Of a DNA stretch of 40,235 bases, positions 1 through 40,235 are shown piece by piece; within the stretch, counting starts at the first letter, position 1, and the number at the start of each line of letters is the position of its first letter. The position numbers and the translations under genes are program-made. Source of the DNA: Acidobacteriaceae bacterium (lineage in GTDB: Bacteria > Acidobacteriota > Terriglobia > Terriglobales > Acidobacteriaceae); assembly GCA_030037475.1 (NCBI GenBank), contig JASHRH010000004.1:1-40235 (forward strand). Direction: 5' to 3'. The notes below the pieces were generated by a model. It was not told the DNA's origin, did not search any database, and was given only the letters and a program-made list of their open reading frames with translations.

Positions 1-554
1 GCCTGGCGGGCGAAGTCTTCGCGGCTGATCCGGGGTGGGTCGAGCTCGGCCAGGGGATGGCCGACGAACTCGGCCGCGACGCCGCGATCGTCGTAAAAGC
101 GCTCCTCGAAGGGGAAGATCACCAGCATCCGGTCCACATACCGCTGCACACTGCGGATGCGGTACTTCTTCCAGGCCCAGAGCTGCGGACTGACAAAATA
201 GATCACCGGCACGCTTTGGCGCTTCAGACGCCGCGCGAGGGAGAGATTCACGTCAGGGAAATCGATGAGGATGGCGATGTCGGGCTTTTCCCGCGCGATG
301 GAGGCGCGCAGCCGCCTGTATTCGCCGTAAATGCGCGGCATGTGGCGGATGACCTCGGTGATGCCCATGACGGCCACATCTTCGGAGCGGACGATGGGGC
401 GAAAGCCGAGCGCTTCCATGCGGCGCCCGCCGAGGCCGAAGAAATGGGCCTCCGGGACGAGCCGCCGCAGCGCCGCGATCAGCAGCGTGCCGTAGTGCTC
501 GCCGCTGGCCTCGCCCGCGGAGAGGAAAATTTTTGGCCCATCGTTCCGTGACAT
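1..554 (-). CDS. lpxB: Lipid-A-disaccharide synthase, N-terminal part (truncated by window edge)
   Basis: Minus-strand reading from ATG at 554 gives MSRNDGPKIFLSAGEASGEHYGTLLIAALRRLVPEAHFFGLGGRRMEALGF...VMGITEVIRHMPRIY, LpxB-like. Open to window edge, so absent from the ORF track. Confidence 0.9.
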   Translation of the reverse strand, partial: MSRNDGPKIFLSAGEASGEHYGTLLIAALRRLVPEAHFFGLGGRRMEALGFRPIVRSEDVAVMGITEVIRHMPRIYGEYRRLRASIAREKPDIAILIDFPDVNLSLARRLKRQSVPVIYFVSPQLWAWKKYRIRSVQRYVDRMLVIFPFEERFYDDRGVAAEFVGHPLAELDPPRISREDFARQ

Positions 555-555
555 G

Positions 556-655
556 CGCTAACCCGCTAACCGTCTTACCGCCAGCCGCCTCATTGCTAAC
601 CATCCCACCCCTAACCGCTTCATCCCTGACTGCTAACCGCATCACCCCTGTCTTA
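556..655 (-). repeat. Degenerate 15-nt tandem array between ABC exporter stop and lpxB start
   Basis: Minus strand from the TAA stop: TAAGACAGGGG / TGATGCGGTTAGCAG / TCAGGGA / TGAAGCGGTTAGGGG / TGGGATGGTTAGCAA / TGAGGCGGCTGGCGG / TAAGACGGTTAGCGG / GTTAGCGC-ATG. Confidence 0.8.
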
Positions 656-2719
656 CGCCAGCGACGGTTCCAGCCCGCTCCTGGGCTCTCCCAGCTCCTG
701 CTCCTTGTATTGCAGCTGGTAGAGCTTCCAGTAGATGCCGTGCATGGCCAGCAGCTCCTGGTGTGAGCCCATCTCGCGGAGCTGGCCGTGGTGCATCACC
801 AGAATCGCATCGGCGCGCTGCACCGTCGAGAGCCGGTGGGCAATGATGACCGAGGTGCGCCCCTCCACCATGCGATCGAGCGCGCTGCGCACGCGCAGCT
901 CCGTGTCGGTATCCACGCTGGAGGTCGCCTCGTCGAGGATCAGAATCCCAGGCCGGTGAGCCAGCGCGCGGGCAAAATTCAGCAGCTGCTTCTGCCCCGT
1001 CGAGAGCCCCGCGCCCCGTTCGCGCAGCGGCTCCTGATACTGGCTGGGCAGCGTGCGGATGAAGTCGTCCACGTTCACCTGCTCGGCCGCGAGGCGCAGT
1101 TGCTGGTCGGTGATGCGCTCGGTGCCCAGCCGGATGTTGTCGGCGACCGTGCCGCTGAAGAGGAACGGATCCTGGAGGACGACGCCGAAGCGCTGGCGCA
1201 GCCTTGTCAGTTCCTGCTCGCGCACATCGACGCCGTCCACGCAGACTGCTCCGCGCTGCACGTCGTAGAAGCGCATCATCAGGCTGGTGATGGTGGTCTT
1301 GCCGGCGCCGGTATGACCGACGATCGCCGCCGTTTGTCCTGGCGAAAGGGTGAACGAGACGCCCTTCATCACCCACTCAATGGGCATGGCGGCCAGCTCG
1401 GCGGGGCTGGCTGCGGCAATGCGCGCCGCGGTTTCCGGGTCGAGACGCTGATACGTGAACCAGACGTCGCGGAATTCGATCCGGCCTGAGCCGTCGCCAG
1501 GCTTTGGATTCGCGGGCGAGATAATCTCCGGCGCGGTGTCAAGCAACTTGAAGACGCGCTCGCTGGCAGCCATGGCGGCCTGGAGAATGTTGTATTTTTC
1601 GCTCAGGTCCTGGATGGGCCGGAAGAAGCGCTGCGCGTACTGCATAAACGCGACGAGAATGCCCAGCGAGACCGTTCCGCGCAGGACGCCGCCGCCGCCC
1701 TGCCAGACGATGAGCGCGATGGCGATGGAGCTGAGCAGCTCGACGGCGGGATAGTAGAGCGCGTACGCCATGATGGCGTCCTTGAAAGCGTCGAGGTAGG
1801 TCTTGTTCACCGCGGAGAAATCGCGGAAGGCCCGCTGCTGGCGGTTGAAGAGCTGCACCAGCGGCATGCCGCTGACGTGCTCCTGCGTGTAGGCGTTGAT
1901 CCGGGCGATGGCGGTGCGGATGCGGCGGTAGGAGTCGCGCACGGAGTTGCGGAAGAAATGCGTGACCAGCAGGATGAAGGGCAGCACGGAAAATGCCAGC
2001 AGCGCCAGCCACCACTTCATGCGCAGCATGACGAAGATGATGCCGGCGAGGACGAAAACGTCCTCGAAGATGGCGAAGACGCCCGAGGTGAACATCTCGT
2101 TCAGCGCATCCACGTCGGTGGTGAGGCGCGTGACCAGGCGGCCCACGGGATTGCGGTCGTAGAAGCCGATGTGCATGCGCTGCAGATGGCGGAAGATCTG
2201 GCTGCGGAGGTCGAACATGACCTTCTGGCCGGTCCACTGCATCAGCCAGATTTGGAGCGCCTCGAGGCCGTAGCTGAAGAGGAGCGCGGCCAGCCAGATG
2301 ACGGCCAGCTCCGTGATGCCGCCCCACGCGCCGTGGTGCGCCCAGGGAGTGAGCCAGTGCGCGATCCAGGCGTGCTGCTGCGCGCCCTGTGCCGCCTGCG
2401 CCGCCGCGGCCTGCGGCGACTTCGCCATGGCCGGCGTCAGGTAGAGGTCGACGGCGACCATGACGAGGTACGGGCCGAGGACGTCCGCGCCGGCCTTGAG
2501 CAGGACGGCGACGATGGAGGTGATCGCCGCCCATTTGTAGGGATAGAGATAGCGGATGAGCCGGCGCATCAGGCGGCTGTCATACGCCTTGCCGACGATG
2601 TCGTCTTCCTGCGAGGCGGCGGCCTGAGGCGGTGGCGCGGCGGCTCCCTCGGGCTGGGGCGCAGATGCGGACGACGGCTTGCGCGGATCAGCCGAGGATG
2701 AATCGCCGGAAGCGGGCAT
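653..2719 (-). CDS. ABC transporter, fused permease and ATPase (MsbA-like)
   Basis: 688 aa; TM domain plus Walker A GHTGAGKTT, signature LSTGQKQLLNFARAL, Walker B ILILDEATSSVD. Confidence 0.9.
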   Translation of the reverse strand: MPASGDSSSADPRKPSSASAPQPEGAAAPPPQAAASQEDDIVGKAYDSRLMRRLIRYLYPYKWAAITSIVAVLLKAGADVLGPYLVMVAVDLYLTPAMAKSPQAAAAQAAQGAQQHAWIAHWLTPWAHHGAWGGITELAVIWLAALLFSYGLEALQIWLMQWTGQKVMFDLRSQIFRHLQRMHIGFYDRNPVGRLVTRLTTDVDALNEMFTSGVFAIFEDVFVLAGIIFVMLRMKWWLALLAFSVLPFILLVTHFFRNSVRDSYRRIRTAIARINAYTQEHVSGMPLVQLFNRQQRAFRDFSAVNKTYLDAFKDAIMAYALYYPAVELLSSIAIALIVWQGGGGVLRGTVSLGILVAFMQYAQRFFRPIQDLSEKYNILQAAMAASERVFKLLDTAPEIISPANPKPGDGSGRIEFRDVWFTYQRLDPETAARIAAASPAELAAMPIEWVMKGVSFTLSPGQTAAIVGHTGAGKTTITSLMMRFYDVQRGAVCVDGVDVREQELTRLRQRFGVVLQDPFLFSGTVADNIRLGTERITDQQLRLAAEQVNVDDFIRTLPSQYQEPLRERGAGLSTGQKQLLNFARALAHRPGILILDEATSSVDTDTELRVRSALDRMVEGRTSVIIAHRLSTVQRADAILVMHHGQLREMGSHQELLAMHGIYWKLYQLQYKEQELGEPRSGLEPSLA

Positions 2720-2807
2720 TGGTTTTAGTGTAGCCGGGGGGCGAACAGAGCTTTTCGCGGTTGCCAGGATCGCGACGAAGAACCCTATGCAGCGCGGCGA
2801 GGCTGTA

Positions 2808-2829
2808 GGTATATACTTGTGTATATGCC
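2808..2829. promoter_or_regulatory. Candidate vapBC operator palindrome
   Basis: GGTATATAC-TTGT-GTATATGCC: 6-bp perfect core arms, extended to 9 bp with one mismatch, ending 20 nt before the probable vapB ATG. Confidence 0.4.
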
Positions 2830-2848
2830 AAACGCACGGAGGCCTTCC

Positions 2849-3076
2849 ATGCAGCGAACCGCCAAAGTTTTTATGAATAACCGCAGCCAGGCAGTGCGCT
2901 TGCCGAAGGAATTCCAGGTACGGGTCAGCGAGCTTTTCATTCGCCGCTCGGGCGAGGACATCATCCTGTCGCCACGGCCCATGGACTGGTCCCGCTATTT
3001 GGAGGACGGGCCGGTCGCATCGCCGGCCTTCATGGAAAACGTGGAAGACCTGCCGGTACAGGAACGCGAGCGCTGA
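2849..3076 (+). CDS. vapB: VapB-type (AbrB/SpoVT fold) antitoxin
   Basis: MQRTAKVFMNNRSQAVRLPKEFQV...; GGAGG about 6 nt upstream of ATG 2849; overlaps the PIN gene by TGATG. Confidence 0.85.
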   Translation: MQRTAKVFMNNRSQAVRLPKEFQVRVSELFIRRSGEDIILSPRPMDWSRYLEDGPVASPAFMENVEDLPVQERER

Positions 3077-3489
3077 TGCTCCGCTACATGCTGGACACCG
3101 ACACCTGCTCGTATATCATGCGACGTTCCAGCCCCACTCTGTTGCAGCGGCTCTCCTCCGTTCCCCCCGCGGACATTTGCATCTCGGTCATCGCGAAGTC
3201 CGAATTGCTGTACGGCGTGGAGGTATCGCCGCGGCGGGTGCAGGACGGTGCGGCGATTGAGGCTTTTCTCCGTCAGGTGCAAACGATGGATTTCCCGGAC
3301 GACGCGGCCGGGGATTACGCCCTCATTCGCGCCCTTCTGCGCCAGCGCGGAGAGATGATCGGCGCGAATGACTTATTGATTGCAGCGCACGCGCTTTGCC
3401 TGAAGCTGACCCTGGTGACCAACAACACGCGCGAGTTCAGTCGCGTTCCCGGGCTGATGCTGGAGAACTGGACCCTGGCTTCCCGCTGA
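3076..3489 (+). CDS. vapC: VapC-type PIN-domain ribonuclease toxin
   Basis: MLRYMLDTDTCSYIMRR...ISVIAKSELLYGVE...ANDLLIAAHALCLKLTLVTNNTREFSRVPGL: PIN acidic residues and spacing. Confidence 0.9.
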   Translation: MLRYMLDTDTCSYIMRRSSPTLLQRLSSVPPADICISVIAKSELLYGVEVSPRRVQDGAAIEAFLRQVQTMDFPDDAAGDYALIRALLRQRGEMIGANDLLIAAHALCLKLTLVTNNTREFSRVPGLMLENWTLASR

Positions 3490-3567
3490 GCCACAATGCG
3501 GTATGCACTGCCGAGTTTGGGCACGCTCGGGCTGCACTGCGACCCGGGTGGGACAATAGAAGCAGCC

Positions 3568-4758
3568 ATGGACCTGCTGGGGCTCTATCTTTCCATCCCT
3601 TTTTGCCGCTCCAAATGCACCTACTGCAACTTCACGTCGGGGGTGTTCCCTGCCGCGTACCATGAGCCCTACGTCGCGCGGCTGGAAGAGGATCTGCGGG
3701 CAATCCGAGAGCGCGCTCGGGAGTGGAATGCTGTCCTGCCCGATGCTGCCGACTCCATCTACCTCGGCGGAGGAACGCCCACGCTGCTCTCGCCCGCGCT
3801 GATCCGGCGGCTGTTTGCCGCGCTGCATCGGGAATTTGCCCTGACGCCGACGGCGGAAGTCACCGTAGAGTGCGCGCCGGGCCAATTGGAGCCGGCGGTG
3901 CTGGAGGCTCTGGCGGAATCCGGCGTGAATCGCATCAGCTTCGGCGTGCAGTCCTTCGTCGACAGCGAGGCGCGGCAAACCGGCCGCCTGCACACCCGCT
4001 CGACCGCGCTCGACGACATCGCCCGCGTGCGCGCAGCCGGCATTCGTGCGGTTAACGTGGACCTGATTGCGGGGTTGCCGGGGCAGACGCCCGACTCCTG
4101 GTTCGAATCGCTGGGCGTGCTGGCCGATTCGGGCGTCGATCACGCCAGCATTTACATGCTGGAAGTCGACGACGAATCCCGGTTGGGGCGCGAAATGCTG
4201 CTCGGCGGCGAGCGCTATCACGCGCAGCAGGTTCCCAACGATGATCTGATCGCCGCGATGTACACCGAGGCGATCGGCTTTCTGGCCGGATGCGGCCTTG
4301 CGCAGTATGAGATCTCGAATTTCGCGCGTCCCGGCTCGGAGTCGCGGCACAACCTGAAGTACTGGCGGCGCGCGCCGTATCTGGGTTTTGGCCTTGACGC
4401 CCACTCGATGCTCCGCATCCAGCAAGGTGCCGCGCTGCGCTTCGCCACAACTGACGATCTCGACGCATACCTCGCCGGTCCGGCCTGGCCGGAGGCTCCG
4501 CATCAACTCAGCCGCGAAGAGGAGCTGGAAGAAACCTGGTTCCTCGGCCTGCGGCTGAATGAGGGCGTGAGCCTGGCAGCGCTGCGCGAGCAATTTTCGG
4601 AGTCCGCATTCCGTGCGAACCTGGAAACCGTAACCGAGCTGGAAAACGAAGCTCTGCTGACCCGGCTCGGCGGCGATCGCATCGCGCTCACGGCGTGCGG
4701 ACGCCTGCTCTCGAACGAGGTCTTTGCCCGGTTTCTGACAGAACCGGCTGCGGCCTGA
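3568..4758 (+). CDS. hemW: HemW-like radical SAM protein
   Basis: MDLLGLYLSIPFCRSKCTYCNFTSG (CxxxCxxC), YLGGGTPTLL, ISFGVQSF, NVDLIAGLPGQT, YEISNFARPGSESRHNLKYW. Confidence 0.9.
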   Translation: MDLLGLYLSIPFCRSKCTYCNFTSGVFPAAYHEPYVARLEEDLRAIRERAREWNAVLPDAADSIYLGGGTPTLLSPALIRRLFAALHREFALTPTAEVTVECAPGQLEPAVLEALAESGVNRISFGVQSFVDSEARQTGRLHTRSTALDDIARVRAAGIRAVNVDLIAGLPGQTPDSWFESLGVLADSGVDHASIYMLEVDDESRLGREMLLGGERYHAQQVPNDDLIAAMYTEAIGFLAGCGLAQYEISNFARPGSESRHNLKYWRRAPYLGFGLDAHSMLRIQQGAALRFATTDDLDAYLAGPAWPEAPHQLSREEELEETWFLGLRLNEGVSLAALREQFSESAFRANLETVTELENEALLTRLGGDRIALTACGRLLSNEVFARFLTEPAAA

Positions 4759-4800
4759 GCCGCCTGTGTCCTGTGTCATTCTGGGTCTGAAAGGAAATCC

Positions 4801-5904
4801 ATGTCCGCAAAAATTGCCGGCTTTGCTGAAGACGCCGCCGAGACATCGCCCCGCGCGGCCACGGCCACCCCCGTCGCCATCGCCGATCTGCGCAGCGACA
4901 CGGTGACGAAGCCCAGCGCGAAGATGCGCGCCGCCATGGCTGCTGCGGACGTGGGCGACGACGTATACGGCGAGGACCCAACCATCAATCGGCTGGAAGC
5001 GCGCGCCGCGGAAACCTTCGGGCGTGAGGCCGCGCTCTTTGTGCCCAGCGGCACCATGGGCAACCAGACCGCCATCCGGCTGCACACGCAGCACGGGCAG
5101 GAGGTCATTTGCACGGAACGCGCGCACATCGCGGAGTGGGAGATGGCGATGGCCTCGGCCTTCTCCGGCTGCCAGTTGCGCACGCTGCCCGCCAATCGCG
5201 GCGTGATTACGTGGGGCGAGATCGAGCCGCACATCACCGGCGTGCATTATCACCGCGCGCAGACCGGGCTCATCGCGCTTGAAAACACGCACAACATGGC
5301 TGGCGGCGCTGTGGTTCCGCTGCCGGTGCTGGAAGAAATCTGGGCGGGAGCCGCAGAGCGCGGCCTGCCCGTGCATCTCGATGGCGCGCGGATTTTTAAC
5401 GCCGCCGTGGCGCTGGGCGTGGGCGTGCGCGAGCTGACGCGCGGCTTCACCACGGTGATGTTCTGCCTGTCGAAAGGGCTTGGCGCGCCGGTGGGCTCGC
5501 TGCTAGTCGGCTCGCGCGAGCTGATGGACCGCGCGCGCATCATCCGCAAAGGATTGGGCGGCGGCATGCGTCAGGCGGGCATTCTGGCTGCGGCGGGGCT
5601 GATCGCGCTGGAGGAGGGCCCGCAGCGCTTGCATGAAGATCACGCCAACGCGCGGCTGCTTGCGGAGCGGCTCGCGAGGCTGCCCCAGGTGGAGCTGGAC
5701 CTCGAATCCGTGCGCACGAACATCGTCATCTTCCGGCTGCGCGGGCAGGGCGACGCGACTGCGCTGATGGGACGGCTGCGGCAGCACGGGGTTCTCTGCG
5801 GAACTTCGGGCCGAAACAGCATCCGCTTTGTCACGCACCTAGATGTGGATCGCGCCGCCTGCGAAGAGGCCGCGCGGATTACGGAAGAGGCACTGGCCGA
5901 GTAG
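4801..5904 (+). CDS. Low-specificity L-threonine aldolase / beta-eliminating lyase family
   Basis: DLRSDTVTKPSAKMRAAMAAADVGDDVYGEDPT...LFVPSGTMGNQ...HLDGARIFNAAVALGV...SKGLGAPVGSLL. Confidence 0.9.
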   Translation: MSAKIAGFAEDAAETSPRAATATPVAIADLRSDTVTKPSAKMRAAMAAADVGDDVYGEDPTINRLEARAAETFGREAALFVPSGTMGNQTAIRLHTQHGQEVICTERAHIAEWEMAMASAFSGCQLRTLPANRGVITWGEIEPHITGVHYHRAQTGLIALENTHNMAGGAVVPLPVLEEIWAGAAERGLPVHLDGARIFNAAVALGVGVRELTRGFTTVMFCLSKGLGAPVGSLLVGSRELMDRARIIRKGLGGGMRQAGILAAAGLIALEEGPQRLHEDHANARLLAERLARLPQVELDLESVRTNIVIFRLRGQGDATALMGRLRQHGVLCGTSGRNSIRFVTHLDVDRAACEEAARITEEALAE

Positions 5905-6000
5905 CGCCTTTCACCACAGCGAGCACGGAGGACGCGGAGCCAGTACACACAGTGCGATAGATCACTAATCCGGAGCGGCGGACGTCTATAATGAAGCTTT

Positions 6001-6987
6001 ATGCCGAAGTATTCCATCGTCGTCCCCTTCCACAATGAAGAAGAGAACGTCACCGCCCTCTACGACCGCCTGAAAGGGGTCATGGAGCAGGTGGGCGACT
6101 CCTTCGAGATCGTGTTTGTGGACGACGGCTCGACAGATCGCACCTGCCGGTTGCTTGAAGAAATTGCCGCAGTCGATAGTCGCGTGTTGGTCGTCAAGCT
6201 GCGCCGCAACTTCGGCCAGACTTCGGCGCTGGCGGCCGGGTTCGACCACGCCGAGGGCGACTTCATCCTGGCGATGGACGGGGACCTGCAGCATGACCCC
6301 GCCGAAATTCCCGCCTTCCTCGAAAAGCTGGAGGAAGGCTATGACGTGGTCAGCGGCTGGCGCAGGGAGCGCATCGACAACTTCGTCATGCGCCGCATCC
6401 CCTCGCGCTGCGCCAACTGGCTGATGGCGAAGCTCTCCGGCGTGGACATTCACGATTTCGGCACGACGTTTAAGGCCTATCGCCGCGAGATCATCCACAA
6501 TGTGCCGCTCTACGGCGAGATGCACCGCTTCATTCCCGCGCTGGCGTCGTGGTACGGGGCCAGTATCTGCGAAATTCCTATCACGAACGTGAACCGCGAG
6601 CGGGGCAAATCGCACTACGGCATCGGCCGGACGTTTCGCGTCTTTTTCGATCTGCTGACCATTCGTTTCCTGCTCCGCTACATGACGCGCCCGCTGCATT
6701 TCTTCGGCAGCCTGGGTGTGCTGGGCATTCTGAGTGGTGGCGGGATTTCGGCGTTTCTGCTGGCGCTGAAGGTTTTCACGCACCAGCACGTGATGGATCA
6801 GCACGGGCCGCTGTTCGTGATCGCCGCGGTGCTCATGCTGGCCGGCACACAGTTGCTGGCCATCGGATTGCTGGGCGAGCTGCAGGTGCGGCACTATCAC
6901 GCCTCATCGCAGCGCGCGCCGTATACCATCGACCGCCTCATGCGCCTGCGCGCGCCCGAAGAGCCGAGCATCCTGCCGGACAATTAG
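6001..6987 (+). CDS. GT2 glycosyltransferase, DPM1-like with C-terminal TM helices
   Basis: YSIVVPFHNEEENVTALYDRL, FVDDGSTDRT, MDGDLQHDPAEIP, C-terminal TM pair. Confidence 0.9.
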   Translation: MPKYSIVVPFHNEEENVTALYDRLKGVMEQVGDSFEIVFVDDGSTDRTCRLLEEIAAVDSRVLVVKLRRNFGQTSALAAGFDHAEGDFILAMDGDLQHDPAEIPAFLEKLEEGYDVVSGWRRERIDNFVMRRIPSRCANWLMAKLSGVDIHDFGTTFKAYRREIIHNVPLYGEMHRFIPALASWYGASICEIPITNVNRERGKSHYGIGRTFRVFFDLLTIRFLLRYMTRPLHFFGSLGVLGILSGGGISAFLLALKVFTHQHVMDQHGPLFVIAAVLMLAGTQLLAIGLLGELQVRHYHASSQRAPYTIDRLMRLRAPEEPSILPDN

Positions 6988-7056
6988 GCCGCATCGCGAA
7001 ACCTGACCCGTCCGCAGCGTGGGAATTTCTCTGCGCCTTTCTGCGCCTGCGCTCGG

Positions 7057-9141
7057 GTGCGACTCAACGCCCTTTCCGCAGTTGCGCATCCAACGCGCAG
7101 GCCCCTGAGCCGCATCTTCGCCTCCGTGCAGTCTCCGAGCAGAAGTGTGCCCAGGCCCGCGGATGGAAGAAAGCGCGTTGTCGTCGAAAGCGTGGAGCCG
7201 CAGATCGACGCGGGCCGCTTTCCCGTCAAACGCATTGTGGGTGATACCGTCCGCGTGGAAGCGGATGTTTTCGCCGACGGCCACGACCATGTCGCGGCGC
7301 GCCTGCTTTTTCGCTACTGCGACGTGCCGCAGTGGACCACCGTGCCCATGCAGCCGCTGGGCAACGACCGCTGGCGTGGGGAGTTCTCCGTCTCGCGGCT
7401 TGGCGAATATCTCTATACCGTCAGCGGGGTCATCGACCACTTCGACACCTGGCGCAGCGACCTGGAAATGCGCATCGCCGCCGGACAGGACATCGCCGTG
7501 GATCTGCTGAACGGCGCGCAACTGGTGGAAGAAGCCGCCGCGCGCGCCGGACGCGACGATGCGGACGCGCTCCGCCGCTGGGCCGCCCAGATACGCAACG
7601 AAGAGAAGCCGGAGGCGGCACAAGCCGCCGCCCTCGATCCGGCGCTGGCCGCGACGATGGCGCACTACCCCGATCCCGCGCTCGAGACGTGCTGCGAGCC
7701 GGAGCTGCGCGTCAGCGTGGACCGCGAGAAGGCGCGCTACTCCGCCTGGTACGAAATGTTTCCGCGCTCCGCGGCGATGGAGCCCGGCCGTCGCGGGACC
7801 TTCAGGGACGTGGAGGCGCGGCTGGATTATGTCGCGGGTCTCGGTTTCGACGTGCTTTATCTGCCGCCGATTCATCCCATCGGGCGCAGTTTTCGCAAAG
7901 GCCGAAATAACGCGGAGACAGCCGCGCCGGGCGATCCCGGCAGCCCCTGGGCGATCGGTTCGGAGGAAGGCGGCCACACCGCGATCCATCCCGAGCTGGG
8001 CACGCTCGAGGATTTTCATCATCTGCTGCAAGCGGCCGCGGCCAGGGGGCTGGAGCTGGCCCTCGACATCGCGTTCCAGTGCTCGCCGGACCATCCCTGG
8101 GTGCGTGAGCATCCACAGTGGTTCAAACATCGCGCGGATGGCAGCATTCAGTACGCGGAGAATCCGCCGAAGAAATATCAGGACATTTACCCGCTGGACT
8201 TCGAGAGCGCCGACTGGCTGGCGCTGTGGGATGCGCTCCGCGACGTCTTCCTTTTCTGGATCGAGCAGGGCGTGCGCATCTTCCGCGTCGACAATCCGCA
8301 CACGAAGGCGTTTCCCTTCTGGGAGTGGTGCCTTGGCGAGATCAAGCGCGATTTTCCCGACGCGCTCTTCCTCTCCGAGGCCTTCACGCGTCCGCGCGTG
8401 ATGCAGCGGCTGGCCAGGCTGGGCTTCTCGCAGTCGTACACGTATTTCACCTGGCGTAACACGAAGCAGGAAATCGCGGAATACTCCACGGAGCTGACGC
8501 AGACGCCGCTGCGCGAATATCTGCGGCCGAATCTGTGGCCCAGCACGCCGGACATCCTGCCGGAGGCGCTGCAGATCGGCGGTCGCGCGGCATTCCTCGC
8601 GCGGCTGGTGCTGGCGGCCACGCTGGGACCGAGCTACGGCATCTACGGCCCGGCCTTCGAACTGGGCGAGCATGAGCCACTGCGCGCCGGCAGCGAAGAA
8701 TATCTGCAGTCGGAGAAATACGAACTCCGCCACTGGAATCTCGACGCGCCGGAGAGCCTGGCCGGCGCGATTACGTCGGTGAATCGTGCCCGCCGCGAGA
8801 ACGCGGCGCTGCACGCGAACCACAATCTGCACTTTCACGCGACCGACAATCCCAGCCTGATTGCCTACAGCAAAAGCAGCTTTGACGCGTCCAACACCGT
8901 GTTGGTGGTCGTGAACCTCGATGCCGCCCACACGCAGGCGGGCTGGATCAATCTGGAGCTGGACGCGCTGCGCCTTCGCCCCGGTGAAACGTTCCAGCTC
9001 TGGGATCAGCTCAGCGGCGCGCGCTTCCTCTGGCAGGGCCCGCGGAACTACATTGAGCTTTCGCCGGAGAAGATGCCGGCGCACCTTTTCCGCGTCCTGC
9101 GCCGCGTGCGCTCCGAAAAGGACTTCGACTACTACCAGTGA
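7057..9141 (+). CDS. glgE: Alpha-1,4-glucan:maltose-1-phosphate maltosyltransferase (start uncertain)
   Basis: 694 aa; [62 protein letters not shown] overlap with treS-mak. Confidence 0.9.
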
Positions 9142-12100
9142 AGACCCGCGACTCGATGCCGGAACCGCAGATCATCGTACGCAAGCCGGGGAGTATCGCC
9201 GATCCGCTCTGGTACAAGGACGCGATCCTCTACGAGGTCTCGGTCAAGGCATTTCAGGACAGCAACAATGACGGAGTCGGCGATTTTCCTGGGCTGATGC
9301 AGCGTCTCGATTATCTGCAGAACCTGGGTGTGACCTGTATCTGGCTGCTGCCGTTCTTCCCTTCCCCGCTGCGCGACGACGGCTATGACATCTCGGATTA
9401 CAGGAGCGTGCACCCCAGCTATGGCACGCTGGAGGATTTCCAGCGCTTCCTCGAAGCCGCGCACGAGCGCGGCCTGCAGGTGATGATCGAGCTGGTCATC
9501 AACCACAGCTCCGATCAGCATCCGTGGTTCCAGCGCGCGCGCCACGCGCCGGCCGGCTCGCCGGAGCGCAATTACTCCGTCTGGTCCGACACCGATCAGA
9601 AGTACAGGGATGCGCGCATCATCTTCACCGACACGGAGAAGTCGAACTGGACATGGGACCCGGTGGCGCAGGCGTACTACTGGCATCGCTTCTTTTCGCA
9701 TCAGCCGGACCTGAACTACGACAACCCGGCGGTGCTGGAAGAAGTGCTGTCGGTAATGCGCTGCTGGCTGGATATGGGCGTGGACGCGCTCCGCATCGAT
9801 GCGATTCCGTATCTCGTGGAACGCGACGGCACCAACTGCGAGAACCTGCCGGAGACGCACGAAGTCATCCGGGCAATCCGCGCGGCCATCGACGCAGGCT
9901 ACGCCGGACGCATGGTGCTGGCGGAAGCGAATCAGTGGCCGACAGATGTGCGGCCGTATTTCGGCAACGGCGACGAGTGCCACATGGCCTTTCACTTCCC
10001 GCTGATGCCGCGCATTTACATGGCGCTGCGCCAGGAAGACCGGCTGCCCATCACCGACATCATGGCGCAGACGCCGGCCATCCCCGACAACTGCCAGTGG
10101 GGGCTGTTCCTGCGCAATCACGACGAGCTGACGCTGGAGATGGTCTCCGACGATGAGCGCGACTACATGTATCTGGCATACAGCGCCGACCCGCGGATGC
10201 GGATCAATATCGGCATTCGGCGCCGGCTCGCGCCGCTGCTCGACAACAACCGCCGCCGCATCGAGCTGCTGAACAGTCTCCTGTTTTCGTTTCCCGGCAC
10301 GCCCATCCTTTATTACGGCGACGAGCTGGGCATGGGCGACAACATCTATCTCGGCGACCGCAACGGCGTGCGCACGCCCATGCAGTGGACCCCCGACCGC
10401 AATGCCGGATTTTCGCGCGCGAATCCCGCGAAGCTCTACAGCCCCGTGATCATGGACCCTGTGTGGGGGTACGAGGCGATCAACGTCGAAGCGCAGCAGA
10501 ACGATCCTTCCTCGCTGCTGAACTGGATGCGCAACATGATCGCGCTGCGCAAGCTTTTCCAGGTCTTTGGGCGCGGCACGCTGCGCTTCCTCGATGCGTC
10601 GAACCGCAAGGTGCTGGCTTACCTGCGGCAATACCAGGAGCAGACCGTCCTCTGCGTGGCCAACCTGTCGCGCTTTGCGCAACCGGTGCTGCTGGACCTT
10701 GCGGAGCTGGAGGGGATGACGCCGGTGGAGATGCTCGGCTACGTCGAGTTTCCGCCGATTACGAAACAACCTTACTCGCTCACGCTGGGACCTTACGGCT
10801 TTTTGTGGCTGGAGATTCAGCCTTCCATGGCGTCGGCGGAGACGACGGTTTCCGGCAACGGCGAGGAATCGTTCTACGTCGAAAACGAGCATGACTGGCA
10901 GACGATTCTCTCCGCTGACGGCGTGGCGAAGCTGGAGGGCCTGCTGCCCGCCTATCTCGAGCGACAGCGCTGGTTCGGCGGTAAGTCGCGGATCATCCAG
11001 CGCGCAAAGATCGACGATTGCCTGCTCTTCGATGAGAATCGCGCGGCGCTGGCCTGGCTGACGGTGGAGTACGAAGCGGGCGAGGCGGACCAGTGGTTGT
11101 TGTGCCTGGCGATGAGCTTTGGCGCGGACGCCGAGACGCTGCGCGAGACTGCTCCACAGCAGGTACTGGCCGCGGCGGGATCGGCCGCGGTGTCGGGCGT
11201 GCTGCATGACGGAATGCTGCGGGCGAGCGCGCCCGAGGCGTTGCTGGAGATCCTCGCCAGCGGATCGGAACTGCGCACGCGTCGCGGCTCGCTGCGCGGC
11301 CTGCCGGGAACGGCGCTCGCCGCCCTGCGCGGGTCGCAACCGCTGGCGGTGCGGCCGGCCGGGGCGGAGCAGAGCAATTCTTCGGCGATTTTTGGCGACC
11401 GGCTGATCATGAAGCTTTTCCGGCGCCAGCAGCCGGGGGCGAATCCCGACGTCGAAATCGGCCGCTTCCTCACTGAGATGGCGAAGTTCGCGAACATCCC
11501 GCCCTTCGCCGGGTCGCTGGAGTACCGCCGCGACAGCCAGGAGCCGGCGACGCTGGCGCTGCTGCAGGGTCTGGTGCCGAATGAGGGCGACGGCTGGCAG
11601 TGGACGCTCGAGGAACTGGACCGCTTTTACGAGAGCGCCGCGTCCTCGCGGTCGCTGCCTGCTGCGCTGGCTGGTGACTCCGGCGGTGCCGTTCCCGCGG
11701 AGGCCCGCGAGCATGCCGGCATGTTTCTGGACGCCGCGGCGACGCTGGGCCGCCGCACCGCGGAGATGCATCTGGCGCTGGCGTCGGGGCGCGACGCCGC
11801 GTTTGCGCCGCAGATTCCCACGCCCCAAAATCTGGAAAGCCTGCGCGCGGCGCTGGCCGGTCACGCGACTCGCGCCTTCGACGCGCTGAAGAGCAGCCTG
11901 TCCCGCCTGCCCGACGATGCCGTGGAAGCAGCGGCGCTCACGCTGAGCCGCCGCAGCGCGCTGCTGGGGAAATATGCCGCGCTCACCCAGCTCAGCAACG
12001 TGGGCCAGTGGATCCGCATCCACGGCGATTACCACCTGGGCCAGGTGCTGCGTTCTCGCGGGGATTTCGTCATCCTCGATTTTGAAGGCGAGCCCGCCCG

Positions 12101-12461
12101 CTCGCTGGAAGAGCGCCGCGCTCGACATTCTCCATTGAAAGACGTCGCGGGGATGCTGCGCTCCTTCAGCTATGCGGCCTTTGCCGCGCTGACGCACTAC
12201 ATCACGCGCCGGCCCGCCGAGCTGGCGCAGATGGAGCCGTGGGCGCGGCTGTGGGAGTCCTCCGTTTCCGGGGAATTTCTGCGCGCCTGGCGCGAGACTG
12301 CCAGCGCTTCGCCTATCGTTCCCGCGGCCCGCGAGCACTTCGACGCATTGCTGGAAATCTACATGCTCGATAAGGCACTCTATGAACTGATGTACGAGCT
12401 GAACAATCGGCCAGCATGGATTCGCATCCCACTTCACGGCATTCTGTCGCTGCCGCTGTAA
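9138..12461 (+). CDS. treS: Trehalose synthase / maltokinase fusion (TreS-Mak)
   Basis: N-terminal [29 protein letters not shown] and GH13 motifs; C-terminal [12 protein letters not shown] ... [26 protein letters not shown] maltokinase motifs. Confidence 0.93.
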
Positions 12462-12479
12462 CCCGGGAAAGATCGGACG

Positions 12480-13739
12480 ATGGCCGCTATTGAACTGACG
12501 GAAGAGACACGCGAGCAGGCGGAACGCATTGGCTCCGCCGACATCGTGGTGGGCATTGCCGGGCCGGTCGCGGCCGACGAGCTGCGCGCGCGGGCGGAAG
12601 CGGTCTTCGGTCTGCTCGGCCCCAGTTTTACTTCTCTGCACATCGTTTTCGCGTGGCCGACCCCAGGGGGCGAAACGCCCGTGACGTCGTTGTCTGCGGA
12701 TCAGCCCACGGCGCTGACGTTTTTCCCGTTTTCGTTCCCGGTGCAGGCTACCGGCGAGTTGTGGGCCGGAGTCTCCGCGCAGCAGCGTGCCGTGCTGGGG
12801 CTGGCGGCGCAGCTGAACGCGCGTGCCTGCATTGTGCTGGGGCCGGACCTCGCCGCGCTGCATCCGCACCCGCTGCAGCTCTTCGCCTACGCCGTTCTTG
12901 AGCGTCAGTGCGGGCTGGTGATGCCTCTGTACAGCATCGGCAAATACGACGGCCTCGCCAACAACGGCATCCTTTCGCCGCTGAGCCGCGCGCTGTACGG
13001 CAAACGAATTCGCTGTCCGCTGGCCTTCGACTTTGCCGCTTCCGGCGCCATGTGTGTGCGGCTGGCGCGCCTTGAGCCGCACCAGAACAACCATGGCGGC
13101 GACTCGCTGCTTTGGCCGGTGACGGTGACGGCCACGCAGTCGCCGCAGAGCACGGTGGGCCAGGTACATCTGGACGTACGCCACCAGGTAACCTCCGGCA
13201 GCATGGATCTGAGCGCGGTGCTGGCGCAGGTTGTCGGTTCGCTCTTCCAGGAAATGGAATCCTGCGCCGCGCACTGGCAGCGCGTGCGCGGGTCGCAGCC
13301 GGCTCCTGTGTGGGGCGCCGCGCCTGGCCACGCGCCCGACGGCGAGCCGCCGGACACGCGGCCCATGCTGGAGTCGTTCCTGCTCGGCTTCCGCAACCTG
13401 GATGAGGTCTGGCGGCTGGTGCTGCCTCCGAACACGCTGCTGGAGCTGCGCCGCCTGACGAAGCTTGCCCCGGAAGAGTTCCGCATGGCGGACGAGCTGT
13501 GGGCGAGCATCGTCTGCGATTTTGCGCTCGCCTGGCGGCTGCGCACGCTCAGCCGCACGCATGTGCTGGGCGCGCTCACGCCTCTGTATCTCGGCTGGGT
13601 GGCCTCCTGGATTCGCGAAGCTTCGAACCTCAGCCACGCCGAAGCAGAGCAGCGCCTGGAGCAACTGGCCCGCGCCTGGGAAGAAAAGAAGCCTTACCTG
13701 CTGTCCCGCTGGAGGTGGCCGGACCGCTTCAATCCGTAA
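12480..13739 (+). CDS. Glycosyltransferase-like protein, possibly catalytically altered
   Basis: 419 aa; LYSIGKYDGLANNGILSPLSRALYGKRIRCPLAFDFAASG resembles the [28 protein letters not shown] block of glycerate-type glycosyltransferases. Confidence 0.55.
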   Translation: MAAIELTEETREQAERIGSADIVVGIAGPVAADELRARAEAVFGLLGPSFTSLHIVFAWPTPGGETPVTSLSADQPTALTFFPFSFPVQATGELWAGVSAQQRAVLGLAAQLNARACIVLGPDLAALHPHPLQLFAYAVLERQCGLVMPLYSIGKYDGLANNGILSPLSRALYGKRIRCPLAFDFAASGAMCVRLARLEPHQNNHGGDSLLWPVTVTATQSPQSTVGQVHLDVRHQVTSGSMDLSAVLAQVVGSLFQEMESCAAHWQRVRGSQPAPVWGAAPGHAPDGEPPDTRPMLESFLLGFRNLDEVWRLVLPPNTLLELRRLTKLAPEEFRMADELWASIVCDFALAWRLRTLSRTHVLGALTPLYLGWVASWIREASNLSHAEAEQRLEQLARAWEEKKPYLLSRWRWPDRFNP

Positions 13740-13761
13740 TCCAACGGGAAGGAGAAGACGT

Positions 13762-14466
13762 ATGTGGAATCAGGTTGAGCAGTCGCTGCACTCGTCGATG
13801 GGCCGGGCCATGGAGAGCCTCGCGCGGCTGCTCCCTGGGATTCTGGCCTTCATCGTGGCCCTCCTGCTCTTTCTCTTCATCGGCTGGATTCTGGCGTGGA
13901 TCGTGCGCCGCATCCTCGCCGCCGTCGGCTTTGACGAGCGCATGAGCCGCACCGCGCCCACGATGGCTGACTGGTCGCCTCGCCTCGCGCCCTCGCAACT
14001 GGTCGGCCGCGTCATCTTCTGGTGCTTCTTCACCGCCGGTGTGATGGTGGGAGTTTCCGCCTTCGAGGCCGGCAGCACCGAAAACGTCGTCTCCGGCTGG
14101 ATTCTCGGCTATGTGCCCCACATCGTCGGCGCGGCGGTTCTGCTGGTGATCGGCACTGTGCTGGCGCGCTATGTCTCGCGCAGTGTGCTCATCGCCGCCG
14201 TGAATCTGAACCTCAGCTATGCCCGGTTGCTCAGCATCGGCGTGCGCTGGATGATCCTGGTGCTCACCGGCGCGATGGTGCTGGATCATCTCGATCTGGG
14301 CAGCAACATTGTGGAGCTGGGATTCGGGATTCTCTTTGGCGGGATCGTGCTGGCGCTGGCGCTGGCGGTGGGCCTCGGCTCGCGCGATCTTGTCAGCCGC
14401 TCGCTGGAGCGCGAAGCGTCTCGCGTCGCGGAAGAGCAGCAGCCGGAACGAGTGCATCACTTTTAG
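13762..14466 (+). CDS. Membrane protein with TM-helix repeats, MscS-like/CmpX-type
   Basis: 234 aa; IVALLLFLFIGWILAWIVRRIL..., GAAVLLVIGTVLARYVSR, LGFGILFGGIVLALALAVGLGSRDLVSR. Confidence 0.75.
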   Translation: MWNQVEQSLHSSMGRAMESLARLLPGILAFIVALLLFLFIGWILAWIVRRILAAVGFDERMSRTAPTMADWSPRLAPSQLVGRVIFWCFFTAGVMVGVSAFEAGSTENVVSGWILGYVPHIVGAAVLLVIGTVLARYVSRSVLIAAVNLNLSYARLLSIGVRWMILVLTGAMVLDHLDLGSNIVELGFGILFGGIVLALALAVGLGSRDLVSRSLEREASRVAEEQQPERVHHF

Positions 14467-14533
14467 GGTGTAGGCAGCAGGGGACAGGAGTCGAAGCGGC
14501 AGAAGCCATGCTGCCCCCTGTTCCCTGCCTTTA
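14464..14533. repeat. Inverted pair of heptad arrays between convergent genes
   Basis: Plus strand from the stop: TAGGGTG TAGGCAG CAGGGGA CAGGAGT; right side CTGCCCC CTGTTCC CTGCCTT ends at the tsaE stop. Confidence 0.7.
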
Positions 14534-15007
14534 GTCCTTCAGTGTGAGCGTAATCGACCGCGAATCGCCGCCGGTCGCGCGCATCTCGATCTCGCCCTGG
14601 CTGCGCTTCACGACGCTGGGGAATTTCTCGCCCCACTCCACCAGAACGATGCTTTCCGGAGAGGACAGCTCCTCCAGCCCCAGCGAGTCGAGCTGCCGCT
14701 CGTTCTGGATGCGGTACAGGTCCAGGTGATAGAGCATCACCGGCTCGCGCCGCCCATCCACCGCACGCGCGCCCTCATATTCGTGGATCAGCGTGAAGGT
14801 CGGACTGGTCACCTCGTCGGGATCGGCGGCCTCCAGAGCTTCGGCAATGCCTTTCACCAGCGTGGTCTTGCCGGCGCCCAGGTCGCCGCGCAGGATGAGG
14901 AACTTCGGCGGAGCCAGCAGCGCCGCAACACGGTGGCCGACGGCAATCGTCTCCGGCCCGCTGTGGCTCTCGAATTGATGCGTGCGCATCTCCGCTGTCT
15001 GCGTCAT
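14531..15007 (-). CDS. tsaE: tRNA threonylcarbamoyladenosine biosynthesis ATPase TsaE
   Basis: FLILRGDLGAGKTTLVKGIAEAL, TSPTFTLIHEYEG, YHLDLYRI, VLVEWGEKFP; start at MTQTAEM overlaps the upstream stop (ATGA). Confidence 0.9.
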   Translation of the reverse strand: MTQTAEMRTHQFESHSGPETIAVGHRVAALLAPPKFLILRGDLGAGKTTLVKGIAEALEAADPDEVTSPTFTLIHEYEGARAVDGRREPVMLYHLDLYRIQNERQLDSLGLEELSSPESIVLVEWGEKFPSVVKRSQGEIEMRATGGDSRSITLTLKD

Positions 15008-16602
15008 TGCAACCCGCCTTCGTGCGGGAGCCCCTGCAACCAAACATAACCCGCTTCGTCGCGCGTGCGGAAGGAAAACGCGCGAAAAAGGTGACCAATG
15101 GTATCGGTAGCCAGCAGGGTATGCTCATCCTGCTCGCGCAGGGCGAAGTCGGCGGCGAGCCCATGGAGGTACACCGCCGCTTCCACCGCCTCGGCGGGGC
15201 GCTCCGGATACTGCGCCAGCATCGCCGCCACGATCCCGGTGAGAATATCGCCGCTGCCGCCCTTCGCCATCCCGGGGTTCCCTGTCGTATTCACTGCGAT
15301 GCGGCCATCGGGATGCGCGATGAGCGTGCGCCAGCCTTTTAACACCACGGTCACATGATGTTTCGCGGCAAATTCCCTCGCCAGCGGCTCGCGTCCCGCC
15401 TGCACCTCCTTCGTGCTGATGCCGGCCAGCCGCGCCATCTCGCCCGGATGCGGCGTCAGGACGATGGTGCGCCCGCGTCCATCGATCTTCTCGGGATGCT
15501 TTGCCAGAATGTTCAGGGCATCCGCATCGAGCACCAGCGGCAGGAGGGTTTTTTCGATTAGGCCCAGGACGAATTCCTCCGGCTCGATGCCCATGCCCGG
15601 GCCCATCGCGATCACTGTCGCCCGCTCCGTCAGCTTCTCGAGCGCCTCCGGTTCCAGATTCTCCGCCGCTGCCTCGCCGTGCGGACCCTCCTTCAGCGGC
15701 AGGGTCATTAGCTCGGGCGCGATCGCCGCCACGCTGGGCAAAATCGACTCCGGCACCGCCGCGGTGACCAGACCCGCGCCCGCACGCAACGCTGCCAGCG
15801 AAGCCATCGCGGGCGCGCCGGATTTCCCGCGTCCGCCGGCCACCACCAGCACGTGCCCGTACATTCCCTTGTTCGAGTCAGCAGGGCGCGGCCGTTCCGT
15901 CAACGCCCTGGACGCACCCGCCCACGTCAGCCTCGTGTCCGACGCGATTGCTTCCTCCGGCGATCCAATCGGCGCAACAACGATGGCGCCGGTGGTGTTG
16001 CCGGTCAGATTGCCGCTGACGTGCGCGAGCTTCGGCGCGGTGAAGGTGACGACGGCGCTGGCTCGAAACGCGCCTTCCACGGCAAACTCGCGCGCATCCG
16101 CATCCCAGCCTGACGGCAGATCGACGGCGACGATCGGTGTTTGCATCGTGTTCACGCGATCACGCAGTGCGGCGGCCACGCCGCGCAGAGGCGGCCTGAA
16201 TCCCGTGCCGGCCACCGCATCGATCAGGAGGTCCGCTGAAGTCAGAATTTCTCTCACATTCGCCGAATCCAGCGCTGCTTTATCTCTGACCACGACCGGC
16301 TCGATCCCCATTGCCCCAAAGGCGGTTTGCGCGTCGCCCTTCAGCTCTGCCGGGTTGCCGAGCAGCAGCACGCGAACCTCGCATCCCGCACGCGCCAGTT
16401 CCCGTGCCGCGACAAATCCATCGCCGCCGTTGTTGCCTTTCCCGCAGAGGACACAGATGTGCCGCTGCTCCGGAAATTCGCGCAACACAAAGCGCGCCAC
16501 GGATGCGCCCGCGTGGCACATCAGCTCGATCGACGGCACGCCGTACTTCTCGGTCGTCACCTGATCGACGGCACGCATTTCGGCAGCGGTGAGAATCTTC
16601 AT
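15004..16602 (-). CDS. nnrDE: Bifunctional NAD(P)H-hydrate epimerase/dehydratase
   Basis: MKILTAAEMRAVDQ, CGKGNNGGDGFVAAREL, AVDLPSGWDAD, TPHPGEMARL, NTTGNPGMAKGGSGDILTGIVAAML. Confidence 0.92.
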   Translation of the reverse strand: MKILTAAEMRAVDQVTTEKYGVPSIELMCHAGASVARFVLREFPEQRHICVLCGKGNNGGDGFVAARELARAGCEVRVLLLGNPAELKGDAQTAFGAMGIEPVVVRDKAALDSANVREILTSADLLIDAVAGTGFRPPLRGVAAALRDRVNTMQTPIVAVDLPSGWDADAREFAVEGAFRASAVVTFTAPKLAHVSGNLTGNTTGAIVVAPIGSPEEAIASDTRLTWAGASRALTERPRPADSNKGMYGHVLVVAGGRGKSGAPAMASLAALRAGAGLVTAAVPESILPSVAAIAPELMTLPLKEGPHGEAAAENLEPEALEKLTERATVIAMGPGMGIEPEEFVLGLIEKTLLPLVLDADALNILAKHPEKIDGRGRTIVLTPHPGEMARLAGISTKEVQAGREPLAREFAAKHHVTVVLKGWRTLIAHPDGRIAVNTTGNPGMAKGGSGDILTGIVAAMLAQYPERPAEAVEAAVYLHGLAADFALREQDEHTLLATDTIGHLFRAFSFRTRDEAGYVWLQGLPHEGGLQ

Positions 16603-16652
16603 GTTCAATAGGATGGTAGAGCAAAATCCGGGGTTCGGAGTCGGGTTCCACG

Positions 16653-18323
16653 ATGCCACGTTCCCGTCGTAACCAGGGATGTCTCGTCTCTGCGGCGGTT
16701 GCGCTTCTCCTCGCGCTGCCGCTGAGCCTTCACGCGCAGTCCGCGACCCCGAAGTCGAACGCCCTGCCGCACCTCGCCGTCCGCCACGGCGCCACGCAGC
16801 TCATCGTCGATGGCCGGCCATTCCTCATTCGCGGCGGCGAGCTGGAAAATTCTTCGGCTTCAAGTCTTCCTTATCTCAACAATCTGTGGCCGAATTTCGT
16901 CGCGATGCACTTCAACACCGTGATCGCGCCGGTCTACTGGCAGCTCATCGAGCCGCGGGAGGACCACTTCGACTTCACGACAGTCGACGGCCTCCTCCAG
17001 GGTGCACGCGCCCATCATCTGCGTCTCGTGCTTCTCTGGTTTGGCTCGTGGAAGAACAGCGTCTCGTGCTACGTGCCCGACTGGGTGAAGGAGAACGAGC
17101 AGCGCTTCCCGCGCGCCGAGTTGCCCGACGGCCAGGGTCTCGAAATCCTCTCCGCGCTCAGCAAAAGCAACCTCGACGCCGACACCACCGCCTTCGTCGC
17201 GCTCATGAAGCACCTGCGCGCCATCGACTCCGCCGAGCACACCGTGCTGATGATCCAGGTGGAAAACGAAATCGGCATCATCCCCAAAGCGCGCGACTAC
17301 AGTCCCGCCGCTAACGTCGCCTTCGACGCGCCCGTGCCCGCCGCGCTCACCAGCTACCTCGCCGCGCATCGCGACGCGCTCGCGCCTGCGCTGCGGAAGG
17401 CCTGGGTAGAGCGCGGCTCGAAAACCGGCGCGGACTGGACGGATACCTTCGGCTCCGGCCCGCTTACTGACGATCTCTTCGACGCGTGGACCGAAGCTCG
17501 CTACACCGGCGCGGTCGCCGCGGCGGGCAAGGCCGTCTACCCGCTGCCCATGTACGTGAACGCTGCGCTCCTGCCTGGCGGCGGACGCCCATTGCCGGAT
17601 CTCTTCGACGTCTGGCATGCCGCGGCGCCCGCCATCAACATGTTCTCGCCGGATATTTACTTCCCCAATTTCAAAGAATGGGCCGACCGCTATGCGATTT
17701 CCGGCAACCCTCTCTTCATTCCGGAGAGCGGCCGTGCCGACGCCAGCCATCTCGCCGCCGACGCCTGCTACGCGTATGCGCAGCTCAACGCCATGGGCTT
17801 CTCCGTCTACGCGCCGGAGTTCCTGAGCGCCGAGGATCAGAAGACCCTGGGCCAGGCGTATGCGGTTCTCGACGAGCTCACGCCGCTGATCCTCGCCCGC
17901 CAGGGGGCCGGCCAGATGGCCGGGATCCTGACTCCTTCGAGCTTCGCTGGCAAAGAGGACCTGAGCGCACAGACACTCACCCTCGGCGAGTACACGTTCA
18001 CCGCGAGCTTCCTCCGCGGCTGGCCGCCCGCTCGTCCTGGACACCCGCAGCCGCCCATCCCCGGCGCGCACGGCGGACTGATCGTGCAGTTGGGGACGAA
18101 CGATTTTCTGGTCGCCGGAACCGGTATGTTCCTCACCTTCGGCGTTGCGGACTCGAGCCAAGACCAGGCCGGAATCGACTCGATCTGGGAAGGAAAATTC
18201 GTGCACAGCATCTGGACGCCGGGCCGCAATCTGAATGGCGACGACGACAACCAGGGCCGCTGGCTGGAACTGCCCTCCAACAAATTCACGATCCAGCAAG
18301 TGAAGCTGTATCGCTACCGCTAA
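16653..18323 (+). CDS. Secreted GH35-type beta-galactosidase-like hydrolase
   Basis: Signal peptide; FLIRGGELENSSASS, NTVIAPVYWQLIEPREDHFDF, MIQVENEIG, IPESGRAD. Confidence 0.85.
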   Translation: MPRSRRNQGCLVSAAVALLLALPLSLHAQSATPKSNALPHLAVRHGATQLIVDGRPFLIRGGELENSSASSLPYLNNLWPNFVAMHFNTVIAPVYWQLIEPREDHFDFTTVDGLLQGARAHHLRLVLLWFGSWKNSVSCYVPDWVKENEQRFPRAELPDGQGLEILSALSKSNLDADTTAFVALMKHLRAIDSAEHTVLMIQVENEIGIIPKARDYSPAANVAFDAPVPAALTSYLAAHRDALAPALRKAWVERGSKTGADWTDTFGSGPLTDDLFDAWTEARYTGAVAAAGKAVYPLPMYVNAALLPGGGRPLPDLFDVWHAAAPAINMFSPDIYFPNFKEWADRYAISGNPLFIPESGRADASHLAADACYAYAQLNAMGFSVYAPEFLSAEDQKTLGQAYAVLDELTPLILARQGAGQMAGILTPSSFAGKEDLSAQTLTLGEYTFTASFLRGWPPARPGHPQPPIPGAHGGLIVQLGTNDFLVAGTGMFLTFGVADSSQDQAGIDSIWEGKFVHSIWTPGRNLNGDDDNQGRWLELPSNKFTIQQVKLYRYR

Positions 18324-18471
18324 GGATGAAGCAGTCAGGAATAAAACGACCAGGAAAAGAGCGGCTGGGGGTGAAATGGCTGGCGAAAAGCACCACTGAC
18401 AGCTAGCCGATTTTTCGCTAATCGTCCCATCCCTGACGGCCTTATCCCTAACCGCTTCTTTCCTGGCCCTA
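18321..18471. repeat. Inverted pair of 15-nt arrays filling a convergent intergenic region
   Basis: Plus: TAAGGA/TGAAGCAGTCAGGAA/TAAAACGACCAGGAA/AAGAGCGGCTGGGGG/TGAAATGGCTGGCGA. Minus: TAGGGCCAGGAA/AGAAGCGGTTAGGGA/TAAGGCCGTCAGGGA/TGGGACGATTAGCGA/AAAATCGGCTAGCTG. Confidence 0.85.
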
Positions 18472-18876
18472 CTCCCACACGCCGCTCACCGTGCCCTCCC
18501 AGGTCTCTCCCTCCGGCAACTGTAGCTCATAGACCTGAAAGAACATGCCCGTCGCGCTCTGTGCGTCCTTCGTCAGCTTCGCCTGATAATCGCCGGGCAT
18601 CAGCACGGAGTCGCGCGGAATCTTCAGCTTCCGGTCCCCGTAAGCGTTTCCCTCCAGCTCATACTTCTTCCCATTGATCACGACATCGACATAAAGCGTG
18701 TCCGGACACCCGGTTCCCCAGCAGCGTTCCACATGCGATGCCGAAACATGAACCGAAACATGAACATTGACGACCGCGTCCACAGCGGGCGCTGCAGCGG
18801 GTGTAGTCTGTTGATCCTGCGCGTGGACAGCGACCGCGCAGAAGGCAAGACAGAGGACAAGGGCAAACGTTCTCAT
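18469..18876 (-). CDS. Small secreted protein of unknown function
   Basis: 135 aa, signal peptide MRTFALVLCLAFCAVAVHAQ. Confidence 0.7.
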   Translation of the reverse strand: MRTFALVLCLAFCAVAVHAQDQQTTPAAAPAVDAVVNVHVSVHVSASHVERCWGTGCPDTLYVDVVINGKKYELEGNAYGDRKLKIPRDSVLMPGDYQAKLTKDAQSATGMFFQVYELQLPEGETWEGTVSGVWE

Positions 18877-18986
18877 CTGGATTCCCTTCTTTCTGAATTT
18901 CTGTGTGCACTATACGCCCGCCGGATGGAACGTCTCTGAGAATCCGCTGAACCTCCGCGCCGCTCGATCCGTACCACTCAATGCGG

Positions 18987-19102
18987 TACAACTGGTCTCA
19001 TCCATGCCTTGCGCTCAAATATGGCTCGAGTGCGACCCGCCATCGAAGCGGGTCGCAAGCCGTTCGTCTGGGCCAGGAACCTGTTGATGAGACCAGTTCT
19101 GG
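18987..19102. repeat. 116-bp TIR element, copy 1
   Basis: 12-bp perfect TIRs AACTGGTCTCAT (18990-19001) / ATGAGACCAGTT (19087-19098); hairpin TGCGACCCGC-CATCGAA-GCGGGTCGCA. About 6 mismatches to copy 2. Confidence 0.9.
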
Positions 19103-19123
19103 AGTCATGGACACGGAGGCCTC

Positions 19124-20737
19124 TTGCCCGCAACCTCGAAACTGGGAACCACAGCGCCGCAGCAAACCACGGCCGGCTCGCTGAAGAACGCCCTCTGGCT
19201 GGCTGTGGCCTTGGGTCTGCTGAAATATCTTCTGGCGACGCTGGGCCAGATCGCGATCCAGCACGCCGGCTATTTCATCTTTCGCGATGAGCTGTACTTC
19301 CTCGTCTGCGGGCGGCACCTGGCATGGGGCTATGTGGATCAGCCGCCGATGATTCCCCTGGTGGCGCGCATCTCGGAAGCGCTCTTCGGGCTGCACTCTC
19401 TGGCGCTCTTCCGCACGTTTTGTTCGCTGGCAGGTGGCGCGGAAGTCGCGCTGACGGGATTGCTGGCGTGGCGGCTGGGCGCGTCCCGCTGGGCTCAGGC
19501 GCTGGCGATGACGGGGGTTCTGCTCGCCCCGATGGTGATTGCGACCGGCGCAACACTTTCCACGAGCACCTTCGAGCCGATCTTCTGGATGGGCGTCGCT
19601 CTGGCGCTGATGGAGCTGGCGCGACTCGCGGAGCGCGGCATCCGCAGCGGTCGAGCCGTGGCCTGGTGCTGGCTGGCGATCGGCGTCACCGCTGGCCTAG
19701 GCCTCGAAAACAAGTGGAATGAGGTTTTCTTCCTCGTCTGCCTGCTGGCGGCGCTGCTGCTGACAAAGCAGAGACGCATCCTCGCCTCGAAATGGTTCCC
19801 GGTCGGCTTTGCGCTGATCGTGCTGCTGATCCTGCCCAACCTCGCGTGGGAGATCCATCACCACTGGGCTACGCTCGAGTTGCTGCACAACGACCAGATC
19901 GACGGCAAAAACGTTCAGCTCGCGCTATTGCCGTTTGTGCTGAACCAGATTGAGGTCTTCGGAGTGCTGATGGCGCCGTTGTGGATTGGCGGCGTGCTCT
20001 GGCTGCTCTTTAGCCGGAGAGCGCGAGCATTCCGCTTTCTCGGCGTGACCTATGTGCTGTATCTGGCGCTGATGATCTTCCTCCATGCCAAGGACTATTA
20101 CCTCGCGGCGATTTACCCGCTGTATTTCGCTGCCGGCGCGGCGGCCTGGGACGTTCTCTTTCGCAAAGGCTGGCTGCGGCGCGGCCTCACGCCGGCGTAT
20201 GTCGCACTCCATGTGTTGGGCCTCGCCATCTTCCTGCCGATGATTGTTCCCGTGCTGCCGCCAGCGCGGGAGCTTACTTACATGGCAAGGCTCCATTTCC
20301 AGCCGCCCCGGATGGAAACGGGCACCACGGCTCCGCTCCCGCAGTATTTCGCCGACATGCTGGACTGGCGGCACAAGGCCGATCTGCTGGCCGCAGCGTA
20401 TCAGTCGCTGCCTCCTGCGGAGCGCGCGCAGGCCGTGATCTACGCGAAGAACTATGGCGACGCGAGCGCGGTCGATGTTTACCGGCCTGATGTGCCGCCC
20501 ACCATCAGCGGTCACCAGAACTACTTCTTTTGGGGGCCGCGGGGTTACACCGGCAGCATCATGATCGTCTTCGGCGACAGCCACACAACCCTCGACCGCG
20601 AATTCGACTCCGTCCAGGTCTTTGCGCAGGACACCAACCCTTACGTCGAACCCTACGAGCGCGGGCCGATCTTCATCTGCCGTGGCCTGCACGGGAACCT
20701 GCAGGCGCTCTGGCCGAAGGTGAAGTTCTGGTACTGA
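19124..20737 (+). CDS. GT39/ArnT-like integral membrane glycosyltransferase
   Basis: 537 aa polytopic; FRDELYFLVCGRHLAWGYVDQPPMIPLVARISEALFG. Confidence 0.85.
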   Translation: MPATSKLGTTAPQQTTAGSLKNALWLAVALGLLKYLLATLGQIAIQHAGYFIFRDELYFLVCGRHLAWGYVDQPPMIPLVARISEALFGLHSLALFRTFCSLAGGAEVALTGLLAWRLGASRWAQALAMTGVLLAPMVIATGATLSTSTFEPIFWMGVALALMELARLAERGIRSGRAVAWCWLAIGVTAGLGLENKWNEVFFLVCLLAALLLTKQRRILASKWFPVGFALIVLLILPNLAWEIHHHWATLELLHNDQIDGKNVQLALLPFVLNQIEVFGVLMAPLWIGGVLWLLFSRRARAFRFLGVTYVLYLALMIFLHAKDYYLAAIYPLYFAAGAAAWDVLFRKGWLRRGLTPAYVALHVLGLAIFLPMIVPVLPPARELTYMARLHFQPPRMETGTTAPLPQYFADMLDWRHKADLLAAAYQSLPPAERAQAVIYAKNYGDASAVDVYRPDVPPTISGHQNYFFWGPRGYTGSIMIVFGDSHTTLDREFDSVQVFAQDTNPYVEPYERGPIFICRGLHGNLQALWPKVKFWY

Positions 20738-20863
20738 GCAGTCAGGGGTGAAGCGGCTGGCAGTCAGAAATGAAACAGTTAGCTGAAGGATAGCCGTTTT
20801 CCTGACTAGCCGCTTTATCCCTAACCGTTTTATTCCTAACGGTGTTATCCCTGCCCGCTCCTA
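20735..20863. repeat. Inverted pair of 15-nt arrays filling a convergent intergenic region
   Basis: Plus: TGAGCAGTCAGGGG/TGAAGCGGCTGGCAG/TCAGAAA/TGAAACAGTTAGCTG. Minus from fabG stop: TAGGAGCGGGCAGGGA/TAACACCGTTAGGAA/TAAAACGGTTAGGGA/TAAAGCGGCTAGTCA. Confidence 0.85.
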
Positions 20864-21601
20864 CATATACATTCCGCCGTTCACGTCCAGCACATGCCCA
20901 GTGATGTACGCGGCTTCTTCCGACGCCAAAAACCGCACTGCTGCGGCAATCTCCGCATCGGTTCCCGCGCGGCCCAGGGGAATCTCCTGGAGCATCCCTT
21001 CACGCTGCTTCTCGTCCAGCACCGCGGTCATGGCCGTCTCAATGTATCCCGGAGCCACAGCGTTCACGGTAATGCTCCTCGACGCCAGCTCCCGCGCCAG
21101 CGATTTGGTGAGCCCGATCAGCCCCGCCTTGCTGGCCGCGTAATTCGTCTGCCCCGCCTGCCCGGTCTCGCCCACCACGCTCGACACGTTGATGATTCGC
21201 CCCCAGCGCGCCTTCAGCATCGGGCTCAGCAGCGCCTGCGTCATAAGGAATGTCCCGGTGAGGTTAGTCTGGATTACTTCGTCCCAGTCCGCGCGCTTCA
21301 TGCGCAGGGCCAGCGTGTCGCGCGTGATGCCGGCGTTGTTGACCAGGATTTCGATGCTGCCGAAGTGCTGCACCGCGGCCTTCGCGCAGGCCTTGATCGA
21401 CTCCTCGCTCGCCACATCCAGCGCGAACACCGCCGCCGCGCCGCCCTTCGACGCGATCTCTGCGGCTACTTCGTTCAGCTTGTCTTCGTTGCGCGCCGCC
21501 AGCGCCACACGCGCGCCCGCCTGGGCCAGCGCCAGCGCACAGGCCCGCCCAATTCCCTGGCTGGCGCCGGTCACCAGCGCCGTTCTTCCCTGGAGAGACA
21601 T
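20861..21601 (-). CDS. fabG: FabG-like 3-oxoacyl-ACP reductase (SDR family)
   Basis: ALVTGASQGIGRACA, ILVNNAGITRD, IINVSSVVGETGQAGQTNYAASKAGLIG, VNAVAPGYIET. Confidence 0.92.
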   Translation of the reverse strand: MSLQGRTALVTGASQGIGRACALALAQAGARVALAARNEDKLNEVAAEIASKGGAAAVFALDVASEESIKACAKAAVQHFGSIEILVNNAGITRDTLALRMKRADWDEVIQTNLTGTFLMTQALLSPMLKARWGRIINVSSVVGETGQAGQTNYAASKAGLIGLTKSLARELASRSITVNAVAPGYIETAMTAVLDEKQREGMLQEIPLGRAGTDAEIAAAVRFLASEEAAYITGHVLDVNGGMYM

Positions 21602-21689
21602 GGGAATAGCCTATCGCAGGTTGTGTGCGCGTTCATCCAATCCGATTGCGCGGAGCTTATCCTGCGCGCAGCGCGTGTGCCTGGACGGC

Positions 21690-21805
21690 TACAACTGGTC
21701 TCATAAATGCTTTGCGCTCAAATATGGCTCGAGTGCGACCCGCCATCGAAGCGGGTCGCAAGCCGCTCGCCTGGGCCAGAAACCTGTTGATGAGACCAGT
21801 TCTGG
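21690..21805. repeat. 116-bp TIR element, copy 2
   Basis: TIRs 21693-21704 and 21790-21801; same internal hairpin and same orientation as copy 1. Confidence 0.9.
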
Positions 21806-21809
21806 TCCT

Positions 21810-22598
21810 TCACGCTCCCGGCGCGGGCACCGGCGCTGCCGCGTGCCGCTTGGCGAGCGATGGCAGCGGCTCCGCGGCCCAGATGTAGACCACCAGCTCG
21901 CGGCTGTACTGCAGCAGCGGCTTCGTGTCCGGCAGGCGGATGCCGTGGGCGCGGGGCAGGTCGTTCGCCTCGAACTCCGCCTCGGCCAGTTCCAGGGGCC
22001 ACGGCAAATGGTGGATGTTCACCCGCACCAGCTCGCCGCGGCGCACGGTGAAGAGCGCGTAGCGCTCGGTGAGGAAGCTTTCGAGACCGCCTTTGACGCA
22101 GGGCTGACCCAGGCTGCGGTAGCGCGCGCGGAAATTTGCCGGGCGGTTCAGCAGACGCTCGCTCGAGTAGCGCACTTCCTGGCCTTCGCCGCGGTCGATC
22201 TTCATCCGCGCCCAGTAGTAGGGCAGGTGAAAAAACATCCGCGCCGTGCCCACCGCGAAAGGATTCGCCGCGTCGAGCGAGAAGAAATACACGCCGGGCT
22301 GATTCGTGTGCCGGTCGAGCACGTAGGTGCGCAGGTTCAGCTCCGGGAAGCGGCTCGCTCCAGGAATGGGCGGCAGCGCCCGGAACCGGACCTCGTCCAT
22401 CCAGAACGGCACCACGCCGACCCAGGCCGAGCCGTCGAAGGTATCCACGGCCAGTCCTTCGGGCAGCAGGTGCGACAGTTCCGCCGCGGGCAGCGGCCAG
22501 TGGGCAAACAGCAGGTCGTTCCAGCGCTGAGTCATCACCCAGGACGACTTGGGCAGGGGCCAGGGCCGGTGGTCGGTGCTGGAGAGGATCTGATTCAT
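21810..22598 (-). CDS. DUF2071 (YqjF-like) protein
   Basis: WVMTQRWNDLLFAHWPLPAAELSHLLPEGLAVDTFDGSAWVGVVPFWM...FPELNLRTYV. Confidence 0.85.
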   Translation of the reverse strand: MNQILSSTDHRPWPLPKSSWVMTQRWNDLLFAHWPLPAAELSHLLPEGLAVDTFDGSAWVGVVPFWMDEVRFRALPPIPGASRFPELNLRTYVLDRHTNQPGVYFFSLDAANPFAVGTARMFFHLPYYWARMKIDRGEGQEVRYSSERLLNRPANFRARYRSLGQPCVKGGLESFLTERYALFTVRRGELVRVNIHHLPWPLELAEAEFEANDLPRAHGIRLPDTKPLLQYSRELVVYIWAAEPLPSLAKRHAAAPVPAPGA

Positions 22599-22763
22599 TC
22601 AGCAGGGACGTCCCGCGCAATCAGTTTGTTTCCTGAAAAGCACTCCCTATGGTACTCGCGTTTTCTTTTCCGGCCCATGCGTGGGGCCGGCCGCGATGCT
22701 CCCCGGCATGACTTCCCGGATGCTCCCGGCGAATTCCTCAGTCCCCGGGTTTAGGATGCCTCC

Positions 22764-24350
22764 ATGCCCTCCGCGACCGAGAACGCGACCCCGAACGCCG
22801 TTGCTCCTGAAGAGCGCAGCAACAATCAGACGGAAGTCTTCGCGGTCCACGGCGCGGATCCCGAAGTGCTGGCCTACGCCATGGCCAAATACTCGCGCTC
22901 TGCCCTGTCGATGAAGGAGTCGCTGCGCGAAATCGGCAGCCAGAAGGCCGAGCAGTTCCTGAACACGTTTTATTTCCAGTATGGGCACCGTTCGATCGCC
23001 GATCTCGCGCATATCGCCTTCGCCGTCGAGCGGCTCTCGCTGCTGGCGGCCATCACGCTGGTCGATGAGCAGCGCTGGGACGGGCAGGAGCGTTCCACGC
23101 GCTACCAGAATTTCCGCAGGAGCGGGTGGTATCTGCCCGACTTCGGCGATGACTCCATCTCCGACCGTCTCTACCGTGAAACCGTCAACGACCTGTTCGC
23201 GCAGTATCACGCCGTTTTCGAGGCGGTCTTCGCGTCGCTGAAAACACAGGTTGCCAGGCCCGACGACATGAAGCCGGAGACCTGGGAGCGCACGCTGCGC
23301 GCTCGCGCCTTCGACGTGGCCCGCTACCTGCTGCCGTTGGCCACGAACACTTCTCTCGGCCAGATCGTGAATGCCCGCACGCTGGAGACGCAGATTTCGC
23401 GCCTGCTTTCCAGCCCCGTCGCCGAAATCCGGCAGCTCGGCGAGCGATTGCAGGCCGCCGCATCCGGCTCGGCGTGGAACGTCCAGGCCGAAGCCCTCGC
23501 CGCGCTCCAGCGCGACATCGCCGCTCTCGATCCGGCGCTGGGCGAGCGCGCGGCCGCACTGCTGCTCCGTCCAGTCAAGACTGCGCCCACACTGGTGAAG
23601 TACGCCGCACCCAATGATTACCTGATGCGCACGCGCCAGGAGCTGTCCCAGGCCGCGGCAGAACTCTTCGGCGACGCGGCGATCGATCCTGCGCCGCTCG
23701 TCGATCTGATCGACGATGCCGATTCCGTCGAGATCGACCTGGCCACCACGCTCCTCTATGGCCAGTGTCCTTATCCGTATCGCCAGATCCGCCGCGCCGT
23801 TGCCGCGCTGCCGGAGGCCCGCCGCAGCGAGGTCATCTCCCTCGGCGCGCGCCATCGCGGCCACCACGACGAGCTGCTGCGCGAGTTCGCCGCCGGCCAG
23901 GCCCTCCGCTTCGACATCCTCATGGACATCGGCGGCTTCCGCGACATGCACCGCCATCGCCGCTGCGTGCAGATCCTGCAGCCCTTCACCGCGGCCCATG
24001 GCTACGCGATTCCCGAGGGTGTTCCCGAAGCCGGCGTCCAGCCACTCTACGAGGAGACGGTCCGCGCCGCGCACGCCGCCCACGCTACGCTCGCCCGCGG
24101 CTCAGCGCCCGAGGCCGCCGAATCGGCGAAATACGTCCTGCCGCTCGCGACGAAAAACCGAGCGCTCTTCAAGATGGATTTCGCCGAGGCTCTCTACATC
24201 TCGGAGCTGCGCTCTCAGCCCCAGGGCCATTTCTCCTATCGCCAGGTCGCCTGGGAGATGTACCGCGCTGTCGAGCGCCAGCACCCATCCCTGGCGCCGT
24301 ACTTCCGCGCGACGGATTACGACGCGCCGGTGGATCTGCTGCAGCGGTGA
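22764..24350 (+). CDS. Long ThyX-like protein (two ThyX-related halves)
   Basis: 528 aa; N half YGHRSIADLAHIAFAVERLS...QERSTRYQNF; C half ARHRGHHDELLREF...DIGGFRDMHRHRRCVQILQPF. Confidence 0.75.
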   Translation: MPSATENATPNAVAPEERSNNQTEVFAVHGADPEVLAYAMAKYSRSALSMKESLREIGSQKAEQFLNTFYFQYGHRSIADLAHIAFAVERLSLLAAITLVDEQRWDGQERSTRYQNFRRSGWYLPDFGDDSISDRLYRETVNDLFAQYHAVFEAVFASLKTQVARPDDMKPETWERTLRARAFDVARYLLPLATNTSLGQIVNARTLETQISRLLSSPVAEIRQLGERLQAAASGSAWNVQAEALAALQRDIAALDPALGERAAALLLRPVKTAPTLVKYAAPNDYLMRTRQELSQAAAELFGDAAIDPAPLVDLIDDADSVEIDLATTLLYGQCPYPYRQIRRAVAALPEARRSEVISLGARHRGHHDELLREFAAGQALRFDILMDIGGFRDMHRHRRCVQILQPFTAAHGYAIPEGVPEAGVQPLYEETVRAAHAAHATLARGSAPEAAESAKYVLPLATKNRALFKMDFAEALYISELRSQPQGHFSYRQVAWEMYRAVERQHPSLAPYFRATDYDAPVDLLQR

Positions 24351-24381
24351 CATTGCTGCCATTTTCCATGGCGCTCATGCA

Positions 24382-24409
24382 AAAAGGGCTGCCTCACGGC
24401 AGCCCTTTT
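24382..24409. terminator. Bidirectional intrinsic terminator
   Basis: AAAAGGGCTGCC-TCAC-GGCAGCCCTTTT, 12-bp stem between convergent genes. Confidence 0.9.
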
Positions 24410-24427
24410 GTCTGAATCCCAAAGAAA

Positions 24428-24775
24428 TTATTTGGCGTACGACGCGATGGCCTTGGCTTCGTCGTCCTTCACGTCGAAGACGGTATACAGCTTCGTGATC
24501 TGCAGCAGGTCGTGTACTTTGCGGGTCAGGTTCAGCAGCTTCAGCTCGCCGCCCTGATTCTTCACCGTGGTGAAGGCGCTGACCAGCTCGCCGATGCCCG
24601 AGCTGTCGATGTAGTTCACCTCGCCCAGATTCAGCAGAATGTTTTTCTGCCCCTTGCCGAGCAGGTCGCGGACCGAGTCGCGCAACTGCACGCTGCCCTC
24701 GCCGAGTGTGATCCGGCCGCCCAGGTCCAGAATCGTTACCCCGTCCACCTGACGGGTGCTGATTTTCATGCTCAC
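24428..24775 (-). CDS. STAS-domain anti-sigma factor antagonist
   Basis: [33 protein letters not shown]...[30 protein letters not shown]. Confidence 0.92.
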
Positions 24776-24808
24776 AGAAATTCCTCCTTGGAAATCTTGC
24801 GAAAAGTC

Positions 24809-25246
24809 TCAGGCGCCGGCAGGAGCCGCGCCCAGGTGCTTGATCAGGGTCAGCTCGGTCCCCGGGTGCAGTTGCTTGAAGTGTACTTCATCCATAAACG
24901 ACCGGATGATGAAGATTCCGCGCCCCGAGCCGCGCAGCAAATTCTCCGGCGCCAGCGGATCCGGCAGCGTCGCCGGATCCAGCCCCTTGCCCTCGTCCGT
25001 AATCCGGATGACCAGCGACGATCCCGTGTTCTCGAAGCTCGCCGTCATCCGCTTCTGCGGATCGTAGGCGTTCCCGTGCAGTACCGCGTTCACCGCCGCC
25101 TCGCGTACCGCCATGGAGATGCGGAAGATCTCGTCGTCATCCACCCCCGCCTTGCGCGCCATCTGCTCGGCGGTCTCCTCCACCTTGTTCACGCTGTCCA
25201 GCGACGAATCCAGAGTGTACGTAATGCGGCTGGCCTGTGCTGTCAA
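24809..25246 (-). CDS. RsbW-like serine/threonine kinase anti-sigma factor (probable TTG start)
   Basis: ISMAVREAAVNAVLHGNAYDPQK, IRITDEGKGLDPATLPDP, GRGIFIIRSFMDEV; AGGA before TTG 25246. Confidence 0.8.
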   Translation of the reverse strand: MTAQASRITYTLDSSLDSVNKVEETAEQMARKAGVDDDEIFRISMAVREAAVNAVLHGNAYDPQKRMTASFENTGSSLVIRITDEGKGLDPATLPDPLAPENLLRGSGRGIFIIRSFMDEVHFKQLHPGTELTLIKHLGAAPAGA

Positions 25247-25503
25247 ATGCTTCCTCGCTCCGGAAATCGCCTGTTCCGGGCCTGTTTTGCCCGTAGGCGC
25301 AGTTTGCTTGCTGGAACTGCGGATGTCAAGCGTTTGCCTGTCCCCAGTGCACCAGCTCTCCCTCCGGAAGCGGTTCGAAGAATTCCGGGCCAACCACGTG
25401 CCGGCCCCTGAGCGATCCTGGTTCTGTCCTGCTCTCTGCTGTCCTGTTCGGGAACCAGTCGCCGGTTCCCTGCGTATCCGCTTCTAAACCTGTGGAGGCT
25501 TCG

Positions 25504-25731
25504 ATGGCCGGACTTGTCGGTGTCGGACTCTATTTCCTGCCCTCGCTCATCGCCGCGGCGCGCCAGACTCACAACGCCGTCGGCGTCTTCTTTCTGAATC
25601 TCTTCCTCGGCTGGACGGGTGTGGGCTGGATCATCGCCCTCATCATCGCGCTCTGTTCCTCGCCCTGGCCGGCGCACTGCTGTTATCAGTACCCCCCAGG
25701 CTACTACTATCCGCCTCCGCGGCGCTGGTAA
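25504..25731 (+). CDS. Superinfection-immunity-like small membrane protein
   Basis: GLYFLPSLIAAARQTHNAVGVFFLNLFLGWTGVGWIIALIIAL; GGAGG upstream of ATG 25504. Confidence 0.65.
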   Translation: MAGLVGVGLYFLPSLIAAARQTHNAVGVFFLNLFLGWTGVGWIIALIIALCSSPWPAHCCYQYPPGYYYPPPRRW

Positions 25732-25810
25732 GCACCGGATGTTCCGCTACTTCCCCGCCTGAAATTCGACCCGTCCGCCATTCCCGTCCAGGCGCGTTCC
25801 GGGCTGGTGC

Positions 25811-25839
25811 GGAATCCCGCAACTTTTTGCGGCGTCTAA
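25811..25839 (+). promoter_or_regulatory. Candidate ECF-sigma-type promoter
   Basis: GGAAT - 17 nt - CGTCTAA, about 105 nt upstream of the secreted Gly/Tyr-rich protein gene. Confidence 0.35.
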
Positions 25840-25943
25840 TGTTATTAGTGATAGCAAGCCGTCCGGGTCCAGTTCAGGAGCCGGGCGCCTTGGCCGGATC
25901 GAAACCGGGTAGTGCCGGAGGGTCCGACCCGGAGGTTCTTCTC

Positions 25944-26582
25944 ATGAGATCACTGCGATACATGTTCATGGCTGTCCTGTTGGCAGCGGTGCCCTTTGCC
26001 CTGGCGCGGCCGGCTCAGGCTCAGGTCGCCGTCGGAATCGGCATCGGCCCGTACGTCGGTTACCCTGCTCCCTATTACGTCGCTGGCCCGCCCGTCTGCG
26101 AGTGGGGCTATTACTCGTATTATCCCTACGACTGCGCACCCTACGGCTATTGGGGTCCGGACTGGTTCTATGACGGTGTCTTTATCGGCGCCGGCCCGTG
26201 GTTCCACGGCTGGTATGGCCGTCCGTGGGGATGGGGATGGGGCCGCGTCGGCTACTACGGCTATCGCGGATTCGGATATCGCGGCGGCTACGGCTATGGT
26301 CGCGCCGGCTTTGGGTACCGCGGCGGGTATGCCAACGGCTATCGTGGCGGATATGCTGGCGGATACCGCGGCGGTTATGCCAGCGGATACCGGGGATCCA
26401 TGGGCGCTCGCAGCTTGAGCTCCGGCGCGCGCGGCTACTCCGGCGGGTACCGCGGTGGCTATTCCGGCGGCTTCCGCGGTGGTGCGGCCCGCTCCTTCGG
26501 CGGTGGGTTCCACGGTGGTGGTGGCTTCCATGGGGGTGGCGGATTCCATGGAGGTGGTGGCGGCCACGGCGGACACCGCTAA
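25944..26582 (+). CDS. Secreted Gly/Tyr-rich low-complexity protein
   Basis: Signal peptide ...ALARPAQAQ, then GYRGG and FHGGGG repeats; ORF ends GGHGGHR. Confidence 0.75.
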   Translation: MRSLRYMFMAVLLAAVPFALARPAQAQVAVGIGIGPYVGYPAPYYVAGPPVCEWGYYSYYPYDCAPYGYWGPDWFYDGVFIGAGPWFHGWYGRPWGWGWGRVGYYGYRGFGYRGGYGYGRAGFGYRGGYANGYRGGYAGGYRGGYASGYRGSMGARSLSSGARGYSGGYRGGYSGGFRGGAARSFGGGFHGGGGFHGGGGFHGGGGGHGGHR

Positions 26583-26605
26583 ATCCTGCTGATGGTGCAC
26601 ACATC

Positions 26606-26629
26606 AGGCCCGCTCTTCAGAGCGGGCCT
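26606..26629. terminator. Hairpin terminator between convergent genes
   Basis: AGGCCCGCTC-TTCA-GAGCGGGCCT, 10-bp perfect stem. Confidence 0.75.
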
Positions 26630-26635
26630 TCGTGT

Positions 26636-27745
26636 CTATGCCTCATTTCTGCCGCGACCGCGCGCGATCTCCATCGCCATCGCCGCAATCCGCTCTGCGG
26701 CGTCCGGATGTGCCAGCATCCGCGCCTTCCCGGCCATTTCCCGCAGCCGGGCTGGATCGCTGAGCAGCTCCGTCAATGCCCGCAGCAGCGACTCCGGCGT
26801 TAATTCCTGTTCCAGGAGCATCCGCGCCGCGCCCGCCCGCGCCATCTCCTCGGCATTGCGCCGCTGATGATCGTCGGCCGACTGCGGAAACGGAACCAGC
26901 ACCGCCGGCTTCCCCGCCGCGCACAGCTCCGCTGCCGTCGAAGCGCCGCTGCGCGCGAGCACCAGATCCGCCGCCTCGAATCGCTTTGGCATATCGTCCA
27001 GAAACGCAGCCACCTGCCAGCGATCCCGCGGCGCTCCACTGGCCTCATACGCTGCCTGCGTGGCTTCAGTGTGGCGCGCGCCCGCCTGGTGCAGAACCGT
27101 GAGACCCGGAACCGCCTCCAGCAGCGCCGCGGCAATCTTCGGCATGGTCTGATTCAGCGCCCGCGCGCCCTGGCTGCCGCCAAAAACCAACAAGTGCGGA
27201 GTCAAATTCGCTGGACGGGAGGCGAGTTGAAAAAATTCCGCCCGCACCGGAATGCCTGTGACCTGCGCCCTGCGAAAGTACTGCGCTGCTGGAGCAAAGT
27301 TCACCGCCGCTGCCGTCACCCATCGTCCCACCAGCCGATTCGCCATGCCGGGCACGGCATTCGGCTCAAATGCCAGCGTCGGCACGCGGGCCAGAATCGC
27401 CGCCGCCATCATCGGCCCGGACGCGTATCCGCCCACGCCGATCACCGCAGCGGGCCGGAACGCACGCAGCGTCCCCACACACTGCATCAACCCGCGCGGC
27501 AGATCCGCCAGCGTCTTCAGCCGCGTTGCCAGCGACACCTGATTCAGTTGGCCTGCCCGGACCAGTTCGAGCCGGTAGCCCGCCTGCGGCACCAGCCGCG
27601 ACTCCAGCCCGCGTGCCGTGCCGACGAAAAGAACCTCCGCCTCGCAGCGGGCGCGCAGCGCGTCGGCGATGGCCAGCGCGGGCATGATGTGCCCGCCCGT
27701 TCCGCCTCCGGCGATCAGGAAGCGCGGAGCCGCATGAAGCGACAT
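26636..27745 (-). CDS. murG: MurG N-acetylglucosaminyltransferase
   Basis: MSLHAAPRFLIAGGGTGGHIMPALAIADAL...GVGGYASGPMM...VFGGSQGARALN...SGASTAAELCAAGKPAVLVPFP. ORF track start (28435) is over-extended. Confidence 0.95.
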   Translation of the reverse strand: MSLHAAPRFLIAGGGTGGHIMPALAIADALRARCEAEVLFVGTARGLESRLVPQAGYRLELVRAGQLNQVSLATRLKTLADLPRGLMQCVGTLRAFRPAAVIGVGGYASGPMMAAAILARVPTLAFEPNAVPGMANRLVGRWVTAAAVNFAPAAQYFRRAQVTGIPVRAEFFQLASRPANLTPHLLVFGGSQGARALNQTMPKIAAALLEAVPGLTVLHQAGARHTEATQAAYEASGAPRDRWQVAAFLDDMPKRFEAADLVLARSGASTAAELCAAGKPAVLVPFPQSADDHQRRNAEEMARAGAARMLLEQELTPESLLRALTELLSDPARLREMAGKARMLAHPDAAERIAAMAMEIARGRGRNEA

Positions 27746-27753
27746 GCCGCCCT

Positions 27754-28845
27754 TCACTCCACGTCCTTCGTGATATTCAGGAGCACGCCCAGCAATGACA
27801 GCATGATGAACAGCGACGTGCCGCCATAGGAAACGAATGGCAGCGTGATGCCCTTGGTTGGCACCAGCGCCAGCACCACGCTGATGTTGAAGAACGCCTG
27901 GATGAGGATGGTCGCGGTGATGCCGAACGCCAGGAAGCGCGCGAACACATCCCGCGACAGCAGCGCCGCCCGCATCCCGCGATAGCCGATGAAGACAAAC
28001 AGCGCGACCACGGCCAGCGCGCCGATCAGTCCCAGCTCCTGCGCGATGTTCGCAAAGATGTAATCCGTGTGCGGCTCCGGCAGATAGAAGAGCTTCGCCG
28101 CGCCATCCATGTAGCCGACGCCGTGAAAGCCGCCCGAGCCGACGGCGATGAGCGACTGCATGATGTGATAGCCCTTGCCCAGCGGGTCCGATTCCGGATT
28201 GAGGAACGCCAGCAGCCGCTCGCGCCGCCACGGCACGCGAAACAACATCACGTAGAGCACCGGCACCGCGGCTACCGCGGCGTAGCCCAGATACTTCAGG
28301 TTCATGCCCGCCAGCCACAGCATGAGCGCAGTCACCGCCGCGCAGACCATCGCCGTGCCAAGATCGGGCTCTTTCAGGATCAGCGCAATGAAGACCAGGC
28401 TGGGCAGCGCCGCCGGCAGAATCGTATGCCGCCAATCCTCAATCGACCCCATTCGGTCCTGCAAAAACCACGCCAGAAAAACCACCATCGCTGGCTTGGC
28501 GATCTCCGACGGCTCCAGCGACAACGGTCCCAGGCGGATCCAGCGATGCGTGTTGTGCGAATCGCGCGTGAGAAACGCGGCCAGCATCAGGATGATGGCC
28601 ATCCCCACGAGCGGGAAAACCACGCTCGCGCGATTCCAGGCGCGATAGTCCACCCGCATCAGCGCGGTCATGGCGACCAGCCCCAGCGCGGCCCAGATCG
28701 CCTGGCGCGCGACAAAATAATACGGTGAGTTGTAGTCGGCCTTGGCCATCACCGCCGACGCGCTGAAGACCATGGCCAGCCCCATCACCACCAGCACCAG
28801 CGTGGCGCAATAGAGCCACTTGTCGACGCCTACTCGCTTCGCCAT
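27754..28845 (-). CDS. ftsW: FtsW-type SEDS glycosyltransferase
   Basis: WIRLGPLSLEPSEIAKPAMVVFLAWFL, NPESDPLGKGYHIMQSLIAVGSGG, LPEPHTDYIFANIAQELGLIG, LPFVSYGGTSL. Confidence 0.93.
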   Translation of the reverse strand: MAKRVGVDKWLYCATLVLVVMGLAMVFSASAVMAKADYNSPYYFVARQAIWAALGLVAMTALMRVDYRAWNRASVVFPLVGMAIILMLAAFLTRDSHNTHRWIRLGPLSLEPSEIAKPAMVVFLAWFLQDRMGSIEDWRHTILPAALPSLVFIALILKEPDLGTAMVCAAVTALMLWLAGMNLKYLGYAAVAAVPVLYVMLFRVPWRRERLLAFLNPESDPLGKGYHIMQSLIAVGSGGFHGVGYMDGAAKLFYLPEPHTDYIFANIAQELGLIGALAVVALFVFIGYRGMRAALLSRDVFARFLAFGITATILIQAFFNISVVLALVPTKGITLPFVSYGGTSLFIMLSLLGVLLNITKDVE

Positions 28846-28847
28846 GG

Positions 28848-28903
28848 GTTAGTTGCCGGTTCCAGGTTGCTGATTGTCGGATGGCTGGTTTTCAGTTCCT
28901 GAT
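28848..28903. repeat. Heptad array abutting the ftsW start
   Basis: GTTAGTT GCCGGTT CCAGGTT GCTGATT GTCGGAT GGCTGGT TTTCAGT TCCTGAT. Confidence 0.65.
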
Positions 28904-28930
28904 AATGACGCGAATGATTTGGCCCCCCCT

Positions 28931-29015
28931 GGCGCGAAGCGGTCCCCTGCGCGAAGTGGTCCCGCGCACGAAGCAGTCTCCGGCGCGAAGCAGTCCCCGG
29001 CGCAAAGCGGTCCCG
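28931..29015. repeat. 17-nt tandem repeat, 5 units
   Basis: GGCGCGAAGCGGTCCCC / TGCGCGAAGTGGTCCCG / CGCACGAAGCAGTCTCC / GGCGCGAAGCAGTCCCC / GGCGCAAAGCGGTCCCG. Confidence 0.9.
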
Positions 29016-29037
29016 CGCAGCGGGACGACGGTAGAAG

Positions 29038-29095
29038 CCCCGGCCTTCAGGCCGGGGAAATTCTGGCGAATTCCACTTTCGGGCCTTTAGGCCCG
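29038..29095. repeat. Two GC hairpins with 4-nt loops
   Basis: CCCCGGCC-TTCA-GGCCGGGG (29038-29057) and CGGGCC-TTTA-GGCCCG (29080-29095). Confidence 0.75.
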
Positions 29096-29197
29096 GAAAA
29101 CTTCGCATCGATATCGCCCCCGGGCTCCACGCAGACCGGCAGGACGCAGGCTGAATCCCGAAAAGATTTCGCCATGCAGGAGCCCCCGTTCCAACAA

Positions 29198-30580
29198 CTA
29201 ACTTTTCCCCACTCCGCGTCGTGCCAGAACCGCTTCCTTGAACACCCGCCCGCGATGCTCATAATTCTCAAACTGATCGAAGCTGGAGCACGCCGGCGCC
29301 AGCAGCACGATCTCGCCCGGCCTGGCCGCCTCGCCCGCCCGCGACACCGCCTCAGCCAGCGTGCCCGCGCTCACAATGGGAACCGCCCCCTCAATATGCG
29401 TGTGAATTTTCTCCGCCGCCGCGCCGATGGTATAAACCGCCCTGACCCTCTCGGTCAGCATGGTCCGCATCTGCCGGTAGTCGGAATTCTTGTCCTTTCC
29501 GCCGAGAATCAGGTGAATCCCGCCCGGAAAGGACGCAATCGCCTTCATGCTGGCGTCCACATTCGTTGCCTTGGAGTCGTTGTAGTAATCCACGCCGTTG
29601 ATCGTCGTCACAAACTCCAGCCGATGCTCTACGGCCCTGAAGTCGATCACCGCCTGCCGGATCGCCGCCGCCTCCACGCCGGCCAGCCGCGCTGCGCACA
29701 CCGCGGCGAGCACGTTCTCCACATTGTGTGTGCCCTTCAGCGGAATCTCGCTCACCTTCAGGACGGGCTCAGCCTTCGCCTGCTCCGATTCGCGGAACAG
29801 GATTGTGCCCTCGTGCACGAACGCCCCCTGCCGCACGACCCTGGTCCGGCTGAACCAGAACACCCGCGGGCCGCCATCGCTCCGGGCCCGTGCCGCCGCT
29901 CCTTTGGTCCCATCGTCGTCGGCGTTCAGCACCAGCGCATCTTCGGCTGTCTGCCGGGCGAAAATCCGCTCCTTCGCCGCGACATAATTTTCGAAGCTGC
30001 CATGCCGGTCCAGATGATCCGGCGTGATGTTCAGGATCACCGCAATCTGCGGATGGAAGGTATCCGTCGTTTCCAGCTGGAAGCTCGACACCTCCAGCAC
30101 CGACCATCCATCATCGCGCGACTCCTCAACGAGCGCGATCACGGGCACGCCGATGTTGCCGCCCACCTGCACGGAGAGCTTCCCGGCCTGCAGAATCTCG
30201 CCGCACAACGTCGTCGTTGTCGTCTTTCCGTTCGATCCGGTAATCGCCAGCACTTTGCCGCGCAGATAGTGCGCCGCCAGCTCCAGTTCTCCGATCACCG
30301 GCAGCCCGAACTTCTTCACCTGTGTCAGCTCGGGCGTGTCCACCGGTACCCCGGGGCTCACGACAATCAGATCCTGGCGCCGGAAGGTGAGCAGCCCGTG
30401 GCCGCCAGCTTCGACGGCAATGCCCTCATCGATGAGCGCGGGAATCTCCTTCGCCAGCTCTTCCGCGCTGCGCACGTCCGACACCGTCACCTGCGCGCCC
30501 TGGTGGCGCAAAAACAGCGCCGCCGCCAGCCCCGACTTCCCCAGGCCGACGACCAGTACCTTTTTCCATTTGATTTCCAT
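29198..30580 (-). CDS. murD: UDP-N-acetylmuramoylalanine--D-glutamate ligase
   Basis: VLVVGLGKSGLAAALFL, AITGSNGKTTTTTL, LNITPDHLDRHGSFENY, GTHNVENVLAAV, NDSKATNVDA. Confidence 0.95.
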   Translation of the reverse strand: MEIKWKKVLVVGLGKSGLAAALFLRHQGAQVTVSDVRSAEELAKEIPALIDEGIAVEAGGHGLLTFRRQDLIVVSPGVPVDTPELTQVKKFGLPVIGELELAAHYLRGKVLAITGSNGKTTTTTLCGEILQAGKLSVQVGGNIGVPVIALVEESRDDGWSVLEVSSFQLETTDTFHPQIAVILNITPDHLDRHGSFENYVAAKERIFARQTAEDALVLNADDDGTKGAAARARSDGGPRVFWFSRTRVVRQGAFVHEGTILFRESEQAKAEPVLKVSEIPLKGTHNVENVLAAVCAARLAGVEAAAIRQAVIDFRAVEHRLEFVTTINGVDYYNDSKATNVDASMKAIASFPGGIHLILGGKDKNSDYRQMRTMLTERVRAVYTIGAAAEKIHTHIEGAVPIVSAGTLAEAVSRAGEAARPGEIVLLAPACSSFDQFENYEHRGRVFKEAVLARRGVGKS

Positions 30581-30593
30581 GAAAATCCTGGGC

Positions 30594-30656
30594 GGCGCGC
30601 TACCGGCTACAGGCTGCCGGCTTATCTACACGCTAAACCCTCTACGCTATACGCTA
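30594..30656 (-). repeat. Heptad array beginning at the mraY stop codon
   Basis: Minus strand: TAGCGTA TAGCGTA GAGGGTT TAGCGTG TAGATAA GCCGGCA GCCTGTA GCCGGTA GCGCGCC; the first TAG is the stop. Confidence 0.8.
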
Positions 30657-31793
30657 CCTCAGCTTCAGCGTGGTGAGTGCAAAGAGTGCAAACACCAGGG
30701 CGGCGATCCAGAAGCGCGCGATCACTTTGGATTCCGACCAGCCCAGCAATTCGAAATGATGGTGCAGCGGCGCCATCCTGAAAATCCGCTTGCCCCCGCG
30801 CAGCTTGTAGCTGCCCACCTGCAGGATGACGCTCATCGCCTCGAGATAGAACACCCCCCCGATAAACGGCAGCAGCAGTTCCTGCTTGATGACCACGGCC
30901 ATCGTGGCCAGCGCGCCGCCCAGCGCCAGCGAACCCACGTCGCCCATAAAGATTTCCGCCGGGTGCGCGTTGTACCACAGGAAACCGATCGCCGCGCCGG
31001 TCATCGACCCACCGAAGACGGTCACCTCGCTCACCAGCGGCATTCGCTGTAGTTCCAGATAATCCGCAAAGGTCACGTGTCCGCTCACATAGGTCAGCAC
31101 CGTCAGCGCGCCGGCGGCGATGATGGTGCAGCCGATGGCCAGCCCATCCAGGCCATCCGTCAGGTTGACCGCGTTGCTGGTGAGCACGATTACCAGCATG
31201 ACGAATACGATGAAGGGCAAAAACGCCACCACCCCGAAGTGCGGCAGATGCGCAAGAATCGCCGGAATCGCCAGCCGCGGCCGCAGGTACTTCACAAACG
31301 GCACGACCAGCCGCGTCGAATAGCTGCCACGCAGGTCCATCAGGACCAGCGCCACGGCGATCGCCGCCGAGGCCAGGAACTGATACAGCAGCTTGGCCCG
31401 CGCCGTCAGCCCCAGATTCCTGCGGTGCACCACCTTGATGTAATCGTCGGCGAACCCAATGGCGCCGTAGGCCGCGGCGGAAAACATCACCAGCCACACA
31501 AACGGATTCGACAGGTCCGCCCACAGCAGCGTCGGCAGCAGGATCGCGATGAGGATCAGCACCCCACCCATCGTTGGCGTGCCGGCCTTCTTCTGGTGCT
31601 CCTTCGGGCCTTCCTCGCGAATATACTGCCCGATCTGGAACTCACGCAGCTTCTCGATCACGTAGGGGCCGATCACCAGCGTGATCAGCAGCGCCGTCAG
31701 CGAGGCAAACGCGGTGCGAAACGTCAGATACCGGAAGATGCGGAAGGGTCTGAAGTAGGGAAACAGCTTCTGATAAAGGAGCCAGTAGAGCAA
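30654..31793 (-). CDS. mraY: Phospho-N-acetylmuramoyl-pentapeptide transferase (TTG start)
   Basis: KAGTPTMGGVLILIAILLPTLLWADL, FADDYIKVVHRRNLGLTARAKL, NAVNLTDGLDGLAIGCT; GGAGG before TTG. Confidence 0.95.
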   Translation of the reverse strand: MLYWLLYQKLFPYFRPFRIFRYLTFRTAFASLTALLITLVIGPYVIEKLREFQIGQYIREEGPKEHQKKAGTPTMGGVLILIAILLPTLLWADLSNPFVWLVMFSAAAYGAIGFADDYIKVVHRRNLGLTARAKLLYQFLASAAIAVALVLMDLRGSYSTRLVVPFVKYLRPRLAIPAILAHLPHFGVVAFLPFIVFVMLVIVLTSNAVNLTDGLDGLAIGCTIIAAGALTVLTYVSGHVTFADYLELQRMPLVSEVTVFGGSMTGAAIGFLWYNAHPAEIFMGDVGSLALGGALATMAVVIKQELLLPFIGGVFYLEAMSVILQVGSYKLRGGKRIFRMAPLHHHFELLGWSESKVIARFWIAALVFALFALTTLKLR

Positions 31794-31902
31794 ACGTCCT
31801 CCGCCCAGGCGTGGTGGTTGCCGCTATCTTATCGCGCCAGCCTGTGCGGATGGTCCGGGTTTTTCGCGCTTCTCCGTGGGCGTATTGCCTTAGATAATCG
31901 GC

Positions 31903-31992
31903 TGCGGCAGCGTCCTCGCCGGCAGGTTTTTCGCCGGCCGGGTCTTAGCTGACCGGACCTAAGCTGGCCGCTCCTTAGCTGCCCGGCTCTTC
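31903..31992 (-). repeat. 15-nt array spanning the 3' end of murF
   Basis: GAAGAGCCGGGCAGC / TAAGGAGCGGCCAGC / TTAGGTCCGGTCAGC / TAAGACCCGGCCGGC / GAAAAACCTGCCGGC / GAGGACGCTGCCGCA; the first unit is coding, the second starts with the stop. Confidence 0.8.
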
Positions 31993-33534
31993 GCTGATCT
32001 TCTCCAGTGCTCTCTCCAGCCGCACCCCGCGCGAAGCCTTCAGCAGCGCCGCATCGCCCGCGCGCAGGTTGTCGCGCAGCCACGCGCCTGCTTCATCCGG
32101 CGTCTCGACGAACAATGCCTCGACTCCGGCTTCTCGCGCGCCCTCTACGATCTCCCGCGCATGGCCGCGCACCCCGACTACCACATCCAACCCCGCCGCG
32201 GCCGTGCCGCAGGTGGCATGCAGCGCCGCCGCTTCCGGACCCAGCTCCAGCATCTCGCCCGCCACCAGAATCCGCCGCTTTGCCGGCATTCCTTTGAGCA
32301 CCGCGATCATCGCCTTCAGCGCCGACGGGTTCGAGTTGTAGCAATCGTTGATCACCGTCGCGCCGCGCGCTGAGAGCACCTGGCCGCGCTTGTCGCCCGG
32401 CTCCAGCTCAGCCAGCGACGCGCAGCAGTCCGCCAGCGGAATCCCAGCCTTCAGCCCCACTGCGATCGCAGCCAGCGCGTTGGTGACGTTGTGCTCGCCC
32501 AGCAGCCGCAGCCGCAGCTCGCAATTGCCATGACGCGTCCAGATCCCCGCCCGCATCCCGTCGGTCCCCAGCGGCTCGGTCTTCACCACCCGCGGATCGG
32601 CGCACGGCCCGCGCCCGAAGTAGACCGTCTTCCCCTCGAAATCCCGCCCAAACTGCCCGACGTAATGATCGTCACAGTTGAGGAACGCGACGCCGTTCCG
32701 GGAAAGGCCGGCAACCAGCTCGTACTTCGCGCGGGCAACTCCGGCGATGCCATCGGCAAAATTCTCCGCGTGCGCCTGGCCGACGTTGGTCACCACGCCC
32801 CAATCCGGCGCGGCCATGCGGCAGAGAGCGGCAATCTCCCCGGCGTGCGACATGCCCATCTCGATGACGGCCACGTCGTGTTCCGGCTCCAGGCGCAGCA
32901 GCTGCAGCGGCAGCCCATAGTGGTTGTTCAGATTTCCCTGCGACTTCAGCACCTGGAACTTCGCGCTCAAAACAGCGGCTGCCGCATCCTTCGTCGTGGT
33001 CTTGCCCGCCGAGCCGGTAATGCCAATCACCCTCCGGCCCCAATGCCGCCGCACGCTGGAAGCCAGCCGTTGCAAAGCGACGAGCGTGTCCTCCACCACC
33101 AGCAGGGCGCCCCGCCCTTGTCCGGCGGTCATTTGGCCGGACAGGGCGGGATGATCCTGGGTGTCCTGCATCTGCCCGCCTTTGGCGGATGCGGGCTCAG
33201 CAACGCTCTGAAGGGGCACGGCTTCAGCCCGGGGTCCCCAGCGCGCCTGCGCGCTGGGGTGGTCAGCCGTGCCGTTAACCGCCGAAACAGATAAGGGCAT
33301 GAGCCCCTGAGGGCCGACCCTTTCCCTGGATACCACCGCTGCCACCGCGCCCTTCTCGAACGCCGCCGCCACAAAATCGTGCCCGTCGAATCGCTCTCCG
33401 CGAATGGCAAAGAACAGATCCCCCGGCTGCAGCGTGCGCGAGTCGATCGAGTACCCCGTCGCCACATCGGACGCGTGCACTCCGGAAACCTCCGCCGCCA
33501 GCCAGCGCGCGGCCTGCTCCAGCGTGAGCTTCAT
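31975..33534 (-). CDS. murF: UDP-N-acetylmuramoyl-tripeptide--D-alanyl-D-alanine ligase with internal insertion
   Basis: IDSRTLQPGDLFFAIRGERFDGHDF, GITGSAGKTTTKDA, NLNNHYGLPL, INDCYNSNPSALKAM; start overlaps murE stop (ATGA). Confidence 0.93.
   Translation of the reverse strand: MKLTLEQAARWLAAEVSGVHASDVATGYSIDSRTLQPGDLFFAIRGERFDGHDFVAAAFEKGAVAAVVSRERVGPQGLMPLSVSAVNGTADHPSAQARWGPRAEAVPLQSVAEPASAKGGQMQDTQDHPALSGQMTAGQGRGALLVVEDTLVALQRLASSVRRHWGRRVIGITGSAGKTTTKDAAAAVLSAKFQVLKSQGNLNNHYGLPLQLLRLEPEHDVAVIEMGMSHAGEIAALCRMAAPDWGVVTNVGQAHAENFADGIAGVARAKYELVAGLSRNGVAFLNCDDHYVGQFGRDFEGKTVYFGRGPCADPRVVKTEPLGTDGMRAGIWTRHGNCELRLRLLGEHNVTNALAAIAVGLKAGIPLADCCASLAELEPGDKRGQVLSARGATVINDCYNSNPSALKAMIAVLKGMPAKRRILVAGEMLELGPEAAALHATCGTAAAGLDVVVGVRGHAREIVEGAREAGVEALFVETPDEAGAWLRDNLRAGDAALLKASRGVRLERALEKISEEPGS
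33213..33273. repeat. Nested GC palindrome inside murF
   Basis: Outer GGCACGGCT/AGCCGTGCC (33215-33223/33265-33273); inner CCCCAGCGCGC-CT-GCGCGCTGGGG (33236-33259). Confidence 0.85.
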
Positions 33535-35135
33535 GCGCGGGCTCCTCGTGAAATTTCCCCGGAGCCGCCAGATGTGGTCGTGGGTGAACCGTCCGTCCGC
33601 CCGGCCGGCCAGGCCCGGATCGCCGCCGCCGCTGCTTCGGCATCGTCGAACGGGATCGGCCCGTCGCGCAGCACCTGCTCCTTTTCGTGGCCCTTGCCGG
33701 CCAGCAGAACGATGTCGCCGGGCCGCGCCGCTTCGATGGCCCGCCGGATGGCCCGCGCTCGATCCACCTCGACAACAAACTCCGTGCCCGTTTCCGTCAC
33801 CCCAGGCAACGCGTCCGCCACAATCGCTTCGGGATCCTCGCTGCGTGGATTGTCCGACGTGAGGACCACCAAATCGCTGCCCTCGCCCGCCGCGCGCCCC
33901 ATCTTCGGACGCTTGGCGCGGTCGCGATCGCCGCCGCAGCCGAACAGCGTGATCACGCGATGCTCCTGTCCGACAAATTCCCTCGCCAGCGCGGTCAGGT
34001 TCCGCAGTGCGTCATCCGTGTGCGCGTAATCGACCACGACCGTGAAAGGCTGCTCCGCATCGACGGTCTGAAAGCGCCCTGGCACGCAGGCCAGCGATGC
34101 CGCGCCCGCGGCGATCTGCTCGAGCGTCAGACCGCGCGCGACAGCCGCGCCGCTCGCCGCCAGCAGATTATAGAGATTGACTCGTCCCGTCAGACGCGTG
34201 CACATCTCGACGCTGCCCTGCGACGATACCATCCGGAAGGTCATTCCCGACGCGCCCATCCGCGCGTCTTCAATGCGAAAATCGCCGGTCCTGATCCCAT
34301 ACGTGAGGACCTGCGCGCCCGCTTCCCGCGCCACCTGGCCCAGGACCGCGCCATACGCATCCTCCACATTCACCACAGCCACGCGCGGAACCACGCCGTT
34401 CTCGCCGTCGAAGAGCGCCCGCTTCGCCGCGAAATAGTTTTCCATCGTGCCGTGAAAATCCAGATGATCCTGCGTCAGATTCGTAAAGATCGCCACGTCG
34501 AACGGCAGCCCGTAGACGCGCCCCTGCGCCAGCGCGTGTGACGACACCTCCATCACCGCCTCGGTCGCGCCTGCGTCCACTCCCTCACGCAGCAGCGCCA
34601 GCAGGTCGCGCGACTCCAGCGTGGTGTGCGCCGCCGGCCGCACCGCGCCCGCCACGTGATTCTCAATCGTCCCCATGAGTACTGTTCTGCGACCAGCCCC
34701 GTTGCCGGGGCCCCCGGCGCGCTTGCGCGCTGGGGTGGTAAGCATTGCGTCCAGAAGAAACGCTGTCGTCGTCTTGCCGTTCGTCCCGGTCACGCCGCTC
34801 AGCGCCAGTTGCCGTTCCGGATGCCCGAAGAAGTGCATCGCGATGGCCGCCATGGCGCGCCGTCCGCCTCCGGCCGGAACCTCGGCGACCGCAATCTCCG
34901 GGAATCGCCGCGCCGTTTCCGCAAAGGCCGCCGCGGAATCCGTCACTACCGCCGCCGCGCCCTGCTCCATCGCCCTGCCGATATACCGATTCCCGTCCGT
35001 CGTTCCGCCCTGCATGGCCAGGAAGAGCGAGCCGCGTCCGACGCGCCGTGAGTCGAACTCCACGCCCGCAATCTCGGCGTTCGGCCCTGCGCGCCGCACC
35101 ACTTCCGCCCCGCTCAGCAGATCTTCGAATCGCAT
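33531..35135 (-). CDS. murE: UDP-N-acetylmuramoyl-L-alanyl-D-glutamate ligase (MurE)
   Basis: GVEFDSRRVGRGSLFLAMQG, GVTGTNGKTTTAFLLDAM, FTNLTQDHLDFHGTMENYFAAK, DYAHTDDALRN, GCGGDRDRAKRPKMG. Confidence 0.95.
   Translation of the reverse strand: MRFEDLLSGAEVVRRAGPNAEIAGVEFDSRRVGRGSLFLAMQGGTTDGNRYIGRAMEQGAAAVVTDSAAAFAETARRFPEIAVAEVPAGGGRRAMAAIAMHFFGHPERQLALSGVTGTNGKTTTAFLLDAMLTTPARKRAGGPGNGAGRRTVLMGTIENHVAGAVRPAAHTTLESRDLLALLREGVDAGATEAVMEVSSHALAQGRVYGLPFDVAIFTNLTQDHLDFHGTMENYFAAKRALFDGENGVVPRVAVVNVEDAYGAVLGQVAREAGAQVLTYGIRTGDFRIEDARMGASGMTFRMVSSQGSVEMCTRLTGRVNLYNLLAASGAAVARGLTLEQIAAGAASLACVPGRFQTVDAEQPFTVVVDYAHTDDALRNLTALAREFVGQEHRVITLFGCGGDRDRAKRPKMGRAAGEGSDLVVLTSDNPRSEDPEAIVADALPGVTETGTEFVVEVDRARAIRRAIEAARPGDIVLLAGKGHEKEQVLRDGPIPFDDAEAAAAAIRAWPAGRTDGSPTTTSGGSGEISRGARA
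34697..34742. repeat. GC palindrome inside murE, same family as in murF
   Basis: CCCCG-TTGC-CGGGG then CCCCGGCGCGC-TT-GCGCGCTGGGG (34712-34735); 33/38 identical by eye to the murF segment. Confidence 0.85.
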
Positions 35136-35204
35136 CTCAAGCTGATTCTAAGCGCGTATTGTCTGCCTGTAATATGGTTCGCAATCCGAGCGGAGAGGTT
35201 CTCT

Positions 35205-35414
35205 ATGGCACATGAAATCAGCGTGCGGTTCCGCCAGGCCGTGGACATTGAGAATTGCGATCTGAAAGTCACCGTGAAGACCAATGGGGTGGTCTTTGGA
35301 ACGCTGACCCTCAGCCGCGGAACCATCGACTGGCGCCCCAAAAAGAAGTGGCGGGGCAGGAGCAACGAGTTTCGCATGACCTGGGAAGGATTCGACCGGA
35401 AGATTCGGAGTTGA
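35205..35414 (+). CDS. Conserved-looking 69-aa basic protein, unknown function
   Basis: MAHEISVRFRQAVDIENCDLKVTVKTNGVVFGTLTLSRGTIDWRPKKKWRGRSNEFRMTWEGFDRKIRS; upstream GGAGAGG, divergent from murE. Confidence 0.7.
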   Translation: MAHEISVRFRQAVDIENCDLKVTVKTNGVVFGTLTLSRGTIDWRPKKKWRGRSNEFRMTWEGFDRKIRS

Positions 35415-35446
35415 TGCGCCATGGCATGCGCGCGGCTGAACGCTGC

Positions 35447-36391
35447 TCAGTCCCGCGGCAGCGCGCCGATGGTGTGCAGCCACGTCTCCATCAGCTCCGG
35501 CCACCGCGTGATCGGCAGCTTCGTCGGGCGCAATCCGAATGCGTGCCCACCCTGCGCGTACAGGTGCATCTCCGCGGGAACGCCGGCATCTTTCAGAGCG
35601 ATGAAATAAACCAGCGCCTGGTTCACGCCGTCCACATGGTCGTCCTCCGCCTGCACCAGGAAGGTCGGCGGCGTTTCGCGCGTGACAGGATCGTTTGGAT
35701 TCATCTCCAGCCTTGTGTCGGACCACGACAGATGTCCCGGATAAATTGCCGCCGCAAAATCTGGACGGCAGCTCACCCGGTCCGCGGCATCGACCACCGG
35801 ATACAGGCGCTTTTCGTAGTGAGTGCTGATCTGCGCTGCCAGGCTGCCGCCAGCGGAGAATCCCAGCACGCCGATTTTGTGCGGATCGATGCCCCACTCC
35901 GCCGCGTGATTCCGTACCAGCCCCACCGTCCTCTGGGCGTCCTGGAGCGCGAGGGGCGAGTCAGGATAAGGCCCCGACAGCGGATACCTGCTCTCCCCGG
36001 GCACGCGATATTTCAGCAGCACGCAGGTGATGCCGTGCGCCGTCAGCCAGTCGCAAACCTCCGTGCCTTCCAGATCGATGGCGAGAATCTGATAGCCGCC
36101 GCCGGGAAAGACCACCACTGCGACGCCGGTGTTCCTTCCCTTCGGCGAGTAGACCGTCATCGTAGGCCGCGAGACGTTGTTGATGTAGAGATATGGCCTG
36201 CCCGCGACGAGATTGACGGTATCCGTCCTGACGGTATCCGGTCCCGTGAAAGGCCGCGCGTCGGGCGCGGTTCCCGGCCAGATCGGAATCTGCCTGTGTC
36301 CCGGCGATGGTTGCCATCCGCCCGTTTGCGCGCCCGCGCTCAGCGCAGATGCAACGCAGAACGCGACAGCGAACGCTTTCAACACCCGCAT
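35447..36391 (-). CDS. Secreted alpha/beta hydrolase (acetyl-esterase/BD-FAE-like)
   Basis: Signal peptide; VVVFPGGGYQILAIDLEG, IGVLGFSAGGSLAAQIS (GxSxG), FLVQAEDDHVDG, GGHAFGLR. Confidence 0.88.
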   Translation of the reverse strand: MRVLKAFAVAFCVASALSAGAQTGGWQPSPGHRQIPIWPGTAPDARPFTGPDTVRTDTVNLVAGRPYLYINNVSRPTMTVYSPKGRNTGVAVVVFPGGGYQILAIDLEGTEVCDWLTAHGITCVLLKYRVPGESRYPLSGPYPDSPLALQDAQRTVGLVRNHAAEWGIDPHKIGVLGFSAGGSLAAQISTHYEKRLYPVVDAADRVSCRPDFAAAIYPGHLSWSDTRLEMNPNDPVTRETPPTFLVQAEDDHVDGVNQALVYFIALKDAGVPAEMHLYAQGGHAFGLRPTKLPITRWPELMETWLHTIGALPRD

Positions 36392-36445
36392 ACGATCTCC
36401 TCATTTCTGCAATGCCGGATCGAAAGTCCGCCGCCCGGCCAGGGC

Positions 36446-38809
36446 TCAGCGTTCGAACTGCACCACGACTTCCGTGCCGGCGGGCACCATGGTTCCCGCC
36501 GCGGGAGCCTGCTGGCGCGCGATGCCCGAACCGACCACGTGCAATCCCAGCCCTGACGCGCTGGCTTCCACCACGGCTTGCCGCAGCGACTTGCCCGCGA
36601 ACGACGGCACCGCAACCTGATTGCTCGCCACGGCGACCGACCCCGGCGGACTGGCCGTCGGCGCCGCCGCCGAGGCTGCCGCTGATATCTGTCCGCTGGC
36701 CGCTGGCGGCTGACTGCGGGCTGTTGAGCCCTGATCGCCGATCGCTGACCTCTGATCGCTCGCTGTCCCCTGATCGCTGATCGCTGACCGCTCGCTGAGC
36801 TCTGCGCTCTGTGCTCTGCTCTCTGCGCTCAACGGATCGTCCGCCGGCAAGTGGTTCGCCTCGGCGAACAGCGACTCCAGATCGTCGAGGTTCTGCGGCG
36901 GGTTCTCTTCCTCCGCGGCCATTCGTTCCGCCGCCGCGTTGTTTGCCGCCACCAGTCTCGCCGGCTTCATCGGCTGGTCGTGCGGCACGCCCAGATACTC
37001 CAGAATCTCCTGCGCCAGCTTCTCGAACAGCGGCGCGCTCGCCACGTCGCCGTAGTGTCCGGCAGGACCGCCTTTGTGCGGCGAATCCATCACCACCACG
37101 ATGGTCACCGCCGGATTGTTCACCGGCGCAAAGCCCACGAACGACGCCACGTAATCCGTATGCGAATACGTGTGCGTCTTCGGGTCGATCTTCTGTGCCG
37201 TTCCCGTCTTGCCTGCTGCGCTGTAGCCGTTCAGTTGCGCCGGCCTGCCGGTGCCGTACAGCACCACGCCCTCCAGCATCTGGCGCATCTGCGCCGCGGT
37301 CAGCTCGCTGATCACCCGACGCGCGCCCGCGGGCAGCGGGTTCGGCAGCTCATACTCCGGACGAAACGCCGCCGGCTCCAGGTGCCCCGCGGCGTCCTGC
37401 GCCATGTTGAGCACGATGTGCGGCGGCAGATACACTCCTCCGTTGGCGACCGTTGACACCATCGTCGCCACCTGGATCGGCGTCACCGCGACCTCCTGGC
37501 CCATGGGGATCGATCCGATCGTCGTCGGCTGCCACCGGTCCGGCGGCTTCAGCAGCCCGCGCGTCTCGCCGGGCAGCATGATCCCTGTCCTCTGACCGAA
37601 TCCGAAATCGCGAATGTACCTGTAGAAAGTATCTTTCCCCATGCGCAGCGCCATCTGGATGGCGCCCACGTCGCTCGAGACCTCGAGCGCCTTCGTCACT
37701 GTGATGACGTGGTAGTGCTCGCCTGGCGCGTCGTGCACGATGCGTCCCGCAATGTTGATCTGGCCGCCTTCGCAGTCCACCGTGCCGTCGGGCGTGGCCA
37801 CGCCGGAATCGAGCGCCGCCGAGTACGTCACGATTTTGAATACCGACCCCGGCTCGTAGACGTCGGTCACCGCGCGGTCGTCCAGCAGATCGGGACTGGT
37901 GTAGCGGAAATCGTTGGGATTGAAACTGGGCTGAACCGCCAGTGCCAGAATCTGTCCCGTGTGCGGATCCTGCACCACCACCGTGCCGTGCTCGGCGCCG
38001 GTGCGCTGCATGTTCCACGCCAGCGCCTGCTCCGCCATGAACTGGATGTTCGAGTCGATCGTGAGCACCAGGTTCTCGCCGGCCTTCGGATCGCGCTCCT
38101 GGCTGGCCAGCACGTGCCGCCGCGCGTCCACCGCCGTCAGCATCCGTCCAGGAACGCCATGCAGTTGCTTGTCGAACGCCTCCTCCACGCCGGCCAGGCC
38201 GTCGTCGTCCAGGCCCACATAGCCCAGCACCTGCGCCGCCAGGTTCTGGTCCGGATAGAACCGCTTGAATTCCTTCTGGAAATAGATTCCCTTCAGGTGC
38301 AGCGCCTTCACCTGCGCGATCGTCGCCGGCGGCTGCTTCCTGGCCACCCACGCAAACGCGCGCGAGGCGTTGAGACGCGCGAGGATTTCCTTCTGTTCGG
38401 TGAAACGATCCAGCGGATCCCGGTGCACAATCGCCGCCAGCTTCTCAGCGTCCTGCTCTTTGGTCGCCTCGGTCGCCATCTCCTCCGGCACCGCGTACAC
38501 GGAGTCTGCCGTGACCGTCATGGCCAGTTCGTGCAGATTGCGGTCGTAGAGAATGCCGCGCCGCGGCGCCACGGCAAAGGTGCGTTCCTGCTGCCGGTCG
38601 GCGCGCTCCTGCCACTCGCTGTGCTGGATGGCCTGCAGCCACACCAGCCGGCCGACGATCACCATGGCCCACAGCGCGAAACCGGCCAGCACCAGCACCA
38701 TGCGGATACGCCGCATCGGCGTGGCGAGCCGAGTGCCGCTTTTTTGTCGCAATGAAGGCGAGCCCGCTCGCCGCGAGGAAGATTCAGAGGAGGATGCTGA
38801 GCGGCTCAC
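36446..38809 (-). CDS. ftsI: FtsI/PBP2-type peptidoglycan transpeptidase with C-terminal PASTA domain
   Basis: RRGILYDRNLHELAM, YEPGSVFKIVTYSAAL (SxxK), AAGKTGTAQKID (KTGT), terminal QVAVPSFAGKSLRQAVVEASASGLGLHVVG PASTA-like. Confidence 0.93.
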   Translation of the reverse strand: MSRSASSSESSSRRAGSPSLRQKSGTRLATPMRRIRMVLVLAGFALWAMVIVGRLVWLQAIQHSEWQERADRQQERTFAVAPRRGILYDRNLHELAMTVTADSVYAVPEEMATEATKEQDAEKLAAIVHRDPLDRFTEQKEILARLNASRAFAWVARKQPPATIAQVKALHLKGIYFQKEFKRFYPDQNLAAQVLGYVGLDDDGLAGVEEAFDKQLHGVPGRMLTAVDARRHVLASQERDPKAGENLVLTIDSNIQFMAEQALAWNMQRTGAEHGTVVVQDPHTGQILALAVQPSFNPNDFRYTSPDLLDDRAVTDVYEPGSVFKIVTYSAALDSGVATPDGTVDCEGGQINIAGRIVHDAPGEHYHVITVTKALEVSSDVGAIQMALRMGKDTFYRYIRDFGFGQRTGIMLPGETRGLLKPPDRWQPTTIGSIPMGQEVAVTPIQVATMVSTVANGGVYLPPHIVLNMAQDAAGHLEPAAFRPEYELPNPLPAGARRVISELTAAQMRQMLEGVVLYGTGRPAQLNGYSAAGKTGTAQKIDPKTHTYSHTDYVASFVGFAPVNNPAVTIVVVMDSPHKGGPAGHYGDVASAPLFEKLAQEILEYLGVPHDQPMKPARLVAANNAAAERMAAEEENPPQNLDDLESLFAEANHLPADDPLSAESRAQSAELSERSAISDQGTASDQRSAIGDQGSTARSQPPAASGQISAAASAAAPTASPPGSVAVASNQVAVPSFAGKSLRQAVVEASASGLGLHVVGSGIARQQAPAAGTMVPAGTEVVVQFER
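36731..36830. repeat. Heptad array inside ftsI (linker)
   Basis: CTGATCG CCGATCG CTGACCT CTGATCG CTCGCTG (TCCC) CTGATCG CTGATCG CTGACCG CTCGCTG AGCTCTG CGCTCTG TGCTCTG CTCTCTG. Confidence 0.85.
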
Positions 38810-38840
38810 CGGAGAACGATCTCCTCCCGAAAGTTAAGGG

Positions 38841-39380
38841 CTACTGATTCGCCGGAATGCCCGGCACCGTGGCCTCCGCCATGACCGCGGTGTTGCCGCT
38901 GGTCTCCGCGTTCGGCAGCACCACCTGGCCCGGCTGTGGAGCCGCCAGCCCCAGTTGCTGCGCCAGCGCGTTGATGCGCTCCGGGCTCGTCAGCTGCGCC
39001 TGCGCCAGTCGTAGCTCGTGATTCTGCTCCTGCAGTTGCTGCATTTGCTGCCGCTCGGTCGCAATCCGGTAGCCGTATTCGATGGCGGAGAAGTGCTGCC
39101 ATCCATAAATCAGCAGCAGCGACAGCAGAACCGCCATCGCGCAGGCAAAGGTGCGCATCTCCCGCGACCGTGCCGGATCGGCCATCGTCTGCAGCCGCGA
39201 GTTGTCGATGTGCTTGGTGAACAGCGCTTCGGGCGTCGGCCCGCGCCGGGCGCGCCGTTGCACGGCCAGCATCCGCGCGTTGTGCTCGGCCACCAGCTCG
39301 GCCTGGTCGCGCGGGGCGATCTGCTCGGTGCTGCGCCCCATGCCCATCAATCCCTGCGCCGCTATCGCCTGTGTCGCCAT
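38841..39380 (-). CDS. ftsL: FtsL-like cell division protein
   Basis: Between rsmH and ftsI; one TM helix (ACAMAVLLSLLLIYGWQHF) plus coiled-coil QQMQQLQEQNHELRLAQAQLTSPERINALAQQLGL. Confidence 0.8.
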   Translation of the reverse strand: MATQAIAAQGLMGMGRSTEQIAPRDQAELVAEHNARMLAVQRRARRGPTPEALFTKHIDNSRLQTMADPARSREMRTFACAMAVLLSLLLIYGWQHFSAIEYGYRIATERQQMQQLQEQNHELRLAQAQLTSPERINALAQQLGLAAPQPGQVVLPNAETSGNTAVMAEATVPGIPANQ

Positions 39381-39391
39381 ACTCGCCTCAC

Positions 39392-39440
39392 CTCTGCGCT
39401 GACTACTGATCGCTGACTACTAACTACTGTCTCCTGCTCC
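39392..39440. repeat. Heptad array upstream of ftsL
   Basis: CTCTGCG CTGACTA CTGATCG CTGACTA CTAACTA CTGTCTC CTGCTCC. Confidence 0.8.
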
Positions 39441-39610
39441 TTCCAAAGCGACCGGGCCAGAGCCGCTGCTGTGTGGAAGGGATGGTCTTGCGGGTCGTCT
39501 GAACTACTTTCGCCATGTACTGCGGTGGGACAGCCCCAGCCCGATCCTCATTCCAGCTATTAGTCGATAACCTTTAGCTGTCAGCGATGCCCTCCTGTCC
39601 CTGGCGTTTC

Positions 39611-39645
39611 GCTAAAAGCTAACAGCTAAGAGCCAATAGCTGTCT
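39611..39645. repeat. Heptad array touching the rsmH stop codon
   Basis: GCTAAAA GCTAACA GCTAAGA GCCAATA GCTGTCT. Confidence 0.75.
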
Positions 39646-40235
39646 TACCTCCTCTCCGCCGCCCGCAGCTTCGCGCTGCGTGCCCGCGGATTGCGATCCG
39701 TCTCCTCCGCTTCCGCCGTCTCCGGCTTCCGCGTCAGCACTTCCCAAACTCCCTGCCGCGCTCCCTCGCGCAGCGCATCTTTCACCCTCCGGTCCTCCAG
39801 CGAGTGGAAGCTGATCACCACCAGCCTTCCGCCCGGCTTCAGCAGCCCCGGAGCTGCTTCGAGCAGCGCGTCAATCTCGCTCAGCTCGGCGTTCACATAA
39901 ATGCGGAGAGCCTGAAAGGTCCTGGTCGCCGGGTGAATCCGATGAGCTTGCTCGGCGGGGTCGTAGTGCCGCCCGCGCTGCGGTTTCATTGCCGGGGCGG
40001 CGGCCGCGACGATTCGGGCCAGTTGCGCCGTCGTCGTCACAGGCCGCGCCCGAGCAATGGCTCTGGCGATTCTCCGCGACCTCCTTTCCTCTCCGAATTC
40101 GTAAATCACATCGGCGAGCTCTTTTTCGCCCATCTGATTTACCACCTGTTCGGCGGTCATCCCCTGCCGCGGATTCATCCGCATATCCAGGGGCCCTTCC
40201 GCCTGAAAACTGAATCCCCGCTGCGCTTCCTCCAG
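39645..40235 (-). CDS. rsmH: 16S rRNA (cytosine1402-N4)-methyltransferase, C-terminal part (truncated by window edge)
   Basis: [46 protein letters not shown]...[18 protein letters not shown]...[19 protein letters not shown]; frame open to window edge. Confidence 0.93.

Follow-up and report, generated by a model that had tools for sequence, protein, structure and literature searches.

Does a tandem array of 7-bp units inside a cell-division gene act as a frameshift switch, or does it belong to a wider family of repeats? The question is raised by the window, the whole stretch of 40,235 nucleotides of Acidobacteriaceae DNA analysed here, in which a heptad array lies in the linker of an ftsI gene.

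A heptad array in the ftsI linker

The ftsI protein gave Pfam profile matches to PBP_dimer, Transpeptidase and PASTA. The gene, its domains and its repeats are placed as follows:

36446..38809, minus strand: ftsI-type class B penicillin-binding protein, a 787-aa frame read from a provisional GTG start
37016..37987, minus strand: transpeptidase domain of ftsI, residues 275-598 (PF00905, E=1.8e-75)
36455..36616, minus strand: PASTA domain of ftsI, in frame, residues 732-785 (PF03793, E=8e-8)
36795..36830, minus strand: heptad block 1 of the linker, gene-strand words AGAGCAG, AGCACAG, AGCGCAG and AGCTCAG (AGNNCAG-type)
36731..36792, minus strand: heptad block 2 of the linker, gene-strand word CGATCAG (CGATCAG-type units) with phase slips
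36682..36712, minus strand: weaker third heptad patch in the same linker, CTGGCCG-type on the plus strand
36752-36765 and 36784-36797, minus strand: two copies of the irregular junction CAGCGAGCGRTCAG in the linker

The phase slips among the CGATCAG-type units are located at CAGCGAGCGRTCAG. The heptad array predicted at 36731-36830 is present and encodes the peptide quoted for it. It had been described as near-perfect heptads; the heptads were borne out, but the units are imperfect, as TRF reports CTGATCG in 9.3 copies with 68% match and 10% indels at 36731-36792, and CTGCGCT in 5.1 copies with 82% match at 36795-36830. The linker holds 17 lag-7 3-mer triples and none at lags 4-6, 8-11, 13 or 15; signal is also seen at lag 14, a multiple of 7, and a small value at lag 12. 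Codon shuffling of the linker gave a mean of 0.2 lag-7 triples (max. = 8) and synonymous resampling a mean of 1.3 (max. = 12). Since 0 of 20,000 synonymous resamplings reached 17, the lag-7 signal is not due to the encoded peptide.

Elsewhere in the window, TRF also found a 17-nt unit repeated in tandem (5 copies) and 24/18-nt tandem repeats, at 28927-29014 and 26316-26569.

The PASTA domain is kept in frame among relatives

The original prediction took the array for a frameshift-prone site controlling the presence of PASTA: a slip by one or two heptads would shift the frame, PASTA would be lost and two forms of FtsI would arise. The 7-bp unit is not a multiple of three, the array is in principle long enough for slippage, and an out-of-frame change in it would cost the domain. 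The comparison of ftsI among relatives that had been proposed as a check was made with orthologues from 30 relatives; 27 C-terminal tails were read by eye, further ones were added to them, and Pfam was run on the window protein only. The linkers are wholly different between relatives, yet every orthologue that reaches the C-terminus keeps an in-frame PASTA-type tail, with heptads or without. Such a tail is also found in named relatives, including Acidipila rosea after widening of the motif. No stops occurred within the ftsI matches of the 30 relatives, and no off-frame alleles were seen among the orthologues. The shifted frames past the array stay open for 115 or about 254 codons, so that a slip would not cut PASTA off by a short truncation but put a long aberrant tail in its place. 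The array is moreover imperfect. G004, the nearest of the full-length relatives (85% identity), has no CGATCAG/AGNNCAG array, only a weak lag-7 trace, and still keeps PASTA. TGT, TrpS, MnmG and IspE contain arrays of the same kind, and slippage there would do no more than inactivate the enzyme; the presence of an array is therefore no sign of a switch. Taken with the retained tails, this makes a phase-variation switch highly improbable.

Judged from the comparison with G004, the ftsI array would be either a recent gain in the window's own genome or a loss in G004. It probably amounts to a longer, neutral tether between the transpeptidase and PASTA domains.

A period-7 family across the genome and genus

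Further heptads occur in the gap between rsmH and ftsL:

38841..39380, minus strand: ftsL-type gene, named by its position in the division gene cluster (gene order only)
39399..39416, minus strand: intergenic heptad array immediately upstream of ftsL, core only, reading TCAGCGATCAGTAGTCAG on the gene strand; the fuller stretch spans about 39392-39440
39611..39641, no strand assigned: second heptad array of the rsmH-ftsL gap, GCTAACA-type words

Over the whole gap, lag-7 triples number 7, where shuffling gave a mean of 0.07 and at most 4. At a score of 30, TRF returned no period-7 row for 39392-39440, where the array is short. The word CGATCAG is common to the ftsL-upstream and ftsI arrays, and TAGTCAG occurs in addition upstream of ftsL. 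The claim that the two arrays are of the same family holds, as both belong to one genome-wide heptad family. A genome without other copies would have spoken against the original prediction, and two word patterns find about 60 heptad arrays in the own 3.8-Mb draft genome. Heptad arrays upstream of ftsI/ftsL recur in many relatives, with words that differ by species.

In four congeneric genomes, noncoding DNA carries 271-451 period-7 arrays per Mb and coding DNA 6-51 per Mb, where the samples are 226-351 kb each and the coding fractions approximate, genes having been called by a simple codon-usage script. Nine control periods not divisible by 3 gave 0-76 arrays per Mb in the same noncoding DNA. 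The heptads are thus in excess at a unit of exactly 7 bp over other lengths and over-represented in noncoding DNA. The period-7 excess was repeated in own-genome samples and in relatives' ftsI loci that had not been selected for heptads. Coding DNA as a whole, under a loose 4-mer criterion, showed no clear excess of period 7 over other periods, and the claim for coding sequence rests for this reason on the loops and words described below. Strict lag-7 segment scoring missed most degenerate arrays, and k-mer triples were used instead.

One word pattern was found in 62 of 199 sampled Acidobacteriota genomes and many genomes are without it; this count is a rough guide, as the reversed control was non-zero in a number of genomes, probably through other heptad words. 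The words are lineage-specific: CGATCAG, AGCTCAG and TGATCAG in the own genome, CAGGGTA in G006, TAGGGGA in G004 and CACTCAG/GACTCAG in G039. Among 40 distinct words in arrays found with CAG-based patterns, CAGAGCT, CAGGAGT, CAGTGAT and CAGCGAT are the commonest. Where genomes of the genus could be matched to records, they are metagenome assemblies, and their array copy numbers are uncertain; since a typical short read is longer than an array, assembly error becomes a smaller risk but remains one.

Three genomes of other Acidobacteriota families (G067, G089 and G101) have TCAGNNN heptads with hundreds to over a thousand pattern matches, and their perfect arrays include TCAGTAG and TCAGGGT.

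Heptads recur in the same loops of conserved enzymes

Within the own genome (G000), in-frame arrays lie in the interdomain linkers of FtsI and DnaX and in internal loops of MnmG, TGT, TrpS and IspE. NCBIfam profiles name DnaX, MnmG, TrpS, Tgt and IspE, the last slightly under its curated cut-off. Compared with solved homologues, the MnmG array falls in a gap flanked on both sides by a well-aligned segment, and the TGT array within a 19-residue insertion.

Congener orthologues were obtained and aligned for four of the array genes besides FtsI. With G000 excluded, the congener loops held 151 lag-7 triples (codon-shuffled mean 1.8, max. = 9), or 34.0 per kb against 0.27 per kb elsewhere in the same genes, a contrast inflated by the choice of loop genes for their heptads in the own genome, since leaving G000 out lessens but does not abolish this bias. 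At least one lag-7 triple was present in MnmG in 8 of 9 congeners, in TGT in 7 of 8, in IspE in 5 of 8 and in FtsI in some; TrpS is the exception, with a clear array in G000 only. The TGT loop of six named relatives, isolates among them, reached via their ftsI loci, gave no lag-7 signal and is shorter in several.

The words in a given loop often differ between species. The TGT loop reads AGATCAG/AGCTCAG in G000, CGTTCAG in G005, CGGACAG in G007, AGCACAG in G008 and GGGCACC in G002, and the IspE loop carries CGATCAG in G000 and GGGTACA in G006. The FtsI linker holds independent heptads in G009 (GGGTGCA/GGGTACA), in G008 and in Paracidobacterium acidisoli, an isolate with CAGGGAT-type units whose linker word is also present in its rsmH-ftsL region.

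Several other genes of the own genome contain heptads. Opposite-strand CTCTGNG heptads (L156 about 1500, L173 about 286-345, L177 about 1493) encode hydrophobic ALCALSSVLC-type peptides in N-terminal signal-like segments, apparently signal peptides; the proteins concerned are a substrate-binding lipoprotein, a TlpA/ResA-like protein and a TPR protein. The ArgC and ArgD frames (L137 about 1099, L168 about 1500) have heptad-derived N-terminal residues. At L171, one array seems to code for the C-terminal end of a YbaK-like frame and to make up the stretch ahead of a CcmB-like membrane-protein gene, both named by eye.

In-frame arrays use stop-free words

As 7 and 3 share no factor, the three frames of a strand all read a heptad array as one and the same heptapeptide cycle. 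Frames through stop-free words therefore stay open, and only the exit frame matters. MacGregor made the same point about frames and stops for TAACTGA (PMC4679880). A perfect CGATCAG array gives SAISDQR whichever frame of one strand is read, and the other strand has a TGA stop once per 21 nt; AGCTCAG reads AQSSELR and AGCACAG reads AQSTEHR, while TAGTCAG and TGATCAG have stops on both strands. Stop-bearing words made up 0 of 24 words in six in-CDS arrays compared with 54 of 194 elsewhere (Fisher p=0.0009, the words not being independent). The in-ORF copies thus read free of stops, those on the opposite strand of coding sequences by using CTCTGNG words, which read open.

Words are shared between loci of one species

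Loop pairs of different genes shared 11-mers in 16 of 85 cases within species and in 57 of 836 between species. The permutation p value for this within-species sharing was 0.001 at 11-mers and 0.0025-0.0085 at other lengths. GGCACCG-type words, for example, are common to FtsI, TGT and IspE of G002. The 14-mer junction CAGCGAGCGRTCAG occurs three times in the genome assembly, twice in FtsI and once in MnmG, and not at all in the reversed control. The word sharing and the shared junction may each reflect either copying from one locus to another or a strong mutational preference common to the loci.

A search for conserved flanks or element ends beyond the repeat found none, the information content of the flanks being near the sampling floor, residual repeat at the edges aside. 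A mobile element with defined ends was rejected on this ground. As the arrays share no conserved flanks, the search yielded neither element ends nor a mechanism of spread.

Origin of the arrays

We consider it likely that 7-bp repeats have expanded throughout the lineage, in a near-neutral process filtered by reading frame, and that the ftsI array is one product of it. Heptads would arise through expansion in steps of 7 bp, by slippage or recombination, and words may move between loci of one genome via short-tract copying. Selection would then leave only in-frame, stop-free arrays at places where extra residues are harmless, and the residues presumably tolerated are mostly hydrophilic (SAISDQR, AQSSELR, QGTGNRV). 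Against this reading, the search of the flanks gave no mechanism of spread, and the within-species word sharing could stem from a shared mutational preference that acts locally.

That objection leads to purely local slippage, in which arrays grow in place from chance seeds with no traffic between loci, and mutational bias with stop filtering accounts for the words. The absence of conserved flanks or element ends fits such a process, and the heptanucleotide excess of bacteria has been ascribed to polymerase slippage (Mrazek and colleagues 2007, as relayed in passages of PMC4679880 and PMC4692102). However, local growth does not readily give species-specific words common to unrelated genes, such as the GGCACCG-type of G002, or an irregular junction, CAGCGAGCGRTCAG, that only FtsI and MnmG have in common, and we regard it as possible but doubtful. 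At the other extreme, an active process might write 7-bp words into loci or copy them from one locus to another, and through such concerted turnover the gaps of a species and the same few permissive loops would come to be rewritten in its own words; this we hold to be rather unlikely. The arrays might also be regulatory sites in gaps that bind protein or RNA, the in-CDS copies acting likewise from within genes. Their strong concentration in noncoding DNA and their recurrence upstream of ftsI/ftsL in many relatives agree with this idea, and translational regulation was proposed by MacGregor for TAACTGA repeats (PMC4679880). Yet the words at one place vary by species, which is hard to fit to one conserved binding protein, and many genomes are without such arrays, so that a regulatory role appears improbable.

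Relation to known repeats

Heptamer repeats are already known from Beggiatoaceae, Xanthomonas and Nostoc; what is new is that the same enzyme loops are occupied again and again, with words specific to the species, a form of colonisation for which the literature searched gave no description. A search for such repeats in Acidobacteria likewise found none described, which is weak evidence of absence. The loops reveal that conserved enzymes can gain new peptide sequence by a route other than point mutation or classical transposition: a 7-bp repeat process, its unit coprime with 3, yields the same heptapeptide whatever the frame. Heptamer repeats have long been known to be over-abundant in bacteria, and with orthologous loops as recorders their origin and spread become testable. 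If a word-copying process is at work, loop evolution in conserved enzymes would be driven in part by a repeat process at the DNA level. Linker repeats of this kind are not in themselves evidence for phase variation.

The nearest parallel is the TAACTGA heptamer, found as direct repeats in marine Beggiatoaceae, Cyanobacteria and Bacteroidetes (MacGregor 2015, PMC4679880), a paper that makes no mention of Acidobacteria. Like the arrays here, these are 7-bp direct repeats, mostly intergenic with some inside ORFs, where stop codons limit their orientation and one repeating heptapeptide, LSVISYQ, results (PMC4679880). TAACTGA also has the CTGANNN form of words seen here. That system, however, is a single fixed word in 2-6 copies, mostly just upstream of starts (PMC4679880), whereas each genome here has many lineage-specific words and TAACTGA is not dominant among them. 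Its in-ORF copies lie mostly at protein ends or in hypothetical proteins, whereas here the same internal enzyme loops recur across the genus.

The GGGNATC repeats of Xanthomonas and Nostoc (Rehm 2015, PMC4692102) are likewise heptameric and mainly noncoding, vary in length and sequence between close relatives and include some inverted pairs. They differ in being G-rich and quadruplex-forming, with four units preferred, and under-represented in coding regions (PMC4692102), whereas the present arrays consist of CAGNNNN words and lie in frame inside enzymes. The words of the ftsI array and its genome lack runs of at least three G per unit; congener words such as CAGGGTA have GGG. Calothrix PCC 7601 has three different tandem heptanucleotides in one genome, as cited in PMC4692102, and resembles the present case in this respect. 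Such cyanobacterial repeats go by the name STRR, and we know of none that use conserved enzyme loops.

Rickettsia palindromic elements are palindromes of roughly 100-150 bp with conserved sequence, which many unrelated conserved genes carry as in-frame insertions whose peptides are tolerated. In-frame repeated DNA in unrelated conserved genes is common to them and to the arrays here, but the latter are simple 7-bp tandem words, have no conserved ends and are not palindromic. The elements are mentioned in PMC1950309.

A general hairpin element or palindromic architecture was rejected for the heptad arrays, as an inverted 12-mer partner within 150 bp accompanies a minority of them (8 of 152), though some of these are striking.

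Two heptad arrays of Paracidobacterium acidisoli (L047:10518-10690) are long, near-perfect inverted copies of each other on either side of a loop of roughly 100 bp, and inverted array pairs like this one are also seen in L060 and at L322 of G004.
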